Below, piece after piece: positions 1 to 64,000 of a DNA stretch of 64,000 nucleotides; the stretch's first letter is position 1; each line of letters begins with the position of its first letter. The DNA is from Aequorivita aquimaris (GTDB taxonomy: Bacteria > Bacteroidota > Bacteroidia > Flavobacteriales > Flavobacteriaceae), in the NCBI RefSeq assembly GCF_001573155.1, contig NZ_JRWG01000001.1:496001-560000 (forward strand), read 5' to 3'. Under the pieces are notes generated by a model. The model did no database searches. It was not told the origin of the DNA and worked only from the letters and a program-made list of their open reading frames with translations. Made by a program: the position numbers and the translations under genes.

Positions 1-406
1 CGAGTACGTTTGCCTCCCGCAATTTGGAGCGAAGATCGGCTTTGGTGACGCGGGCCTTTTTCAAATTTTCGTGAAGTATCTCTTCCCCGTCCATCAAAAG
101 CATCGGTTGGTTGTCTATTAATTTCTGAACAATGCTAAAACGTCTCAGCATGGCCGCCGAAATCTGTAGCAAATATACCGCAGCCAGACCCACAGCGCCC
201 TGCAATAAGCTAACGGACTTGGACAAGATGGTCGTGGCGATTACGGACCCTATTGCAACCGTCATCGCAAAGTCAAAACTGCTCATTTTTGAAAAACTTC
301 GTTTGCCAGCCAGTCGGGTAAATAGAATTGTGGCGATGTAAATTCCGATTGCCGTTAAAACAATAGCAATTAGGGAGGTGGTGGATGCTTCAAACCATTT
401 TATCAT
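1..406 (-). CDS. DUF421 (YetF/YcaP-like) membrane protein, 3' end cut by window
   Basis: Reading leftwards from the ATG at 404-406 gives 135 codons open to the window edge. The product begins MIKWFEASTTS and has two or three hydrophobic segments in the first 85 residues. It carries the family hallmark TRLAGKRSFSKMSSFDFAMT followed by VAIGSVIAT, then the start of the soluble YetF-type domain (QPMLLMDGEE). DUF421 proteins are inner-membrane proteins with no firmly established biochemical role; some homologues are stress or sporulation linked. The gene lies 32 bases downstream of the FAD oxidoreductase on the same strand, so the two may be co-transcribed. The C-terminal half lies outside the window. 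Confidence 0.85.
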   Translation of the reverse strand, partial: MIKWFEASTTSLIAIVLTAIGIYIATILFTRLAGKRSFSKMSSFDFAMTVAIGSVIATTILSKSVSLLQGAVGLAAVYLLQISAAMLRRFSIVQKLIDNQPMLLMDGEEILHENLKKARVTKADLRSKLREANVL

Positions 407-438
407 TTTGGTAATTTTTTTTAATTAAAAGTATTTAT

Positions 439-1638
439 TTATCTGTTGAATTTATAATATTCCAAATAAGGATGGGGCGTTTTATTGATGGAATGCACAA
501 TTGCGTCCATTCCCATAACGCTGAAGGTAATGCCATTTCCGCCAAAACCTAATATATAATGTTCATTCTTTTTAGGCTCCGGTTTTCCGAAATATGGCAG
601 ACCATCCTTTGTCTCTCCAAATGTGCCCGCCCAAGAGTAATCCATCACAAAAGGGATGTCCGGGAAACATTTATTAAAACTTTTTACAAGTTCCTTTTCC
701 TTTTTGGGGAGCAGGGCATCGCGCCGTGCAGCATTTTTGAACTCGCGATCGCCACCGCCCATTACAATCCGCCCGTCGTCGGTACTTCTGAAATATAAAT
801 AAGGGGAATCTGTATTCCAATAAATTCTCTTTTCAAAAGCTTTCGGAATTTTTTCAAAGGCTTCCGATGCCAGGGCAAAGGTGCTTTTCAAATCCACAAT
901 ATCTTCCTTGAGCGTTTCGGTACTTTCGTATCCAGTGCAATGCAACACATCAGCTACTTCAATAGAAAAGCCAGTCTTCGTTTTGGCAATTAATTTGTCG
1001 TCTTTTAATTTTATTTCCTCAATTTCAGTTCGGTCGTAAATTTTCAAACTTTTATCTGTGCAATATTCCAAGAGTGCATTCGCCAGTTTGTACACGTCCA
1101 TTACGGCTCCGGATTTTGATTCAATAGCGGCATACGCTTTCAGCCCCAATGTTTCCAATTCATCCTTTGTAAGCCATTTCACTTTAAAACCGTGATTTTT
1201 TCTTGCTTCAAATTCATCTTTTAGAAAAGGGATATCTTTTTTAGAGGATGCAAAATAGACGCTGTATCTTTCCTCAAAACCGCAATCTACCTTTATTGCG
1301 CTTATGATTTTTTTCAAATCGGTTATAGCCTTTTCACAATTTTGATAACTTGAAACCGCACAAGTTAGGCCCACCTGCTCTATCAGTTTATGCAAGGGCA
1401 CGTCAATTTCATATTGCAACATACTGGTACTCGCAGCGGTGCTACCGTTACAGACGTCCCTGCGGTCTACCATTATCACTTTTTTTCCTTCCTCAATAAG
1501 TTTATAGGCCATTAGCGCTCCCGTAATTCCGGCACCAATAATTAAAATTTCTGAAGAAATAGATTGCTTAAGCGAAGGATAGCTCTGCGGCAAGGCATTG
1601 CGGATAAGCCAAAATGGCTCGTTAGAACGTACGTCCAT
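439..1638 (-). CDS. FAD-dependent amine/amino-acid oxidoreductase (DAO family)
   Basis: This 399-residue protein belongs to the D-amino-acid oxidase superfamily (DAO/GlpO/PuuB type), which oxidises C-N bonds using FAD. A Rossmann GAGITG lies at about residues 35-40, followed by an acidic residue at the end of the second strand (MVDRRD). The C-terminal FAD-binding motif GFGGNGIT lies near residue 370. The closest well-known relatives by layout are gamma-glutamylputrescine oxidase-like proteins. It lacks the C-terminal Rieske domain seen in longer relatives of about 510 residues. There is no signal peptide, so it is probably cytoplasmic. The substrate cannot be read from the sequence. It is followed on the same strand by a DUF421 gene. 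Confidence 0.85.
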   Translation of the reverse strand: MDVRSNEPFWLIRNALPQSYPSLKQSISSEILIIGAGITGALMAYKLIEEGKKVIMVDRRDVCNGSTAASTSMLQYEIDVPLHKLIEQVGLTCAVSSYQNCEKAITDLKKIISAIKVDCGFEERYSVYFASSKKDIPFLKDEFEARKNHGFKVKWLTKDELETLGLKAYAAIESKSGAVMDVYKLANALLEYCTDKSLKIYDRTEIEEIKLKDDKLIAKTKTGFSIEVADVLHCTGYESTETLKEDIVDLKSTFALASEAFEKIPKAFEKRIYWNTDSPYLYFRSTDDGRIVMGGGDREFKNAARRDALLPKKEKELVKSFNKCFPDIPFVMDYSWAGTFGETKDGLPYFGKPEPKKNEHYILGFGGNGITFSVMGMDAIVHSINKTPHPYLEYYKFNR

Positions 1639-1831
1639 AATTTTTTATTGAAAGTTAGGCATTATGCGCATTCCTACCCTTTGCTTTAGTATTTATTTAT
1701 AATTCGGAAATGACGCAAACATTCTTAAAAAAGATTAACAACTTTCGTTAAACACTTCTCAATTGTGAAAATGATAAGAGACAGGCCCCGCGAAGAAAAG
1801 TATCTTTAGTAAAAATTTAAAACGAAAAACT

Positions 1832-2311
1832 ATGAAAACTACACACGAAAAAGCAAAGGAGCACAACCACGATAAGCTGGTTGATAATTTACAGGAGCTT
1901 TTGGAAAAAAATTATGACGCCGAGAAAGGTTTTACCAAGGCAATGAAAGACGCAAAAAACAATAATTTAAAAAAGTTTTTACAACAACAAGCTTTACAGC
2001 GCAATAGATTTGCAACTGAGCTTGATCAACAAATTAGAAACCTAAATGAAACACCTAAAGAAAGCGGAAGCTTTACCGGCGACCTGCACAGAACTTGGAT
2101 AGACATTAAAAGTGCAATTGCCGGAAATACAGACGAAGCGGTACTCGAGGAGTGCATTCGCGGCGAAAAGGCAAGTTGGAACGAATATGAAGAAAAATTA
2201 AAAGAACAAAATTTTCCTCCACATATTTCAACTGTTCTTCAAAAACAGGCGTCTGAAATACACAACACCTTGAATAGTGTAAAAACATTGGAAGATCTTG
2301 CCGATGATTAA
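1832..2311 (+). CDS. DUF2383 (PA2169-like) four-helix-bundle protein
   Basis: This 159-residue, highly charged, all-helical protein has no signal peptide. The pattern of an N-terminal helix (DKLVDNLQELLEKNYDAEKG), a second helix rich in Ala, Lys and Gln, a central Gly-Ser loop with a conserved LHRTWIDIKSAI segment, and a C-terminal helical hairpin (ECIRGEKASWNEYEEKLKE) matches the DUF2383/PA2169 ferritin-like family. Members are often stress-induced in other bacteria, but no reaction is established. The gene stands alone. It is divergent from the oxidoreductase and convergent with the DUF4397 gene, with a shared terminator in between. Confidence 0.85.
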   Translation: MKTTHEKAKEHNHDKLVDNLQELLEKNYDAEKGFTKAMKDAKNNNLKKFLQQQALQRNRFATELDQQIRNLNETPKESGSFTGDLHRTWIDIKSAIAGNTDEAVLEECIRGEKASWNEYEEKLKEQNFPPHISTVLQKQASEIHNTLNSVKTLEDLADD

Positions 2312-2349
2312 TTATTAATCAACTTTTTGAAAAAGAAAAATGGTAAGCA

Positions 2350-2380
2350 AAAAGCCCTGGAATTTATTCCCAGGGCTTTT
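2350..2380. terminator. Bidirectional rho-independent terminator
   Basis: An 11-bp perfect stem, AAAAGCCCTGG at 2350-2360 and CCAGGGCTTTT at 2370-2380, encloses a 9-base loop. A and T tracts on the two flanks serve both convergent genes (1832-2311 rightwards and 2404-3408 leftwards). Confidence 0.85.
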
Positions 2381-2403
2381 CAATTTGACAAAAGTTTGTT
2401 TTA

Positions 2404-3408
2404 TTAGTTCTTGACAAACTTTTTACTAACCACTACGCTATTTCCATCTAATATTGTGAGGTTATAAACACCTTCACTAAGGTAATTTACGTCAATTGTA
2501 TTATCAATATTAATTGCACCGCTTGAAACAACACGCCCAAGCATGTCTGTAATCGTTACAGAATATTGACTTAAATCTATTCTGGCAGCATTAATGTTAA
2601 TCCTTTCGGTAGCAGGATTTGGAAAAATGGCGAATTGGGTAGAATCAAATTCATTCACACTTAATGGTACTGATGGGAGTGCCAACAATGCACCACCAGC
2701 TGGACTAGCAACATATAGCCCAAAAGCTGGACCATTTGAATTTTGTGAAGGGTCTAAAAAACCTGATGCCAACACCGTAAGTGCAGCTCCGTCAAGGCCC
2801 AAAGTTGCCAATGGAGCTTGATATCGTGCAACAGTTACTGTACCAGTTTCATCTGTAATGTCAAGCACATAGTCTGCTGTTGGAAGTTCTAAATAGCCTT
2901 GAAATTCTGTATATGAAATATTATCAACAACAGTCCCTGCGCCAAGACCGGTTTCAACCACATCTACTGTTGGGGCATCGGTAGAACCATGGTGTACCAG
3001 TACATCTACATTGGCAGGGTCTGAAGCCATTTCCCGCGCCATTGGAAAAACTTGCAAACTGAGTGGCGGAGCAGGGCTATAACCTGTTGAGCTAACTATT
3101 CCGTCGGCTACGACGATATACTTTTCATTGGCTGTAAGGGTAACGGGAATGGTCAGTAGGACATCTCCAACGCCGGTACTATTGCCAGGGGCAATCCCGA
3201 TGTTTATTTCAACCCCCGCAGGAAGGTCCAAAAATGGCGTTGCGGTTCTAAAGGCGAAATCGTCTAATGCCAAATCAGAGTTTATATAAACATCTACTTC
3301 TGCTGCAGCCGCATCGGCTGAGTTGTGTATCACTTGTACACGGGCTGTTTGGGCAAACGAATTGCCGGTAAAAAGGACAATTGCAAAAATTAGTAATACT
3401 TTTTTCAA
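2404..3408 (-). CDS. DUF4397 domain protein with T9SS type A sorting domain
   Basis: This is a 334-residue exported protein. Residues 1-19 form a signal peptide ending in FAQ. A DUF4397 region follows (RVQVIHNSADAAAAEVDVYI, then two repeat units with Ala-Pro-Gly and HHGSTDAPTVDVV motifs) over about residues 22-230. The last ~80 residues are a type IX secretion sorting domain, with FPNPATERININ, TDMLGRVVSSG, LSEGVYNLTI and a terminal VSKKFVKN. In the family this predicts export across the outer membrane and attachment at, or release from, the cell surface. The substrate is unknown. The gene is monocistronic with a downstream terminator. Confidence 0.9.
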   Translation of the reverse strand: MKKVLLIFAIVLFTGNSFAQTARVQVIHNSADAAAAEVDVYINSDLALDDFAFRTATPFLDLPAGVEINIGIAPGNSTGVGDVLLTIPVTLTANEKYIVVADGIVSSTGYSPAPPLSLQVFPMAREMASDPANVDVLVHHGSTDAPTVDVVETGLGAGTVVDNISYTEFQGYLELPTADYVLDITDETGTVTVARYQAPLATLGLDGAALTVLASGFLDPSQNSNGPAFGLYVASPAGGALLALPSVPLSVNEFDSTQFAIFPNPATERININAARIDLSQYSVTITDMLGRVVSSGAINIDNTIDVNYLSEGVYNLTILDGNSVVVSKKFVKN

Positions 3409-3583
3409 AATATATAGTTTTTAGTTCGGTTCTAAACTAATAAATAATATATTTTGTTTAATCTTTTTTCTAAAAAGTTTAACAAAATGATTTTAGATAT
3501 TGATTTACAACAATTTATATCATAGGTTAAAAAATTGAAATTTTAAAAAATCAACTCGAAACTTCAACCAAGCATAATGAAAA

Positions 3584-3610
3584 AAGCTCCCAACTTATGG
3601 TTGAGAGCTT
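3584..3610 (-). terminator. Rho-independent terminator of the persulfide dioxygenase gene
   Basis: AAGCTCCCAAC (3584-3594) pairs with GTTGAGAGCTT (3600-3610), with one mismatch and a 5-base loop. Read leftwards the stem is followed by a run of T. It lies 25 bases beyond the stop codon of the gene at 3636-5018. Confidence 0.75.
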
Positions 3611-3635
3611 CCTAATAAACAATATTTTAAAAAAT

Positions 3636-5018
3636 CTATGAAACGGGAATACCAGCGTTTTTAATAGCCGCAAAGCCGCCGGCTACGTTCACTACATTGT
3701 GAATGCCCCTACTTTTTAAGATGGAAGCGGCAATTACGGAGCGATAGCCGCCCGCACAATACAGATAGCACTTACCGTTATCGGGAAACGCACTTACATA
3801 TTCATTTAAAAACCCCAATGGCGCGTGGGCCGCGCAAGAAATGCGACCATTGGCGTACTCCCCGTCATTGCGGACGTCAAATACCGGAATATTGTTTTCC
3901 AACTTTTCCTTGAATGTTTCCGCATCAACAGAGTCTAAGGTATCTACTTCTTTGCCAGCTTCTTTCCAGGCGTCTATGCCTCCCTGCAAATAACCCAGCG
4001 TCCTGTCAAAACCTACTCTGGATAATCTGGTAACAGCCTCCTCTTCCCTTCCCGGAGGAACTACCAACAATATTTTTTGTTCCACATCTGCGAGCAACGC
4101 TCCCACCCAAGGTGCAAAACCTCCATCCAGGCCAATAAAAATGGAGCGTGGAATGTGGCCATCAATAAAGTCAATCTGATTGCGGACATCCAAAACCACA
4201 GCGCTGGTGTCATTGGCCATTCTTTCAAAAGCCTCAGGGTCCAAAGGCGTTGTTCCCTGTGCAATTACGTCATCAAAAGCGGTATAGCCTTCTCGGTTCA
4301 TTTTTACGTTCATGGGAAAATACAATGGTGGCGGGGCCAAGCCATCGGTAACTTCCTTTATAAATTCCTCTCGTGTCATATCGGCGCGTAGAGCATAGTT
4401 CATTTTCTTTTGATTGCCCAAAGTGTCCACGGTTTCCTTCATCATATTCTTTCCACAGGCAGAACCGGCGCCGTGTGCCGGATATACAATTACGTCATCC
4501 GCCAGAGGCATGATTTTATTGCGAAGACTATCAAACAGAATACCCGCAAGGTCTTCCTGTGTTATTTCATTACCCTTTTGGGCAAGGTCCGGACGGCCCA
4601 CATCTCCCAGAAAAAGTGTGTCGCCACTAAAAATAGCGTAATCCTTTCCGTTTTCATCCTTCAGCAAATACGTGGTGCTTTCCATAGTGTGCCCAGGCGT
4701 GTGGAGGGCGGTAATGGTTACCTTTCCCAATTTGTAAACCTCCTCATCCTTGGCCAAAACTGCATCGAACGACGGATTGGCATGTGGGCCATAAACAATA
4801 GGCGCACCGGTTTGCTGCGAAAGCGATAAGTGTCCACTCACAAAATCTGCATGAAAGTGGGTCTCAAATATGTATTTGATTTTTGCATTATCTCTTGCGG
4901 CACGTTCCAAGTAAGGCTTGGTTTCTCGCAAAGGGTCTATAATAGCGGCCTCACCGGCACTTTCAATGTAGTAAGCGCCTTGCGATAGGCAACCTGTATA
5001 AATTTGTTCAACCTTCAT
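3636..5018 (-). CDS. Persulfide dioxygenase-sulfurtransferase (MBL fold + two rhodanese domains, CstB-like)
   Basis: This 460-residue protein probably oxidises low-molecular-weight thiol persulfides to sulfite or thiosulfate in the cytoplasm. The metallo-beta-lactamase domain (about 1-235) shows THFHADFVSGH at 53-63, HTPGHTMEST, FSGDTLFLGDVGRPDL and YPAHGAGSACG, the pattern of persulfide dioxygenases related to ETHE1 and CstB. A first rhodanese-like domain (about 262-355) has LDVRN but a cysteine-free loop (VVPPGREEEA), so it is probably inactive. The second (about 365-460) has FDVRNDGEYANG and the active loop YCAGGYRS with catalytic Cys. This dead-then-live order is the arrangement known for CstB. 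The gene is monocistronic with its own terminator. Hydroxyacylglutathione hydrolase, a frequent automatic label, fits less well. Confidence 0.9.
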   Translation of the reverse strand: MKVEQIYTGCLSQGAYYIESAGEAAIIDPLRETKPYLERAARDNAKIKYIFETHFHADFVSGHLSLSQQTGAPIVYGPHANPSFDAVLAKDEEVYKLGKVTITALHTPGHTMESTTYLLKDENGKDYAIFSGDTLFLGDVGRPDLAQKGNEITQEDLAGILFDSLRNKIMPLADDVIVYPAHGAGSACGKNMMKETVDTLGNQKKMNYALRADMTREEFIKEVTDGLAPPPLYFPMNVKMNREGYTAFDDVIAQGTTPLDPEAFERMANDTSAVVLDVRNQIDFIDGHIPRSIFIGLDGGFAPWVGALLADVEQKILLVVPPGREEEAVTRLSRVGFDRTLGYLQGGIDAWKEAGKEVDTLDSVDAETFKEKLENNIPVFDVRNDGEYANGRISCAAHAPLGFLNEYVSAFPDNGKCYLYCAGGYRSVIAASILKSRGIHNVVNVAGGFAAIKNAGIPVS

Positions 5019-5033
5019 TTTTTCCTTTTTTCA

Positions 5034-5041
5034 CAAATATA
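5034..5041 (-). promoter_or_regulatory. Candidate -7 promoter element TATATTTG
   Basis: An exact match to the Bacteroidota -7 consensus TAnnTTTG on the minus strand, 16 bases upstream of the start codon at 5018. A TTTG lies 14 bases further upstream, which is closer than the usual -33 spacing. Confidence 0.5.
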
Positions 5042-5158
5042 AGGATAGTATTTTCCAAATTATAGATGAAAATATCCAAAGTATCATTTTTCACATAAAT
5101 TTTGCATTATGGCTTAGAACTTATTTTATCTTTACCCGTCAACTTAATAGTGTATAAT

Positions 5159-5491
5159 ATGAAAAAAATAATCTTGGTTATGGTTTCGCTGTTTGTCCTT
5201 TCCTGCGCTACGGAAAACAAACAAGAAGATGTAGTTCGCGAATTGGCAAAAAAAGATGCCATTGAAAAATTACAATTGCCCGAGGGCACAAAGTTCAGCG
5301 ATGAAAATATTGAAGTAACAGAAACAAAAGCCGAATCGGGTACGCTGGGCGTAACCTATCTGGTGAAAGTAACCATAAAGTCGCAAGACCGGGAAGGCAA
5401 TGAAGTAATAAAAACCCATACCTTCAACTATAAAAAAACAGGAGAAAGTGGTTCAAACGCTTCTGATTACGAACTAACCTCCTTTGAATAA
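5159..5491 (+). CDS. Small lipoprotein of unknown function
   Basis: The start at 5159 gives 110 residues beginning with a clear lipoprotein signal, MKKIILVMVSLFVLSCATEN, with lipobox LSC and the lipidated Cys at residue 16. An upstream in-frame ATG at 5102 would bury this signal behind 19 residues and was rejected. The mature part is charged and contains a beta-rich stretch (GTLGVTYLVKVTIKSQDREG). No known domain was recognised. It is followed after 17 bases by an M28 peptidase lipoprotein on the same strand, so the two are probably co-transcribed and act in the periplasm or at the outer membrane. Confidence 0.8.
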   Translation: MKKIILVMVSLFVLSCATENKQEDVVRELAKKDAIEKLQLPEGTKFSDENIEVTETKAESGTLGVTYLVKVTIKSQDREGNEVIKTHTFNYKKTGESGSNASDYELTSFE

Positions 5492-5508
5492 TCTTCCATT
5501 ATTACCTT

Positions 5509-6513
5509 ATGAAAATTCTATTTATTGCTATTTTTTCGGCATTGTCCTTTTCTTGCAATTCCGCCCAGAAAACAATCAATCCCAAAGAAAAAAATGTTGA
5601 ATATGCCAATTCCATTACCGCACAGGATTTAAAAAAACACCTGTATATCTATGCCAGTGATGAAATGGAAGGCCGGATGACCGGTACCAAAGGCCAAAAA
5701 AAGGCGGCTGAATACATTCGCGATTTTTACAAAAAGGAAGGAATCGCCGCTGCTCCGGGAACCACTGATTATTTTCAGGAAGTTCCTGAAAGCTATTTCG
5801 CAGGAAAAAGAGAGCCACGGTCTTCTGAAAATGTAATCGCTTTTATAAAAGGCTCAGAAAAACCTGAAGAAATAATAGTGATTTCTGCACATTTGGACCA
5901 TGTGGGCATGGACAATGAAGGAAATGTATTTAATGGAGCCGACGACGATGGCAGCGGCACCGTTGCTATTATGGAAATAGCCCAAGCCTTTCAAAAAGCC
6001 GTAAAAGATGGCAAGGGCCCCAAGCGCTCCATTTTGTTTCTTCACGTTACGGGAGAAGAAATCGGCCTTTATGGCTCGCGTTATTATACCGAAAATCCGC
6101 TGTTCCCGTTGGAAAACACCGTGTGCAACCTCAATATAGATATGATTGGCAGGATTGACCCCGAAAAAAAGGAGAATCCAAATTACATCTATTTAATAGG
6201 AAGCAATAAAATAAGTCAGGAACTGCAGGACATTTCCGCGGAAGTGAATGAGAAATACACCCAATTGGAGTTGGATTACAAATATGACGACCCCGACGAC
6301 CCGAACCGCTTCTATTACCGAAGTGACCATTATAACTTTGCGAAAAACAACGTTCCCATTATTTTTTACTTCAATGGCGTACACGAAGATTACCACAAAA
6401 TAACGGACACGCCCGATAAGATAGAGTATGATTTGATGGCCGAGCGCGCGAAGCTCATATTTTTGACCGCTTGGGAAGTCGCCAACCGCGAAAACAGAAT
6501 TATAATTGATTAA
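5509..6513 (+). CDS. M28-family zinc metallopeptidase lipoprotein
   Basis: This 334-residue protein starts with a lipoprotein signal (lipobox LSFSC, Cys16). The peptidase family M28 di-zinc site is intact: AHLDH at about 127-131, GADDDGSG (about 143-150) with the bridging Asp, the catalytic TGEEIGLYGS (about 181-190), NIDMIGR near residue 211, and the last zinc-binding His in YFNGVHEDYHKITDT. M28 enzymes are aminopeptidases or carboxypeptidases that trim peptides. Here the enzyme is membrane anchored in the envelope and probably scavenges peptides. It is the second gene of a pair with the small lipoprotein at 5159 and ends at a strong hairpin. Confidence 0.9.
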   Translation: MKILFIAIFSALSFSCNSAQKTINPKEKNVEYANSITAQDLKKHLYIYASDEMEGRMTGTKGQKKAAEYIRDFYKKEGIAAAPGTTDYFQEVPESYFAGKREPRSSENVIAFIKGSEKPEEIIVISAHLDHVGMDNEGNVFNGADDDGSGTVAIMEIAQAFQKAVKDGKGPKRSILFLHVTGEEIGLYGSRYYTENPLFPLENTVCNLNIDMIGRIDPEKKENPNYIYLIGSNKISQELQDISAEVNEKYTQLELDYKYDDPDDPNRFYYRSDHYNFAKNNVPIIFYFNGVHEDYHKITDTPDKIEYDLMAERAKLIFLTAWEVANRENRIIID

Positions 6514-6543
6514 AGAAGGAAATTACAACAATCGATAAACAAA

Positions 6544-6572
6544 AAAATCCTCCCCAAAAAAGGGAGGATTTT
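6544..6572. terminator. Rho-independent terminator between M28 peptidase and tRNA-His
   Basis: AAAATCCTCCC (6544-6554) pairs perfectly with GGGAGGATTTT (6562-6572) around a short A-rich loop. T runs lie on one flank and A runs on the other, so it can end transcription of the rightward peptidase gene and of the leftward tRNA. Confidence 0.85.
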
Positions 6573-6580
6573 TATTTTCG

Positions 6581-6655
6581 GGTGGAAGACCGGGTTCGAA
6601 CCGGCGACCTCCTGAACCACAATCAGGCGCTCTAACCAGCTGAGCTACAACCACC
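6581..6655 (-). tRNA. tRNA-His (anticodon GTG)
   Basis: Read leftwards from 6655, the gene has the G(-1) typical of tRNA-His, D arm GCTC/GAGC, anticodon stem CCTGA/TCAGG around loop TTGTGGT (anticodon GTG, His), T arm GCCGG/CCGGT around TTCGAAC, and discriminator C. The CCA end is not encoded (CCG follows). Acceptor pairing is GTGGTTG with CTTCCAC, which leaves two adjacent T-T oppositions at pairs 5-68 and 6-67; see findings. It has its own well-formed promoter. Confidence 0.93.
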
Positions 6656-6694
6656 ATTTATTGTGCATTAAAACACAACTTCGCTAAGCGGACG

Positions 6695-6725
6695 CAAATA
6701 TAAATCAATTATAACGGTTGCGCAA
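6695..6725 (-). promoter_or_regulatory. Promoter of tRNA-His (TTG-N20-TATATTTG)
   Basis: On the minus strand TTG (6723-6725) and TATATTTG (6695-6702) are separated by 20 bases, an exact fit to the Bacteroidota sigma consensus. The -7 box ends 39 bases before the tRNA 5' end, consistent with a short processed leader. Confidence 0.7.
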
Positions 6726-6743
6726 TACTCTTTTTGAAGAAAA

Positions 6744-7460
6744 TTAAATTAAATCGAAAATTGAATTTACCGCAGGATATCTTTCCGTTGTAAAACCTTC
6801 GCCGTATTCTGTACCAATAAGTCTTCCCAAATCCTGTGCTCGGTATGTTATACTATCCCTAAAATTGGTTGAGGAGATTGGCGTTTCTGGTTCATCGGCT
6901 TCCTTTTGGTGAAATTGACTTTTATAGGCAAAAACCGTTTCCAATTTTTTCTCCAAAAAACCCGTTACATCTACAACAAAATCCGGCTCAATGTTTTTCC
7001 ATTGAATGTAATGGTAAACGTGCTTTGGCCGCCAAGCTTTTTGATGGTTGCTTTCATAAATAGTTTCAATTTTTTGCAAACCACTTAAAAAGCAGGCATC
7101 GCTGGCAAGTTTACTCGCCTTGCCGTGGTCAATGTGCCTATCGTCAATGGCATTGCAAAGCACTACCTCGGGTTGATATTTTCTGATTATTTTAATGATT
7201 TCAAGCTGCGAGGCAGCATTGTTTACCAAAAAACCATCGGAAAATTCAAGGTTGTGCCGAAACTTAACTCCCAAAATTTTTGCCGCGTCGGCAGCTTCCT
7301 TGTCGCGGATTTTAGCGGTGCCACGGGTACCAAGTTCGCCGCGGGTAAGGTCTAAAATTCCTACCGTTTTTCCGTTGCTAATTTCTTTTGCCAAAGTGGC
7401 AGCACAACCCAATTCTACATCATCGGGGTGTGCGCCAATGGCGAGTATATCAATCTTCAT
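6744..7460 (-). CDS. bshB1: Bacillithiol biosynthesis deacetylase BshB1
   Basis: This 238-residue protein is close to the normal length for BshB1. It hydrolyses GlcNAc-malate to GlcN-malate, the second step of bacillithiol synthesis. It shows the LmbE-type zinc deacetylase motif AHPDD at 10-14 (zinc ligands His11 and Asp14, catalytic Asp13), the family-typical LTRGELGTRG near residue 40, and HIDHGKASKLA near residue 110 with the remaining ligand region. No signal peptide, so cytoplasmic. bshA and bshC are not in the window. The next gene upstream on the same strand is a PLP trans-sulfuration enzyme 75 bases away, which fits a thiol-metabolism neighbourhood. Confidence 0.93.
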   Translation of the reverse strand: MKIDILAIGAHPDDVELGCAATLAKEISNGKTVGILDLTRGELGTRGTAKIRDKEAADAAKILGVKFRHNLEFSDGFLVNNAASQLEIIKIIRKYQPEVVLCNAIDDRHIDHGKASKLASDACFLSGLQKIETIYESNHQKAWRPKHVYHYIQWKNIEPDFVVDVTGFLEKKLETVFAYKSQFHQKEADEPETPISSTNFRDSITYRAQDLGRLIGTEYGEGFTTERYPAVNSIFDLI

Positions 7461-7535
7461 AAAAAGTTTAAAGTTTATATGTTTATGGGTTTATAAGTTC
7501 AAAAAGCTGTCTGCGAGGGCGGCTATCTATTTAAT

Positions 7536-8702
7536 TTAAACTATATTTTTCCTTGAAACCTTTTCGAAAGCGCCTTCCAAATCGGCAATTATATCTTCCG
7601 TTTCCTCAATTCCCACAGAAAAACGCAGCAAGCCATCGCTGATGTTCTGGCGCTTCCGTTCCTCCGCAGAAAGTAGGGCGTGAGATGTTTGTGCAGGCGA
7701 AAGAATGGTAGATTCCACTCCCGCCAAGCTCATGGACGGTTTAATCATCTTCAATCCTTTTAAAAATTCATCCACATTCAAATATTCACTTATTTCAAAA
7801 GACAGCATTCCCGTGTAACCGCTCATCTGTTTTTTTGCAAGTCCGTGGTCTGGATGGGTTTTCAATCCGGGATAATACACTTTTTCAACCAAGGGGTGGC
7901 CGTCGAGCCACTTCGCCATTTTTTTGGCGTTTTTGTTTTGGGCCCTAACGCGGAGTACCATGGTTTTCATACTGCGTTCCAAAAGCCAAACCGTATAATC
8001 ACTCAAGCTTCCTCCAAGGTTTTTTGCGAGGTTCCAGATTATTTTTATGTGTTCTTCACTTGCCGCAACCGCTCCTGCCAAAATATCGCTGTGGCCGCCC
8101 ATATATTTCGTGGCGCTGTGCATCATAATATCTATGCCGAAATCGGCAGGGGTTTGGTTTACCGGCGAAGCAAACGTATTGTCAATCATCGTAATTAGAC
8201 CGTGCTGTTTTGCCAATTTTGAAATCATTTCCAAATCGGTAATTCGCATCAGTGGATTGGAAGGGGTTTCCACAAAAAGGACTTTGGTGTTCTTTTGAAT
8301 TTTTTCAGAAAAATCCGCTTCCGAAAAACCTTCGGCAAAGGAATATTCTATCCCGAATTTATGGAATTCCTCTACCACAAAATTATAAGTGCCTCCGTAC
8401 AGAGTTTGCGGCAAGACAACGTGGTCGCCTTTGTGCAAAAAAGCCAGCATCGTAGTACTCACGGCGGCCATGCCACTTCCGAAGATTAGCCCCGCCTCAC
8501 ACTTTTCGAGCCTTGCTATTTTCCTGCAAAGCGCTTCCTGATTTGGAGTGTTAAAATAGCGCGGATACCGCTTAACCTCCACATCTTCATACGCGTAGCT
8601 GCTGGACATAAACAATGGCGAAACTGCGCCCTTGAATTGCTCGTCCTTCACCTCGCCAATGTGGGTGCAGATGGTGTTGAGGCCTAATTTTTCGGATTTC
8701 AT
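7536..8702 (-). CDS. PLP-dependent trans-sulfuration enzyme (cystathionine synthase/lyase or methionine gamma-lyase type)
   Basis: This 388-residue Cys/Met metabolism PLP enzyme has the usual family length. Visible features are SSSYAYEDVEVKRYPRYFNT (substrate and cofactor loop), FGSGMAAVSTTMLAF, ETPSNPLMRITD, IDNTFASPVNQTPADFG, and the PLP-binding Lys in HSATKYMGGHSD. The C-terminal substrate region includes SMSLAGVESTI and RFSVGIEE. Cystathionine gamma-synthase, gamma-lyase, beta-lyase and methionine gamma-lyase cannot be told apart safely by eye. The gene sits 75 bases upstream of bshB1 on the same strand. Cysteine supply for bacillithiol is a possible link, but that is inference. Confidence 0.88.
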   Translation of the reverse strand: MKSEKLGLNTICTHIGEVKDEQFKGAVSPLFMSSSYAYEDVEVKRYPRYFNTPNQEALCRKIARLEKCEAGLIFGSGMAAVSTTMLAFLHKGDHVVLPQTLYGGTYNFVVEEFHKFGIEYSFAEGFSEADFSEKIQKNTKVLFVETPSNPLMRITDLEMISKLAKQHGLITMIDNTFASPVNQTPADFGIDIMMHSATKYMGGHSDILAGAVAASEEHIKIIWNLAKNLGGSLSDYTVWLLERSMKTMVLRVRAQNKNAKKMAKWLDGHPLVEKVYYPGLKTHPDHGLAKKQMSGYTGMLSFEISEYLNVDEFLKGLKMIKPSMSLAGVESTILSPAQTSHALLSAEERKRQNISDGLLRFSVGIEETEDIIADLEGAFEKVSRKNIV

Positions 8703-8798
8703 GATGATTTTTATTTTTTCGATGACTAAGGTATAAATTATATTTTAGACCGTTCGTAATAATGAAGCCGTGCCATTGTTTTTTTCTATATTTATGCA

Positions 8799-9404
8799 AT
8801 GAATAAAATTTTTATTTTGCTTCTTGTCTTTACGCTCGGTTTCTCCGCAAATGGTCAAGTTGCCATACCCGGAACCGACCTTAGTATAAAAATGGTAAAA
8901 GCGCGAAAAATCGGCGTGCTTTCGGTTCAATTTGGCGGTACCTATCTAATAAACTCGGGAAAGGATAACAAAAGAGTACAAATTCGCCTTAAAGTAAGGT
9001 CAGAAAATGGAGAGGAAACACTTTTTGATCCAAACAAGCTTTCCCTTGTGAGCCACGAATATAAAGCTCGCTTCAGTGTTTCAGAGGTTTATTTTGCCAC
9101 TTTTTTCCGGTCAAAAGGTTTTCAAATGTTGACTACAAATAATACCGAGAAACCAATTTTTGCAAAGTATGATCCCTCCGTTCCGAATACTTTTAATGAT
9201 TTTTCGATGACGGGTTTTAAGGATTGCCCCATAGATCTTAATTTTGGAACCAATAGAAAACCGATAACCCACACCATCTATTTCCGTCCAAACACCATTG
9301 ACAAAAATGTACTCGATGTATTTTTTGTAGTTCCAAATGGATTGACCAGTGGGGAGATATACTTTGGCAACACTTTAATTTCAGAAATAAATATACGTCC
9401 ATGA
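8799..9404 (+). CDS. Secreted protein of unknown function, coupled to hutI
   Basis: This 201-residue protein begins with a signal peptide (MNKIFILLLVFTLGFSANGQ, cleavage expected after about residue 19). The mature part is beta-rich with no motif that I recognise. Segments include GVLSVQFGGTYLINSGKDN, a central VSEVYFATFFRSKGFQML, and LDVFFVVPNGLTSGEIYFGN near the end. The last pattern resembles small Ig-like or DUF4352-like envelope domains, but that resemblance is weak. Its stop codon overlaps the hutI start (ATGA at 9401-9404), so the two genes are translationally coupled. A near-consensus -7 box, TATATTTA at 8787-8794, lies just ahead. A link to histidine use is inference from position only. 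Confidence 0.8.
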   Translation: MNKIFILLLVFTLGFSANGQVAIPGTDLSIKMVKARKIGVLSVQFGGTYLINSGKDNKRVQIRLKVRSENGEETLFDPNKLSLVSHEYKARFSVSEVYFATFFRSKGFQMLTTNNTEKPIFAKYDPSVPNTFNDFSMTGFKDCPIDLNFGTNRKPITHTIYFRPNTIDKNVLDVFFVVPNGLTSGEIYFGNTLISEINIRP

Positions 9405-10636
9405 AACTACTGCTCACCCATATAAAAGAATTGCTCCAAGTGCGCGAAAACTGTCCTGAAAAGTTAAGCGGAAAAGAAATGAAGAAACTCCCAACCCTCA
9501 AAAACGCTTGGGTTTTTATAAACCACGGCGTGATAGAAGATTACGGAACTATGGATAAAATGGGGCCGCATCAAGGTTTTAAGACGTTGGATTGCAGCGG
9601 AAAAATAGTGATGCCCGCTTGGTGCGACAGCCACAGCCATATTGTTTACGCCGGCAATCGGGAGCAGGAATTTGTGGACAGAATCAACGGTTTGAGCTAT
9701 CAGGAAATCGCCGAAAAAGGCGGTGGAATCGTGAACAGCGCAAAAAAACTGCAAAAAACCTCGGAAGAGGATTTGTACCATCAATCTGCGGCGCGACTTG
9801 AAGAAGTGATGCGGCTCGGCACTGGCGCCATCGAAATTAAAAGCGGGTACGGACTTACAACCGAAGCGGAAATGAAAATGCTTCGCGTGGCTAAAAAACT
9901 TGCCGAAGAATACCCCATAACCATCAAAACTACTTTTTTGGGCGCTCACGCCATTCCCACGGAATACAAAGGCAACAAAGACGGTTATTTGGATTTACTC
10001 TGCAACGAAATGCTGCCAAAAGTTGCTGAAGAAAAGCTCGCCGAATATGTGGATATTTTCTGCGAAGAGGGTTATTTTTCTGTCAATGATATGGAACGAA
10101 TTCTTTCGGAAGGAAAGAAATACAACCTAATTCCAAAAGTTCACGTCAATCAATTTAATAGCATTGGAGGCATTGCTTCGGCAGTAAAACACAATGCGCT
10201 AAGCGTAGATCATTTGGAAGTTATGACCGATCAAGATATTGAAGATTTAAAAAATTGCGACACTATGCCGGTGGCGCTTCCCTCCTGCTCCTACTTTTTG
10301 GGTATTCCCTACGCTCCCGGACGAAAAATGATTGATGCAGGCTTGCCATTGGCACTTGCAACAGATTATAATCCCGGTTCCACACCCAGTGGAAATATGA
10401 ATTTTGTGGTAGCAACTGCCTGTATAAAAATGCGATTGACCCCCGAAGAAGCCATAAATGCCGCAACCATAAACGGCGCTTACGCGATGGGCCTCAGTAA
10501 CACCCACGGCAGTATTACCAAAGGAAAAATGGCAAATCTCATTATCACAAAACCAGTTCCGTCGTATGGTTATTTGCCGTACGCCTTCGGCAGCAATCTG
10601 ATTGATTCCGTAATTATTAATGGTAAAGAAGTGTAA
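9401..10636 (+). CDS. hutI: Imidazolonepropionase
   Basis: This 411-residue amidohydrolase catalyses the third step of histidine degradation, imidazolone-5-propionate to N-formimino-L-glutamate. Metal and substrate motifs are present: CDSHSHIVYAGNREQEF near residue 76, GGGIVNSAKK, IEIKSGYGL near 147, FLGAHAIPTEYKG, PKVHVNQFNSIGG, SVDHLEVM, and ATDYNPGSTPSGNM near 325. The length is normal and the protein is cytoplasmic. The start overlaps the upstream secreted-protein gene by 4 bases and the stop overlaps the hutG start by one base, so this is a tight operon. hutH and hutU are not in the window. Confidence 0.95.
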   Translation: MKLLLTHIKELLQVRENCPEKLSGKEMKKLPTLKNAWVFINHGVIEDYGTMDKMGPHQGFKTLDCSGKIVMPAWCDSHSHIVYAGNREQEFVDRINGLSYQEIAEKGGGIVNSAKKLQKTSEEDLYHQSAARLEEVMRLGTGAIEIKSGYGLTTEAEMKMLRVAKKLAEEYPITIKTTFLGAHAIPTEYKGNKDGYLDLLCNEMLPKVAEEKLAEYVDIFCEEGYFSVNDMERILSEGKKYNLIPKVHVNQFNSIGGIASAVKHNALSVDHLEVMTDQDIEDLKNCDTMPVALPSCSYFLGIPYAPGRKMIDAGLPLALATDYNPGSTPSGNMNFVVATACIKMRLTPEEAINAATINGAYAMGLSNTHGSITKGKMANLIITKPVPSYGYLPYAFGSNLIDSVIINGKEV

Positions 10637-11640
10637 TGGGATTTTTGAAAATTTATTCTGAAAAAAATGTAGCTTCAACTATAAAAAAGCGGGCTGGAGA
10701 AACCAAGTTTGGCGAAAAAGTAGCCTTTGTTGAAAAGCTTGAAGACCTAAAAAACCATCCCGCAAAATACGTGCTTTTAGGAATTCCCGAAGACATTGGC
10801 GTTCGCGCTAATTTTGGAAATCCCGGCACATCAAAAGCTTGGAACGCCGCTTTGGGAAGCCTTTTAAATATTCAGCACAATCATTTAACCGATGCCGAAA
10901 ACGTGATTCTTTTGGGTGAAATTGACTGCGACACCCAAATGAAGCAGGCTGAAAGTATTTCAAAAGAAGAAAATCATTATGCCGAAGAACTGGGCGAACT
11001 CGTTACCCAAATAGACCATAAAGTTGCGGAAGTTGTAAAAGCGATTGTTGCGGCTGGTAAGTTCCCGATAATCATTGGTGGCGGCCACAACAACAGTTTT
11101 GGAAATTTGAAAGGCACTTCGGAAGGTTTAGAAAAAGCTCTCAATTGCATCAACTTTGATGCGCATACGGATTTTCGAACTTTGGAACATCGCCACAGTG
11201 GCAACGGGTTTTCGTATGCTTTTGAGGATGGGTTTTTGGAGAAATACTTCATTTTTGGACTTCACAGAAATTATACTTCCGAAGCGGTTTTTAATTCAAT
11301 GGATAAAAATTCGCACAGAGTCAATTTCAATCTTTTTGAAGATATTTCAGTGAAACATAAACTAACTTTTTCCGAAGGATTAAAAGATGCCAAAAATTTC
11401 TGCTGCAATGAAAATTTTGGAATTGAATTGGATATGGACGCCATAGAATTTATGGGAAGCAGTGCTATTACTCCCAGCGGATTTACTTTGACCGAGGCCC
11501 GACAATTTGTTTCTTATTTTTCAAAAATTGAGAATGCTAAATATCTTCATATTTGTGAAGGATCGCCATCTGCTGGGATTTTTTCGGATCAAGTGGGCAA
11601 AGCGATTGCCTATTTGGTGAGCGATACTTTGGCGAAATAG
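10636..11640 (+). CDS. hutG: Formimidoylglutamase (arginase/ureohydrolase family)
   Basis: This 334-residue member of the arginase superfamily probably hydrolyses N-formimino-L-glutamate to glutamate and formamide. Manganese-site motifs are visible: GGGHNNSFGN near residue 149, NFDAHTDFR near 174, and ELDMDAIEF near 268. The flanking GFTLTEARQFV and HICEGSPSAG are typical of the Bacteroidota form. The start codon overlaps the hutI stop by one base. The hut neighbourhood makes formimidoylglutamase the natural reading; agmatinase or arginase are alternatives by fold alone. Confidence 0.88.
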   Translation: MGFLKIYSEKNVASTIKKRAGETKFGEKVAFVEKLEDLKNHPAKYVLLGIPEDIGVRANFGNPGTSKAWNAALGSLLNIQHNHLTDAENVILLGEIDCDTQMKQAESISKEENHYAEELGELVTQIDHKVAEVVKAIVAAGKFPIIIGGGHNNSFGNLKGTSEGLEKALNCINFDAHTDFRTLEHRHSGNGFSYAFEDGFLEKYFIFGLHRNYTSEAVFNSMDKNSHRVNFNLFEDISVKHKLTFSEGLKDAKNFCCNENFGIELDMDAIEFMGSSAITPSGFTLTEARQFVSYFSKIENAKYLHICEGSPSAGIFSDQVGKAIAYLVSDTLAK

Positions 11641-11763
11641 AGTTTAAATTTTTAGCCGTAAAGTTTTCATTTCGAATTGTATCCCTAAAAATAATTACGA
11701 TATTTACAATCAGTCCTTTACATTATTTTCCCATTAAAACTTTAAGTCCTAAATTCCTATTTG

Positions 11764-14316
11764 ATGAAAAACTACAAACTGCCCTTCCGCTCAACTGTAT
11801 TCGCTTTGCTTTCCCTACTTCTTTTTTCGAGTTGTAAAAACGCTTCCGAAGAAATTTCCGAAGAAAAAGAAACCGGAAAAATGGAATATCCCGCAGAGTG
11901 GATGTACAACCAACGCGCGTATCCTAACAATTACATCAACAAAGAAGCATACAAAGAAGCAGTGCTTCAATCCAAACAGATTCTCACAAACCGCTCTCCC
12001 GAACAAGCTGGGGAATGGACGTTTGTGGGCCCGCTAAACACCGGCGGCCGCGTTACCGATGTAGCTATTTCACCAGATAATGATGACCATCTATACGTGG
12101 CCACGGCAACTGGTGGAATTTTTAGAAGTTATGATGCGGGCGCAAATTGGACCCCAATTTTTGATGAAGTATCAAAACCTTCAATTGGTGATATTGCCAT
12201 TGCCCCTTCAAACGCTCAGCGAATATATGCAGGAACAGGCGAAGCAAACGGAAGTGCTACTGACGGTGCTTATTTTGGTGATGGAATATACAGAAGTGAC
12301 AACGGCGGCGATACTTGGACCAATGTAGGTTTGCCCGAAAGCAACCATATAGGTAGAATTGTTGTTGACCCAACAAACCCAGATCGTGTTTTTGCTGCGG
12401 CTACCGGACAATTATACGGTAAAAATGTAGAGCGCGGAATATATAGAACCACAAATGGTGGTGGAAACTGGGAGCGTGTACTTTTTGTTACAGACTCTAC
12501 AGCGGCAATTGATGTTGCAATGAATGTTGCAAATACAAATATTATTTATGCAGCAATGTGGGAACGCACCCGCAAACCTTGGGAACGTGATTATGGGGGT
12601 GTTACTTCAGCAATTCATAGATCGATGGATGGGGGAACAACTTGGACTGAACTTGGTGTTTCCAACGGTCTTCCCGCTCCAAATGCGCAAACTGGACGTA
12701 TTGGTATTGCCGTTTCAGAATCAGATCCTTCAACGGTTTATGCACGTTTCACAACAAATGAAATTACCAATGAATTTGATGGCCTTTATAAATCAACCGA
12801 TAATGGCGATAATTGGGCATTGGTAACGCCAGCTGGGGCATTAAGTGGAATTGACGCCAATTTTGGATGGTATTTCGGGAATGTTCGTGTTAATCCAAAC
12901 AATTCATCCGAAGTGTATGTTATAGGTTTTGAACTTGCAAAATCCACAAATAGTGGTGCCTCTTGGAGCACACTGCCCGGAATGCATGTGGATCATCACG
13001 CGTTGGATTTTTCAAGAACTAACAGCAATTTTATGCTCGCCGGAAACGACGGTGGCGCCTATATTTCTAACAATGGCGGAAATAGCTGGACTAAGTTTTT
13101 GAATCTTTCATTAACCCAATTTTATAATATTGAAGTAGATTATTTACAGCCAGAGAGGCTTTACGGAGGCACACAGGACAACAATACAATTAGGACACTC
13201 ACAGGAGGCACAAGCGATTGGAGTTCGATCATTGGTGGTGACGGTTTTCATGTAAATGTGGATCCAAACGATAATAATTATGTTTACGGGGAATCCCAAT
13301 ACGGAAATCTTCGCCGTTCCACAAACGGTGGAAGTTCATTCCAAAATGGAACAAATGGCATAAGCGGTAGCGACCGTACAAATTGGAATACACCTGTAAT
13401 TCTTTCACCGTTTGATTCCTCAAAAATGTTTTACGGCTCTAACAAGCTCTACACCTCTACCCGTGCGGTTTCTTGGACAGCCATAAGCCCAGATTTAACA
13501 GACGGTTTGCACCCAAGCGGCTCCTTAGCTTTTGGAACGCTCACCGCAATCGCGGCATCCTACAATAATTTGGACGTTATTTATACTGGAAGCGACGACG
13601 GAAATGTAAACGTAACTTTTGATGGCGGAACTACATGGACAGACGTAAGCGCTGGTCTTCCCGATCAATACATCACTTCCATCGCAATGGTTCCAAGTGA
13701 CGATATGATTGCGTATGTTACTGTTTCGGGGTTTAAATATTTGGATTATACCCCGCGTGTTTTTAAAACTACGGACGGAGGACAGAATTGGACGGATATT
13801 TCATCAAACCTACCAAATATTCCAGTAAATGATATTATCGTCTATCCGGCAGAAAATATTTTATTCGTCGCAACCGACTTAAATGTGTGGTATTCCAAAG
13901 ACGATGGTGCAAACTGGACAATTTTAGGAAACAACCTGCCGCTTACGGTGGTGATGGACTTAAAATTCCACGAACCCACCCAAACGCTTTATGCTGGAAC
14001 TTTCGGACGGGGGATGCACAGTTATGATATCAGCGATATTTTAAGTGTGGACGAAAATGAACTGGCTTTAAATTCAATCAAAATATACCCAAATCCCGCA
14101 ACTTCAGAATTTACAATTTCGCAAAACCTTTCTTCGGAAGGAACCGTTCAGCTTTTTGATATTTCAGGGAAAAGGATAAAGGATTTGTTCAGCGGAAATT
14201 TTAGTTCCAATAAAAACATCAAAGTAAAAACCGATGGACTTGCGACGGGTATTTATTTGCTGAAAGTAAATACAGGCAATCAATCGGTTACAAAGAAATT
14301 GATAGTCAAAAAATAA
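11764..14316 (+). CDS. Asp-box beta-propeller lipoprotein with T9SS sorting domain
   Basis: The start is placed at the ATG at 11764; a TTG one codon earlier is less likely. The 850-residue product opens with a lipoprotein-like signal (LLLFSSC). At least ten Asp-box (BNR, SxDxGxTW-like) motifs follow, for example SYDAGANW, SDNGGDTW, SMDGGTTW, STDNGDNW, SNNGGNSW, TFDGGTTW, TTDGGQNW and SKDDGANW. These predict one or more sialidase/VPS10-like propellers. The C-terminus is a T9SS type A sorting domain (IYPNPATSEFTIS, LFDISGKRIKDL, GIYLLKVNTG). Catalytic sialidase residues were not identified, so an enzymatic role is unsupported; surface binding or glycan and protein interaction is plausible. A lipoprotein signal together with a T9SS domain is unusual, and a plain signal peptide cannot be excluded. 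Confidence 0.88.
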   Translation: MKNYKLPFRSTVFALLSLLLFSSCKNASEEISEEKETGKMEYPAEWMYNQRAYPNNYINKEAYKEAVLQSKQILTNRSPEQAGEWTFVGPLNTGGRVTDVAISPDNDDHLYVATATGGIFRSYDAGANWTPIFDEVSKPSIGDIAIAPSNAQRIYAGTGEANGSATDGAYFGDGIYRSDNGGDTWTNVGLPESNHIGRIVVDPTNPDRVFAAATGQLYGKNVERGIYRTTNGGGNWERVLFVTDSTAAIDVAMNVANTNIIYAAMWERTRKPWERDYGGVTSAIHRSMDGGTTWTELGVSNGLPAPNAQTGRIGIAVSESDPSTVYARFTTNEITNEFDGLYKSTDNGDNWALVTPAGALSGIDANFGWYFGNVRVNPNNSSEVYVIGFELAKSTNSGASWSTLPGMHVDHHALDFSRTNSNFMLAGNDGGAYISNNGGNSWTKFLNLSLTQFYNIEVDYLQPERLYGGTQDNNTIRTLTGGTSDWSSIIGGDGFHVNVDPNDNNYVYGESQYGNLRRSTNGGSSFQNGTNGISGSDRTNWNTPVILSPFDSSKMFYGSNKLYTSTRAVSWTAISPDLTDGLHPSGSLAFGTLTAIAASYNNLDVIYTGSDDGNVNVTFDGGTTWTDVSAGLPDQYITSIAMVPSDDMIAYVTVSGFKYLDYTPRVFKTTDGGQNWTDISSNLPNIPVNDIIVYPAENILFVATDLNVWYSKDDGANWTILGNNLPLTVVMDLKFHEPTQTLYAGTFGRGMHSYDISDILSVDENELALNSIKIYPNPATSEFTISQNLSSEGTVQLFDISGKRIKDLFSGNFSSNKNIKVKTDGLATGIYLLKVNTGNQSVTKKLIVKK

Positions 14317-14340
14317 TAAAGAAATTTTAAAAATAAAAAA

Positions 14341-14364
14341 CCCCGATTCAAAATTGAATCGGGG
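14341..14364. terminator. Bidirectional rho-independent terminator
   Basis: CCCCGATTCAA (14341-14351) pairs perfectly with TTGAATCGGGG (14354-14364), and the stem is flanked by A5 and T5 tracts. It sits between the convergent beta-propeller gene and the small lipoprotein gene. Confidence 0.85.
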
Positions 14365-14378
14365 TTTTTATTAGGCTT

Positions 14379-14822
14379 TTATTGCTTTTCGCAAACCACC
14401 CCCCAAATAGAAAGTGTATTTTTTGAAGTATTAATTTTCACATTTTCTGCATCTATTACCCTGAAATCTGCAGCGCCTGCGTAAGTATTGTCAAATATAG
14501 CTGCAAGTGAAAATTTAGGATTCTTAAAATTTAGAATTTTCCAATTTCCATCAACAGTATAAGTTCCCTTTTCAGAAATTACCACAGGTTTTTCGGTGCT
14601 TTCGGGCTGCGGAATACTTTTAAAATCGAATTTAAAAGTGTTGTTTTCAAAAAGCTTCAACGAAATTGAAGCAACTCCATTTCCTAAACTTTTATAGGAA
14701 ACAGCCTCAATTTTTCCCAAAACAACTTCTTTGGAATCCTTTGAAGATTTCACAGCAGTTTTCTTACTTCCGCAGGAAGAAATGGTTATTAACAATGCAA
14801 GTAGCAATATATTTTTCCACAT
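14379..14822 (-). CDS. Small lipoprotein of unknown function
   Basis: This 147-residue protein has lipoprotein signal MWKNILLLALLITISSCGSK (Cys17) and a mature part of alternating beta strands. ISLKLFENNTFKFDFKSIP followed by KGTYTVDGNWKILNF resembles the small beta-barrel lipoproteins (META, NlpE or DUF-type) in which residues after GTY describe a heat-map-like repeat, but no family was securely recognised. The gene starts only 3 bases after the ettA stop on the same strand, so it is read from the ettA transcript. It is predicted to sit in the inner or outer membrane facing the periplasm. Confidence 0.8.
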   Translation of the reverse strand: MWKNILLLALLITISSCGSKKTAVKSSKDSKEVVLGKIEAVSYKSLGNGVASISLKLFENNTFKFDFKSIPQPESTEKPVVISEKGTYTVDGNWKILNFKNPKFSLAAIFDNTYAGAADFRVIDAENVKINTSKNTLSIWGVVCEKQ

Positions 14823-14825
14823 AAT

Positions 14826-16517
14826 TTAGCGTATCAATTTTTTATATTTGATTCGTTTTGGCATCAAATCGCCGCCCAAACGTTTCTTTTTGTTTTCCTC
14901 GTATTCGCTGAAACCACCTTCAAAATAATATACTTGGCTATTTCCTTCAAACGAAAGTATGTGCGTACAGATTCTGTCCAAAAACCAGCGGTCGTGACTG
15001 ATAACTACTGCACAGCCTGCAAAGTTTTCCAAACCTTCTTCCAAGGCACGCAGCGTGTTTACGTCCAAATCGTTCGTAGGTTCATCCAGCAACAGTACGT
15101 TGCCTTCTTCTTTTAAAGTCATTGCAAGGTGAAGTCTGTTGCGTTCCCCACCAGAAAGCATCGAAACTTTTTTGTTCTGCTCGCTTCCGCTAAAGTTGAA
15201 ACGGCTCAAATATGCACGGGAATTCACTTGCCGTCCGCCCATCATAATTAATTCCTGGCTGTCGCTGAAGTTTTCCCAGATGGTTTTATCGGGGTTTATG
15301 TTCGAATGAGCCTGGTCAACATAAGCAATCTTAGCGGTTTCGCCTACTTCAAAAGTACCTTTGTCCGGCGTTTCCTCGCCCATTATCATTTTAAAAATAG
15401 TGGTTTTACCGGCACCGTTCGGGCCAATAATTCCAACGATTCCGGCTTGGGGAAGTTTGAAATTCAAATCCTCGTAAAGCAATTTATCGCCAAATGCTTT
15501 TGAAACACCTTTGGCCTCAATAACATTTGTTCCCAAACGCGGGCCGTTCGGGATGTATATTTCCAACTTTTCATCTAATTGCTTTTGGTCCTGGCTCAAA
15601 AGTTTGTCGTAATTCTGCAAACGCGCCTTTTGCTTTGTTTGGCGACCTTTTGCGCCTTGACGAACCCATTCCAGCTCGCGCTCCAATGTCTTTTGACGTT
15701 TTCCGGCCTGTTTTTGCTCCTGCGCCAATCGTTTTGACTTTTGGTCCAGCCAAGAGGAGTAATTCCCTTTCCACGGAATGCCTTCTCCCCTGTCCAATTC
15801 CAAAATCCAGCCCGCAACATTATCCAAGAAATAACGGTCGTGGGTTACGGCAATCACAGTGCCTTTGTATTCGGCAAGATGATGCTCCAACCAATGCACG
15901 CTTTCGGCATCCAAATGGTTTGTGGGCTCATCGAGCAAAAGCACATCCGGTTCTTTAAGCAACAATCTGCAAAGCGCTACCCTTCTTCGCTCACCTCCGG
16001 AAAGTACGCTGATCAATTTATCGGGCTCCGGTGTGCGTAGCGCATCCATCGCAATTTCCAGTTTTGTGTCAAGCTCCCAAGCGTTTGTGGCGTCTATTTT
16101 ATCTTGAAGCTTTGCCTGTTTTTCCATGAGTTCATCCATTTTTGCAGGATTTTCATAAACTTCCGGCAAACCGAACATATCATTTATTTTGTTGTATTCG
16201 TCAAGAATATCGACTACTTCCTGCACGCCTTCCTTTACAACTTCCAAAACAGTTTTGGATTCGTCCAGTTTCGGCTCCTGTTCCAGATAGCCTACGGTAT
16301 AGCCGGGTGCAAAAACTACATCGCCTTGGTAGTTTTTCTCTTCACCTGCGATGATTCGAAGTAAGGTAGATTTACCACTTCCGTTAAGACCGAGAATACC
16401 AATCTTGGCACCGTAAAAGAAGCTTAAGTATATGTTTTTAAGGACTGGAGTCTGGGCGCTTTGATAGGTTTTGGTCAACCCAGACATTGAGAAAATTACT
16501 TTTTTATCGTCGCTCAT
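14826..16517 (-). CDS. ettA: Energy-dependent translational throttle protein EttA (ABC-F)
   Basis: This 563-residue ABC-F protein has no membrane domain. Two ATPase modules are present: Walker A GLNGSGKST near residue 41 and GPNGAGKT near 356, signatures LSGGE near 167 and again in the second half, and Walker B LLLDEPTNHLD and LLLDEPTNDLD. Between them is the charged linker (RQGAKGRQTKQKARLQNY) that contacts the ribosomal E site. EttA gates entry of the 70S ribosome into elongation according to ATP/ADP level. Length and linker fit EttA better than Uup or antibiotic-resistance ABC-F proteins. A small lipoprotein gene follows after 3 bases. Confidence 0.95.
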   Translation of the reverse strand: MSDDKKVIFSMSGLTKTYQSAQTPVLKNIYLSFFYGAKIGILGLNGSGKSTLLRIIAGEEKNYQGDVVFAPGYTVGYLEQEPKLDESKTVLEVVKEGVQEVVDILDEYNKINDMFGLPEVYENPAKMDELMEKQAKLQDKIDATNAWELDTKLEIAMDALRTPEPDKLISVLSGGERRRVALCRLLLKEPDVLLLDEPTNHLDAESVHWLEHHLAEYKGTVIAVTHDRYFLDNVAGWILELDRGEGIPWKGNYSSWLDQKSKRLAQEQKQAGKRQKTLERELEWVRQGAKGRQTKQKARLQNYDKLLSQDQKQLDEKLEIYIPNGPRLGTNVIEAKGVSKAFGDKLLYEDLNFKLPQAGIVGIIGPNGAGKTTIFKMIMGEETPDKGTFEVGETAKIAYVDQAHSNINPDKTIWENFSDSQELIMMGGRQVNSRAYLSRFNFSGSEQNKKVSMLSGGERNRLHLAMTLKEEGNVLLLDEPTNDLDVNTLRALEEGLENFAGCAVVISHDRWFLDRICTHILSFEGNSQVYYFEGGFSEYEENKKKRLGGDLMPKRIKYKKLIR

Positions 16518-16569
16518 TTTAGTTAATTATTAATCGTTAAATGTTAATTCGGGATTTGTTAGATTTTTA

Positions 16570-17046
16570 TTAATGAAGGTTAAGAAGCCTCAAAAGCACA
16601 AGCATTTGGCCGGTGTGATACGCCGTATGTTCTATAACCAACATTACTTCGCGCAAAAGGGTTTGTTCGTTTTTGCCGTTTTTTACAGGCTGCGTCAATT
16701 TATTTTCTTCATCTAAAAGAAAATTTTTCAATCGTTCGCGGTCTGTGGTGTATTCGGCTTTTAGGGTTTCCCATTCCGCTTGCTGCTTACAGATTTTTTC
16801 CTTGGGCCAATAATAGTCGGGCCATTTGGGCTCGGTGTAATCATCGGAACACGTGAATTTTACAATATCCTTTTGGGTGAAAACCACGTGATAGAACAAT
16901 TCATAGAGTGAATACGGCAAATTGCCCGGCCGCGTATTGATGTCCTCAAATGAAATTTTCTTCAACATCTCCGTTACGGGCATAAAGGCCTCGCCACCGT
17001 AGAGGTGTTTTACGAGCCGTTCCCGGATTTGTTTTTCATCAGACAT
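16570..17046 (-). CDS. DinB-family putative metal-dependent protein
   Basis: This 158-residue protein has the four-helix DinB/DUF664 layout: RERLVKHLYGGEAFMPVTE, PYSLYELFYHVVFTQKDIV with one candidate metal His, and EHTAYHTGQMLVLLRLLN with the two further His of the family (HTAYHxxQ). Such proteins bind a divalent metal; a few act as thiol-dependent transferases, including bacillithiol transferases. The presence of bshB1 elsewhere in the window makes a thiol role conceivable but unproven. It lies 52 bases upstream of ettA on the same strand. Confidence 0.85.
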   Translation of the reverse strand: MSDEKQIRERLVKHLYGGEAFMPVTEMLKKISFEDINTRPGNLPYSLYELFYHVVFTQKDIVKFTCSDDYTEPKWPDYYWPKEKICKQQAEWETLKAEYTTDRERLKNFLLDEENKLTQPVKNGKNEQTLLREVMLVIEHTAYHTGQMLVLLRLLNLH

Positions 17047-17131
17047 ACATTGGATAATTTGGAATGGGATAAAAGTTATTATGTTATTGAGTTAATTAAA
17101 CTGCAACTAAGACTGCGACTGAGACTGAAAA

Positions 17132-17314
17132 CTAAACCCGCCCCTTCAACGCATTAAAAACCCAGGCAATGGCAAAGAAACCAATCCCGACCGAAGCAAA
17201 GCCCCAGCCGGCAACATCGTCATACCGGAAAGCGCCCATACCTATTAGCACAACACCTACAACAATCATTATAAAAGTGGCCCAAGCCAGTACCGTATTT
17301 TTATTCATTCCCAT
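17132..17314 (-). CDS. Small membrane protein (CAL67264-like)
   Basis: This 60-residue protein has two hydrophobic helices, VLAWATFIMIVVGVVLIGMG (about 8-27) and GWGFASVGIGFFAIAWVFNA (about 36-55). They are joined by a short polar FRYDDVA turn, and the protein ends in a basic tail. It matches a small inner-membrane protein found across flavobacteria under the name CAL67264 family; no function is known. An exact TAAATTTG -7 box lies 39 bases upstream. Confidence 0.8.
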   Translation of the reverse strand: MGMNKNTVLAWATFIMIVVGVVLIGMGAFRYDDVAGWGFASVGIGFFAIAWVFNALKGRV

Positions 17315-17352
17315 AATCTATTTTGTTTGGTTGATTTTTCTTTTTCGGTTTG

Positions 17353-17360
17353 CAAATTTA
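17353..17360 (-). promoter_or_regulatory. Candidate -7 promoter element TAAATTTG
   Basis: Exact TAnnTTTG match followed by C on the minus strand, 39 bases before the start of the small membrane protein gene. No TTG lies at the expected -33 distance. Confidence 0.45.
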
Positions 17361-17555
17361 CGAGCAAAAACAAATATCGGTAATATAAAACAGATTTTCG
17401 TTAACAAAATGTCATAGTTTTTTGATGGGTGCGGGATGATGAAAGCCTTCAATAAAAGAAATGGACTATAAACTTATAATACGGAGATTTAAACTTCAAA
17501 CTTTAAAGCCGAAACTTTCCGGCATTTTGTATTTTAGCGCAAACATACTTTTTCA

Positions 17556-19199
17556 ATGGATTTAAACTTCAACAAAAACGAAGACCACAATAAACTTCTG
17601 GTTTCAGAATTAAAGAATAAATTGGCCAAAGTGAAGCTCGGTGGCGGCCAAAAACGGATTGACAAGCAGCACGCACAGGGCAAGCTCACCGCCAGAGAGC
17701 GCATTGCATATCTACTTGACGAAAAAAAACCGAGTATTGAAATCGGTGCCTTTGCGGGCGATGGTATGTATGAAGAGCACGGCGGCGCTCCCGGGGGCGG
17801 CGTGGTTGTAAAAATTGGTTATGTGAAAGGAAAACAGTGTATCGTTGTGGCGAATGACGCTACAGTAAAAGCTGGAGCTTGGTTTCCTATAACTGCGAAA
17901 AAGAATCTTCGCGCGCAGGAAATTTCAATTGAAAATCGTTTGCCGATTATTTATTTGGTCGATAGCGCGGGCGTTTACCTTCCTATGCAAGATGAAATTT
18001 TTCCCGATAAGGAACACTTCGGAAGAATTTTTAGAAACAACGCCGTAATGAGCAGTATGGGCATTACGCAGATTGCCGCCGTGATGGGTAGCTGCGTGGC
18101 CGGCGGGGCCTATCTTCCCATTATGAGCGATGAAGCTTTAATAGTTGATAAAACCGGAAGCATCTTTCTTGCGGGAAGTTATTTGGTAAAAGCTGCCATT
18201 GGTGAAAGCATCGACAACGAGGAGCTTGGCGGTGCGACAACCCATTGCGAAGTTAGCGGCGTGACCGATTACAAAGCCAAAGACGACAAGGATGCACTTG
18301 ACAAAATAAAAAATATAGTTTCGAAAATTGGCGATTTTGAGAAAGCGGGATTCAACCGTGAAAAGGCAATAAAACCAAAGGAAAAACAAGAAGATATTTA
18401 CGGAATTCTACCAAAATCTCGCGCCGAACAATACGATATGCGCGAAATTATAAAACGCCTCGTGGACAATAGCGCTTTTGAGGATTACAAAGAAGGCTAC
18501 GGGCAAACCATTCTTACAGGCTATGCCCGCATTGACGGTTGGGCCGTGGGCATTGTTGCCAATCAGCGTACTTTGGTAAAAACCACAAAAGCCAAAACTA
18601 AGCCCAGCGAAATGCAGTTTGGCGGCGTAATTTACAGTGACAGTGCCGATAAGGCCACGCGTTTTATTGCCAATTGTAACCAAAAGAAAATCCCGCTCGT
18701 GTTTTTACAGGATGTAACGGGGTTTATGGTGGGCAGCAAGAGCGAACACGGCGGCATTATTAAGGATGGTGCAAAAATGGTGAATGCGGTTAGCAATAGC
18801 GTTGTGCCGAAATTTACTATAGTAATTGGAAATAGTTACGGTGCGGGCAACTACGCCATGTGCGGAAAAGCCTACGACCCGCGATTGATTGTTGCTTGGC
18901 CAAGTGCCGAACTTGCTGTAATGAGCGGAAACAGTGCTGCTAAGGTATTGCTTCAAATAGAAACTGCTTCTCTTAAAAAAGAGGGCAAGGAAATTACGGA
19001 AGAAGAGGAAAAAGAACTTTACAATAAAATAAAGGCACGCTACGACAGACAAATTTCGCCATATTACGCAGCTTCCCGAATCTGGACCGATGCCGTGATT
19101 GACCCGTTGGACACCCGAAAGTGGATTTCAATGGGCATTGAAGCAGCAAACCACGCGCCTATTGAGAAGGCTTTTAATTTGGGAATTATTCAGGTATAA
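17556..19199 (+). CDS. Acyl-CoA carboxylase beta subunit (carboxyltransferase)
   Basis: This 547-residue protein is the biotin-dependent carboxyltransferase subunit of a propionyl-, methylcrotonyl- or broad acyl-CoA carboxylase. Features are KLTARERIAYLLD near the N-terminus, PGGGVVVKIGYVKGKQCIVVANDAT, YLVDSAGVYLPMQ, GSCVAGGAYLPIMSDEALIV (oxyanion and CoA site), and in the second half FLQDVTGFMVGSKSEHGGII and NSYGAGNYAMCGKAYDPR. Length and the FMVG/MCG motifs lean towards methylcrotonyl-CoA carboxylase beta-like enzymes, but substrate choice is not readable by eye. The partner biotin carboxylase is not adjacent. It acts in the cytoplasm in branched-chain amino acid or propionate metabolism. 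Confidence 0.92.
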   Translation: MDLNFNKNEDHNKLLVSELKNKLAKVKLGGGQKRIDKQHAQGKLTARERIAYLLDEKKPSIEIGAFAGDGMYEEHGGAPGGGVVVKIGYVKGKQCIVVANDATVKAGAWFPITAKKNLRAQEISIENRLPIIYLVDSAGVYLPMQDEIFPDKEHFGRIFRNNAVMSSMGITQIAAVMGSCVAGGAYLPIMSDEALIVDKTGSIFLAGSYLVKAAIGESIDNEELGGATTHCEVSGVTDYKAKDDKDALDKIKNIVSKIGDFEKAGFNREKAIKPKEKQEDIYGILPKSRAEQYDMREIIKRLVDNSAFEDYKEGYGQTILTGYARIDGWAVGIVANQRTLVKTTKAKTKPSEMQFGGVIYSDSADKATRFIANCNQKKIPLVFLQDVTGFMVGSKSEHGGIIKDGAKMVNAVSNSVVPKFTIVIGNSYGAGNYAMCGKAYDPRLIVAWPSAELAVMSGNSAAKVLLQIETASLKKEGKEITEEEEKELYNKIKARYDRQISPYYAASRIWTDAVIDPLDTRKWISMGIEAANHAPIEKAFNLGIIQV

Positions 19200-19236
19200 A
19201 ATTTTAGAATAAAAATCATAAATAATTGATTTTCAC

Positions 19237-19244
19237 TACATTTG
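19237..19244 (+). promoter_or_regulatory. Candidate -7 promoter element TACATTTG
   Basis: Exact TAnnTTTG match 32 bases upstream of the start at 19277. No TTG lies at standard spacing. Confidence 0.4.
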
Positions 19245-19276
19245 GTTTATAAATAAACTTTCAAACCAATCAGTTT

Positions 19277-19774
19277 ATGACATTAAACCCTACCACACTC
19301 CGCAAAATGGGCTGGCGCTGTTTCGTCTTAATGTGGATTCCCTTTATTACATTATTCGTTGGTATGTGGGGTATGCCAGAAGGTTCTTATGATTTTGACG
19401 AGCTTCCCGAACTTACCCAATATTCCCTTGTGGCATTGGTAATATTATTTACCCTTACCTTCATCTTTTTTATTGGTTCTATCGTTACATCTTCCACTAG
19501 TAAAAAAAAATTGCTTAAAAACGGAAAAGAAGCTCCCGCCAAGATCCTAAATATTTACGAAACGGGAACCACCGTTAACAACTCGTATATGGTGGGTTTT
19601 GAATTGGAAGTAATGCCAAAGCACGCCCCTAAGTTCTCAACGACCACGGAACAATTAGTGTCAAGATTACGCATTCACGAATTTGAAGTGGGAAAGAACG
19701 TTTTGGTAGCATACGACCCCAAAACATTTGAAGCGACCATTATTGGAAAGATTCAGGAAAAAGTGGATACCTAA
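19277..19774 (+). CDS. Two-TM membrane protein, DUF3592-like
   Basis: This 165-residue protein has two membrane helices (about 13-31 and 48-72). A cytoplasmic or periplasmic beta domain follows, with the pattern KKLLKNGKEAPAKILNIYET, MVGFELEV and GKNVLVAYDPKTFEATI. The order of a short TM hairpin, a KxGxxAxAxI strand and a VxxDPxxxxxA end resembles DUF3592-type proteins. No function is known. Its own promoter-like box precedes it and the next gene begins 74 bases downstream on the same strand. Confidence 0.75.
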   Translation: MTLNPTTLRKMGWRCFVLMWIPFITLFVGMWGMPEGSYDFDELPELTQYSLVALVILFTLTFIFFIGSIVTSSTSKKKLLKNGKEAPAKILNIYETGTTVNNSYMVGFELEVMPKHAPKFSTTTEQLVSRLRIHEFEVGKNVLVAYDPKTFEATIIGKIQEKVDT

Positions 19775-19848
19775 AATTAAACCATTCTTCAAACCTTCCA
19801 TTTTTTTAAACACCGGAATGGGTATCTTTAATAAAACTCTCATAGATT

Positions 19849-20346
19849 ATGGAAAAAAACACATCTCCAATCACACCTAAATCTTTTTTAAGAACCTTTA
19901 CCCTAATCCATCTTGTACTGGTAGCCAGTGTTCTAATTTTTGGATTGATGATGTTTTTACAAACCAAAAACCAAGAATTAATTTTCACCTATTCTGGCGA
20001 TGTAATGTTCTTTGTAGTTCCGTTTATGGCAATTGCGGGAATAGTAGCAGGTAATTATCTTTACGGAAACATTATAAAAGGATTAGCTTCCAAAAATACC
20101 TTAATGGAAAAACTGAATGGCTTTCAATCAGCTTCCGTTGTAAAATATGCACTTTTAGAGGGTCCAGCACTATTAGGCATTGTGGCTTTTATGAATGAAG
20201 GAAATCAGTACTTTTTAATTATTTCCCTATTACTCCTCGGATGGCTTATTATGCAAAGGCCCACGCGAGATAGAGTAGAAAGAGATTTGATGCTGCAAGG
20301 TCCCTTAAAAAGTGAATTTCAACAGGAGGACAAACCATTAGAATAA
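19849..20346 (+). CDS. Four-TM membrane protein of unknown function
   Basis: This 165-residue protein has about four hydrophobic helices at residues 15-36, 44-66, 95-113 and 118-136. A basic segment (QRPTRDRVERDLMLQGPLKS) and an acidic tail follow. The helix-2 region GDVMFFVVPFMAIAGIVAGN is Gly and Pro rich. The protein resembles uncharacterised Bacteroidota membrane proteins; no domain was recognised. A near-consensus -7 box TATCTTTA (19823-19830) lies ahead. It ends only 3 bases from the convergent menE stop codon, leaving no room for a terminator. Confidence 0.75.
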   Translation: MEKNTSPITPKSFLRTFTLIHLVLVASVLIFGLMMFLQTKNQELIFTYSGDVMFFVVPFMAIAGIVAGNYLYGNIIKGLASKNTLMEKLNGFQSASVVKYALLEGPALLGIVAFMNEGNQYFLIISLLLLGWLIMQRPTRDRVERDLMLQGPLKSEFQQEDKPLE

Positions 20347-20349
20347 AGT

Positions 20350-21417
20350 TTACTTCAGAAAAAAATATTTCAAAACCTCAGCCCGTTTTACTTTTCCAGT
20401 TTCCGTATAAATAAAATGGGGCAGTGTGTAAATTTTCTTAGGCTTTTCGTAAGCTGAAAGGCTATTAAATGTTTCGGTATAATCCTCAAGTTTTAATTGC
20501 TTTTTACTCTCAATAATTAAAATAACCCGCTCGCCCAAGGCATCGTCCTTTTCCGAAGCAATAAAAAAGGGTTGGTTTATGTGAGGCGAAAGCTTTTCCT
20601 CCACAATTTCGGGGTGTACTTTTACGCCGCCCGTATTTATTACGTTGTCCGCTCTTCCCAAAAACTTGAAGGAAGTTGGTGAAATTAGCTCCACAACATC
20701 GTTGGTTACAATACTTTCCTCGGAAATTTCCGGGGCGTGGATTTGCAGGCAATTGTTCCCGTTCAAAGAAAAATTTACCTTCGGAAGCGCAGAAAAAATA
20801 GCTGATTTCTTTGTTCCATTTATCGGGCGAACCGCTACATGGCTGATGGTTTCGGTCATTCCGTAGGTTGCGAATACCCGGGTTTTTATTTTTTGTAATT
20901 GCTTATCCAATTCAGCCGACACTGCTCCTCCACCAACGATTAACTTTTTCACTTTGTGTAAATCTTTCAACGAATGAAAAACCTGATAGGGAACCATTGC
21001 CGAAAAATCGAAGGTATCATCAATATTTTCAAGCGGATTTTTTTCGGGAGCAGTTGTGCATAAATCCCAACCCGCAATCATTGCCCGCACCAGCATCATT
21101 TTCCCTGCAATATATTCCGAAGAAAGGCAGAGCAAGGCTTTGGTATTCTCTTTTAAATCGAAATACTTCACGGTGGCTTCGGCACTGTTATAAACCTTTT
21201 CTTTTTGAAGGGTGATGGTTTTCGGCGTTCCTGTGGAACCGGAAGTTTTTACGGTTATAAAATCATTTTCGTCAAGCCACTCCAAAATAAATTTTCCAAT
21301 TGCGACTTCATCCTCCTTTCCGTTTTCAACTAAATAATTCGCACGTTCCTTTAACGCTTCAGCAGAAGGAAATGCTTCGCCATTTAATCTGAATGTGGGA
21401 TGGAGCAACGATTTCAC
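20350..21417 (-). CDS. menE: o-Succinylbenzoate-CoA ligase (short ANL enzyme)
   Basis: This AMP-forming ligase attaches CoA to o-succinylbenzoate in menaquinone synthesis. The P-loop-like motif TSGSTGTPKTI is at about 58-68, YGMTETISHVA (A5 motif) near 190, FLGRADNVINTGGVKVHPE (A8) near 258, and the catalytic Lys region TETGKVKRAEVLKYF at the C-terminus. At 355 residues it is about 100-130 shorter than the usual MenE because the N-terminal lobe before the P-loop is reduced, a form commonly seen in Bacteroidota. The start codon overlaps the CPBP protease stop by one base. Genomic company with menC and menA supports the name. Confidence 0.9.
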   Translation of the reverse strand: MKSLLHPTFRLNGEAFPSAEALKERANYLVENGKEDEVAIGKFILEWLDENDFITVKTSGSTGTPKTITLQKEKVYNSAEATVKYFDLKENTKALLCLSSEYIAGKMMLVRAMIAGWDLCTTAPEKNPLENIDDTFDFSAMVPYQVFHSLKDLHKVKKLIVGGGAVSAELDKQLQKIKTRVFATYGMTETISHVAVRPINGTKKSAIFSALPKVNFSLNGNNCLQIHAPEISEESIVTNDVVELISPTSFKFLGRADNVINTGGVKVHPEIVEEKLSPHINQPFFIASEKDDALGERVILIIESKKQLKLEDYTETFNSLSAYEKPKKIYTLPHFIYTETGKVKRAEVLKYFFLK

Positions 21418-22388
21418 TATTCAATAAAAGTTGAATTCGGGTTATTCTCTTCAGTCACAATAATAGGTTCTTCCACTTTTCCAAATAGCTTACCGCCCCA
21501 ATCGCGCCATTTGTAGCGCCAAGCCATTATCAGAAGAAAGATAGGATACAGAATAAGCACAGGTGCAACTACATCAAACCCAGCCGAGGGTTCTGAAATA
21601 TCCTTGAAAATGGAATTGGTTTTAAAGACGGTCCAATCTGCGGTGACCAATAGGGCCGTAATCAAATTGTTTCCCGCGTGAAAGCCCAATGCAAGCTCCA
21701 TTCCTTCGTCCATCAGCGTCATAATTCCCAAAAAGAAACCTGTGCCGATGTAATAAATCATTATAATATTCCCGAGTTTATCAACTTCAGGATTTGCGAG
21801 GTGCAAACCCCCAAAAATCACAGAGGTAAGCACTAGCGGTAACCATCTGTTTTTTGCCAAAACGCCGATTCCCTGCATCAAATACCCACGGAAAAGATAT
21901 TCCTCAAAACTGGTCTGCAGTGGAATCATAATGATTGCAATTACCGCAAGAATTAAAAACGGAACCAAATCAAACTGCAAAACATAATCGTCCGGATTGC
22001 TGTAATAGTCCAATATGGTTACCACCAAGGTAGTGACCGTAATAAGCCCAAAACCAAAAAACACACGGCCCCAATCGGTTTTTTTGCGCGAGGTTGTAAG
22101 TTCGACAAAAGGTTGTTTGTGCAAAAATCTCACCACGAGATAAACTGCCAATAACCCTATGGCATAACTGAGCAGCATCAAAAACAGTGTGAGGTTTGAA
22201 TCCAGAACTGTCATCATCACATTTGGATCCTGAATGGATTCTATATTTCCGCCATTGGACATTACCTTAAACATTACGGCAATTAATAGAGGAATGGAAC
22301 CAATTTGACTAGCGATAAAAATTATAAGAAAACCAACCAAATAGCGCCACCATTCGTGCAGGGATTTAAAAGCTTGTTTTATGTACAT
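21417..22388 (-). CDS. CPBP-family intramembrane metalloprotease
   Basis: This 323-residue polytopic protein has about seven or eight hydrophobic segments. The CPBP (Abi/Rce1-like) signature is present: SFEEYLFRGYLMQG near residue 165 (EExxxR, with E and R conserved), LTSVIFGGLHLANPE with the second-motif His near 200, and GFHAGNNLITALL (HxxxN) near 245. These are putative intramembrane proteases or membrane scaffold proteins. The gene lies between menC and menE, touching menE by one base. Its role in quinone synthesis is unknown, but the position suggests a membrane-linked function. A 7-bp tandem repeat lies in the short gap upstream. Confidence 0.9.
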   Translation of the reverse strand: MYIKQAFKSLHEWWRYLVGFLIIFIASQIGSIPLLIAVMFKVMSNGGNIESIQDPNVMMTVLDSNLTLFLMLLSYAIGLLAVYLVVRFLHKQPFVELTTSRKKTDWGRVFFGFGLITVTTLVVTILDYYSNPDDYVLQFDLVPFLILAVIAIIMIPLQTSFEEYLFRGYLMQGIGVLAKNRWLPLVLTSVIFGGLHLANPEVDKLGNIIMIYYIGTGFFLGIMTLMDEGMELALGFHAGNNLITALLVTADWTVFKTNSIFKDISEPSAGFDVVAPVLILYPIFLLIMAWRYKWRDWGGKLFGKVEEPIIVTEENNPNSTFIE

Positions 22389-22399
22389 TTTTGTTGATT

Positions 22400-22427
22400 G
22401 TTTGTGGTTTGTGGTTTGTGGTTTGTG
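22400..22427. repeat. Four tandem copies of a 7-bp unit GTTTGTG
   Basis: Four exact head-to-tail copies of GTTTGTG fill the gap between menC and the CPBP protease gene, 12 bases upstream of the protease start codon (minus strand). Copy number in such a place could alter spacing between Shine-Dalgarno-like or transcript elements. Confidence 0.85.
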
Positions 22428-22431
22428 AAAA

Positions 22432-23475
22432 TTATTTAAAATTAAAATTCCAGACTTTATTCGGGTTGTATTTTAATTCTCCCCTTGAAACTTTTAGCGG
22501 ACTTTCAACATTATTGGTGTAAAGGCTACCCGTGCCCAAACCTTGCGGCAATTTACTGTTTTTTGTGAAGGTATATTGCGAAATGGCGTTTAAACCCACA
22601 TTGCTTTCCAAAGCCGAAGTAATCCACCAACCCGCATTGTGCTTTTCCGCAAGGTCTATCCAAGTATCGCTTCCGCGGAAACCGCCAACCAATGAAGGTT
22701 TTAGGATTATAAACTGCGGTTTTACGGTTTCTAAAAGTTTATTTTTTTCGTCTTCTGAAAAGATACCAATGAGCTCCTCATCCAAAGCAATGGGAAGCGG
22801 CGTTTCCTCACAAAGTCGTGCCATTTCCTGCCATTGGCCTTGCTTGATGGGCTGCTCAATGGAATGCAATTGCAAATCTGAAAGCACTTTCAATTTTTCC
22901 AAAGCTTCCTTGGGCGAAAAGGCGCCGTTGGCATCTACGCGCAGTTCCACTTCGGAAGCGGAAAATTCGGTTCGGATGGATTTTAAAAGTTCGATTTCAG
23001 TCTTGAAATCGATAGCGCCAATTTTCATTTTGATACATGTGAAGCCTTCTTTAAGTTTTTCTAAAATCTGCTGCTTCATAAAAACCTTATCTCCCATCCA
23101 AACCAGGCCATTAATAGGAATTGCAGCTTCGCCACGGGTAAATTCCGAAGGAAATAATTCAAAAGGATTATTGGAATGCAACGATTTAAAAGCGGTTTCA
23201 ACCCCAAACTGTATCGACGGAAATTCCTCCAAAGCTTCGTATAAATCTGCTTCACTTACGCCCAATTCCAAGTTTTCACACACGCCCGCAAGCTCTTCTT
23301 CGTAATCGGGACGGTCGTCAATACTCAAACCGCGAAGCAGGCCGCACTCGCCCACTCCGAAACCTTCTTCGGTTTTCAGAATAAGAAAATAGGTTTCCTT
23401 GTTATTCAAAACACCGCGGGAAGTGCCGCTGGGACGTTTGAAGTTTAGAATGTGTTTTTTATAAGAGGCTTTCAA
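22432..23475 (-). CDS. menC: o-Succinylbenzoate synthase
   Basis: This 347-residue enolase-superfamily enzyme dehydrates SHCHC to o-succinylbenzoate. Catalytic and metal motifs are in the expected order: CIKMKIGA (KxK acid/base) near 148, RVDANGAF (first metal Asp) near 179, SIEQPI (Glu) near 205, ALDEELIG (third ligand) near 231, and FIILKPSLVGGFRGS (second Lys) near 255. The length is normal. It sits in a menaquinone cluster with menA upstream and menE downstream. Confidence 0.92.
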   Translation of the reverse strand: MKASYKKHILNFKRPSGTSRGVLNNKETYFLILKTEEGFGVGECGLLRGLSIDDRPDYEEELAGVCENLELGVSEADLYEALEEFPSIQFGVETAFKSLHSNNPFELFPSEFTRGEAAIPINGLVWMGDKVFMKQQILEKLKEGFTCIKMKIGAIDFKTEIELLKSIRTEFSASEVELRVDANGAFSPKEALEKLKVLSDLQLHSIEQPIKQGQWQEMARLCEETPLPIALDEELIGIFSEDEKNKLLETVKPQFIILKPSLVGGFRGSDTWIDLAEKHNAGWWITSALESNVGLNAISQYTFTKNSKLPQGLGTGSLYTNNVESPLKVSRGELKYNPNKVWNFNFK

Positions 23476-23511
23476 AGTATAAGTAGATTTAGGGTTGAAG
23501 CACCAAATTTT

Positions 23512-23556
23512 AAAATTCCAAATTCCAAAAGAGCGCCCTTTGGAATTTGGAATTTT
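23512..23556 (-). terminator. 18-bp perfect inverted repeat, likely terminator or attenuator
   Basis: The arms at 23512-23529 and 23539-23556 are perfect reverse complements (AAAATTCCAAATTCCAAA and its complement) around a 9-base loop with GCGCC. A further partial copy, TTGGAATTTT, lies at 23561-23570 and overlaps the hydrolase stop codon. It is AT-rich and followed leftwards by a T-rich stretch. It separates the menA-UPF0173 unit from menC. Confidence 0.65.
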
Positions 23557-23568
23557 ATTTTTGGAATT

Positions 23569-24249
23569 TTATAACTCAATACTCTCGCCAATTTCAAGCA
23601 ACATCAAATCCTTATTGGCATCGTAGAATTTTCGTTTTGCCTCTTCGTGGTCTATTTCGATATATCCAAACGTGTCATAATGCACGCCCAAAACCTTATC
23701 GCACTGTACAAAATCGCTGGCAATAATTGCATCATCAATCCCCATTGTGAAATTATCGCCTATGGGGAGAATTGCCAAATCCAACTTTGTTCGCATCGGG
23801 ATCAATTTCATATCCATTGTCAACGCTGTGTCACCCGCGATGTAAATGTTTTTATGTTCGCCCTCAATCACAAAACCGCCGGGTTGGCCGCCGTAACTGC
23901 CATCAGGAAAACTGCTGGTGTGATGGGCAATTACGTATTTTACCTTTCCAAATTCAAACTTCCAACTGCCGCCGTGGTTCATCGGGTGTACTTCAATGCC
24001 TTTTTCCTCATAATGGTTTGCAATCTCAAAATTGCTCACAATTACTGCCTCTGTATTTTTTGCGATAGCTTCCGCATCCAGCGTATGGTCTTGGTGGGCG
24101 TGGGTCAAAAGAATATAATCTGCCTTTAACTGGTTGATGTCAATTTTATCTTTTGCAAGCTCGTTTCCGCTAATAAAGGGATCTACCAAAATGTGTTTTC
24201 CCTTAATCTCTATGCCGAGGCAATTTTGTCCGTAAAATGTAATTTTCAT
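23569..24249 (-). CDS. UPF0173 metal-dependent hydrolase (MBL fold)
   Basis: The start is set at the ATG at 24249, giving MKITFYGQNCLGIEI, the family's usual N-terminus. A GTG at 24267, overlapping the menA stop, would add six residues. The 226-residue protein has LTHAHQDHTLDAE (HxHxDH) near 54-66, AHHTSSFPDG, IAGDTALTMDM with the bridging Asp, and GVHYDTFGYI with the last His. UPF0173 proteins are di-zinc hydrolases of unknown substrate. The gene directly follows menA and recurs next to menaquinone genes in flavobacteria, so a role in that pathway, such as a thioesterase, is possible but unproven. Confidence 0.9.
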   Translation of the reverse strand: MKITFYGQNCLGIEIKGKHILVDPFISGNELAKDKIDINQLKADYILLTHAHQDHTLDAEAIAKNTEAVIVSNFEIANHYEEKGIEVHPMNHGGSWKFEFGKVKYVIAHHTSSFPDGSYGGQPGGFVIEGEHKNIYIAGDTALTMDMKLIPMRTKLDLAILPIGDNFTMGIDDAIIASDFVQCDKVLGVHYDTFGYIEIDHEEAKRKFYDANKDLMLLEIGESIEL

Positions 24250-24263
24250 AATTTCTTTTTTTA

Positions 24264-25154
24264 TCACATAAATATACTAAACAAGATTGCAAACAAAAAA
24301 GTACTGAGCGCAACCTTCTTTAATTCGCCATCGAGCAACATTGGTGATTTGTTTTTTAAAACGGTTTTTATGTTTAAAAGGAAAGGAATAAAAGCAATTA
24401 AGTATATAAATTGTAAGGGTTCCCGATAATTTATGATAGTGTAGAGCACAGCGCAAAGCATTCCAAAAAGCAACAGGAAAGCGTGGTATTTTTTCGCTTT
24501 TGTGGACCCCAATTTTACGACCAAGGTAAGTTTTTTGGCAGCCGCATCGTTTTCAATGTCGCGCATATTGTTCAAATTCAGCACGGCGGTGCTGAAACAA
24601 CCGATTGCCGTGGCGGGCAATAAAAGTTGCCATTGAAGCTGGTGGGTGAACAAGTAATAACTTCCCAAAACACTTAGTAACCCAAAAAACAGGAACACAA
24701 AAACATCGCCCAAACCGGAGTAACCGTAGGCTCTTTTCCCAACAGTATATTTTACCGCAGCGATGATGGAAACAATAGTTAAGTTGAAAAATATAAAGGA
24801 AATGACAAAATTTTCATTTCCGAAAGCTCTGAAAATCAAAAACGTGGCGAGAAAAAAAGTGATGATTCCGGTAATGATCATCCCAATTTTCATTTCTTTA
24901 GGTGAAATAATTCCCGAAGCTACCATACGCTTTTCCCCGTGCCTTACAGTGTCGGTGCCGCGAATGCCATCGCCGTAATCATTGGCAAAATTTGACAAAA
25001 CCTGAAAACCGATCGTAACCAATATTGCGAGCCAGAAAAGTACCGAACTATAATAGTAGTGTGAAGCCAAACCTGCACCAACAATAATTCCAGAAACCGA
25101 AAGCGGCAACGTTCGCAATCTCGCCGCGGCAAACCAAGCTTTAATTTTTGTCAT
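24264..25154 (-). CDS. menA: 1,4-Dihydroxy-2-naphthoate polyprenyltransferase
   Basis: This 296-residue UbiA-superfamily inner-membrane enzyme prenylates DHNA to demethylmenaquinone. The first Asp-rich motif NFANDYGDGIRGTD lies near residue 54, and the second, NNMRDIENDAAAKKLTLVV, near 195. Eight or nine hydrophobic helices are spread over the protein. The SVSGIIVGAGLASHYY N-terminus and length are normal for MenA. It is the first gene of the leftward men unit and its stop is closely followed by the UPF0173 gene. Methylation (menG/ubiE) and the early men genes are outside the window. Confidence 0.93.
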   Translation of the reverse strand: MTKIKAWFAAARLRTLPLSVSGIIVGAGLASHYYYSSVLFWLAILVTIGFQVLSNFANDYGDGIRGTDTVRHGEKRMVASGIISPKEMKIGMIITGIITFFLATFLIFRAFGNENFVISFIFFNLTIVSIIAAVKYTVGKRAYGYSGLGDVFVFLFFGLLSVLGSYYLFTHQLQWQLLLPATAIGCFSTAVLNLNNMRDIENDAAAKKLTLVVKLGSTKAKKYHAFLLLFGMLCAVLYTIINYREPLQFIYLIAFIPFLLNIKTVLKNKSPMLLDGELKKVALSTFLFAILFSIFM

Positions 25155-25284
25155 TCAATATTTTTTTGAAGCTGCAAAAATACGTTTTAAAAAGGGGTGT
25201 GCCAATTTTTTGAAATGGGTTACTTGCTTATTTGATTGAAATGTTTTGCTATATTCGTTTTTCAAAATTTAAACAGACAGAAAA

Positions 25285-25662
25285 ATGAACAACTCAACAA
25301 ACTATAATTTAGGATTGCTTTTACTTCGTGTAGGCTTCGGTGGAATGATGCTTACCCACGGAATTCCAAAACTTTTAAAAATGCTTTCGGGCGATTTCTC
25401 CTTTGGCGACCCCATCGGCATTGGTGAAACGGCAACCTTAATTTTAGCTGTGTTGTGCGAGGTGTTTTTCCCGATACTTGTAATAATCGGTTTTAAAACG
25501 CGATTGTCCGCAATTCCCGTGATAATTACAATGGCCGTGGCCGCCTTTGTGGTTCACGCCGCAGACCCATTCGGAATTAAGGAGAAAGCTATACTATATT
25601 TAATAGGATTTATTGCGATTGCACTTTTGGGCGCGGGGAAATATTCGGTCGACAAAAAATGA
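25285..25662 (+). CDS. DoxX-family membrane protein
   Basis: This 125-residue protein has four membrane helices (about 9-28, 48-66, 73-91 and 102-119). The DoxX pattern is present: LLLLRVGFGGMMLTHGIPKL at the start, EVFFPILVIIGFKTRLSAIP in the middle and AILYLIGFIAIALLGAGKYS at the end. DoxX relatives include quinol-oxidase subunits and redox-stress membrane proteins, but most are uncharacterised. It stands alone between menA (divergent) and holA (convergent). A near-consensus TATATTCG box is at 25250-25257. Confidence 0.88.
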   Translation: MNNSTNYNLGLLLLRVGFGGMMLTHGIPKLLKMLSGDFSFGDPIGIGETATLILAVLCEVFFPILVIIGFKTRLSAIPVIITMAVAAFVVHAADPFGIKEKAILYLIGFIAIALLGAGKYSVDKK

Positions 25663-25710
25663 GTTTTCAGTCGTCGTTACTGTATAAAAAATGACCATTT
25701 TAATCAAAAT

Positions 25711-25738
25711 GTAGGCGCGCGATTAATCGCGCGCCTAC
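25711..25738. repeat. 28-bp perfect palindrome (REP-like or terminator)
   Basis: The half-site GTAGGCGCGCGATT is followed directly by its exact reverse complement, and the flanks are AAAAT and CAAAAT. It lies between the convergent DoxX and holA genes. It is much more GC-rich than its surroundings and resembles dispersed extragenic palindromes. It could also end transcription. Confidence 0.8.
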
Positions 25739-25743
25739 CAAAA

Positions 25744-26748
25744 TCAATTAAAAATTTTTACCAACAATTCCTTTAGCAAATCGCCCTGCGAAAGGTTGGC
25801 GGCACCCACGCCCTTGCTTTTCATATCTACCTCGCGGATTGCGGCAATGATGGCGCTCACCTTTTTCATTGGGTAATTTCGGGCGGCGGTTTGATAGTCT
25901 TTTATAAAGAAAGGATGAACGCCCAAAGCCTTTGCAGCATCGCCCTTGTTGGTAAGCGCATGGTATTTCAGCAATTTTGAAAAGAAACTGTACAGCAAGG
26001 CCACCGTCATCACCAAAGGGTTGCTTTTTGGGTTTTGCGAAAAATATTGAATAATTGCAAAAGCCTTTTTTATATCCTTTTCGCCTATTGCATTCTGAAG
26101 CTCAAAATTATTGAAATCCTTGCTGATACCGATATTTTCCTCAATAATCTGTGGCGTAATCTGTTCACCCGGCTTTAGAATTAATTGCAGCTTTTCAAGC
26201 TCGTTGTTTACCTTGCTTAAATCATTCCCAAGAAATTCCACCAACATTTGGGCGGCTTTTGGGGTGATTGTATAACCTTTCCCCGCGAGAACGCGCTTTA
26301 TCCAGTCCGGCACTTGGTTTTCGTAGAGTTTTTTGCTCTCAAAAAGAACCCCTGTTTTGGCAATTTCCTTGGTCAGTTTTTTGCGTTTGTCCAAGGTTTT
26401 GTATTTATAACAAAGCACCAAAACGGTTGTGGGCTGCGGGCTGAGGGCATACGGAAGCAAATTTTCAATCGTGCGCGAAAGATCCTGTGCCTCCTTTACA
26501 ATTACCACCTGTTTTTCCGCCATCATCGGGTAGCGTTTGGCGTTGCTGATAATGTCTTCTACCGAAACATCACGACCGTAAAGCACCATTTGGTTAAAAC
26601 CCTTTTCTTCCTCGCTCAAAACGTTTTCCTCAATATATTTTGAAATACCATCAATATAATAGGGCTCCTCACCCATCAAAAAATAGATAGGCTTTGTGTT
26701 TCCGTTTTTAATATCGGTGATGATGGATTTTACTTTGTCGAGCGGCAT
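25744..26748 (-). CDS. holA: DNA polymerase III subunit delta
   Basis: This 334-residue clamp-loader wrench subunit loads the beta sliding clamp. It has the AAA+-like fold without a canonical Walker A: IYFLMGEEPYYIDGISKYI at 21-39, NAKRYPMMAEKQVVIVKEA near 70, LVEFLGNDLSKVNNELEKL near 170 (lid and delta-family signature), and the C-terminal collar region VMTVALLYSFFSKLLKYHAL. The length is typical. It is divergently oriented from the HsdR_N-domain gene, with 72 bases between start codons, an arrangement I recall as common in flavobacteria. Confidence 0.92.
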   Translation of the reverse strand: MPLDKVKSIITDIKNGNTKPIYFLMGEEPYYIDGISKYIEENVLSEEEKGFNQMVLYGRDVSVEDIISNAKRYPMMAEKQVVIVKEAQDLSRTIENLLPYALSPQPTTVLVLCYKYKTLDKRKKLTKEIAKTGVLFESKKLYENQVPDWIKRVLAGKGYTITPKAAQMLVEFLGNDLSKVNNELEKLQLILKPGEQITPQIIEENIGISKDFNNFELQNAIGEKDIKKAFAIIQYFSQNPKSNPLVMTVALLYSFFSKLLKYHALTNKGDAAKALGVHPFFIKDYQTAARNYPMKKVSAIIAAIREVDMKSKGVGAANLSQGDLLKELLVKIFN

Positions 26749-26820
26749 TGGACGATTTACGATTTACGATTGAAGGAACTTAATTTTGAATTTTGAATAT
26801 TAAATTTTGAATATTTGTAA

Positions 26821-27264
26821 ATGCAAAAACTCAACTTCCCCCAATATTCCTTTCGCTTCAAAAGTAGCGAAAATAAAACGTTGGTTTTTGATGAAATCCG
26901 AAAAAAATTCGTGGTGCTCACCCCCGAGGAATGGGTTCGCCTGCACGCTGTTCAATTTCTTCTGAAAGAAAAAAAATATCCCAAAAGCCTTATAAACGTT
27001 GAAAAACAATTGAAACTCAACCATACCGTAAAACGATACGACATCTTAATTTTTAACAATGACGGAAGCATTTTTTTGATTGTGGAATGCAAAGCGCCCT
27101 CAATTGAAATTTCACAACTCACCTTTGACCAAATTGCGCGGTATAATTTAGCGTTGGAAGCGGAGTATTTAATGGTTACCAACGGTTTGGAGCATTATTT
27201 CTGCCAAATGGATTTCACGAATGAACGCTACAATTTTTTGAAAGAAATTCCCGATTATAAATAA
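26821..27264 (+). CDS. Lone type I restriction HsdR N-terminal-like nuclease domain protein
   Basis: This 147-residue protein is made up almost entirely of an HsdR_N_2-type PD-(D/E)XK fold. Candidate catalytic residues are in RYDILIFNNDGSIFLIVECK (Asp, then ExK within VECKAP), preceded by EEWVRLHAVQFLLKEKKYP and followed by QIARYNLALEAEYLMVTNG. No helicase, HsdM or HsdS gene is nearby, so it is not part of a restriction system here. It lies divergently next to holA. In this phylum such stand-alone proteins are conserved, and the holA company suggests a DNA-repair or replication-linked role, which is inference. Confidence 0.85.
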   Translation: MQKLNFPQYSFRFKSSENKTLVFDEIRKKFVVLTPEEWVRLHAVQFLLKEKKYPKSLINVEKQLKLNHTVKRYDILIFNNDGSIFLIVECKAPSIEISQLTFDQIARYNLALEAEYLMVTNGLEHYFCQMDFTNERYNFLKEIPDYK

Positions 27265-27302
27265 GTCGTTAAAAAACACTTCAAAAATCTATCTTTACAC
27301 CC

Positions 27303-28289
27303 GTGAAAGTAGCCGTTGTCATACTCAATTGGAATGGAAGGGATTTGTTGGAAAAATTTCTTCCCTCTGTGGTGAAATTTTCCGCCGAAGCCACTGTCTA
27401 TGTGGCCGATAATGCTTCAACTGATGATTCGATTTCGTTTATTTACGAAAATTTCCCCACGGTAAAAATCATTCAAAATAAAGTGAACGGCGGCTATGCG
27501 AAAGGCTATAACGACGCCTTAAAAAACCTTTCCGAAGACATTTTCGTTCTGTTGAACAGCGATGTGGAGGTAACCGAAAACTGGCTGCAACCAATAATTT
27601 CAGAATTTGAAAAAGACGCTTCGGTAGTTGCGGCACAACCAAAAATCCTTGATTACAAAAACCGGGAGTATTTTGAATATGCCGGCGCGGCGGGCGGTTT
27701 TATTGACAAATACGGCTATCCGTATTGCCGCGGACGTATTTTCAATACTTTGGAAAAGGACCACGGGCAGTATAACGATACCGCCGAAATTTTCTGGGCC
27801 TCGGGAGCCTGTCTTTTTGTAAAGACCGATGCTTTTTGGCAAGCTGGCGGACTGGATGAAGACTATTTTGCGCACCAAGAGGAAATTGACCTTTGCTGGC
27901 GATTGCAAGCTAAGGGCGGAAAGATACTATATGTAGGTACCTCGCAGGTATATCACGTGGGTGGCGCTACGCTGGCTGCTTTAAACCCACAGAAAACTTT
28001 TTACAATTTTCGAAACTCGCTTTTAAATCTGTTAAAAAATGCCGGTGGAGCCCAGGCCTTTTCAGCAATTTTCGTTCGGATGGTGTTGGACGCCGTTGCA
28101 GCTTTTCAGTTTTTGTTCCAAGGAAAGCCAAAACATTTTTTGGCGGTCATAAAAGCACACTTCAGTTTTTATTTTTTGGTGCCGAAATTTCTTAAAAAGA
28201 GACGCAGAAATGCTTCCAAGATGAAATATTTCAAAATAAAATCCATTGTATTTCAGCATTTTATAATGAAAAAGGAGCCGTTTCAATAG
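27303..28289 (+). CDS. Family 2 glycosyltransferase
   Basis: The start is a GTG at 27303, and the protein begins VKVAVVILNWNGRDLL, the canonical GT2 opening. The 328-residue protein shows YVADNASTDDS (nucleotide sugar site), VLLNSDVEV (DxD-like metal site) near 83, the acceptor region SGACLFVKTDAFWQAGGLDE, and HQEEIDLCWR with the catalytic EED-like cluster near 200. The order matches rhamnosyl- or WbbL-like transferases of cell-surface polysaccharide. A C-terminal hydrophobic and basic segment may attach it to the inner membrane. It is apparently a single gene. Confidence 0.9.
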   Translation: MKVAVVILNWNGRDLLEKFLPSVVKFSAEATVYVADNASTDDSISFIYENFPTVKIIQNKVNGGYAKGYNDALKNLSEDIFVLLNSDVEVTENWLQPIISEFEKDASVVAAQPKILDYKNREYFEYAGAAGGFIDKYGYPYCRGRIFNTLEKDHGQYNDTAEIFWASGACLFVKTDAFWQAGGLDEDYFAHQEEIDLCWRLQAKGGKILYVGTSQVYHVGGATLAALNPQKTFYNFRNSLLNLLKNAGGAQAFSAIFVRMVLDAVAAFQFLFQGKPKHFLAVIKAHFSFYFLVPKFLKKRRRNASKMKYFKIKSIVFQHFIMKKEPFQ

Positions 28290-28339
28290 CTTATAACTTA
28301 AAGTATTGTTAATCGTTTTTTAGGCGACCGCTATTTTAA

Positions 28340-28347
28340 TAATTTTG
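28340..28347 (+). promoter_or_regulatory. Candidate -7 promoter element TAATTTTG
   Basis: Exact TAnnTTTG match 47 bases upstream of the OmpA-family gene. A T-rich stretch, but no TTG, sits at the -33 position. Confidence 0.45.
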
Positions 28348-28394
28348 GTTCAGATTTATTGAAATAAACAATCTAATATAACACTTAACAAATT

Positions 28395-29252
28395 ATGAAG
28401 AAACTATTGATTCTAGCAGTATGCTCCAGTTTGGCCTTTACTTCTTGCGTTTCCAAGAAGAAATACGCAGAACTTGAAGCTAAACAACAAAACACGCAGG
28501 ATTTGCTGAACACGGCCACCGTTAAACTTAACGACTGCCTTACCGAAAGAGCCGCGGCAACAGCCCGCGCAAAACAACTTGAGGAGCGTTTGGCAGACAT
28601 GAAAAAAACCAATGAGGATCTTATTCAAAGTTCAAAAGAGCTTACTATGTTGACCTCAAAAGGTGCTACCAACCTTGAAAAATCCTTGGAAAGCTTAAAG
28701 GAAAAAGACCTAAAGATTACCCGTTTGCAGGACGCGCTTAACAAAAAAGATAGTGTAACCCTTGCTTTAGTAACTAGTCTTAAAAGAGAAGTGGGTATAA
28801 ACGATCCGGACATTGAGGTAAATGTTGAAAAAGGTGTAGTTTATATTTCGCTTTCAGACAAAGTTTTATTTAAGACCGGAAGCTACCAAATTTCTTCAAG
28901 AGCCAATGAAATCTTAGGAAAAGTTGCCAAAGTTATCAACGGCAAACCAGATTTTGAAGCAATGGTTGAAGGGCATACGGACAACGTACCTTACCGCAGC
29001 GGTGTTCTTTTGGACAACTGGGATTTGAGCGTAAAACGCGCTACTGCCATTGTTAGAGCATTGCAGGATCTTGGTATTGCACCTGAAAGATTGGTGGCCG
29101 CAGGTCGTGGAGAGTACGATCCATTGGTACCAAACACAACTGCCGAAAACAGAGCAACAAACAGACGTACCCGTATCTTGGTACTACCTAAAATCGATCA
29201 GTTCTACGATATGATTGAGAAGGAAATGAAAAACCTTGAGGCAGGCGGATAA
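28395..29252 (+). CDS. OmpA-family peptidoglycan-binding lipoprotein
   Basis: This 285-residue protein starts with a lipoprotein signal (lipobox FTSC, Cys18). A long coiled coil follows (about 22-130, Lys/Glu/Leu rich with KKKYAELEAKQQNTQDLL). The C-terminal OmpA domain (about 145-270) shows VLFKTGSYQIS, VEGHTDNVPYRSG and NRATNRRTRILVLP with the DAP-binding Asp and Arg. Such proteins link the outer membrane to the cell wall. The gene is monocistronic with a strong terminator. Confidence 0.92.
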   Translation: MKKLLILAVCSSLAFTSCVSKKKYAELEAKQQNTQDLLNTATVKLNDCLTERAAATARAKQLEERLADMKKTNEDLIQSSKELTMLTSKGATNLEKSLESLKEKDLKITRLQDALNKKDSVTLALVTSLKREVGINDPDIEVNVEKGVVYISLSDKVLFKTGSYQISSRANEILGKVAKVINGKPDFEAMVEGHTDNVPYRSGVLLDNWDLSVKRATAIVRALQDLGIAPERLVAAGRGEYDPLVPNTTAENRATNRRTRILVLPKIDQFYDMIEKEMKNLEAGG

Positions 29253-29276
29253 TAAATTCTGAATGCCTATAAATAC

Positions 29277-29302
29277 AAACCCGGTCTCAAAAGGCCGGGT
29301 TT
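29277..29302 (+). terminator. Rho-independent terminator of the OmpA-family gene
   Basis: AAACCCGG (29277-29284) pairs with CCGGGTTT (29295-29302) across a 10-base loop and is followed by a T run. Confidence 0.85.
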
Positions 29303-29386
29303 TTTATTGTTTCATCAAATCATTCTTTTGAAAGGTTTTCGTATCTTGGATATGAATATTAAACCTTATTAAATATTTACGAAGAA

Positions 29387-29722
29387 ATGGAAGAATTCAA
29401 AACAAATTGGACCCGCGAGGAGCTTAAGGCGTATATTTTACTTTATTGTGCCTATGCCAATTTTGTGGAAACCGAGGAAGAACGCAATTTTATAATGAAA
29501 AAAGTAGGTGAGGATAAATACAGACAAATACACAAAGAGTTTGATAAGGACAACGATTATCAGCGGATACAGAAAATCCAGAATACGGTAGAGCGCTTTG
29601 ATTACTCACCAACGGAAATAGATAGACTTTTTTACAACATAAAAAAAATGTTTCTCACCGATGGCGAAATCGACATCTTGGAAAAAAACATTTATCGCGG
29701 GCTACAGCATTTATTGAAATAG
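29387..29722 (+). CDS. Small helical protein, possibly TerB-like
   Basis: This 111-residue protein has no signal peptide and is predicted to be all alpha-helical. The opening LKAYILLYCAYANFVETEEE followed by RNFIMKKVG, and the ending MFLTDGEIDILEKNIYRGLQ, place acidic residues at helix ends in a way that recalls TerB-fold proteins. The resemblance is weak and no metal site is certain. It is apparently monocistronic and convergent with the Sua5/YciO gene. Function unknown. Confidence 0.75.
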   Translation: MEEFKTNWTREELKAYILLYCAYANFVETEEERNFIMKKVGEDKYRQIHKEFDKDNDYQRIQKIQNTVERFDYSPTEIDRLFYNIKKMFLTDGEIDILEKNIYRGLQHLLK

Positions 29723-29794
29723 AGAGCCTTGCCATTTTATTCCGATGGCAAAATCACGTTGGCAAACTAGTTTTTGGTCTTCCGTATTAGGTAT

Positions 29795-30412
29795 CTATAA
29801 TTCCAAACTTCCTTTCCCTTCTCTAACTACCACGGGTTCAGGCCCGGTAAGGTCTATTACGGTGGAAGCAATGTTGCCGCCAAAGCCGCCGTCTATAACC
29901 AGATCTACCAGATTGTCCCATTTTTCAAGTATTAGTTCCGGATCGGTGGTGTACTCAATTACCTCATCTTCGTCCTTAATGGAGGTTGAAATAATAGGAT
30001 TGCCCAACTCCTGCACTATGGCCCGGGTTATGGAATTATCGGGAACGCGGATCCCTACTTCCTTTTTCTTCTTAAAAACCGAAGGAAGATTGTTATTTCC
30101 CGGTAGGATAAAAGTGTAGGGCCCCGGAAGATTTCGTTTTAAAATTTTAAAGGTGGGCGTGTCTATCTGCTTCACATAATCACTCAGATTGCTTAAATCT
30201 TCACACACGAACGAGAAATTTGCCTTTTCCAGTTTCACTCCCCGCAATTGCGCCACACGTTCCATTGCGCGGTTGTTGTTTATATCGCAGCCCAAGGCAT
30301 AAACAGTATCGCTCGGATAAATGATTACCCCGCCATCACGAAGTATCTTCACAACGCGCTTAATCTCCTTGGGGTTGGGGTTTTCTTCGTAAATCTTAAT
30401 AAATTCAGCCAT
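29795..30412 (-). CDS. Sua5/YciO/YrdC-family L-threonylcarbamoyladenylate synthase-like protein
   Basis: This 205-residue YrdC-fold protein has GGVIIYPSDTVYALGCD near residue 27 (substrate-binding KPTDTxYGL equivalent), RGVKLEKANFSFVCEDLSN (KxR-like basic site, here RxxKxxK), LKRNLPGPYTFILPG near 108, VGIRVPDN and PIISTSI. The family makes threonylcarbamoyl-AMP for tRNA t6A, or is the YciO paralogue with uncertain activity. Its length, without the C-terminal Sua5 domain, and divergent KxR region lean to YciO. A tudor-like small protein gene lies immediately upstream on the same strand. Confidence 0.88.
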   Translation of the reverse strand: MAEFIKIYEENPNPKEIKRVVKILRDGGVIIYPSDTVYALGCDINNNRAMERVAQLRGVKLEKANFSFVCEDLSNLSDYVKQIDTPTFKILKRNLPGPYTFILPGNNNLPSVFKKKKEVGIRVPDNSITRAIVQELGNPIISTSIKDEDEVIEYTTDPELILEKWDNLVDLVIDGGFGGNIASTVIDLTGPEPVVVREGKGSLEL

Positions 30413-30421
30413 TTCAATATT

Positions 30422-30631
30422 TTATTTCTTTTTCACTTCACTTTCAAGCTTTAAAACCTTATCTCCATCGGCTTGCTCAATGTAGAGTGCTTTGTTTCCT
30501 TTTTCGCCTTTTCGTGTAATTTTATTTTCTTTAATGGTTTTGGTAATTTCTTCGGAAAATGTCTCGATTACTTTTCCTTCGGCCTCGCCATTGCCCCATT
30601 TCCAAGTTACTTTTGAACCTTTTCGAATCAT
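30422..30631 (-). CDS. DUF2945 (HVA1/tudor-like) small protein
   Basis: This 69-residue protein opens with IRKGSKVTWKWGNGEAEGKV, the typical DUF2945/hypervirulence-associated TUDOR-domain motif, and ends in a basic KLESEVKKK tail. It is a small beta-barrel, probably cytoplasmic; DNA or RNA binding has been suggested for the fold, but no function is known. It precedes the YciO-like gene by 9 bases and is probably co-transcribed with it. Confidence 0.88.
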   Translation of the reverse strand: MIRKGSKVTWKWGNGEAEGKVIETFSEEITKTIKENKITRKGEKGNKALYIEQADGDKVLKLESEVKKK

Positions 30632-30735
30632 ATTTTTTATTTAAAGTTACTTACATTTTTTAAAAAAAAGAATAAGTTTCAAATACTTAACATAAAATCC
30701 CATTTTGAGCGTTATGGGAAAAACAAAAATTTCTT

Positions 30736-31605
30736 ATGAAAAAAATCTTCGTGCTAATCTTTCTTTTCGGAATTCAAGTCAATTTCATTTCCTGTTCCAA
30801 AGATAACGATAACAATACAACCGAATCATTAGAGGAAAAAACGATGCTGAATGTTTCCTACGGAAATGATCCGCTACAAAAATACGACCTATATCTTCCT
30901 GCAGACCGATCCTCCAACAAAACGAAGGTAATCGTACTGGTCCACGGCGGGGGTTGGACTGGAGGCGATAAGGCTGATATGGATTTCTTTATTCCCTACA
31001 TAAAATTAAGACATCCCGATCACGCAATAGTAAATGTGAACTATGTGCTTGCCGATATGGACACCCCTGCGTTTCCCAACCAATTTTTGGACGTGGATGC
31101 AATTATCAATAAACTGACCGCCGAAAAAGACGAACTTCAAATCCTTCCGGAATTTGCCATGATTGGTGCCAGTGCCGGAGCACATATTTCGCTGATGTAT
31201 GATTATGTTTACGATAATGACGATCAGGTAAAAGTAGTTGGCGATATTGTTGGCCCAACTGATTTTACAGATCCGTTTTATAGTGAAAATCCTAATTTTC
31301 CTGCTTTGATGGCAGCACTGGTTGATGAAAGCGCTTATCCGCCAGGAACAAATTATGCAGAGGTTTTGAGTCCTGCCTTGCGCGTAACAAATGATAGTAG
31401 TCCTACGCTGCTTTTCTACGGAAATACTGACCCTCTAGTGCCGCTAACTAATGGAACAACTTTAAATGCTGCGCTGAATAACTCTCAGATAGATCATAGT
31501 TTTACGGTTTATGAAGGCGGCCACGGCGATTGGGCACCAAATGATATCGAAAATATGAAAGAACAGCTAAGTACCGCAGTTGATACTTATTTGGGAGTGG
31601 ATTAA
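30736..31605 (+). CDS. Alpha/beta hydrolase (esterase) lipoprotein
   Basis: This 289-residue protein has a lipoprotein signal (NFISC, Cys21) and an alpha/beta-hydrolase domain of the carboxylesterase/BD-FAE type. The oxyanion-hole HGGGWTGGDKAD lies near residue 76 and the nucleophile elbow GASAGAHIS (Ser of GxSxG) near 145. The acid lies in NTDPLVPLTN and the catalytic His in YEGGHGDW near 260. All three triad positions are present, so it is likely active, acting on esters at the cell envelope. The substrate is unknown. The gene appears monocistronic and is followed by a degenerate repeat tract. Confidence 0.9.
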   Translation: MKKIFVLIFLFGIQVNFISCSKDNDNNTTESLEEKTMLNVSYGNDPLQKYDLYLPADRSSNKTKVIVLVHGGGWTGGDKADMDFFIPYIKLRHPDHAIVNVNYVLADMDTPAFPNQFLDVDAIINKLTAEKDELQILPEFAMIGASAGAHISLMYDYVYDNDDQVKVVGDIVGPTDFTDPFYSENPNFPALMAALVDESAYPPGTNYAEVLSPALRVTNDSSPTLLFYGNTDPLVPLTNGTTLNAALNNSQIDHSFTVYEGGHGDWAPNDIENMKEQLSTAVDTYLGVD

Positions 31606-31639
31606 AGGTGCTGGGTGCGGCGTGCGGGGTGCTTAATTT

Positions 31640-31725
31640 TTTTTAAAGAACCTCACAAATTAATGAAATAACGAATCCCGAAGTAACGAATGCCGAATTA
31701 ACAAATCACGAATTAACAATTTTCA
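31640..31725. repeat. Degenerate short-repeat tract (ACGAATC/GAATTAAC units)
   Basis: A stretch of loosely repeated 11-13 base phrases (ACGAATCCCGAAGTA, ACGAATGCCGAATTA, ACAAATCACGAATTA) fills the gap between the esterase and helicase genes. The helicase stop codon is at its end. No hairpin with a T tract was seen in it. Confidence 0.5.
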
Positions 31726-34027
31726 ATTTTGCAAAACGGAGCAATAGCTTTTTTAAACCGCCGTTTTCAAAATCAATTTCCGCCTTTGTGTCAGCGCCTA
31801 CCCCTTCAATTTTAAGAATTTTTCCTTTTCCGAAGCGAACGTGCTCTACCATTGTCCCCGGCTTTAGATTGGCGTCTTCCGCATTAAAATTTTTGTCGGT
31901 ATCGCTGGTAACGGGCTTTAATCTCCGCAATTTTCGAAGCTGTGCTTCCGTGGGGCCCGTTGGTGCCTTGCCGGCCACTGGCTTTTTTAGCCGCAGTTTG
32001 CTGTGGTCAACCTCATCAAAAATATCAGCATCCAAAAGGGGTTTGTAGCGGTTTTCCGTAATTGGGGTTAAGTATTCCAAAAAGGTTTCATCTATTTCCT
32101 CAATAAAGCGGCTGGGTTCGGCATCAATCAATTTTCCCCACCGGTATCGCGATTGGGTGTAAGTTAAATACGCCTGCTTTTCGGCGCGGGTAAGCGCAAC
32201 GTAAAACAATCTTCGCTCCTCTTCCAGTTCGCTGCGGGAATTCATATTCATCCCGCTGGGGAAAAGATCTTCCTCCATCCCCACTATATATACATAGGGA
32301 AACTCCAACCCTTTTGCCAAATGGACGGTCATCAAGGCTACACGGTCACTATCGCCTTTGTCGTTATCCAAATCGGTAGCGAGGGCAACGTCTTCCATAA
32401 ATTCAGCAAGCGAGCCCGTGGCATCGGCTATTTCCTTTTGCTCTTCCACAAAGTCGCGCATCCCGTTCAACAGTTCCTCGATATTCTCAATACGGGCAAT
32501 CCCTTCGGGAGTGCCGTCTTTCTTTAATTCCTGCAGTAAACCTGTTTTTTTTGCAACGTGTTCTGTAATGGTGAAAGCATCATAGTTTTGATTCAAAACC
32601 TGAAAGCTTTCAATCATCGTCACAAAATCCTGCAATTTGCTTTTGGTGCCGGCATTTATCTTTAAATCAATTTTATCGATGTTTTTCATCACCTCAAAAA
32701 TTGAGCGGTTGTAATGGTTTGCGGCAACAATCAATCGCTCCATCGTGGTATCGCCAATGCCCCGCGCAGGATAATTGATAACGCGTTTCAGCGCCTCTTC
32801 ATCCTTCGGATTTAAAACCAACCGCAGATAAGCCAACACGTCTTTTATCTCCTTGCGTTGATAAAAACTGAGCCCGCCGTAAATTCTGTACGGAATGTCC
32901 TTTTTCCGAAGCGCATCCTCAATGGCACGGCTTTGGGCATTGGTTCGGTATAAAACTGCAAAATCGCCATCCTTCAATTGGTGGTTCATTTTATTCTCAA
33001 AAATGGAGCTCGCCACAAATCGGCCTTCATCCCCATCGGTCATGGTTCGGTTTACGAGAATTTTGTTGCCTTCGTCATTTGCGGTCCAGACTACTTTTTC
33101 AAGTCTTGTTTTATTCTTTTCAATAATTGCATTCGCGGCATTCACAATATTTTTGGTGGAACGGTAATTCTGTTCCAAACGGAAAACCTTTACATCGTCA
33201 TAATCCTTTTGAAAATTTAAAATATTGTTGATGTTGGCACCGCGAAAGGCATAAATACTCTGGGCATCATCGCCCACAACGCAGATATTTTGAAACCTAT
33301 CGGAAAGGGCACGCACGATTAGATACTGGCTGTGGTTTGTATCCTGGTACTCGTCCACCAAAATGTAACGAAAACGGTTTTGGTATTTTGCCAAAACATC
33401 CGGAAAACGGGTCAATAGCTCGTTGGTTTTTAATAAAAGATCATCAAAATCCATTGCGCCGGCCTTAAAGCATTTGTCCACATATGCTTTGTAAATATCG
33501 CCGAGTCGCGGCATTTTGGCCATGGCATCGGCTTCCATCAATTCGGGGTTGTTGAAATATGCCTTAACGGTAATCAAACTGTTTTTATAGGAAGAAATGC
33601 GCGAATAAACCTGCTTGTATTTATACACATCCTTGTCCAGGTTCATTTCCTTTATCACCGACCGAATGACGCTGTGCGAATCCTGGGTATCGTAAATTGT
33701 AAAGTTTGAAGGATAGCCCAGTTTATCGGCCTCAAACCGAAGGATTTTTGCAAAAATACTGTGGAAGGTCCCCATCCAAAGATTTTTTGCCTCGCTGGCG
33801 CCCACGATTTTTGCGATACGGTTTTTCATCTCGCGTGCCGCCTTATTGGTGAAGGTAAGTGCCAAAATATTGAACGGGTCCACCCCTTGAGACATTAAAT
33901 AGGCAATCCGGAAGGTAAGGACCCTCGTTTTTCCAGAACCGGCGCCGGCAATTACAATCATAGCGCCGTCTTTTTGCAGTACTGGCGCTAGTTGGGCTTC
34001 GTTGAGTTGTTCTAAATATTTTTCCAA
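31706..34027 (-). CDS. UvrD/PcrA-type ATP-dependent DNA helicase
   Basis: This 773-residue superfamily 1A helicase has motif I AGAGSGKTRVL at about 27-37, FTNKAAREMKNRI (Ia), DFDDLL and LVDEYQDTNHSQ (II) near 225, GDDAQSIYAFRGA (III) near 250, LEQNYRSTKNIV (IV), MTVHLAKGLEFPYVY (V) near 565, and FYVALTRAEKQAYLTY (VI). The C-terminal GTMVEHVRFGKGKILKIEG forms the tudor-like RNA polymerase-binding module of UvrD/PcrA. It unwinds DNA 3' to 5' in excision repair and replication restart. The length is slightly more than PcrA. It is a single gene. Confidence 0.94.
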   Translation of the reverse strand: MEKYLEQLNEAQLAPVLQKDGAMIVIAGAGSGKTRVLTFRIAYLMSQGVDPFNILALTFTNKAAREMKNRIAKIVGASEAKNLWMGTFHSIFAKILRFEADKLGYPSNFTIYDTQDSHSVIRSVIKEMNLDKDVYKYKQVYSRISSYKNSLITVKAYFNNPELMEADAMAKMPRLGDIYKAYVDKCFKAGAMDFDDLLLKTNELLTRFPDVLAKYQNRFRYILVDEYQDTNHSQYLIVRALSDRFQNICVVGDDAQSIYAFRGANINNILNFQKDYDDVKVFRLEQNYRSTKNIVNAANAIIEKNKTRLEKVVWTANDEGNKILVNRTMTDGDEGRFVASSIFENKMNHQLKDGDFAVLYRTNAQSRAIEDALRKKDIPYRIYGGLSFYQRKEIKDVLAYLRLVLNPKDEEALKRVINYPARGIGDTTMERLIVAANHYNRSIFEVMKNIDKIDLKINAGTKSKLQDFVTMIESFQVLNQNYDAFTITEHVAKKTGLLQELKKDGTPEGIARIENIEELLNGMRDFVEEQKEIADATGSLAEFMEDVALATDLDNDKGDSDRVALMTVHLAKGLEFPYVYIVGMEEDLFPSGMNMNSRSELEEERRLFYVALTRAEKQAYLTYTQSRYRWGKLIDAEPSRFIEEIDETFLEYLTPITENRYKPLLDADIFDEVDHSKLRLKKPVAGKAPTGPTEAQLRKLRRLKPVTSDTDKNFNAEDANLKPGTMVEHVRFGKGKILKIEGVGADTKAEIDFENGGLKKLLLRFAKLKIVNS

Positions 34028-34157
34028 AACTTCATTTTCTTCAAGCTGTGAAAATAGCCATTATCAATCTTTTATCTAAAATGATTTTGGAGAAATTATA
34101 AACAAAAATTTCGATTTAAAAAGAAACTATTCCCAAAAACAATTTTCTCAAACCACA

Positions 34158-34165
34158 TAAATTTG
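34158..34165 (+). promoter_or_regulatory. Candidate -7 promoter element TAAATTTG
   Basis: Exact TAnnTTTG match 24 bases before the ATG at 34190. Its presence argues that the alternative TTG start at 34163 lies inside the promoter and is not used. Confidence 0.5.
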
Positions 34166-34189
34166 AATACCTTTATAAAAAAACTTTTA

Positions 34190-35806
34190 ATGGAATCTAT
34201 TCTTTCTTTTCTATCCCAAGTTCCATGGTGGGGTTGGGTTCTCATCTTTTTAGCGCTCGTTGCTATTCGGGATATTTTTTTCAACAAACACCACACCATA
34301 AGCCACAACTTCCCCATTATCGGGCACATTCGGTATATGCTGGAAAGTATTGGGCCGGAGCTTCGGCAGTACATTGTTGCGAACAACCGCGAGGAGCTTC
34401 CCTTCAATAGGATAGAGCGCGGCTGGATTTATGCTTCGGCAAAAAATGAAAACAATTATGAGGGTTTTGGTACCGATCGGGATATTTATGAACCTAACTA
34501 CATTTTCATAAACAATGCGATGCTTCCCTTTAAGGTGGAAAAGGATAATCCCAACTATAAAAACCCTTACTTTCTGCCGTGTGCTAAAGTAATGGGCAGT
34601 TATCACAAGCGTAGGCGTCCATATCGTCCAACATCGGTAATTAATGTTTCAGCCATGAGCTTCGGATCATTATCGGCAAGGGCTGTTGAATCCTTAAATA
34701 GAGGATGCGCGCTAGCCTACGCATATCATAATACAGGTGAAGGTGGTCTTTCTCCATATCACAAAACTGGCGCAGACGTTGTTTTTCATTTTGGAACCGG
34801 ATATTTTGGGGTTCGGGACGAGCAGGGAAATTTCTCCATGGAAAAAATTGTGAAGCTCGTTAACGAAAACCCGCAAGTTAGAGCTATTGAAGTAAAACTT
34901 TCCCAAGGTGCAAAACCAGGTAAGGGAGGTGTTTTGCCAGGGTCTAAAATTACTCAGGAAATTGCTGATATAAGACACGTACCCTTAGGAAAAGATGTGC
35001 TATCGCCACCTAATCATTCTGCTTTTGAAGGAGTTAAAGGAATGGTTGAATTTGTGGAAAGTATAGCTGAAGCAACCGGTTTGCCCGTGGGCATTAAATC
35101 TGCTGTAGGCCGCTTGGGAGAATGGGAACAACTTGCAAAAATAATGAAAGAAACCGGCAAAGGGCCAGATTTTATAACAATTGACGGTGGTGAGGGAGGC
35201 ACCGGTGCGTCGCCCCCAAGTTTTGCCGACCACGTGTCCCTGCCGTGGCTTTTTGGTTTTGCTGAAGTTTATAAAATTTTCAAAAAGCACGAGATGTGTG
35301 ATCGAATTGTTTTTATAGGAAGTGGAAAGTTAGGGTTTCCTGCCAAAGCAGCTATGGCATTTTCAATGGGTGCCGATTTAATCAACGTTGCACGAGAGGC
35401 GATGATGAGCATTGGTTGTATTCAAGCTCAGCAATGCCATACCAACAAATGCCCTAGCGGGGTTGCTACCCAAAATAAATGGCTACAACGCGGTATAAAT
35501 ATTGAAGACAAATCAGTGAGGGCGCATTTCTATTTTAAAAATTTCTGTAAGGAGCTGCTAGAAATGACACACGCCTGTGGTTATGAACACCCCTGCCAAT
35601 TCACCATGGACGATGTGGACCTAACCGTAGGCGATAAAAACTTAATCAAAACCTTATCACAATCTTTTATGTACCATAAATGTGCAGTACCTTTTGAGAG
35701 CATGAAAGCCTTATCAAATTGCCAGTATCTGGGCGGAAATTATCACGAAAAAGAAGCTAAAAAAGAAGTGAAAGCGATGCGCAAGGAAAATAAGGTAAGG
35801 TATTAG
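34190..35806 (+). CDS. FMN-binding glutamate synthase-family oxidoreductase
   Basis: The ATG at 34190 gives 538 residues; the TTG at 34163 overlaps the promoter box. One N-terminal membrane helix (WWGWVLIFLALVAIRDIFF) precedes the FMN/Fe-S domain of the GltB large subunit: NVSAMSFGSLSARAVESLN, IKSAVGRLGEW, TIDGGEGGTGASPPSFADHV, FIGSGKLGFPAKAAMAFSMG and the cysteine cluster GCIQAQQCHTNKCPSGVATQ. The amidotransferase and cyclase domains of true glutamate synthase are absent. Members of this membrane-anchored family are poorly characterised; an oxidoreductase using FMN is all that can be claimed. Confidence 0.9.
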   Translation: MESILSFLSQVPWWGWVLIFLALVAIRDIFFNKHHTISHNFPIIGHIRYMLESIGPELRQYIVANNREELPFNRIERGWIYASAKNENNYEGFGTDRDIYEPNYIFINNAMLPFKVEKDNPNYKNPYFLPCAKVMGSYHKRRRPYRPTSVINVSAMSFGSLSARAVESLNRGCALAYAYHNTGEGGLSPYHKTGADVVFHFGTGYFGVRDEQGNFSMEKIVKLVNENPQVRAIEVKLSQGAKPGKGGVLPGSKITQEIADIRHVPLGKDVLSPPNHSAFEGVKGMVEFVESIAEATGLPVGIKSAVGRLGEWEQLAKIMKETGKGPDFITIDGGEGGTGASPPSFADHVSLPWLFGFAEVYKIFKKHEMCDRIVFIGSGKLGFPAKAAMAFSMGADLINVAREAMMSIGCIQAQQCHTNKCPSGVATQNKWLQRGINIEDKSVRAHFYFKNFCKELLEMTHACGYEHPCQFTMDDVDLTVGDKNLIKTLSQSFMYHKCAVPFESMKALSNCQYLGGNYHEKEAKKEVKAMRKENKVRY

Positions 35807-35875
35807 CCCCTAACCCCCAAGGGGAAACTGTTAAGGTGTGCTGCATTGCCGAACACTGAACACTGAATAAAAGCC

Positions 35876-36616
35876 TTAACGGAACATTTCCAAAAATGCT
35901 TTTCGGTTGGTTTTTGAAATCGGCACACGGTTGCGGTTTTCCAGTACCAAATAACCTTCATTTTCAAAACTGCGCACTTTTTCGAGGTTCACGATATGCG
36001 ATTTGTGGCATTTGAAAAATATTCGCCCCAAGGAAGGTTCAAATTTCCCGAGGTTATAACTGCTTAAAAGTTCTGTATTGTTGCTTAAATGAAATTTTGT
36101 ATAACCCTGAAAACCTTCCAAATGCAGCACCTCGTCTTGAGGAATAAAGGATAGCCCTTTTTCGGTAGGCACGATAATCTTGTTTCTTTTTGAAATGGTT
36201 TCCGTGAGAACTTCTATGAGTTTGTTGCTGCTTTCCAATTGTTGTTTTTCCCGTATTGTGGTTATGGCTTTTGTAATTGCATGTTTCAGATCGTCATCAT
36301 CCACAGGTTTTAAAATGTATCCAATTGCCGATTTTTTTAACGCTGCCACGGCATATTCGTTGTAGGCGGTTACAAAAATGACCTGAAAATCCAATCCGTC
36401 CAGTTCCGAAAGCAGTTCGAAGCCATTCAATCGTGGCATTTGTATATCGAGAAATAGAATTTCGGGAGGATCTTTTTTTATATATGCTATGGCGTCCTCG
36501 GGTTTTTGAAAGGTAGCGGTTATTGAAATCTCGGGAAAAAATTTTTCCACCTTTTGTTGCAGTCCCTTTAGGGCAGAAAATTCATCGTCTATCAATATGG
36601 CCGTTATAGTCGTCAT
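35876..36616 (-). CDS. LytTR-family response regulator
   Basis: This 246-residue protein has a receiver domain with IDDE at 9-12, the phosphoacceptor Asp57 in LFLDIQMP, and the conserved Lys in GYILKPVDD near 107. A LytTR DNA-binding domain follows (about 145-245; GFQGYTKFHLSNNTELLSSY and CHKSHIVNLEKVRSF). It controls transcription in response to the partner kinase. Its start overlaps the kinase stop by 4 bases (ATGA at 36613-36616), so the two are co-translated. Confidence 0.95.
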   Translation of the reverse strand: MTTITAILIDDEFSALKGLQQKVEKFFPEISITATFQKPEDAIAYIKKDPPEILFLDIQMPRLNGFELLSELDGLDFQVIFVTAYNEYAVAALKKSAIGYILKPVDDDDLKHAITKAITTIREKQQLESSNKLIEVLTETISKRNKIIVPTEKGLSFIPQDEVLHLEGFQGYTKFHLSNNTELLSSYNLGKFEPSLGRIFFKCHKSHIVNLEKVRSFENEGYLVLENRNRVPISKTNRKAFLEMFR

Positions 36617-39393
36617 CGCACTTTCTTAATTTTAAAGGTAGTAATATTGCCTGTATCGATTTTCTCCGGAAATACTTCAGCATTAAAAAATTGTATTTCC
36701 CATTGTTTGGAACGGTTTAAGACCGCAATTCTATTTTCAAGTACTGCGGAAGAATTTACCTTGCCGTTGGGTTTCTTTCTTGAGTTTGAAAAGCCCACGC
36801 CGTCATCCATAATTTCCACCATAAATTCCTGCTCGTCAATGCTACGAAAATACAGATTGATATTGCCCTCTTTTTCTTTATTGAAGATACCGTGGTTCAC
36901 AGCATTCTCTACAATGGGCTGGAGCAGCATACTGGGAATGGTGGTTTCGGGTAAATTTAACGTAGAATCTATATGTATCTGATAGTCCAATTTCTCCTTA
37001 AAACGGAGCTTTTCAATATCCAAATAGTTTTTCAGCAATTTAATTTCAGTTTCCAGGGGAATTTCACTTTCTTTTGAAAGCTCAAAAAACTGGCGTATCA
37101 ATTTTGAGAATTTCACCAGATATTTTTCTGAAGTTTCAAAGTCGTTATTGTTGATATAATACTGGATAGCAGCAAGCGAGTTGAAAACAAAATGCGGGTT
37201 CATCTGGGCGCGCAGGGCATATAGCTCATATTCAGCCATCTTTTTCTGTGCGGTAATCTTGGCGGTTTTTTTTGAAACTTCCTTGTTTCTGAAATAATAG
37301 AGCATTCCGCCTAAGAGCGAAATGCCCGCCAGCCAAAACACGGCTTTTGCCAAAGGCCTTTGCCACCATAATGGCAAAATTGTGAAATTGGCGGTTTCCA
37401 TTAGGTTTCCGGTTTTCAATTCCAGGGTGTACTTGTCTGGTGGCAGATTTGAAAAATTAAGGTTTGAAGCGGTTGTAGTTGTCCAATCTTTTTGAATGGG
37501 CAGCAAACGGTACCTGTAGCTCAGTTGGTTTTGGGCGGACGAAAAGTCTATGGTGGCAATGGAAAAATCTACGCTATTGTCGGTGGTGTAGCGCATTGCA
37601 GGTTCGGAGGCTGGGATAGGACTTTGATTGAAAAGTGCCTTTTCAACGTAAATTTTCAAAAGTTGGGGCTGCTTATAAAGAGTTCTCGGAAGAATGGCAA
37701 CCCCATCGTCCGTTGATACAAGCAAATCATCGCCCACCGGCAGAATAGCGTTAACCTTTTTAGAAGGCAATCCGTCGTTTTCGTTTAAAGTGCCTGTATA
37801 TTGATAATCGGGACCTGCTTTTTTATATTGTAAAATTCCGCTTTCAGAAGCCAGCCAGATAAAATACTTGTTTGCAACAGCGCTTTCAACACTCAAAAAT
37901 TCTGAATTCGGCAATAGTGATACCTCCTTGAGGTCTGTGAGATAAGAACCGTGCCCGTCAGTATTGACCAAAAATTGGGAGTCCATAACCTTAGTAAGGC
38001 TCAAGATAGGTTTCTTTAAAAGATTATCGGCAAGGGATACGGAGGTTATGTTTCCGTCCGATAGTATTTTTAAACCATCAGAAGTTGCCAAGAGCAGGGA
38101 ATCGCGAAACCTCAACAAATCCCTAACGCCGTAATAATCGAAGGTTTTGATTCGCTCAAAGGTTTCTGGGTCTATTTTTATTACCCCTGAGGATATATTT
38201 CCGTATAAAAAACCGTTGAGATAGACCAAGCTCCTTACGCCACCAATTTTATTGAAATGATCAACTTGGTGCCGGCTGGCTGCTTCATTCGCAATTTGGA
38301 TGGTTTTCTTTTCAGAACAGAAAAATGAACTTTCAAGGGAATCTAAATATACCGCGTTGAAAACAAAACTTTTATCCGTTATAAACGGCCTAAACTTTTT
38401 TTGAAGTGAATCGTATTCATAAAATCCTTTATTGTACACATTGGCCACTATCCGTTTACCTACTCTGGCCAGTTGATCTACTTTTTGATGCGGAAGCACG
38501 TAGGTACACTGGCGCTTTACCTGCGGCAACATAAAGATTCCACGCGAAAAAGTGGCGCACCAAATGTTCCCACTTCTATCTATCATTGAAAAATAGGCCT
38601 TTAGATTGGGGGGTATCTTAACCACCTTATCCATCTCAAAATTATCGTCCAGTATGCCCACAAAGTCAAATCCCGTTATCTGGATTTGATCGTTCACAAA
38701 ATGGTTGCGAATAAAATTGGGGTTTTGGTGACTGGCGTATTTTTTAAATTCCCTTTCATAAATTTTCCCGCTAAGCAGGTTTATTATGCTAAAACCTTCG
38801 TTGTAGAGCATTACCATGATAGAATCGCGATTTCTGAACCTTGTTACGGACTTTTCTTTAAAAGCGGGAAGCTCTGCCAATTGTACCGCTTTTTTATGAA
38901 GCTTTTTAAAATGGTATTTTGAGGTATCCTGTACCTCTGAAAATGTGAGGTTTTTCCAACATCCGTTTTCCAGATAAAACCATTGCCCGCTATTTCCGAC
39001 TATAAAGGTGTTACTATAAAAATTGGTAGATGCCGGAAACATTACGACCCCCGCCTGGCAATTGGGAAAGGTATGCACCTTCTCATTTTCAATATACCCC
39101 AGCAAAGTTGATTTTGAAAAGAACCAAATCCTATTTTCGGCATCAACCCGTAGGTCCCAAATGTCGTTGGTTGGCAATCCATTGCTGGTATTGAAAACCT
39201 TAAATTCCCTTCCGTTAAATTTTGCCATACCCTTATCGGTAATGGCCCAAATAAAACCTTCGTTATCTTGGGTCAATCGGTAGACTCGGTTGCTGGGCAG
39301 GCCATCCTTTATGGTGTAATTCACTAATTCCTGGGAAGCACAAAAATTCCACATCACAATAAATACAATGATATGGAATTTTGTTCTGCTCAT
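36613..39393 (-). CDS. Beta-propeller sensor histidine kinase (LytS-type)
   Basis: The ATG at 39393 is chosen because it begins a signal peptide (MSRTKFHIIVFIVMWNFCAS); the open frame extends further upstream without support. The 926-residue protein has a large periplasmic sensor made of two-component-regulator propeller repeats (IKDGLPSNRVYRLTQDNEGF, NEGFIWAITDKG, NDGLPSKKVNAILP). A Y_Y_Y domain follows (YRLLPIQKDWTTTT, LPPDKYTLELKTG), then one membrane helix (about 700-720) and a His_kinase/HATPase module with RAQMNPHFVFNSLAAIQYYI (phosphoacceptor His) and QPIVENAVNHGI. It is hybrid-like in sensor but lacks a receiver domain. Ligands of such propeller sensors are often glycans or unknown envelope cues. 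Confidence 0.93.
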   Translation of the reverse strand: MSRTKFHIIVFIVMWNFCASQELVNYTIKDGLPSNRVYRLTQDNEGFIWAITDKGMAKFNGREFKVFNTSNGLPTNDIWDLRVDAENRIWFFSKSTLLGYIENEKVHTFPNCQAGVVMFPASTNFYSNTFIVGNSGQWFYLENGCWKNLTFSEVQDTSKYHFKKLHKKAVQLAELPAFKEKSVTRFRNRDSIMVMLYNEGFSIINLLSGKIYEREFKKYASHQNPNFIRNHFVNDQIQITGFDFVGILDDNFEMDKVVKIPPNLKAYFSMIDRSGNIWCATFSRGIFMLPQVKRQCTYVLPHQKVDQLARVGKRIVANVYNKGFYEYDSLQKKFRPFITDKSFVFNAVYLDSLESSFFCSEKKTIQIANEAASRHQVDHFNKIGGVRSLVYLNGFLYGNISSGVIKIDPETFERIKTFDYYGVRDLLRFRDSLLLATSDGLKILSDGNITSVSLADNLLKKPILSLTKVMDSQFLVNTDGHGSYLTDLKEVSLLPNSEFLSVESAVANKYFIWLASESGILQYKKAGPDYQYTGTLNENDGLPSKKVNAILPVGDDLLVSTDDGVAILPRTLYKQPQLLKIYVEKALFNQSPIPASEPAMRYTTDNSVDFSIATIDFSSAQNQLSYRYRLLPIQKDWTTTTASNLNFSNLPPDKYTLELKTGNLMETANFTILPLWWQRPLAKAVFWLAGISLLGGMLYYFRNKEVSKKTAKITAQKKMAEYELYALRAQMNPHFVFNSLAAIQYYINNNDFETSEKYLVKFSKLIRQFFELSKESEIPLETEIKLLKNYLDIEKLRFKEKLDYQIHIDSTLNLPETTIPSMLLQPIVENAVNHGIFNKEKEGNINLYFRSIDEQEFMVEIMDDGVGFSNSRKKPNGKVNSSAVLENRIAVLNRSKQWEIQFFNAEVFPEKIDTGNITTFKIKKVR

Positions 39394-39464
39394 ATTAAAA
39401 GGGAGAGTATCAATCTTTTTTCCAATAACTAAGGTAAGGAAAATATAGCGCAAGAAGGAGGGTG

Positions 39465-41219
39465 CTACTCTTTAATGAGCTTAAAGGTGGTAGTATTTTT
39501 TCCGTTGGAAATTTCAACAAAGTACAGGCCAGCCGCAAGCTCAGAAACGTCCATTTGCCGTTCATTATTAAGATATTGTTGCGATACAATTTTCCCTGAA
39601 GCATCCATAATAGTAACGTCAAGGGCATCAACTCCAGTAAATGAAATTTGCTGTATGGCTGGGTTTGGAAACATTTTTATTTTTTCCATCGAATGTTCTT
39701 CGACAGCCAATTCGCGCACGCAGAAATCCTCGGTATAGGGCATTGCCGTTGCCGTAAGATTTATAGGAAAAGCATTAGTCGGCACGTGTGCCGAGGTAAC
39801 CGGCACCGACTGCTTGGTCAAGGACAAATGGTTGGGATTAATAATCTTACTGTCGCAGGTATTGCGTTTTGCGGGATCTACTTTAAAAAGTTCCAGACTT
39901 ACATCGGTCACCGTAGGATCAATAGCACGGTATCCCGCTAAATAATAATGGTTATTGTTGCTGTTGTCCGTTTTTGGAAAGGCCATATCGGGGTAATAGA
40001 TGGTGGGCATCTGAAAATCCCAAAGGTTAAAATCCTCGGTACCGGGCTCTACGTTTGGCACAAGGTATTGATAGTTCGTCGCAACAGGATTTCCAGTGTT
40101 TTTGTCAAATTCATAAAGAAAGACATTGCTTTCGCCATAATATGAATTGGCGCCAATGTTCCAGCTTTCATCTCTATCATAGCCTGCAATTACAAGGTTA
40201 TTCGCACTGTTGAAGGATGGCATCAGCGCAAAACCGTACATGTTCAGGTTGTTGGGATCGTCGGCATACCAGGAGCGGGCACTATCATAGGTTCCATTAT
40301 TGTCAAAAACCGATATTCCAAAATAATGCGAGAAGGAATAATTGGTAAGCATATAGATTTTACTGGTCGTACTATCAAAATAGGCATCAACACTTACATC
40401 ATTTGCATTTCCAAAAACATAACTTTGGTCCCATTGCATAGTTCCCTGAAAGTCCAATTTGTGCGCCAATACTATTTGTTGGGCCGTATTGTTTGATAGG
40501 TCTTGCCAGGTTGCGCTTCCGGTAAGAAAAAACCCATCACTGGTTTCGGCCACACCATTTACAAAGTCGTATTCTAAGGTATTTACCGTGTTGGGAGCAT
40601 CGGTTTCTGCAGCCCATAACACGTTTAAACCCGAATCAGTACGTAGCACAAAACCAATGTTGTTAAAAACACAATTGATATCAAGGCTGTAACAATCACT
40701 GAAATACCCGGCAATTACGAAACCAGGATCGGCAATACTGTCGCCATTGGCATCGCTGTTTGAAAAACTGATGTGCAGGCCGGTGCTATTAAAATTGGGG
40801 CCCACCACATCATAATAATTGGCTTGGAGAAAGTTTCCGCTCAGTGCCTCAAATTGTGCCAAGAACACTTTTCGTTTGCCGCCAATGTCTATATAGCCCG
40901 TAGCAAAAATAAGATCCAAATGGCTCACTATATCCAGAATACGCAAATGGGGTGAAGTTGGTTCCTGATAGGCGATATTCCAAATTACGGCGCCATTTTC
41001 ATCCACTTTTTTTAGAAACGCCCGTTCAGATTGCAGGGCCGTGTCAAAGAGATTGCCAGCCACAATATAATCTGTAGTTGGCGGACTATTAAATGAGAGG
41101 GGCTCGATACATACATCGTGATAGACCATAGTAGCTGCCGAAACATTTGTTTGAAATTGACACCAACCGGATACGGCAAAGGTCAAAAAAAACAGGGTTA
41201 TGAGTAATTTTGTTTTCAT
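39465..41219 (-). CDS. Secreted protein with T9SS type A sorting domain
   Basis: This 584-residue protein begins with a signal peptide (MKTKLLITLFFLTFAVSGWC). About 480 residues follow with repeated phrases such as GYIDIGGKRKVFLAQFEALSG, DSGLNVLWAAETDAPN and FVIAGYFSDCYS, which look like kelch-like or delta-60-type propeller blades. The end is a T9SS sorting domain: KMFPNPAIQQISFTG, IMDASGKIVSQQYL and LAAGLYFVEISNGKNTTTFK. It is predicted to be exported to the cell surface. It lies 71 bases upstream of the kinase start on the same strand, so it may be part of that regulon, though read separately. Confidence 0.88.
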   Translation of the reverse strand: MKTKLLITLFFLTFAVSGWCQFQTNVSAATMVYHDVCIEPLSFNSPPTTDYIVAGNLFDTALQSERAFLKKVDENGAVIWNIAYQEPTSPHLRILDIVSHLDLIFATGYIDIGGKRKVFLAQFEALSGNFLQANYYDVVGPNFNSTGLHISFSNSDANGDSIADPGFVIAGYFSDCYSLDINCVFNNIGFVLRTDSGLNVLWAAETDAPNTVNTLEYDFVNGVAETSDGFFLTGSATWQDLSNNTAQQIVLAHKLDFQGTMQWDQSYVFGNANDVSVDAYFDSTTSKIYMLTNYSFSHYFGISVFDNNGTYDSARSWYADDPNNLNMYGFALMPSFNSANNLVIAGYDRDESWNIGANSYYGESNVFLYEFDKNTGNPVATNYQYLVPNVEPGTEDFNLWDFQMPTIYYPDMAFPKTDNSNNNHYYLAGYRAIDPTVTDVSLELFKVDPAKRNTCDSKIINPNHLSLTKQSVPVTSAHVPTNAFPINLTATAMPYTEDFCVRELAVEEHSMEKIKMFPNPAIQQISFTGVDALDVTIMDASGKIVSQQYLNNERQMDVSELAAGLYFVEISNGKNTTTFKLIKE

Positions 41220-41351
41220 TGGTGAAATATTTAATAATTAATACGTAGTTGAAATTTCTTCCCTAAGGTCAAGGCTTTAACTTAATTTTAAAACCTCCAT
41301 TTATTGGCACGAGGGTTTGAGCCGATCTATTATAGGTTTGATACAAGGAAC

Positions 41352-41371
41352 TAATAGTTGTACAACTATTA
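41352..41371. promoter_or_regulatory. 20-bp perfect palindrome, candidate operator
   Basis: The half-site TAATAGTTGT is followed by its exact reverse complement. Neither flank carries a terminator-type T run. The TTG at 41358-41360 inside it acts as the likely -33 element of the promoter of the gene at 41406, so a dimeric regulator bound here would block that promoter. Confidence 0.6.
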
Positions 41372-41388
41372 AAAACGACTTAAGTTTG
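41358..41388 (+). promoter_or_regulatory. Promoter TTG-N20-TAAGTTTG
   Basis: TTG at 41358-41360 and exact -7 box TAAGTTTG at 41381-41388, separated by 20 bases, the same spacing as the tRNA-His promoter. The start codon follows 17 bases downstream. Confidence 0.65.
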
Positions 41389-41405
41389 TCAATAAATTAA
41401 ATTCT

Positions 41406-41930
41406 ATGGAAGAAGTAACCCAAATTATTAGTTATGTAGCCTATCTATTGCCCGCAATTGTTGTCGGCATAATTGCTTATTTTTTCTTTAAAGGCCACAC
41501 TGCCAATGAGGAAGGCCGCAGAAGATATTTGGTTCAAAAAGAAGCTCAAAAACAAGTTTTACCCCTCCGGCTTCAAGCATATGAACGTATTACTTTATTT
41601 TTGGAACGAATAGATCCCAATAAGTTATTGGTACGAGTGAAACCATTTTCAGATTCTAAAGACGATTACGAAAATTTATTGGTAAAAAATATTGAGCAAG
41701 AGTATGACCATAATTTAACACAACAAATTTATGTAACTCCTGAATGTTGGAACTTAGTGAACGCTGCAAAAAATGCAACTATACACGTAATTCGTCAAGG
41801 AGCAATGCACGAAAAGGACGGTAACGTAGACAAAATGCGGGAATGGTTACTACAAAATTTTATGGAAGAAGTTACACCATCGCAAAAAGCCTTGGCATAC
41901 GTTAAAAAAGAGGTCAGCGAACTTTTTTAG
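41406..41930 (+). CDS. Membrane-anchored protein of unknown function (DUF7935-like)
   Basis: This 174-residue protein has one N-terminal membrane helix (VAYLLPAIVVGIIAYFFFKG, about 11-30). A long charged helical domain follows: QKEAQKQVLPLRLQAYERIT, then LFLERIDPNKLLVRVKPFSD, and a C-terminal EVTPSQKALAYVKKEVSELF. It resembles a small flavobacterial family listed as DUF7935; function unknown. It has a strong promoter with an operator-like dyad, and its stop codon overlaps the stop of the convergent response-regulator gene by 4 bases. Confidence 0.82.
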   Translation: MEEVTQIISYVAYLLPAIVVGIIAYFFFKGHTANEEGRRRYLVQKEAQKQVLPLRLQAYERITLFLERIDPNKLLVRVKPFSDSKDDYENLLVKNIEQEYDHNLTQQIYVTPECWNLVNAAKNATIHVIRQGAMHEKDGNVDKMREWLLQNFMEEVTPSQKALAYVKKEVSELF

Positions 41931-42559
41931 GGTGTAAATAAATTGTGGTGAATTGCAAAAAGTACGAGCCCAATTCTATTTTTTACCTTTAGTTTTTTGT
42001 GGACCGAATCCCGGTAACCCTCCACAGTTTTATAACTACAGCACATGGCTTCGGAAATTTCTTTATAACTCATATCGGTGCAGGCAAGTTTTATAAACTC
42101 AATTTCTTTTTCTTTTAGCTCAGTATCAATTTCATTCTCCAAAGAGTCCACAAGGATTTGTGATACTGTATTGGTATAATAATGACCTTTTTCCATTACT
42201 TGAATCAGAGCTTCTTCAAGAATATTTTTTTTTGTGTCTTTTAACAGATAGCCGCGGGCACCTGCTCTGAGCATTTTCAAAATAGTGTATTCATCTTCTT
42301 CTATGGAAAGAGCGAGCACTTTTACGTTAGGAAAATCTTTTCTAAGAATTTCAGTTGTTTCAATTCCGTTAAGTATGGGCATCTTTATATCCATAAGTAC
42401 TAAATCGGGGATATTTTTTTTATCATCAAATTTATCGAGCAGCTCACTCCCATTTTTGCATAGGTATAGTACTTTAAACTTCTTAAAGTCTTGAACCAAC
42501 CCGCCAATGGCTTGGGAAAGCAAAAAATGATCGTCAACTACTACTACGGAATAATTCAT
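41927..42559 (-). CDS. NarL/LuxR-type response regulator
   Basis: This 210-residue protein has an N-terminal receiver (VVDDH at 7-11, phosphoacceptor Asp57 in VLMDIKMP, Lys in GYLLKDTKKN) and a C-terminal LuxR helix-turn-helix (about 145-205; DMSYKEISEAMCCSYKTVEG, then YRDSVHKKLKVKNR). It is the partner of the histidine kinase 32 bases upstream. Its 3' end overlaps the convergent gene at 41406-41930 by 4 bases. Confidence 0.95.
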   Translation of the reverse strand: MNYSVVVVDDHFLLSQAIGGLVQDFKKFKVLYLCKNGSELLDKFDDKKNIPDLVLMDIKMPILNGIETTEILRKDFPNVKVLALSIEEDEYTILKMLRAGARGYLLKDTKKNILEEALIQVMEKGHYYTNTVSQILVDSLENEIDTELKEKEIEFIKLACTDMSYKEISEAMCCSYKTVEGYRDSVHKKLKVKNRIGLVLFAIHHNLFTP

Positions 42560-42591
42560 TTTATAAAAGGTTTTTCATATCTACTCAAAAT

Positions 42592-43344
42592 TCACAGATA
42601 ACTATATTTAAGGTGCAATGCTGTACCGTGATCTTTTACGGAATTAATTTTCAACGTTGAATTGATCAATTGGGCACGGGTTTTCATATTTTTAAGTCCT
42701 ATTCCCATAAAGTTATCTGTTTTATCAAAACCCACTCCGTTGTCTTCCGCAGAAATAGTCAAAACCTCATCAGAATAATTTAAAACTACCTTTAGGGTCG
42801 AGGCTCTGGAATGTTTTATTGTGTTTGAAAAAAATTCCTGCAATATCCTAAAAAGAATAATTTGGGTATTACTCTCAATGGGCCTTACTTTACCCTGCAC
42901 TTTTAATTCAGCAGCAATAAATTTAAGTCTATTGAATCGTTCTATTTCTAGACTTACAGCTTCTTGCAGACTCAAGCTTTTTAATGCTTCAGGATTAATC
43001 AATTTTGAAAGCGCCCGCAACTCATCAATGCCCGTGCCTATGGTTTCAGAAACTTCATTTAACAATTCGGGCCTTTCCAGCGCCATTTGGGCCTGTATTT
43101 TGGCCAAGGTCATCAACTGGCCGATATTATCGTGCAACTCCCAACTAATGTTTCGCAAAGTTTCCTCACGAATCTCTATTTGTGATTCTGCCAATTCACG
43201 GTCGAACGCTTTTTTCGCTTCCTCCTGCTCTTGTAACAATCGGTTTTTTCTACGAGAAAAAACACTGAAGAGCACGATAACAATAATTACTAATGTTACC
43301 GGAATGGCTATTGCCGCAATTATTATGATCTCTTTTTCATCCAT
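42592..43344 (-). CDS. Sensor-less histidine kinase (HisKA_3 type)
   Basis: This 250-residue protein has one N-terminal membrane helix (about 6-29), a short coiled linker, a dimerisation/phosphoacceptor region with NISWELHDNIGQL (His71), and an HATPase domain with ILQEFFSNTIKHS (N box), AEDNGVGFD (G1) and GIGLKNMKTRA (G2). It has no periplasmic or cytoplasmic sensor domain, so signal input must come from another protein. The start lies inside the preceding 7-TM gene with a 22-base overlap (43323-43344), which suggests a functional pair. Confidence 0.93.
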   Translation of the reverse strand: MDEKEIIIIAAIAIPVTLVIIVIVLFSVFSRRKNRLLQEQEEAKKAFDRELAESQIEIREETLRNISWELHDNIGQLMTLAKIQAQMALERPELLNEVSETIGTGIDELRALSKLINPEALKSLSLQEAVSLEIERFNRLKFIAAELKVQGKVRPIESNTQIILFRILQEFFSNTIKHSRASTLKVVLNYSDEVLTISAEDNGVGFDKTDNFMGIGLKNMKTRAQLINSTLKINSVKDHGTALHLKYSYL

Positions 43345-43979
43345 AGAAATCCTGTCAAAAAGAACAAATACATAATGATTATGAGCGAAGACTGTATTAC
43401 AAGTAAAATCTCAAAGAAACTGTCCGGTTTGTAAAACCAAGTTCTAATGATTTTTATGGGAATATAGCCAATATAAAATAAAAATAGCCCTACACTTACC
43501 CAAAACAATAAATCGTTTTTTATTACCAATACTAGTGATGATTGTAAAATATTGATATAATATAAGGTGATGCAAAAAATCAGGATTGCGGCTCCAGCTA
43601 TGTATGTTCTAGCAAAAGAATTCTCAAAAATACCTGTAAATACTACATCACTTAAAAAAATTAACCAAAAAACAACTAAGCCTATTTTAATATTCTTTTT
43701 GAATCTATCGTTTTCAATCACCTTCATAAAAATGTAGAAGAAAAATGAAAAATGAATTAGATAATATAAATTGTAAATAAACTTATTAAGGGGAATATCA
43801 TATATAATGTCCTTTAGGAAATAGCCCAAATATTCCGTAACCATGGTAAGAAACAAAATAATGGGCAATAGCCTTAAGGTTGTATGTTTATAAAGCGGAA
43901 ATTTTATCAGCGATATTAGAAAAACACTGACATATAATGTCAAATATGTATTTTTCAATATGTCTAAAATTGTTTCCAA
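43323..43979 (-). CDS. Seven-TM membrane protein, candidate sensor partner of the kinase
   Basis: This 218-residue protein has seven predicted membrane helices (about 12-28, 36-54, 67-88, 98-115, 123-145, 155-175 and 190-212) and very short loops. Aromatic residues are abundant (NLYYLIHFSFFFYIFMKV). No known domain was recognised. It overlaps the histidine kinase gene by 22 bases and follows a lipoprotein gene by 14 bases. I infer that it provides ligand sensing or membrane input for the kinase, but no residue proves this. Confidence 0.88.
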   Translation of the reverse strand: METILDILKNTYLTLYVSVFLISLIKFPLYKHTTLRLLPIILFLTMVTEYLGYFLKDIIYDIPLNKFIYNLYYLIHFSFFFYIFMKVIENDRFKKNIKIGLVVFWLIFLSDVVFTGIFENSFARTYIAGAAILIFCITLYYINILQSSLVLVIKNDLLFWVSVGLFLFYIGYIPIKIIRTWFYKPDSFFEILLVIQSSLIIIMYLFFLTGFLWMKKRS

Positions 43980-43993
43980 AAATTAAATGCCCA

Positions 43994-44680
43994 CTAGTTA
44001 TTATCCCCAAAGTCACTAGTGCCAGGTGGGGGAGCAACTCCTCCATCATTCAAAATGACACTTGTAGTTCCACTTCCCAGGGTTGCGGAATTGGTTGAAA
44101 TAAAAAATCCAGCCTCATTTACACTTCCTTGAGGCTCATCTTGTGTCTGGTTTTTGTCCTTTCCGCGTAGTCCGTTCCTATTAATGGGCAAAGCAGTATA
44201 CACACCGTCTATTTCTTCAAGATAAAAACCAACGTTCTTGCCTTCATAAGCCATTGTAGGCACTACGAAAAAACTATTTCTTTTTGGATATTTAACCGTA
44301 TCGCCATTTGGGAATTTATCACTGTCAGGATAGTTTGAAAGGTAGAAACGCAATGTTTGTATGTCCACTTTAGCCTCTTTGGCCTCATGCTCAATATATG
44401 CTATATATTGCTTTATGGTTTCCAAATCATATTCCGCATAACGGGTAGGGGTAAAATTTGAACCATCAGCGGCAATGCTGTCTTCATATTTTTTTATTAT
44501 CGGAACTCGTCTTTGCGAATAAGCATCATACATTTCCTGAGCGCGATCAACCGAAATTATATGGTCTTTCGGCGGACCCTCATATGGTGGCTCGGTATGG
44601 GTTGTTGGATCTTGACAGCTAAAAAACATTAAGTTAATACAACTTAATAACAATAACCGTTGAATAGTCTGTGTTTTCAT
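43994..44680 (-). CDS. Lipoprotein of unknown function, first gene of the two-component module
   Basis: This 228-residue protein has a lipoprotein signal with lipobox FFSC (Cys22). The mature part starts with a Pro-rich linker (THTEPPYEGPPKDH). A helical region follows (SVDRAQEMYDAYSQRRVPII, YAEYDLETIKQYIAYIEHEA), then a beta part with TVKYPKRNSFFVVPTMAYEG and FYLEEIDGVYTALPINRNG. The Gly-Ser-rich tail ends NDGGVAPPPGTSDFGDNN. No family was recognised. It is the first gene of the leftward module with the 7-TM protein, the kinase and the regulator, and could be a periplasmic ligand-presenting component. Confidence 0.85.
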   Translation of the reverse strand: MKTQTIQRLLLLSCINLMFFSCQDPTTHTEPPYEGPPKDHIISVDRAQEMYDAYSQRRVPIIKKYEDSIAADGSNFTPTRYAEYDLETIKQYIAYIEHEAKEAKVDIQTLRFYLSNYPDSDKFPNGDTVKYPKRNSFFVVPTMAYEGKNVGFYLEEIDGVYTALPINRNGLRGKDKNQTQDEPQGSVNEAGFFISTNSATLGSGTTSVILNDGGVAPPPGTSDFGDNN

Positions 44681-44872
44681 ATGTAATTTGGTTTTAAAGT
44701 TATAGTATAAATTTAGTCACATTAAGAGGGAATTTAAAATGACCTTTTCCCTAAACGTAGAGTGAAGATAAATCAAAAGAGTTGATTAGCAGCAGTCTAT
44801 TATAACTTACGATGAAAAAACAGGGAAAACACTGAAAGAATAAGGGAAATACCCCAGCAAAATGTAGGAATA

Positions 44873-45787
44873 TTAATCGTCTTTTGTGCGAATTTCGTTT
44901 AATTCATTATTTTTCTGATCAGCATATTGGTAACCTAGTTCCCACCACTTGGTCATCATTTTCTTATCAAATATCAAAGAATTTGTCGTCAAAACCGTAG
45001 GAGTATAATAAAGGTTTATAATAACATCTTTATTTGTCGCGACAAATTTGCCAATGCGGATGTTCTGTTTCTCGATACGATCCGCCATATAATTGTGCAT
45101 ATTGGTGAGCAATGAAAATACATTTTTTGAGGGAAGCCGATTGTAATAGGTAATCTCGGTTTCCAACACAATTACATCAATATGTGTTGCGCCACGGTTT
45201 ATAGCCTCTTCAATAGGGACCATGCTTCCAAAACCGCCATCGGCATATTCACAGCCATCTTTTTTTACAAGACTCATAAAAGGAGTGAAATTTGAAGAAA
45301 TCCAAATCCAGTCCAAAAAATCCTGATACTCAAAATCGTTGATCGATTTATATTCTACTTGATTCAATGAAAGATTTGAAACCGTTACAACCACTTCTTT
45401 TTCCGAAGCTTTTAAATTATTGAACTCTATTTCAGTCAGGGTATTTGCTATCAGTTTTCGTAAATTTAAACTCTCGCCAAAGGTTTTTTTTCCTTTTATG
45501 AAATTGCGAAGCACCGTATAATGATCAATAGCGATCTGTTTTCCCCCAAATTTATCTTGCTTAATTACAAACGGACAACTGTTAAATATGCTTTTTTGAT
45601 TAACGGATGTATAAACCTCTTTAATTTTCTCAACCTTATCTAAAGCCAAATGTGAAATAAGCAAACTGCCCGTTGAAGTTCCCACAAAAAGATCATAATT
45701 ATGATGAAGCTCTTCCATTAAATACTGCGCCACGCCGCCCGCAAATGCACCCTTACTTCCGCCGCCCGAAATTACCAACGCTCTCAT
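44873..45787 (-). CDS. Patatin-like phospholipase
   Basis: This 304-residue protein has the patatin catalytic features: oxyanion motif SGGGSKGAFAGG at 7-18, nucleophile GTSTGS at 36-41 (Ser38), and the catalytic Asp in YADGGFGSMVP near 195. There is no signal peptide. It is a Ser-Asp dyad lipase acting on phospholipids or acylated substrates. Its start codon overlaps the stop of the M1 peptidase gene by 4 bases (45784-45787), so the two are translationally coupled. The C-terminal region (YYTPTVLTTNSLIFDKKMM) is typical of bacterial patatins. Confidence 0.92.
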   Translation of the reverse strand: MRALVISGGGSKGAFAGGVAQYLMEELHHNYDLFVGTSTGSLLISHLALDKVEKIKEVYTSVNQKSIFNSCPFVIKQDKFGGKQIAIDHYTVLRNFIKGKKTFGESLNLRKLIANTLTEIEFNNLKASEKEVVVTVSNLSLNQVEYKSINDFEYQDFLDWIWISSNFTPFMSLVKKDGCEYADGGFGSMVPIEEAINRGATHIDVIVLETEITYYNRLPSKNVFSLLTNMHNYMADRIEKQNIRIGKFVATNKDVIINLYYTPTVLTTNSLIFDKKMMTKWWELGYQYADQKNNELNEIRTKDD

Positions 45788-47832
45788 TCCTTTATAATTG
45801 AGTTTAAATAATTAGCCGCTTTTTCTGAAATTTGTCTGCCCAAAACCTTTATTTGTTCGTGATATTTTTCATTCTGAAGTAATTCATTCAACATTTCTCT
45901 TGAAGGTTTTGAGAAGCGCCAAGTGGGATGCACACAGGCTTCCGCTAAATTTTTAAGCGTTTCCAAATTCCAAAGCTGGAGTTCGTTTACATATTCAAAC
46001 GCCTTTTCACGTATCTCGAAACTATAAGCTGTGGAAGTATAATTTTTCAATTCCTTTAAATAATTCTCCTTTTCAGATTTTTCATAATCTTCTGTAATCA
46101 ATGCTAAAGTTAACCACAACTGCCGGATGTTTTTATTCTGAAAACCCTCAATTCCTTTTGTTATGTTGAGATATTCTGAGCTTTTCTGCGGAAACTGCAT
46201 CCATAATTGATAAAGTGCGGTTTCCAAGGTTACATAAGAATTATCGCTTAAAAGGGTTTCATATTCGGTTTGGAGTTCCTTTAAAATGGTTTGCAACGAA
46301 AGCGCCACCGCCTGCCGCACGTAAAGATTATTGCTTTCGAAAGCTTTTTTATACAGCGGAAGCGTTTCGGATATGGGTTCATCAACCAATTGATACACCG
46401 CTTCCTGCCCAATAAAATCATTCGGAAATGTGAGCGCGGTTTTTAACTGATCTTTTTTATCTGCCAGTGGCGTTGCCCGAAGCGCTGAAATCTCAAAGTA
46501 TTTTTTTATAAACGTAGATTTCAGCAAAGATTGATAAGCTTCTTCACTTTGAAAAGCAGTCTGTTGCAACCAATCCCTTTCAAAATCTGTAATATCAACT
46601 TGCGAGACTGCTTTCACTTCCTTTAAAAAATCTTCGGTAGAAACATTTTTGAATTTATATTTCTCCAAATAGTTTTTGATTGCCGCTTTAAAGGCCTCGT
46701 TACCTATTCGTTCCCGTAAAATATGCAATGCCCATGCTCCTTTTTGATAAAACGTAAGCGAACTCGCTCTTGGATTTAACAATGATTCGCCCTTGCCCTC
46801 ATCGCTCATTGCTTTAAATTGCTCAGCGGTTTGGTACAATTGCCAGTAATAATAATCTTCACCAAAAATATCTTTTTCTGCTAGCAAAGCATAATAAGTC
46901 GCAAACCCTTCCTGCAACCAATGGTCTTCCCCTGCTTTTTCCGTAACCAAATTGCCAAACCATTGGTGGGCCAGTTCGTGGGCGTTTACGTTTATGTAGT
47001 TTCTATCGTTAAAGCCTATGGAATCTACCACAAACGCTTCGGAGAAAAATGTGGCGGTTGTGTTTTCCATTCCGGCATAAAGAAAATCGCGAACGGGAAC
47101 TTGCTTGTAGTTTTGCCAGGGATAAGCAACGCCGATTTCAGTTTCCAAAAAGTCAAAAATTTGTTTGCTGTAGCGATACGTGGGTTCTACTTTTAGAGAA
47201 TCTGAAGGTTTATAATACAATTCAATAGGGATTCCGGAAGTTGAAACGAGTTCTTTTTTATTGAAATCGCCAATGGCAAAGGCTACCAAATAACTGGACA
47301 TGGGTTCTTTCATATCGAAATACCTAACCTCAGGAAATTCGCCGGCCTCCATTAATTTTCCGTTAGCTACTACTGCTTTATCAATTGGAGCATATAGCAA
47401 TAAATCAAACTCAATTTTATCGTTAACGTCATCAATACTTGGCAACCAGTGTGAAGTGTATTTCCCTTGTCCCTGCGTCCAAATTTGATCTTCAAAAAAA
47501 TAAAGGGTTTGCTTTGGTTTCATCTCATAATAAAAATCCGCTATGTAACTATTCCCCTTTTCAAAATTACCAACAAACCAAATCTTTTTTTTGTCAGAAG
47601 TTATTTTGAAATTTTTAGTTTCAATTTCATTTATATGAATATCTATAGCATCCATAAAAATGGAATCGGTTTCTTTTAAAACTTCGAATGTGGCTAAATA
47701 TCGCCCAGCTATTTTTTTTTCTAAAACATTGGGTTTAATAAAAGCTTCAATTTTCAAAAAATCCACAACATCAGTCTGCTGTGCAAATACCGTGAAACTT
47801 GAAAAAAGAAAGGCAATAAGAAACTTTTTCAT
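45784..47832 (-). CDS. M1-family zinc aminopeptidase, secreted
   Basis: The ATG at 47832 starts a signal peptide (MKKFLIAFLFSSFTVFAQ); the upstream in-frame extension was rejected. The 682-residue protein has the substrate-binding YAGMENTTATFF and the zinc motif NAHELAHQWFGN, followed about 18 residues later by the third ligand in EGFATYYALL. A HEAT-like helical C-terminal domain follows. M1 enzymes remove N-terminal residues from peptides; signal-bearing forms act in the periplasm or outside the cell. It is coupled to the patatin gene. A functional link between peptidase and lipase is only suggested by the overlap. Confidence 0.93.
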   Translation of the reverse strand: MKKFLIAFLFSSFTVFAQQTDVVDFLKIEAFIKPNVLEKKIAGRYLATFEVLKETDSIFMDAIDIHINEIETKNFKITSDKKKIWFVGNFEKGNSYIADFYYEMKPKQTLYFFEDQIWTQGQGKYTSHWLPSIDDVNDKIEFDLLLYAPIDKAVVANGKLMEAGEFPEVRYFDMKEPMSSYLVAFAIGDFNKKELVSTSGIPIELYYKPSDSLKVEPTYRYSKQIFDFLETEIGVAYPWQNYKQVPVRDFLYAGMENTTATFFSEAFVVDSIGFNDRNYINVNAHELAHQWFGNLVTEKAGEDHWLQEGFATYYALLAEKDIFGEDYYYWQLYQTAEQFKAMSDEGKGESLLNPRASSLTFYQKGAWALHILRERIGNEAFKAAIKNYLEKYKFKNVSTEDFLKEVKAVSQVDITDFERDWLQQTAFQSEEAYQSLLKSTFIKKYFEISALRATPLADKKDQLKTALTFPNDFIGQEAVYQLVDEPISETLPLYKKAFESNNLYVRQAVALSLQTILKELQTEYETLLSDNSYVTLETALYQLWMQFPQKSSEYLNITKGIEGFQNKNIRQLWLTLALITEDYEKSEKENYLKELKNYTSTAYSFEIREKAFEYVNELQLWNLETLKNLAEACVHPTWRFSKPSREMLNELLQNEKYHEQIKVLGRQISEKAANYLNSIIKE

Positions 47833-47885
47833 TTTAGTGAAGGACAATTTAATTAGCGAAAGCAAATTACAAATTTTCAACCATT

Positions 47886-47909
47886 GGGAATCCCGCCTTC
47901 GCGGGAATT
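47886..47909. repeat. Short palindromic repeat (TCCCGC-CTTC-GCGGGA)
   Basis: A 6-bp GC-rich stem (47891-47896 with 47901-47906) has a CTTC loop and AT-rich flanks GGGAA and ATT. It sits between the divergent M1 peptidase and recG genes. The motif ATTCCCGCGAAGGCGGGA-type is a familiar dispersed repeat in many bacteria. Confidence 0.7.
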
Positions 47910-47924
47910 AAGTATTTTCGTTTT

Positions 47925-50030
47925 ATGAATGCCAATTTCCTGCAAACTCCTATCGATTATCTGAAAGGCGTCGGCCCAAACAGGGCGGATTTGCTGAAAA
48001 AGGAGCTTGGCATTCACACTTTTCAAGATTTGTTGAATCTTTTTCCAAATCGCTACCTCGATAGAACACAGTATTATAAAATTGCGCAGTTGCAGCAAAC
48101 CAATGCGGAAGTTCAGATTATCGGGAAAATCACCCACATTAAAACCGTAGAACAAAAACGTGGAAAAAGGCTGGTCGCCACTTTTATGGATGAAACCGGA
48201 AGTATGGAATTGGTTTGGTTTCGAGGTCAAAAATGGATTCGGGAAAATTTGAAGTTGAATGTTCCCTATGTAATCTTCGGAAAAACGAATTATTTCAACG
48301 GAAGTTTCTCCATGCCGCACCCCGAAATGGAATTGCTGGAGGCGCATGAAAAAAGTATCCGTTCTGCCATGCAACCCGTTTATCCATCCACCGAAAAATT
48401 AGGGAACAGCGGTATCACAAATAGGGTGATAAATTCGCTGATGCAACAACTGTTTTTGGAGAGCAAAAATAACTTCGTCGAGACCCTCTCAAATACCCTT
48501 TTGGAACAGCTAAAATTGGTCTCAAAAAAGGAAGCACTTTTCAATATACATTTTCCGAAAAGTCAGGCACATTTAGCACGGGCACAATACCGATTAAAAT
48601 TTGAGGAATTGTTCTATATCCAACTGCAATTAATCCGAAAAAACCTGATCCATAAATCAAAAATTAAGGGTTACACTTTTGAAAAAATAGGGGATAATTT
48701 CAACACCTTTTTTTCCGACCATTTACCCTTCAAATTAACCGAAGCACAGAAGCGGGTCATCAAGGAAATCCGTAACGATTTGGGAAGCAATGCCCAGATG
48801 AACCGACTTTTGCAGGGTGATGTAGGTTCAGGGAAAACGATAGTGGCGCTTATGTCAATGTTAATAGCACTTGACAACGGTTTTCAAGCCTGTTTAATGG
48901 CGCCGACTGAAATTTTGTCAGTCCAGCACTATAACAGTTTGTTTGAAATGTGTAAAAAACTGAATACCAGTATTGAATTGTTGACTGGATCAACCAAAAC
49001 TTCAAAAAGGAGAGAAATCCACGAAAAGTTGGAAAATGGTGAATTAGACATCCTAATTGGCACCCATGCCCTACTCGAAGATAAGGTAAAATTCAAAAAT
49101 TTAGGCCTTGCAATTGTGGACGAACAACACCGTTTTGGAGTGGAACAACGCAGCAAATTATGGCACAAAAATGACTATCCACCACACGTGTTGGTGATGA
49201 CCGCTACCCCCATCCCCCGCACTCTCGCCATGAGCGTTTATGGCGACCTGGATATTAGTGTAATTGACGAGCTTCCACCGGGCAGAAAAGATATAAAAAC
49301 CGTGCACCGTTTTGATGCAAATAGACTGAAGGTTTTTCGCTTTATAAAGGACGAAATTTCGAAGGGCAGACAGGTGTATATTGTGTACCCTTTGATACAG
49401 GAAAGTGAGACCATGGATTACAAGGATTTGATGGACGGATACGAGAGTATTGTACGCGAATTTCCGTTGCCAGAATTTCAAGTTTCCATCGTACACGGAC
49501 AAATGAAACCAGCCGACAAAGAATACGAAATGAATCGATTTATAAAAGGCGAAACACAAATTATGGTCGCCACTACGGTTATAGAAGTTGGCGTAAATGT
49601 GCCAAATGCCAGTGTGATGATTATTGAAAGTGCTGAACGTTTTGGTCTTTCACAATTACATCAATTGCGTGGACGAGTTGGTCGCGGTGCCGAGCAGAGT
49701 TATTGTATTTTAATGACCAGCCACAAACTTTCGGCAGATGCCAAAACCCGCTTGGAAACTATGGTACGCACTAGCGACGGTTTTGAAATTGCCGAAGTAG
49801 ATCTAAAACTCCGCGGCCCCGGCGATTTGATGGGCACTCAACAAAGCGGTGTGCTAAACCTTCGCATTGCAGACATCGTAAAGGATTCTGAAATATTAAA
49901 GATTGCCCGAAGCTATGCGGCACAGACCCTAAAGGCAGACCCCAATCTCGCTTCCGAAGAAAATACTCCTATCAAGAATACCTATGCCCAGCTTGGGAAG
50001 TACCGAAATATCTGGAATTATATTTCGTAA
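47925..50030 (+). CDS. recG: ATP-dependent DNA helicase RecG
   Basis: This 701-residue helicase remodels stalled forks and Holliday junctions. The N-terminal wedge/OB domain begins with YLKGVGPNRADLLKKELGI and QIIGKITHIKT. Helicase motifs are LLQGDVGSGKTIVALM (Walker A), MAPTEILSVQH (Ia), DEQHRFGVEQR (DEQH box), VMTATPIPRTLAM (III), MVATTVIEVGVNVPNA (V) and QLHQLRGRVGRG (VI), followed by the RecG C-terminal GPGDLMGTQQSG. The length is normal. It is followed by relA/spoT in the same direction. Confidence 0.96.
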   Translation: MNANFLQTPIDYLKGVGPNRADLLKKELGIHTFQDLLNLFPNRYLDRTQYYKIAQLQQTNAEVQIIGKITHIKTVEQKRGKRLVATFMDETGSMELVWFRGQKWIRENLKLNVPYVIFGKTNYFNGSFSMPHPEMELLEAHEKSIRSAMQPVYPSTEKLGNSGITNRVINSLMQQLFLESKNNFVETLSNTLLEQLKLVSKKEALFNIHFPKSQAHLARAQYRLKFEELFYIQLQLIRKNLIHKSKIKGYTFEKIGDNFNTFFSDHLPFKLTEAQKRVIKEIRNDLGSNAQMNRLLQGDVGSGKTIVALMSMLIALDNGFQACLMAPTEILSVQHYNSLFEMCKKLNTSIELLTGSTKTSKRREIHEKLENGELDILIGTHALLEDKVKFKNLGLAIVDEQHRFGVEQRSKLWHKNDYPPHVLVMTATPIPRTLAMSVYGDLDISVIDELPPGRKDIKTVHRFDANRLKVFRFIKDEISKGRQVYIVYPLIQESETMDYKDLMDGYESIVREFPLPEFQVSIVHGQMKPADKEYEMNRFIKGETQIMVATTVIEVGVNVPNASVMIIESAERFGLSQLHQLRGRVGRGAEQSYCILMTSHKLSADAKTRLETMVRTSDGFEIAEVDLKLRGPGDLMGTQQSGVLNLRIADIVKDSEILKIARSYAAQTLKADPNLASEENTPIKNTYAQLGKYRNIWNYIS

Positions 50031-50121
50031 AAGAACACCTAAGTAGTTTGATTCCCTTTTCTGAAATCGTCCATTTCCGAAGGCCCTTCACAAGCACAAT
50101 GCCGTTCCCCAATTAATTTTC

Positions 50122-50152
50122 TTGCCAATTCAATTACTTTTCAATACTTTTA
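50122..50152 (+). promoter_or_regulatory. Candidate promoter TTG-N20-TACTTTTA for relA/spoT
   Basis: TTG at 50122-50124 is followed after 20 bases by TACTTTTA (50145-50152), one base off consensus. It would give an almost leaderless transcript for the start at 50158. Confidence 0.4.
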
Positions 50153-50157
50153 GGTTT

Positions 50158-52362
50158 ATGACAGAAGCCGCTTTAGAAGAAGAGAAAAAGGAGCTCGCCA
50201 AGCAGTACAAACAGCTGCTCAAGATCAGTTACCGCACCCTTACCAAAGATGATAAAAAACTGATCCGCAGCGCATTTGACCTTGCCGTTGATGCCCACAA
50301 GGAGCAACGCCGCAAAAGTGGCGAGGCTTATATTTTTCACCCTATAGCGGTCGCAAAAATTGTTGCTTCGGAAATTGGATTGGACGCTACTAGCATTGCG
50401 GCCGCCCTTTTGCACGACGTGGTTGAGGATACTGAATATTCCTTGGAGGATATCGAGCGTATGTTTGGCACTCCCGTGGCCCGCATTGTGGACGGGCTTA
50501 CCAAGATTGCCCATATAAATATGTCTGAAGACGTTTCCATGCAGGCGGAAAATTTCAGAAAAATGCTGCTTACCCTCAATGAGGACATTCGCGTAATCAT
50601 CATAAAAATTGCGGACCGGCTGCACAATATGCAGACCATGGACAGCATGCCGCCGGACAAACAGCGGAAAATCGCTTCGGAAACGCTTTACATTTACGCT
50701 CCGCTCGCCCACCGCATTGGGCTTTACAACATAAAAACCGAATTGGAGGACTTGGGACTGAAGTTTACCGAGCCAGATGTGTACGCAGATATTTTAGGCC
50801 GAATAAAGGAAAGCAAGGAAGAACAGGACGCCTATATAGAGGCTTTCAATAAAGTAATTAAAGACTCGTTGGATGCCGAAAATTTAGAATACGAAATAAA
50901 GGGCCGACCCAAATCCATCTTTTCCATCCGAAGAAAAATGCTTGCGCAGAACGTCACCTTTGACGAGGTGTATGACAAATTCGCCGTGCGGATTATCTAT
51001 AAAAGCAAGCCCGAAAACGAAAAATTCTTCGCGTGGAAGATTTACTCCATAGTTACCGACCATTTCCGCCCCAACCCAATACGGCTTCGCGACTGGATTT
51101 CTTCACCCAAGTCAACGGGTTACGAAGCACTGCACATAACCGTGATGGGCCCGAAAGGCCGTTGGGTAGAAGTGCAGATTCGCAGCGAGCGGATGAACGA
51201 GATTGCCGAGAAAGGTTTTGCCGCGCACTACAAGTACAAAAACAAGGAAAAGGACGACGGCGGCCTGGAAAATTGGCTGAACAAACTACAGGACACGCTG
51301 GAGAATTCAGAAATAAGCGCCGTGGATTTTGTAGAGGAATTTAAACTGAATCTTTACGCCAAGGAAATTTTCGTCTTTACCCCGAAAGGAGACCTGTATT
51401 CACTTCCAAAAGGGGCCACAGCTCTGGATTTCGCCTTTCACATTCACACCGAAATTGGGATGCACACCCGCGGTACAAAGGTGAATGGAAAACTCGTCCC
51501 GCTGAGCCACGAGCTCAAAAGTGGTGACCAAGTAGAGGTTATTACTTCAGATAACGCAAAACCTACGGCCAACTGGCTCAATTACGCCACCACTGGCCGT
51601 GCGCGGTCAAAGATTAAATCGTCACTGAAGGACGAAAAGAAACAGCTAGCCGAGGAAGGAAAAGTAATCCTGGCCCGAAAATTAAAATCGCTGAAATTGA
51701 ACCTCGATGAAAGCCTACTCAACCAATTGGTGGTTTTCTTTAAGGTGAAAACGAGTTTGGATTTGTACTATCGCGTTGGCGCGGGAATCATCGACAACCA
51801 AAAATTGAAGGATTTTGCCGCTTCGCGAAGCAATGCCTTTATCAGTTTCTTCAAAAATAGAATCCGAAAGCCAGACAAGCCGGAGGATGTCAACAAGGAA
51901 GAAATCACGGAAAAATTTGACCAACTAGTTTTTGGAAAGAACGAGGACAAACTCGATTATAAAATGGCAAACTGCTGCAACCCTATTCCCGGGGATGATG
52001 TTTTCGGCTTCGTAACGGTGAATGAAGGTATAAAAGTACATAAGACCAACTGTCCGAATGCGCTGCAACTCCAGAGCAACTATAGCTACCGCATTATGCC
52101 CGCCAAGTGGATTGACAGCACACAACGCGAATTTAAAGCCGTACTCAACATTTCGGGAATTGACACGATTGGTTTGGTAAATGAGGTAACTAAAGTAATT
52201 TCAAACAACCTTCATATAGATATGAAAAGCGTCCACTTCGACAGTAATGACGGGGTTTTTACAGGCAAAATAGTTGTGGTGGTAAAAAACAAATCGATTC
52301 TGAACAATCTTGTGGAAAACATCAAAAAAATAAACGGAATTGATAAGGTTACCCGGGTTTAG
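50158..52362 (+). CDS. Bifunctional (p)ppGpp synthetase/hydrolase (RelA/SpoT)
   Basis: The ATG at 50158 gives 734 residues; a TTG 36 bases earlier overlaps the promoter. The HD hydrolase domain (about 40-190) has GEAYIFHPIAVAKI and LLHDVVEDTEY (His-Asp, ED). The synthetase domain (about 235-365) has GRPKSIFSIRRKM, DKFAVRIIY and STGYEALHITVMGPKG. TGS (FVFTPKGDLYSLPKGATALD), zinc-finger/helical (YKMANCCNPIPGDDVFGFVT) and ACT (about 660-734) regulatory domains follow. The intact HDxxED supports hydrolysis as well as synthesis. It controls the stringent response. Confidence 0.95.
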   Translation: MTEAALEEEKKELAKQYKQLLKISYRTLTKDDKKLIRSAFDLAVDAHKEQRRKSGEAYIFHPIAVAKIVASEIGLDATSIAAALLHDVVEDTEYSLEDIERMFGTPVARIVDGLTKIAHINMSEDVSMQAENFRKMLLTLNEDIRVIIIKIADRLHNMQTMDSMPPDKQRKIASETLYIYAPLAHRIGLYNIKTELEDLGLKFTEPDVYADILGRIKESKEEQDAYIEAFNKVIKDSLDAENLEYEIKGRPKSIFSIRRKMLAQNVTFDEVYDKFAVRIIYKSKPENEKFFAWKIYSIVTDHFRPNPIRLRDWISSPKSTGYEALHITVMGPKGRWVEVQIRSERMNEIAEKGFAAHYKYKNKEKDDGGLENWLNKLQDTLENSEISAVDFVEEFKLNLYAKEIFVFTPKGDLYSLPKGATALDFAFHIHTEIGMHTRGTKVNGKLVPLSHELKSGDQVEVITSDNAKPTANWLNYATTGRARSKIKSSLKDEKKQLAEEGKVILARKLKSLKLNLDESLLNQLVVFFKVKTSLDLYYRVGAGIIDNQKLKDFAASRSNAFISFFKNRIRKPDKPEDVNKEEITEKFDQLVFGKNEDKLDYKMANCCNPIPGDDVFGFVTVNEGIKVHKTNCPNALQLQSNYSYRIMPAKWIDSTQREFKAVLNISGIDTIGLVNEVTKVISNNLHIDMKSVHFDSNDGVFTGKIVVVVKNKSILNNLVENIKKINGIDKVTRV

Positions 52363-52502
52363 GATGAGGGATGATGAAAAAAACGTTAGCGGTTTAACAT
52401 TTTCGTAAAGAAGTCATACGTCTTATGTCCTACCGTCTTAAGTCCATTTCACGGATGATTTCATTTTCTATCATTTCGCCAATGCCACATCTAAAATTTG
52501 AG

Positions 52503-52510
52503 TAACTTTG
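52503..52510 (+). promoter_or_regulatory. Candidate -7 promoter element TAACTTTG (followed by CA)
   Basis: An exact and very typical Bacteroidota -7 element, TAACTTTGCA, ending 11 bases before the fur start codon. It predicts a very short leader. No TTG lies at standard -33 spacing. Confidence 0.55.
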
Positions 52511-52521
52511 CACACTTAATT

Positions 52522-52995
52522 ATGAGTTCAAAAACAGACATAAATAATCAAGAAATTGTAAAGAACGTTTTCACGGGCTTTCTTGAGCAAAAGGGGCACC
52601 GCAAAACGCCGGAACGCTACGCAATTCTTCAGGAAATTTACGACCACGACGACCATTTTGATATTGAGTCGCTGTACATAAATATGAAGAATAAAAACTA
52701 CCGCGTAAGCCGTGCCACGCTTTACAATACTATTGAATTGCTTTTGGAGTGCGGCTTGGTGCGCAAACACCAGTTTGGCCAAAACCAGGCACATTACGAA
52801 AAATCGTATTTTGACCGCAACCACGACCACGTTATTCTCGCCGATGGCGAAGTGATTGAGTTTTGCGACCCGCGGATTCACAACATAAAAAAAACCATAG
52901 AAGAGGTTTTTAATATTGAAATAACCAACCATTCACTTTATTTCTACGGAAATAGAAAAAATCCCGCCACTACCGATGACGGGAACAATCAATAA
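52522..52995 (+). CDS. Fur-family metal/redox regulator, atypical zinc site
   Basis: This 157-residue Fur/Zur/PerR-type repressor has a winged-helix domain ([39 protein letters not shown]) and the regulatory-site motif [20 protein letters not shown]. The usual structural CxxC after the HDH motif is missing: the region reads [16 protein letters not shown] with only one Cys. Regulatory HxDH ligands are present. Which metal it senses cannot be assigned. The ATG at 52522 is used; a TTG at 52498 overlaps the promoter. It is followed by purA after 5 bases, so the two are co-transcribed. Confidence 0.93.
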
Positions 52996-53000
52996 AAATT

Positions 53001-54272
53001 ATGGCAGTAGACTTACTACTTGGATTGCAATGGGGCGACGAAGGCAAAGGAAAAATTGTCGATGTCCTAACAAAAAACTATGATATAATCGCGCGTTTTC
53101 AGGGCGGGCCGAATGCGGGCCACACTTTGGAATTTGACGGCCACAAGCACGTTTTGCACACCATTCCCAGTGGAATTTTTCACGAAGGAACTATCAATTT
53201 GGTGGGGAACGGCGTGGTGATTGACCCCGTGATTTTCAAAAGGGAGCTCGATAATCTTGCAAAATTCAATTTAGACCTTAAAAAGAGCCTGCTTATTTCG
53301 CGAAAGGCGCATCTTATTTTGCCAACCCATCGTTTATTGGACGCTGCTTCCGAAGCTTCAAAAGGAAAAGCGAAGATTGGCTCAACGCTTAAGGGCATTG
53401 GCCCCACCTATATGGACAAGACAGGCCGCAATGGTATTCGTGTCGGCGATTTGGAAATGGACAACTGGCAGGAGAAGTACCGCGCTCTGGCAGATAAGCA
53501 CGAAGCGATGATTGATTTTTACAATGTGGATGTGCAATACGATTTGGCAGACCTTGAAGCAGAATTCTTCAAAGCGGTTGAAGTATTGAAAAGCCTTACC
53601 TTCATTGATAGCGAGGAATATTTGCACCAAGCCCAAAAAGATGGCAAAACCATTCTTGCCGAAGGCGCACAGGGATCTTTGCTGGATATAGATTTTGGAA
53701 CCTATCCCTTCGTAACCTCATCAAACACTACTGCCGCAGGAGCGTGTACCGGTTTGGGCATAGCTCCCGGAAAAATAAAGGAAGTATTTGGAATTTTTAA
53801 GGCTTACACCACTCGCGTGGGTAGTGGCCCCTTCCCTACCGAACTTTTTGACGAAGATGGCGAAACCATGGGCCGTGTGGGGAATGAATTTGGCGCAACT
53901 ACAGGCCGTCCGCGCCGTTGTGGCTGGTTGGATTTGGTAGCGCTTCGTTATGCAGTGCAAGTAAATGGCGTTACCCAATTGATTATGATGAAAGGCGACG
54001 TGTTGAGTGGTTTCGACACACTTAAAGTATGTACTGCCTATAACTATAAAGGTGAAACAATCCATCATTTTCCGTATAATATTGAAGCCGAAAACGTAAC
54101 GCCGGTTTATACTGAAATGAAGGGCTGGCAGGCAGATTTAACCAAAATGACCGAAGCCTCGCAAATGCCACAGGCCTTGAACGATTATATCGATTTTCTG
54201 GAAAAAGAACTGGAAGTGCCAATCAAAATTGTTTCCGTAGGGCCGGACAGAAAGCAAACCATTCATCGGTAA
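53001..54272 (+). CDS. purA: Adenylosuccinate synthetase
   Basis: This 423-residue enzyme makes adenylosuccinate from IMP, aspartate and GTP, the first committed step to AMP. Motifs are GLQWGDEGKGKIVD at 8-21 (P-loop variant with catalytic Asp), GPNAGHTLEF with catalytic His near 42, GSTLKGIGPTYMDKTGRNGIR, LAEGAQGSLLDIDFGTYPFV, TTGRPRRCGWLD near 308 and the C-terminal SVGPDRKQTI. Normal length. Encoded 5 bases after the Fur-family gene in the relA-fur-purA-ostA run. Confidence 0.97.
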   Translation: MAVDLLLGLQWGDEGKGKIVDVLTKNYDIIARFQGGPNAGHTLEFDGHKHVLHTIPSGIFHEGTINLVGNGVVIDPVIFKRELDNLAKFNLDLKKSLLISRKAHLILPTHRLLDAASEASKGKAKIGSTLKGIGPTYMDKTGRNGIRVGDLEMDNWQEKYRALADKHEAMIDFYNVDVQYDLADLEAEFFKAVEVLKSLTFIDSEEYLHQAQKDGKTILAEGAQGSLLDIDFGTYPFVTSSNTTAAGACTGLGIAPGKIKEVFGIFKAYTTRVGSGPFPTELFDEDGETMGRVGNEFGATTGRPRRCGWLDLVALRYAVQVNGVTQLIMMKGDVLSGFDTLKVCTAYNYKGETIHHFPYNIEAENVTPVYTEMKGWQADLTKMTEASQMPQALNDYIDFLEKELEVPIKIVSVGPDRKQTIHR

Positions 54273-54301
54273 TCAATTTTTTGTTGATATTTTCGTTGCT
54301 A

Positions 54302-56074
54302 ATGACAAATAATTCTTTTTTGAAAATATCATCTTTCATAATTGTAGTCATCGTTTTTTTCTTCGGAATTAATCTTTCCGCACAGGAAAAACAAAAGGTG
54401 GATATACAGTCCGGTTACCTTGAAATAAGGCCCGAATTTCCCGATGCCGCCATTTACACCAAAGACGAAACCGGGCAGGTGTACATCGTGCACGAAGGTG
54501 TGGAAATGTGGTGCGACCAAGCTTTTGTTTATCTAAAAAATAATTTCGTAAAAGCCTATGGCGATGTGCGGATTACGCAAGGCGACACCGTCTCGATGAA
54601 CAGCAAATACGCTGAATACAACGGAAACACGCAATTTGCTTTTGCAAGCGGTGATGTAGTTTTAACAGAACCGAAAACCACCCTTAAAACAGATACGCTT
54701 TATTTTGACAGGATAAAACAACAGGCCTATTACAGGACTGGCGGCACGGTGCAGGATACTTCCAGCGTTTTGACCAGCCGTTCGGGGAGGTATTTTGCCG
54801 AAAGTAAAAAGTACCAATTTCTTCAAAATGTAAAAATCGTAAACCCGAAGTATACCGTTAATAGCAACCAACTCGATTTTTATTCAGAAACGGGAGATGC
54901 GTACCTATACGGCCCTTCCACCATTGTGAGCGAAACCAGTACCGTTTATTGTGAACGTGGTTATTACGATACGCGTGGTGATACGGGTTATTTCGTAAAA
55001 AATTCAAAAGTAGATTACGAAAACCGAACGCTTTACGGCGACAGCATCTACTTTGACCGAAACAGAAGTTTTGCTTCTGCCACCAACAATATTAGGGTTC
55101 TCGACACAATCAATAAAAGTGTTATCCGCGGTCATTATGCCGAAGTTTACCGCGAAAAGGATTCGGTTTTTATTACGAAAAGAGCCGTGGCAATCACGGT
55201 TCGTGACGGCGATTCAATTTATGTGCACGCAGACACACTGCGCGTAACGGGCAAACCCGAAAATAGAATTGTAAAAGGATTTTATCGCGCCCGGCTTTTC
55301 AAACCCGGAAAAGTTGGCGACGACCCCACCAGCGGAAAATGTGACAGTATTTACGTCAACGAAAAAAGGGGAATTACAAAACTATTGCGAAACCCAGTTT
55401 TGTGGAGCGGCGAAAATCAAATGATTGGCGATACCATCCACATTCTTTCAGATACGATAACGGATAAACTGGATACTCTCAAGGTTTTCAACAATGCTTT
55501 TTTGGTGCAAAAAGATAGCCTGGGCTTCAATCAGGTAAAGGGCGAACAGCTTATCGGACTTTTTACAAATAATGAGCTGGACACGGTAAACATCAATAAA
55601 AACGCACAAGTAATCTATTATTCCCGAGATGATAACGAGAAATTGGTCGGTATAAACAATACGGTTTCCAGTTCCATTCAAATGTATTTGGAAGAGCAGC
55701 AAATTACCGGAATCAGGTTTATAAAAAAGGCAGATGGCAAAGTGTATCCGCCGTCAATGTTGCCTGAGAATGCGAGAATTCTTCCCGGGTTTCAATGGCG
55801 GGGCGATGAACGATTGTATTCCGTGGAAGATTTATTTAAAGGAAAACCCGCACCCATACTCCCAAAAATTACGGGAATCCCACTGCCGAAGGACGAGGGC
55901 GAATTTTTTGAGGATATTCCCGAAGACGAAATTGAACTTCCCGAAGAGTCCAAACTTTCCCCAAAAGATTTACAAAACCGACCGGACGACCCCAAACCCG
56001 AAACTTTGGAAAGCGAGGCGAAGCGGGATTCCGTTCAGCAGAAAGCAAATGATTCCATTCAAACCGGGAACTAA
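54302..56074 (+). CDS. OstA/LptA-like outer-membrane biogenesis protein
   Basis: The ATG at 54302 gives 590 residues with an N-terminal signal (FLKISSFIIVVIVFFFGINL, cleavage near SAQ). A long beta-jellyroll OstA-like_N repeat region follows: VQDTSSVLTSRSGRYFAESK, YFDRIKQQAYYRTGG, VYCERGYYDTRGDTGYF and YGDSIYFDRNRSFASATNN, each describing the TLYGDSIYF-type units. The C-terminus is acidic, Pro-rich and probably disordered. The family carries lipopolysaccharide across the periplasm. The protein is much longer than E. coli LptA, as is usual in Bacteroidota. Its stop overlaps the aminotransferase start by one base. Confidence 0.9.
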   Translation: MTNNSFLKISSFIIVVIVFFFGINLSAQEKQKVDIQSGYLEIRPEFPDAAIYTKDETGQVYIVHEGVEMWCDQAFVYLKNNFVKAYGDVRITQGDTVSMNSKYAEYNGNTQFAFASGDVVLTEPKTTLKTDTLYFDRIKQQAYYRTGGTVQDTSSVLTSRSGRYFAESKKYQFLQNVKIVNPKYTVNSNQLDFYSETGDAYLYGPSTIVSETSTVYCERGYYDTRGDTGYFVKNSKVDYENRTLYGDSIYFDRNRSFASATNNIRVLDTINKSVIRGHYAEVYREKDSVFITKRAVAITVRDGDSIYVHADTLRVTGKPENRIVKGFYRARLFKPGKVGDDPTSGKCDSIYVNEKRGITKLLRNPVLWSGENQMIGDTIHILSDTITDKLDTLKVFNNAFLVQKDSLGFNQVKGEQLIGLFTNNELDTVNINKNAQVIYYSRDDNEKLVGINNTVSSSIQMYLEEQQITGIRFIKKADGKVYPPSMLPENARILPGFQWRGDERLYSVEDLFKGKPAPILPKITGIPLPKDEGEFFEDIPEDEIELPEESKLSPKDLQNRPDDPKPETLESEAKRDSVQQKANDSIQTGN

Positions 56075-57258
56075 TGACTGAGGATTTCTACAAATACCAA
56101 GCGCAGACCACGCCACATCCGTTGGCGTTGGAAATTTCGCATGCCGAAGGAAGTTACATTTACGATACTTCCGGCAAAAAGCATTTGGATTTTGTAGCGG
56201 GAGTTTCTGCCTGCATGCTGGGGCATTGCCATCCGCGCGTTGTTTCGGCAATAAAAAATCAAGCTGAAAAATATCTGCACGTCATGGTTTATGGCGAATA
56301 TATTCAAGAACCCGCCGTGGAACTTGCAAAACTGCTTGCCGAAAATCTTCCGAAGAATTTAAACACAACTTATTTAGTTAACAGCGGCACAGAAGCCATC
56401 GAAGGTGCGTTAAAACTCGCCCGCCGCGCAACGGGAAGAACGCAAATTCTTTACGCAAATAATGCCTACCACGGCAACACCATGGGCTCGATGAGCGTGA
56501 TGGGCTTCGAGGAGCGCAAAAATGCTTTCAAACCTTTGGTCCCGGATTGCTTCCCTGTAAATTTCAATAGTGAAGCAGATCTTCAAAAAATAAACACGGA
56601 AACGGCTGCTATTATTTTGGAAACCATCCAAGGCGGCGCTGGTTTTATCCAGCCGGAAAATGATTATCTGAAAAAAGTGCGAAAGCGTTGTGATGAAACC
56701 AGAACGCTTTTGATTTTGGATGAAATTCAGCCCGGATTTGGAAGAACCGGCAAACTTTTCGCTTTTGAACATTTCGGCATCGTGCCGGATATTTTAGTGA
56801 TGGGAAAAGGCATGGGCGGCGGCTTGCCCATTGGCGCGTTTACCGCTTCACACGAAGTGATGGCACTGCTCCAGGAGAACCCAAAGCTGGGGCATATTAC
56901 CACTTTTGGCGGAAATCCCGTGATAGCGGCTGCCGCTTTGGCAACGCTTCAGGAATTGACGGAAACTGATATTGTTCAGCAAACACTTCAAAAAGAAAAA
57001 CTTTTTAGAAAATTGCTGAAACATCCACTAATAAAGGAAGTACGGGGTCGGGGCCTGATGCTTGCCGCAATGGTGGAAAGTCCCGAAATCGCTTCCGAAG
57101 TAATCCTGGCTTGCAAAGAAAGAGGATTGGTGCTTTTTTGGCTACTTTTTGAAGGTCGGGCCATCCGTATTACGCCACCACTGACAATCAGCAATGACGA
57201 AATTGAGGAGGGCTGTAAAATACTGACAGGCGTTCTAAACTCGCTTCAAAAGAGATAA
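56074..57258 (+). CDS. Class III PLP aminotransferase (ornithine/acetylornithine type)
   Basis: This 394-residue enzyme has VNSGTEAIEGALKLARRATG near residue 92 (PLP phosphate contact), YHGNTMGSMSVMG, LILDEIQPGFGRTGKLFAFE near 212 (Asp for PLP nitrogen), and the Schiff-base Lys in LVMGKGMGGGLPIGAF near 240. The C-terminal GRAIRITPPLTIS contacts substrate carboxylate. Annotation as acetylornithine or aspartate aminotransferase family is typical; the exact substrate is not certain. It is translationally coupled to the OstA-like gene. Confidence 0.9.
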   Translation: MTEDFYKYQAQTTPHPLALEISHAEGSYIYDTSGKKHLDFVAGVSACMLGHCHPRVVSAIKNQAEKYLHVMVYGEYIQEPAVELAKLLAENLPKNLNTTYLVNSGTEAIEGALKLARRATGRTQILYANNAYHGNTMGSMSVMGFEERKNAFKPLVPDCFPVNFNSEADLQKINTETAAIILETIQGGAGFIQPENDYLKKVRKRCDETRTLLILDEIQPGFGRTGKLFAFEHFGIVPDILVMGKGMGGGLPIGAFTASHEVMALLQENPKLGHITTFGGNPVIAAAALATLQELTETDIVQQTLQKEKLFRKLLKHPLIKEVRGRGLMLAAMVESPEIASEVILACKERGLVLFWLLFEGRAIRITPPLTISNDEIEEGCKILTGVLNSLQKR

Positions 57259-57342
57259 ATGTTGCGCAAAGCCTTTGTTTACAGGTATTTATAAACAAAC
57301 CTACTGTTGATAAGTCCGTTAACAATAAACACGGCATAACAA

Positions 57343-57371
57343 TTGAACTTATTTATACATTATTATCTTTA
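57343..57371 (+). promoter_or_regulatory. Candidate promoter TTG-N18-TATCTTTA
   Basis: TTG (57343-57345) and TATCTTTA (57364-57371, one base off consensus) stand 18 bases apart, 28 bases upstream of the TPR gene start. Confidence 0.5.
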
Positions 57372-57399
57372 AAATAGAAGAAACCGTTAAACCGTGCGT

Positions 57400-58800
57400 A
57401 TGCAATTAAGTTCAAACGAGCATAACAACTTCTCGCTGGAAAGATTCGAATCTATGCTGAAAACCAACAGCGTTCTGTTTTTCGACTCAGAGGAATTTGA
57501 GGAAATAGTGCATCACTACCTTGAAAATGGAAAAATTGCACTTGCCAAAAAAGCGACCAAATTAGGGCTGGAACAACACCCATCCTCCACAAACCTTAAG
57601 CTTTTCCAAATAGAAATGTACATTTTTGAAAACAAACTGGACATTGCTGATGAGCTTTTGGATGAGTTGCACCAATTGGAACAAAGCAACGAGGAAATCT
57701 ACATCCAAAAGGCGAATATTTTCTCGCGTCGCGACATGCACAAAGAGGCTATCACCCTACTGGAACAGGCTTTGGAGATTACTGCCGACGAAGCCGATGT
57801 ATTGTCGTTATTGGGAATGGAATATTTATTCCTCGAAGATTACGAAAATGCCAAACTCTATTTTATGAGATGTTTGGAGGAAGACGAGGAAGATTATTCC
57901 GCACTCTACAATATTATTTACTGTTTTGAATTCTTGGATGAATACGAAGCGGCCATTGATTATTTGAATGATTTTCTCAACAAAAACCCGTATTGTGAGG
58001 TAGCTTGGCACCAAATAGGCAAGCAGTATTATGAACTGAAGGACTATAAAAAAGCCCTTGCCGCCTTTGATTTTGCCATAATCAGTGACGACCGTTTTAT
58101 AGGAGCCTACCTTGAAAAAGGAAGAGTGCTCGAAAAACTGAAACGATATGAAGAAGCCATTGAAAGCTACTCCATTACCTTAGGACTTGACGACCCAACT
58201 TCCTACGCATTATTGCGAATAGGGAAATGCTACGAAAAATTGGGCAATGCCGAAATGGCCATCCAGTTTTATACAAAATGTGTGGAGGAAGACTCCTTGC
58301 TTGACAAAGGTTGGATCGCCATCACCGATTTTTACATAAAGAACAAACAATTTCAAAAAGCGCTTTATTATATAGAAAAAGCTATTAATATTGATAGTGA
58401 AAATGTGCTTTACTGGAAGCGTTATGCCAAAATAAACAATAAACTCAACCTTTTTGAAGAGGCGGAAGTCGGTTTCAGAAAGGCGTTGGAATTGGGCAAT
58501 TATGAACTAGAATCTTGGTTAACCCGCGGCGATATTTTGACCAATCTCGGTGAATTTGAGGCCGCAGTGAACAATTTCAATCAATCTTTGGAATTTTATC
58601 CGGAACACGCCGAGATAGAATACCGTCTTTCAGGGCTTTATTTCACATTGAACGAAAATGACAAAGGCGCGTTTCACTTAAAAAATGCCCTAAAATCTGA
58701 GCCCGAATTCTTGATGATTATTGAGGAACTTTTTCCGCAGGTTTACCAAATGCCAGCGGTAGTGGAAATAATCAAAGAACACAAAAATCCTTCGCTTTAA
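57400..58800 (+). CDS. Tetratricopeptide-repeat protein
   Basis: This 466-residue protein has no signal peptide and is built almost wholly of TPR units over about residues 45-450. Examples are NEEIYIQKANIFSRRDMHKE, ADVLSLLGMEYLFLEDYENA, AWHQIGKQYYELKDYKKALA, AYLEKGRVLEKLKRYEEAIE and NVLYWKRYAKINNKLNLFEE, all with the W/L-G-Y-A-P pattern. At least eleven repeats are visible. TPR arrays bind partner proteins; no enzymatic domain is present. The start is set at the ATG at 57400; a GTG at 57394 is possible. It is followed after 35 bases by a DUF368 gene. Confidence 0.92.
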   Translation: MQLSSNEHNNFSLERFESMLKTNSVLFFDSEEFEEIVHHYLENGKIALAKKATKLGLEQHPSSTNLKLFQIEMYIFENKLDIADELLDELHQLEQSNEEIYIQKANIFSRRDMHKEAITLLEQALEITADEADVLSLLGMEYLFLEDYENAKLYFMRCLEEDEEDYSALYNIIYCFEFLDEYEAAIDYLNDFLNKNPYCEVAWHQIGKQYYELKDYKKALAAFDFAIISDDRFIGAYLEKGRVLEKLKRYEEAIESYSITLGLDDPTSYALLRIGKCYEKLGNAEMAIQFYTKCVEEDSLLDKGWIAITDFYIKNKQFQKALYYIEKAINIDSENVLYWKRYAKINNKLNLFEEAEVGFRKALELGNYELESWLTRGDILTNLGEFEAAVNNFNQSLEFYPEHAEIEYRLSGLYFTLNENDKGAFHLKNALKSEPEFLMIIEELFPQVYQMPAVVEIIKEHKNPSL

Positions 58801-58806
58801 TTTCTG

Positions 58807-58814
58807 TATTTTTG
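58807..58814 (+). promoter_or_regulatory. Candidate -7 promoter element TATTTTTG
   Basis: Exact TAnnTTTG match 21 bases upstream of the first DUF368 gene, in the short gap after the TPR gene. Confidence 0.4.
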
Positions 58815-58835
58815 GGGTTTTAGCAAAATAGACCT

Positions 58836-59831
58836 ATGCCTCAACGGAATTTTCTTCAGTATTTAGTTATCACCGCAAAAGGCCTCGCCATGGGCGCTGC
58901 CGATGTTGTGCCAGGCGTTTCGGGCGGTACTATCGCCTTCATTTCCGGAATTTATGAAGAATTGATAGAAACCATCCATAAATTGGATCTCGGGTTCTTC
59001 AAAATCTGGAAAGCGGACGGTTTTTTAAAAGCGTGGAAACATTATAACCTCGGGTTTCTTTTGGCGCTGTTTTCGGGAGTTTTTATCAGCATCATTTCCT
59101 TGGCAAAATTGATTACTTGGCTTTTGGAAGTTTACCCAATTATGGTCTGGTCGTTCTTTTTCGGGTTGGTAATTGCGAGTATTGTTTACGTGGGCAAACA
59201 AATTACCAACTGGCGATTGGCGGTGATTACGATGATGATTGTTGCTGCCATAGCATCCTATCTAATAACAATCGCAGACCCCGTGGGTTCTCCGGACAGC
59301 ACGTGGTTTCTTTTTTTCGCAGGTTTTATAGCAATTATAGCAATGATACTTCCGGGTATTTCGGGGGCCTTTATCCTGTTGCTTTTGGGCGCATACACTA
59401 CCGTTATCGGGATTGTGACCCAACTGGGCGAAGGCATTACAACTTTGGACAGTTCACTATTTTTGGGTGCCTTGGGCAAGCTTCTAATATTTGCCGTAGG
59501 CGCCGTTATTGGTCTAAAAGTTTTTTCCAGAGCTCTCAACTGGATGTTTAAGCACCATAAAAATCTGATACTTGCGGTACTTACCGGTTTTATGATTGGC
59601 GCGCTGAACAAGATTTGGCCGTGGAAGGAAGTTTTGCAATACAGATTAAGCCACTCCGGAGAACAAATTCCTTTTATTGAAAGAAGCATATTTCCGCAAA
59701 ATTATGAGGGCAATCCACAAATTTTGTACGCTATAATATTTGCCGTAATAGGTTTTCTGACCATCTTTTTATTGGAAAGAATCGCCGTAAATAAAGTCGC
59801 AGTTTCAAGCACCAATGAACAATCCAATTAA
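58836..59831 (+). CDS. DUF368 (PopT-type) undecaprenyl-phosphate transporter, copy 1
   Basis: This 331-residue protein has about eight or nine membrane helices. The DUF368 signature is present in full: GLAMGAADVVPGVSGGTIAF near residue 15, AMILPGISGAFILLLLGAYT near 172, and FSRALNWMFKHHKNLILAVL with FMIGALNKIWPWKE near 265. DUF368 proteins (PopT) flip or recycle undecaprenyl phosphate across the inner membrane for wall and polysaccharide synthesis. A second, divergent copy lies 49 bases downstream. The canonical ADVVPGVSGG is kept here, so this copy is the likelier active one. Confidence 0.92.
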   Translation: MPQRNFLQYLVITAKGLAMGAADVVPGVSGGTIAFISGIYEELIETIHKLDLGFFKIWKADGFLKAWKHYNLGFLLALFSGVFISIISLAKLITWLLEVYPIMVWSFFFGLVIASIVYVGKQITNWRLAVITMMIVAAIASYLITIADPVGSPDSTWFLFFAGFIAIIAMILPGISGAFILLLLGAYTTVIGIVTQLGEGITTLDSSLFLGALGKLLIFAVGAVIGLKVFSRALNWMFKHHKNLILAVLTGFMIGALNKIWPWKEVLQYRLSHSGEQIPFIERSIFPQNYEGNPQILYAIIFAVIGFLTIFLLERIAVNKVAVSSTNEQSN

Positions 59832-59880
59832 CTCCTAACCCATAACATTTAACTCCTAACCCTTAACTTTTAACTTACCC
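59831..59880. repeat. Degenerate direct repeat (TTAACTCCTAACCC/TAACATTTAA units)
   Basis: The 49-base gap between the two DUF368 genes holds two copies of TAACTCCTAACCC plus related TTAACTTTTAACTT, a loose tandem repeat with no clear hairpin. Confidence 0.55.
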
Positions 59881-60903
59881 GTGTACGAAAATCGTTCCTT
59901 CTCCGATAAAGTTTGGCTGGTCCTTAAAGGGCTGGGAATGGGCGCGGCCAATAAGGTGCCCGGCGTATCGGGTGGCGTTGTGGCTTTTGTGGCAGGTTTT
60001 TATGAGGAGTTTATTTATTCGCTTCAAAAAGTAAATAAAAAAGCGTTCAAACTATTTATTGACGGGCGTTTCAAAAGTTTTTACAGATATACCAACGGCC
60101 AGTTTTTAAGCCTTTTGATTTTGGGGATGGTGATAAGCTATTTCAGCGTTTCCAAACTTTTGGACTATCTGATTGTGCATTATGAACTCTTCGTATGGAG
60201 TGCATTTTTCGGAATGATTATCGGCTCCATATATTTTATCGCGAAAGATTTTGGCGATTGGAACCGAAAATATGTAGGCTATTTACTCTGTGGTGTCGCT
60301 GCGGGCGTTGCCATCAGTTTTTTGGAGCCCGCCAAAGAAAACAGCAATCTACTCTTTGTCTTTTTCTGTGGAATTATCAGCGTTTCGGGGATGACCCTGC
60401 CAGGTCTCTCGGGTTCTTTCATCCTAATTCTTTTGGGAAATTACGTGCTGCTTTTGGTAGATTCGGTAAATTCACTTTTTGATACGTTTGCAGATGTTTT
60501 TCAGGGCGATTTCAGTTGGATTTATAACGCGGAGCGCATTGAACTTTTAAAGGTTTTGGCCGTTTTTTCGTTGGGCTCGTTGGTAGGGTTAGTCTCGCTA
60601 TCCCATCTTTTGGCTTACGTTTTAAAAAGGTTCAAAAAAGCTACCTACGCCGTTATCATTGGGTTTATCGCCGGTTCGCTTGGCGTGGTTTGGCCGTGGA
60701 AAGAAAAAAAATACGAGCTGGATGCTTTCGGCCAAATTCAATTTGATGCCAATGGCAGGGAAATTATCCGGGGCTACAACCGCTTTTTTCCTTCGGAATT
60801 TAATTCAGAGACTATTCTCGCTATCGTGTTTATCATAGTCGGAGTTGCGATTGTCCTTAGTTTGGATTGGTTCGACAACCATAGAAAGAGACATCATGGC
60901 TAA
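59881..60903 (+). CDS. DUF368 (PopT-type) transporter paralog, copy 2
   Basis: The start is a GTG at 59881. The 340-residue paralog has the same helix layout as copy 1 and the motifs GLGMGAANKVPGVSGGVVAF near residue 20, SGMTLPGLSGSFILILLGNY near 178 and FIAGSLGVVWPWKEKKYE near 268. In the first motif ADV has become ANK, and the loop after the WPWKE motif is longer (GQIQFDANGREIIRGYNRFF). These differences suggest divergence after tandem duplication rather than redundancy. It overlaps the aroE start by 8 bases. Confidence 0.9.
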   Translation: MYENRSFSDKVWLVLKGLGMGAANKVPGVSGGVVAFVAGFYEEFIYSLQKVNKKAFKLFIDGRFKSFYRYTNGQFLSLLILGMVISYFSVSKLLDYLIVHYELFVWSAFFGMIIGSIYFIAKDFGDWNRKYVGYLLCGVAAGVAISFLEPAKENSNLLFVFFCGIISVSGMTLPGLSGSFILILLGNYVLLLVDSVNSLFDTFADVFQGDFSWIYNAERIELLKVLAVFSLGSLVGLVSLSHLLAYVLKRFKKATYAVIIGFIAGSLGVVWPWKEKKYELDAFGQIQFDANGREIIRGYNRFFPSEFNSETILAIVFIIVGVAIVLSLDWFDNHRKRHHG

Positions 60904-61627
60904 GTTTGGATTAATCGGAAGAAATATAGCCTATTCCTTTTCAAAAAGATTCTTTTCTGAAAAATTTGAACGAGAAAATTTGGTGCATACCTATGAAAAT
61001 TTTGATATTTCCTCAATCCAAAAATTTCAAAAGATACTTCAGGAAACACCCCATTTAAAAGGGCTGAACGTTACCATTCCTTATAAAGAGGAAATAATTC
61101 CCTTCCTTGATAGCTTGGACGCTGATGCCGAAAAAATTGGCGCAGTAAACACCATTAAAATTTCTGAAGAAGGAAAACTTATAGGCTATAATACGGACCA
61201 TTTCGGTTTTCAAAAATCGTTGGAAGCCTTTTTGCCACTTCGGCAGAAAACCGCGTTAATACTGGGCACGGGCGGCGCTTCAAAAGCTGTCGCTTATGCT
61301 TTGCACAAGTTGGGTTTCGAATTCAAATTTGTAAGCAGAAAAAAAACAACTGCCGGTTTGCTATATTCGGAAATGGATAAATCCACGATTGAAAACCATC
61401 CTCTAATAATAAACTGTACCCCGCTTGGCACCTTTCCGAATATCGCTGATTGTCCGCCACTTTCCTATCACTTTCTCACAAAAAACCATCTGCTTTTCGA
61501 TTTAATCTACAATCCCGCCGAGACCGAATTTTTAAAACGCGGAAAAATACAGGGAGCCCAAACCACCAATGGCTTGAAAATGTTGGAGCTACAAGCCGAG
61601 AAAGCGTGGGAAATCTGGAATTCATAA
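60896..61627 (+). CDS. aroE: Shikimate dehydrogenase
   Basis: The ATG at 60896 gives MAKFGLIGRNIAYSFSKRFF, the usual opening with the shikimate-binding SxS. The 243-residue enzyme has LKGLNVTIPYKEEI (catalytic Lys) near 60, GAVNTIK, GYNTDHFGFQKSL (catalytic Asp) near 101, and NADPH-binding LGTGGASKAVAYAL near 122 with SRKKTTA. It ends TTNGLKMLELQAEKAWEIW. It reduces 3-dehydroshikimate to shikimate in aromatic amino acid synthesis. Slightly short (243 residues, about 270 in E. coli), as is common in Bacteroidota. Confidence 0.95.
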   Translation: MAKFGLIGRNIAYSFSKRFFSEKFERENLVHTYENFDISSIQKFQKILQETPHLKGLNVTIPYKEEIIPFLDSLDADAEKIGAVNTIKISEEGKLIGYNTDHFGFQKSLEAFLPLRQKTALILGTGGASKAVAYALHKLGFEFKFVSRKKTTAGLLYSEMDKSTIENHPLIINCTPLGTFPNIADCPPLSYHFLTKNHLLFDLIYNPAETEFLKRGKIQGAQTTNGLKMLELQAEKAWEIWNS

Positions 61628-61729
61628 AATTCAAATAAAAAACTTCAAAAAAACGCTGTGTGCTTTGCCAATTGCGCAGTTGTTAGTATCTTGACCCTCC
61701 AAGAAAAACGAACCTAAACATTGAAACAA

Positions 61730-63847
61730 ATGTCTGACGAGAAATTGCCTCAGGAAGAAAACGAAAAGGAAATTCCAACAACTGAATCTGCGGAAGAAAC
61801 AAATGCTGCATCTGTAAACCCCGAAGATTCGGCCAAGGAAGAAACTGCCGCAACAGAAGCTGAAGAAGTAAAAGCAGAAGAAGAACATTCTGAAGAAAAT
61901 GGGGAAAGCAAACCTGTTGCTGCCGAAGAAGCTGATAAAGAAGACATTGTGGAAGATGCGATGGTTGCGGAAAAGGATGCCGTAGAGGAAAAGGAAACCA
62001 GCGAGGCAACGGCCAATGAAAAGATTGTGACTACTCAGAAAGATGAGGATGAAGCGGATGAAGAGGACGAAGAAGAAGTAGCATCATCAGAAGAGGCTGA
62101 GGACGAGGAAGAAGACCACGAGGAAAAGGCGCAAAAAGATTACAGCACCCTTTCTGAAAAAGAATTAGTGGCGGAACTGGAAAAGTTGTTAAAGACAAAA
62201 AAAATTCAGGAATTAAAGCACGATGTTGAGGAAATCCGTTCGGAATTCAATAGTAAATTCAACGAGGAACTGGAGCAGAAAAAAGAGGAATTTCTTGCCG
62301 AAGGCGGGAATATCATCGACTTCCACTATACTACTCCGCTAAAAAAAGAATTCAATTCGCTTTATTTTGACTATAAAGAAAGACGCAACAATCATTATAA
62401 AAACCTTAAAAAAGACCTGCAATCAAACTTGGACAAGCGCTGGGAATTGATAGAGGAACTAAAGGGACTTTTGGGCGCAGAGGAAAACATAAACACTACC
62501 TACAAGCATTTTAAGGAAATTCAGGAAAAATGGCATGTTGCAGGCGCTATACCGCGCGATAAGTACAATACCGTTTGGAATACCTATCACCACCACGTCG
62601 AGAATTTTTACGATTTTCTGCATCTGAACCGCGAGTTTCGCGATTTGGACTTTAAACACAATCTCGACGCCAAGCTTAAATTAATTACGCGCGCCGAAGA
62701 GCTTGCACAGGAAGAGGACATCAATAAGGCGTTCCGCGAATTGCAGATGCTCCATAAAATGTGGAAGGAAGATATAGGTCCCGTTGCCAAAGAATATCGC
62801 GATGAAGTTTGGGACAAGTTCAGTGAGGCCACAAAGGTAATCCACGACAAGCGCCAAGCCCAATTGGCCGAAATGGAAAAAGATTTTGAAGCGAATCTTG
62901 AAAAGAAAAAAGAAATAATAGAAGAAATTAAAAAAGCCACCGAAGAGGCCAAACCAAGCCACCAAGGTTGGCAAAATGCAATTAAAAAAGTGCAGGAACT
63001 TCGCGATGCTTTTTTCAATACGGGTAGGGTTCCACGCGCCAACAATAAGGAAATTTGGAAAGCTTTTAAAGATGCCACAGGTAACTTTAACCATCAGAAA
63101 AACAGTTTCTACAAAAACCAGAAAAAGGAGCAATACACCAATCTGGAGAAAAAACGCGAGCTCATTAAAATTGCTGAGGAAAATAAGGACAGCGACGATT
63201 TTGAAGCTACAACACCGCTGATGAAAAAAATCCAAAACGATTGGAAAAATATCGGCCACGTACCAAGAAAGGACAGCGACAAAATCTGGAAACAATTCAA
63301 AAAAGCTTGTAACCACTACTTTGACAGGCTCCACGCACAGAAAAATGAAGCCAATAAAGAGGAAGTGGAGCATTTTGAAGCGAAGCAAAAAATGCTGGAA
63401 AAACTATCCTCGTTTGAATTGAGCGGCGACCACAAAGCAGATGTTAAAGCTATAAAGGAGCACATTACCGCTTGGAAGGAAATCGGTCGCGTACCGTATA
63501 ACAAACGCAACATAGAGCAGAAATTCAATAAGATGCTGGACAGCCTTTTCGGAAAGTTGGATTTAGGCAAGAAAGAAACCGAGCTTATTAAATTTGACAA
63601 TAAACTGAACACGCTGGTAAACCGCGAAGACGAGCGAAAACTGCAGAATGAGCATTTCTTTATCTCTAAAAAGATTGATGAGACCAAGGATGAAATCCGC
63701 CAATTGGAGAACAATCTTGGCTTTTTCCACCACGTTGATGAAAATAATCCCTTGGTTAAGGAGGTACACAAAAACATAGCCCGCCACAAAGAGCAACTTG
63801 AAGTTTGGAAGGCGAAGCTTTCAAAAATTAAAGAGGTTCGGGAATAA
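61730..63847 (+). CDS. DUF349 repeat protein with long acidic N-terminus
   Basis: The ATG at 61730 is used; a TTG 9 bases earlier is possible. The 705-residue protein opens with about 140 residues of mostly Glu, Ala, Asp and Lys, which look disordered. Several DUF349 coiled-coil units follow (about 165-660), each with a Trp or Phe and Lys/Arg-rich helix pair and a (N/Q)WK-x2-G-x-(V/I)PR motif: NDWKNIGHVPRKDSDKIWKQ, TAWKEIGRVPYNKRNIEQKF, and EIQEKWHVAGAIPRDKYNTV. The family has no established biochemical function. It lies 102 bases downstream of aroE. Confidence 0.9.
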   Translation: MSDEKLPQEENEKEIPTTESAEETNAASVNPEDSAKEETAATEAEEVKAEEEHSEENGESKPVAAEEADKEDIVEDAMVAEKDAVEEKETSEATANEKIVTTQKDEDEADEEDEEEVASSEEAEDEEEDHEEKAQKDYSTLSEKELVAELEKLLKTKKIQELKHDVEEIRSEFNSKFNEELEQKKEEFLAEGGNIIDFHYTTPLKKEFNSLYFDYKERRNNHYKNLKKDLQSNLDKRWELIEELKGLLGAEENINTTYKHFKEIQEKWHVAGAIPRDKYNTVWNTYHHHVENFYDFLHLNREFRDLDFKHNLDAKLKLITRAEELAQEEDINKAFRELQMLHKMWKEDIGPVAKEYRDEVWDKFSEATKVIHDKRQAQLAEMEKDFEANLEKKKEIIEEIKKATEEAKPSHQGWQNAIKKVQELRDAFFNTGRVPRANNKEIWKAFKDATGNFNHQKNSFYKNQKKEQYTNLEKKRELIKIAEENKDSDDFEATTPLMKKIQNDWKNIGHVPRKDSDKIWKQFKKACNHYFDRLHAQKNEANKEEVEHFEAKQKMLEKLSSFELSGDHKADVKAIKEHITAWKEIGRVPYNKRNIEQKFNKMLDSLFGKLDLGKKETELIKFDNKLNTLVNREDERKLQNEHFFISKKIDETKDEIRQLENNLGFFHHVDENNPLVKEVHKNIARHKEQLEVWKAKLSKIKEVRE

Positions 63848-63857
63848 TTTTCAAATT

Positions 63858-63885
63858 GTAGAGACGCACTGCGGTACGTCTCTAC
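63858..63885. repeat. Palindromic repeat overlapping the mazG stop codon
   Basis: GTAGAGACG (63858-63866) is followed after 10 bases by CGTCTCTAC (63877-63885). The GTAGAGACG...CGTCTCTAC motif is a known kind of dispersed palindrome in bacteria. It lies between the convergent DUF349 and mazG genes, and the mazG stop codon at 63882-63884 is inside its right arm. Confidence 0.8.
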
Positions 63886-64000
63886 CGACCGTCTGATTCT
63901 TTTGCTTGGTTCCAAAAAACGTCCATCTCGGCCAGGGTCATATCTTTTAACGATTTGTTCATTTCCTTTGCCTTGCTTTCCAAATACTGAAAGCGTTTTA
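63882..64000 (-). CDS. mazG: Nucleoside triphosphate pyrophosphohydrolase MazG, C-terminal end (partial)
   Basis: The visible 38 codons read leftwards to a TAG at 63882-63884. They encode KRFQYLESKAKEMNKSLKDM followed by TLAEMDVFWNQAKESDGR, the C-terminal end of the second MazG domain (compare the RF-x-E-x-K...SL-x-DM-x-LxEMD...W pattern). The enzyme hydrolyses NTPs to NMP and PPi, limiting stress alarmones and damaged nucleotides. The rest of the gene is beyond the window edge. The final residues DGR and the stop come from, or adjoin, a palindromic repeat. Confidence 0.85.
   Translation of the reverse strand, partial: KRFQYLESKAKEMNKSLKDMTLAEMDVFWNQAKESDGR

Follow-up and report, generated by a model that had tools for sequence, protein, structure and literature searches.

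Sensorless histidine kinases of Bacteroidota linked to a seven-helix protein and a tail-bearing partner: a putative split sensor

From where, then, could a histidine kinase without a sensor domain receive its signal? This question is raised by a four-gene locus of Aequorivita aquimaris, located in the window analysed here (the whole stretch of 64,000 nucleotides, contig NZ_JRWG01000001.1, positions 496,001 to 560,000). An earlier note, made from the sequence alone, had recognised a lipoprotein, a seven-transmembrane (7-TM) protein, a kinase and a NarL regulator, and suggested that the first two gather the signal for the third. The coordinates, the minus strand and the Pfam matches agree with these four genes, and the coordinates also reproduce the overlap and the short gap that it gave around the 7-TM gene. 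The features are listed below in window positions.

44681..44872, minus strand: presumed promoter region, intergenic, ahead of LP, with a GC-rich, roughly palindromic block
43994..44680, minus strand: LP, lipoprotein whose family has no name, 228 aa (family alignment)
43323..43979, minus strand: TM7, seven-transmembrane protein, 218 aa, TTG start (topology, model, conserved core)
43323..43344, minus strand: overlap of the TM7 gene end and the kinase gene start, 22 bases
42592..43344, minus strand: HK, histidine kinase, 250 aa, HisKA_3 and HATPase_c (Pfam, hydropathy)
41927..42559, minus strand: RR, NarL/FixJ-type response regulator, 210 aa, Response_reg and GerE (Pfam)

The locus and its four products

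Fourteen bases separate LP from TM7, the TM7 and kinase genes overlap by 22 bases, and 32 bases lie between kinase and regulator. The same order with similar spacings is kept in 14/14 Aequorivita-like loci, and therefore the arrangement is not due to chance. The 22-base overlap makes translational coupling of TM7 and kinase likely, and overlap or tight spacing of these genes is seen again in the maps of other loci. TTG or GTG is the start codon of TM7 in all 15 Aequorivita-like loci, the window counted in. The palindromic block (GGGG..CCC) upstream of LP, aligned across 13 Aequorivita-like loci, is either a candidate terminator of the patatin gene or a candidate regulator site. The module is flanked in the window by patatin and M1 peptidase genes, the latter two genes upstream, while other copies lie beside panB (the second copy), rho/rpsT/proS (L053) and proline-synthesis genes (L051). 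No conserved output gene was found in the flanks of these four copies and, since the flanking genes vary between loci, no target gene is identified. The regulator gene overlaps a convergent DUF7935 gene by 4 bases. As for a mobile or phage origin, TM7 had no match in plasmids and LP had none in phages.

Judged by sequence, the last two products form a predicted two-component system of a HisKA_3 kinase and a NarL/FixJ regulator. The kinase matches HisKA_3 (7.3e-07) and HATPase_c (3.5e-09), both above the Pfam cut-off, with H71 in ELHDNIGQ and the N-box and G-boxes present, and the regulator matches Response_reg (2.1e-21) and GerE (1.9e-10), with receiver D57 in LVLMDIKMP (position counted by hand). 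The earlier description of a kinase with one membrane helix and no sensor domain is borne out by Pfam and hydropathy: the single hydrophobic segment, an N-out helix, is preceded by only about 5 residues. Among 119 TM7-linked kinases, the residues ahead of the strongest hydrophobic segment number at most 48, with a median of 12; a cruder count gave 5/77 kinases as N-in and 22/77 with more than one hydrophobic segment. The best NCBIfam match is UhpB, which covers the catalytic part only. Scoring 106 bits where 408 are required, and having a single hydrophobic segment, the kinase was rejected as a UhpB equivalog, UhpB having a multi-helix N-terminus of its own.

TM7 shows seven hydropathy segments, and its best model is a seven-helix bundle (pLDDT 84.8, pTM 0.82); the other four models reach pLDDT 61.1-69.8, so one of five is confident. 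Conserved residues are E49, N65, Y69, N70, Y140, S162, P174, Y204 and G210. The aligned positive-inside balance places the N-terminus outside and the C-terminus inside in 160/164 proteins, with 4 ties and none reversed, while a cruder per-sequence count gave seven segments in 88/108, N-out in 90/108 and N-in in 18/108. Neither TM7 nor LP of the window matches any Pfam or NCBIfam family up to E 1, in line with the earlier view that both families are unnamed. Several weak matches of TM7 were taken as chance, namely a short Na,K-ATPase stretch in the PDB profile search (E 0.0064) and, among 96 members, DUF6768 in 12 (best 0.0014) and DUF2231 in 8; no credible enzyme or transporter match appeared in the Pfam and PDB profile searches, and the viral-protein fold search gave no match at E 0.001.

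LP has an N-terminal lipobox (LMFFSC-QDP, Cys22 in the window protein), whose cysteine is invariant in the alignment of Aequorivita-like loci but not present in every wider member. The family alignment shows a conserved core at about residues 37-142, where R111, Y113, P141 and T142 are conserved as well as the C-terminal tail, LNDGGVAPPPGTSDFGDNN. Of the proteins preceding TM7, 126/141 end, or nearly end, in a short Pro-Pro or CPPxC tail, as do 29/844 unrelated ORFs, by a loose regular expression composed once tails had been inspected. By genome, the first protein is a lipoprotein, membrane-anchored or unsecreted; a simple classifier found no hydrophobic N-terminus in 52 of the 141. The best PDB profile match of LP (E 0.77) was taken as chance, and its structure model, with pLDDT 41.9, is too poor to reveal a fold. 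Thirty of the preceding proteins were missed by the LP HMM. Fourteen of these, picked for being CPPxC-like, match LP as a group at 95.3% (reversed 0.1%). When the other 16 were compared singly, L202 matched at 89.3% and L198 weakly at 20.6%, and homology was undetectable in the remaining 14; LP homology is thus not established for every remote small predecessor.

Could LP then be a signal precursor, whose released C-terminal tail peptide is read by TM7 in the same or neighbouring cells? The position of the tail and its excess over unrelated ORFs under the loose expression would suit such a role, but many members carry no export signal, the folded-core residues named above are conserved too, and the four genes include no protease, although the M1 peptidase gene is found two genes upstream in the window. 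We consider this explanation very improbable.

Linkage, exchange and loss of the kinase

Lack of linkage to kinases in other genomes had been named beforehand as the finding that would speak against the proposal. What was found is a linkage that is real, wide in Bacteroidota and visible from both directions. LP lies directly ahead of TM7 in 74/76 family-level operons, and this kinase follows it in 60/76 of them and in 57/61 phylum-wide operons, a set that takes in 7 loci from the window's family. Among the four phylum-wide exceptions, L225 and L237 carry a PAS-HisKA kinase in that place. Conversely, a TM7 gene adjoins 45/46 close short relatives of the kinase in 38 genomes among the matches listed (31 by coordinates, 3 in tandem operons and 11/12 by examined stretches), these genomes having been chosen by hand out of 149, mostly those with TM7 matches. 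Eight distant short kinases were examined of at least 16 listed, and 5 have TM7 by profile, 2 a multi-helix ORF in the slot and 1 neither. The single-sequence TM7 search gave 86-88 matches and at least 63/149 positive genomes, which is a lower bound because this search missed TM7 genes that the profile later found. The 60 stretches were drawn from TM7 places, several Flavobacteriaceae places being left out; L205 and L236 (no TM7 by HMM) were removed prior to the count of 61 operons, and L244-L248 were left out of the maps. No description of this LP-TM7-kinase module was found in the literature within the terms and library searched.

The genome of A. aquimaris itself contains 10 kinase homologues, of which two are short (frames of 272 and 279 aa), each adjoining one of the two TM7 genes, while none of the eight others (551-955 aa) adjoins a TM7 gene. 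In addition, three loci (L068, L082 and L190) have, by Pfam, a LytS-type His_kinase with a Response_reg-LytTR regulator beside the LP-TM7 pair. By motif, 5/119 TM7-linked kinases are LytS-type, and their TM7 genes cluster (SH-aLRT 91). Kinase and regulator type have here been exchanged jointly, next to the same LP-TM7 pair.

The LP-TM7 pair can also persist alone, since 16 of the 76 family-level operons keep it, as LP-TM7(-TM7), without this kinase. Their 22 TM7 genes form one clade (SH-aLRT 99), nested in a supported set that includes kinase-bearing TM7. Labelled as 'no kinase' on the tree, which takes four changes, are this clade, L225, L237 and the first copy in L182; L225 and L237 in fact carry other kinase types. 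A search of the 16 genomes, limited to close short relatives of the kinase, found no other one except in G129, where a complete second module is present; distant short frames occur in G102, G018 and G086 (25-30% identity), and one of 100 aa in G037. The LP tail is retained in 16/17 proteins of the clade. Most core residues of TM7 are likewise kept, and some inner-face residues are lost together with the kinase, several of them at the inner end of helix 5 and in loop 5-6. Scored where the 7 nearest kinase-bearing proteins are invariant, L145 becomes K/R in 15/22, W213 becomes K/R in 15/22, and L151 is mixed, mostly hydrophobic or gapped. Only 4 of the 15 conserved positions lost without the kinase fall within 143-156 (Fisher p 0.04, the region being picked post hoc). 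The W213 codon straddles the start codon of the kinase gene, and the gene overlap may be what holds this residue.

These kinase-less loci bear on whether LP and TM7 constitute an independent membrane machine (for transport, lipid or envelope), with a kinase that reads its state or controls its expression in a Bce-like manner. The survival of the pair at 16 loci, with most of the TM7 core and nearly all tails intact, is what such a machine would leave. Yet the kinase-less state is limited to one clade inside a set with kinase-bearing TM7, TM7 has no credible enzyme or transporter match, and it is absent beside only 1/46 close sensorless kinases among the matches listed. An independent machine is thus improbable.

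Comparison with known systems

Several known systems resemble parts of the module. In LiaFSR and VraTSR of Bacillota, one operon encodes an accessory membrane protein, a short HisKA_3 kinase and a NarL-type regulator, as it does here. LiaF and VraT are not known to be seven-helix proteins, nor are these systems known to have a tail-bearing partner; TM7 and LP have no match to the LiaF/VraT-family accessory protein, nor is it among the 25 families listed for members. The likeness raises the question of whether TM7, with or without LP, is a brake on the kinase, like LiaF on LiaS, and not the sensor, the input being the kinase helix or the state of the membrane. The shared operon logic points that way, and so do the matches of the kinase to LiaS (76 of 450 bits) and VraS; an abstract on LiaFSR presents LiaF as a negative regulator. 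Against this, the A. aquimaris genome has no TM7 gene next to its long kinases of this family, and the tail-bearing partner, together with the polar residues conserved on the outer side (E49, N65 and N70), suggests a bound ligand. A brake is therefore rather unlikely.

In UhpC-UhpB-UhpA, multi-pass UhpC, a transporter homologue, senses for a HisKA_3 kinase, and here too a separate multi-pass membrane protein lies beside such a kinase. The 7TMR-DISM receptors (PF07695) also link seven helices to kinases, and many have a ligand domain outside the cytoplasm; they are fused proteins, unlike the separate TM7 and kinase here. Kinship with them was rejected: 9/96 members match weakly (best 0.0014), hhalign gave 2.7% versus 3.8% for the reversed control, and the 7TMR-DISM_7TM profile does not match the window TM7 at E 10. 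HisKA_7TM (PF16927) showed no profile similarity to TM7 either, hhalign giving 0.8%, with 0.3% for the reversed control.

Three further comparisons can be made. The outer-membrane lipoprotein QseG activates the kinase QseE by direct binding through its C-terminal part (PMC12691602); similarly, an envelope lipoprotein is encoded with the kinase in the window and in 14/14 close loci. However, QseG binds QseE itself, with no 7-TM protein mentioned in the text consulted (PMC12691602), whereas an extracytoplasmic part is almost absent from the present kinases, and some genomes have an unsecreted partner. BceS, a kinase without an extracytoplasmic domain, likewise depends on a separate membrane protein, but has two helices and an ABC transporter, BceAB, as partner (PMC8534201). 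BtsS is a LytS-type kinase and 7-TM pyruvate receptor (PMC10653868), alike in its seven helices, outside N-terminus and feeding of a kinase, but in one chain instead of separate genes.

No fusion of TM7 to a kinase was seen, three weak matches falling in long frames (L240-L242), presumably CcmF-like and BlaR-like proteins by their look. A programmed frameshift joining TM7 to the kinase (the two genes overlap in the -1 frame) was rejected because the TM7 C-terminus is inside and the kinase helix must start outside; from the predicted topologies, a direct fusion would orient that helix wrongly.

A putative sensor in three polypeptides

We suggest that the best reading, with a probability of about 0.68, is a two-component system with its sensor divided among LP, TM7 and the kinase. 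TM7, seated in the inner membrane, would form the receptor core. The first protein, which in this genome is a lipoprotein, would serve it as a dedicated partner that binds a ligand or modulates the receptor, engaging TM7 largely via the conserved tail. The kinase would supply only its one N-out helix, packed beside the TM7 bundle and probably close to where helices 5-6 and 7 end on the inner side. When the receptor changes, this helix and the linker might shift, altering autophosphorylation of H71 and phosphotransfer to D57 of the regulator, which would bind DNA. In this way we infer physical contact among LP, TM7 and kinase, the direction of the signal, a ligand and target genes.

The two-way linkage supports the split sensor put forward in the earlier note, although its form has to be loosened: not every first protein is a lipoprotein (52/141 without a hydrophobic N-terminus), and 16/76 pairs stand without this kinase. 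Could TM7 be flipped where the partner is unsecreted? No reversed protein was found among the 164 of the aligned count, and the outer residues show no clear difference between partner classes, E49, N65, Y69 and N70 being common (N70 47-80%). Consequently, a periplasmic sensor handing the signal to the 7-TM protein is not general.

A bolder picture would be a phylum-wide set of stand-alone GPCR-like receptors, coupled noncovalently through inner helices 5-6 to interchangeable sensorless kinases (HisKA_3, LytS-type, PAS-HisKA) and gated by a partner whose Pro-Pro tail acts as a built-in ligand, the partner having moved between periplasm, membrane and cytoplasm; taken as a whole, we regard this as possible but doubtful. 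GPCRs and microbial rhodopsins share the seven-helix bundle with N-out and C-in and are the nearest solved folds of the TM7 model. In Foldseek, proteorhodopsin reached TM 0.58, with no match at E 0.001 or better, and the best Z of 13.0 in the fold comparison lies within the helical-bundle background (Z>=8 in 891/1000 chains, all from the Foldseek list).

If the split-sensor reading is right, the sensors of many sensorless-looking Bacteroidota kinases are encoded in adjoining genes, of two families without a Pfam model, and each such pathway could be annotated and tested as one unit. Receptor, ligand-like partner and kinase are kept in three genes, with a joint kinase-regulator swap, tandem receptor duplications and one kinase loss, which makes the receptor-kinase interface directly testable. 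That the apparent compartment of the partner shifts between genomes, while the receptor topology stays constant, is a puzzle.

Gene layout of the module

The four genes, in the order lipoprotein (LP), seven-transmembrane protein (TM7), sensorless kinase (HK) and NarL/FixJ-type regulator (RR), are located exactly where the earlier note had placed them, as a re-check of all coordinates confirmed. The module and its neighbors are as follows.

44680-43994, minus strand: LP, unmatched in Pfam and NCBIfam up to E 1
43979-43323, minus strand: TM7, unmatched in Pfam and NCBIfam up to E 1
43344-42592, minus strand: HK, HisKA_3 and HATPase_c
42559-41927, minus strand: RR, Response_reg and GerE
44681-44872: GC-rich, roughly palindromic GGGG..CCC block, then T-rich, 5' of LP
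44873-45787: patatin-like phospholipase gene, directly upstream of the module
45784-47880: M1 peptidase gene, preceding the patatin-like gene with a 4-base overlap
41406-41930, plus strand: DUF7935 gene, overlapping the end of the RR gene by 4 bases
36613-39453: LytS-type kinase gene (946 aa, with propeller and Y_Y_Y domains)
35876-36616: Response_reg-LytTR regulator gene, its start overlapping the LytS-type kinase gene by 4 bases

The spacings LP/TM7, TM7/HK and HK/RR are 14, -22 and 32 bases, respectively, and the searches bear out the note's remark that LP and TM7 belong to no recognised family. Kinship of TM7 with 7TMR-DISM or with HisKA_7TM was likewise unsupported by profile comparison. 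The host is an Aequorivita genome: the 14 loci nearest to the window in the TM7 search (L031-L044) come from Aequorivita or a near relative, with 58-97% identity. In all 15 Aequorivita-like loci (the window, at 43979, and L031-L044), TM7 starts with TTG or GTG, never ATG, as though low translation were maintained. The GC-rich block, which could be aligned in 13 Aequorivita-like loci, may either end transcription of the patatin gene or serve as a regulator site. The patatin-like protein shows weak likeness to CBASS and anti-phage phospholipases, far under their cut-offs, and a 174-aa ORF, the same length as the DUF7935 protein, occupies that gene's place in 13 of 14 Aequorivita-like loci.

Linkage of TM7 and the kinase

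By single-sequence search, TM7 was found in at least 63 of 149 Flavobacteriaceae genomes. The 75 loci covering the TM7 matches outside the window were fetched, ORFs were called, and iterated HMMs were built for the four proteins. Among the 76 family-level operons (window included), an LP homologue lies directly before TM7 in 74, HK is downstream of TM7 in 60, and RR is present in 47. In a draw of 296 genomes across Bacteroidota, TM7 occurs in 57 and LP in 29; 60 stretches, 7 of them from the window's own family, yielded 58 loci and 61 operons, with HK downstream of TM7 in 57 and RR in 49. The search for TM7 beside kinases in other Bacteroidota, which the earlier note had suggested, thus came out positive at both levels. 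The gene order is RR-small ORF-TM7-HK in L215, L217, L224 and L230, therefore TM7 and HK remain paired despite rearrangement. In L071, L111, L117, L182 and L214, three or four TM7 genes are arrayed before a single kinase, at times with more than one LP.

In the phylum-wide operons, the gene directly before TM7 encodes an LP homologue in 29 cases; counting other small ORFs as well, the position is filled in 58. Of the 30 other small ORFs, 14 were selected as CPPxC-like, and their joint alignment matches the LP profile (95.3% vs. 0.1% for the reversed control); of the remaining 16, taken singly, L202 alone does so (89.3%). Consequently, the kinship of these ORFs with LP is only partly shown.

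The linkage could also be followed from the kinase. The window's own genome contains ten HK homologues. Eight lie in frames of 551-955 aa; the other two, in short frames of 272 and 279 aa, adjoin its only two profile-found TM7 genes. The second of these loci, L180 (contig C1 149684-159355), is a complete LP132-TM7-HK-RR module. In 38 family genomes that we chose, 46 kinases reached 7e-48 or better among the matches listed; all are frames of 253-297 aa, and 45 have TM7 beside them (31 by coordinates, 3 in the tandem operons L111, L112 and L117, and 11 of the remaining 12 via their fetched surroundings). The lone exception, L317, has neither LP nor TM7 in its fetched surroundings. Among more distant short kinases, of which 8 of the 16 listed were inspected, TM7 was found by profile in 5; a small ORF and a multi-helix ORF stand at the corresponding places in L329 and L332, and neither stands alongside L335. 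A median of 12 residues, and never more than 48, lies N-terminal to the strongest hydrophobic segment in the 119 TM7-adjacent kinases. A crude count in 77 kinases gave one such segment in 55 and more in 22.

The kinase type varies between operons. In L068, L082 and L190, a LytS-type kinase (His_kinase) and a Response_reg-LytTR regulator, according to Pfam, adjoin the usual LP-TM7 pair. By motif, 103 of 119 kinases are HisKA_3-like, 5 LytS-type and 11 other. Since the TM7 genes of the five LytS-type operons cluster together (SH-aLRT 91), this swap may have been a single event. PAS-HisKA kinases occur in L225 and L237 (HisKA being below cut-off in L225) and PAS-HisKA_3 kinases in L227 and L232. 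Such swaps would be expected were the receptor a module that accepts plug-in kinases.

Topology, fold and the partner protein

The best TM7 model (14 sequences) has a pLDDT of 84.8 and a pTM of 0.82, the other four models having 61.1-69.8, with helices at 2-25, 34-58, 64-87, 91-114, 123-146, 157-182 and 187-213. Among solved structures, GPCRs and rhodopsins come closest in fold, with a best Z of 13.0 (GPCR part of LYCHOS), a Z of 8 or more in 891 of 1000 pre-selected chains, and a TM-score of 0.58 for proteorhodopsin. However, such Z values are reachable by chance among helical bundles, the PDB is rich in GPCRs, and no Foldseek hit of the TM7 model had an E-value of 0.001 or lower. Therefore, only a GPCR-like arrangement is claimed for the model.

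By the aligned positive-inside balance, 160 of 164 TM7 proteins are N-out, C-in, 4 are tied and none is reversed, although a cruder per-sequence count has 18 of 108 as N-in. All 109 kinases from operons with a small protein ahead of TM7 are N-out. A direct TM7-kinase fusion would misorient the kinase helix, which may be the reason for separate polypeptides.

The body of the LP family is variable (mean column identity 18%), but its tail recurs: a loose pattern of Pro-Pro, CPxxC or [DN]xG..P, composed after the tails were inspected, occurs in the last 35 residues of 126 of 141 proteins before TM7; of the 844 other ORFs with 100 aa or more in those loci, 29 carry it there. Examples are LNDGGVAPPP (window), FNFGQSGHPPKAY, PCPPYC and YDMGSLYP, the last being missed by the pattern. 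A simple classifier assigns the 141 N-termini to a lipobox (55), another hydrophobic start (34) or none (52); even in one genome, the window copy is a lipoprotein and the L180 copy signal-less. Because TM7 topology is constant and its outer conserved residues remain common across all partner classes, the partner must approach TM7 from a side that varies between operons, or else the meeting point differs from the assumed one. A rival explanation takes the small protein as a peptide precursor.

Loci without a kinase and the reading of the module

Sixteen loci (L051, L053, L055-L060, L062-L064, L067, L069, L076, L079 and L088) hold LP-TM7 or LP-TM7-TM7 without a kinase, L076 being LP-TM7-LP-TM7. 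Most of them likely share a genomic site, since an ORF of rpsT length (83 aa) occurs in 14 of the 16 stretches and L053 is flanked by rho, rpsT and proS (Pfam). Large DUF4842 proteins are encoded just downstream in L062 (2636-4699) and L076 (7475-9589). Among close short kinases, no further one was found in these 16 genomes except in G129, where a second module is complete; distant short frames are present in G102, G018, G086 and G037. In a quick, midpoint-rooted tree, the 22 TM7 genes of these loci form one clade (SH-aLRT 99) nested in a 29-gene set (SH-aLRT 99), whose other seven members, including the window's, have a kinase.

This clade is the main evidence for a rival in which LP and TM7 work as a membrane machine in their own right and the kinase monitors it. 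The tail is retained in 16 of 17 small proteins, and E49, G52, N65, N70, Y140, S162, P174, Y204 and G210 are still conserved in TM7. Five positions invariant in the seven kinase-bearing relatives differ: 130 and 167 change conservatively, L145 and W213 are each replaced by a basic residue, K or R, in 15 of the 22 genes, and L151 becomes a mixture, still largely hydrophobic or gapped. L145, L151 and W213 are on the cytoplasmic side. Codon 213 spans the kinase start codon, which may be what keeps W213 in place. Of 55 positions conserved in the wider family, the clade has lost 15: 4 of the 6 within 143-156 and 11 of the 49 outside it (p 0.04; this region was picked post hoc). The 11 include E16, K31, W67 and N200, and the nearest kinase-bearing relatives likewise lack E16, W67 and N200 or seldom have them. 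The pattern fits, modestly, the relaxation of a putative kinase-docking face with the core retained.

Most likely, TM7 and its partner together would form a receptor, whose state the kinase would read through helix packing. A receptor read by a separate kinase is ordinary in principle, given these precedents: accessory membrane proteins of intramembrane-sensing kinases (PMC8534201), LiaF (PMC3543457), and the lipoprotein QseG, which activates QseE via its C-terminal domain (PMC12691602). TM7 might alternatively be an accessory protein of the brake type. The split sensor nevertheless is the best-supported reading of the module, with both contact and signal putative. Two-component systems with accessory sensors, the class in which the module is placed, are already known; new here are the type of receptor, the tail-bearing partner family and the scale.
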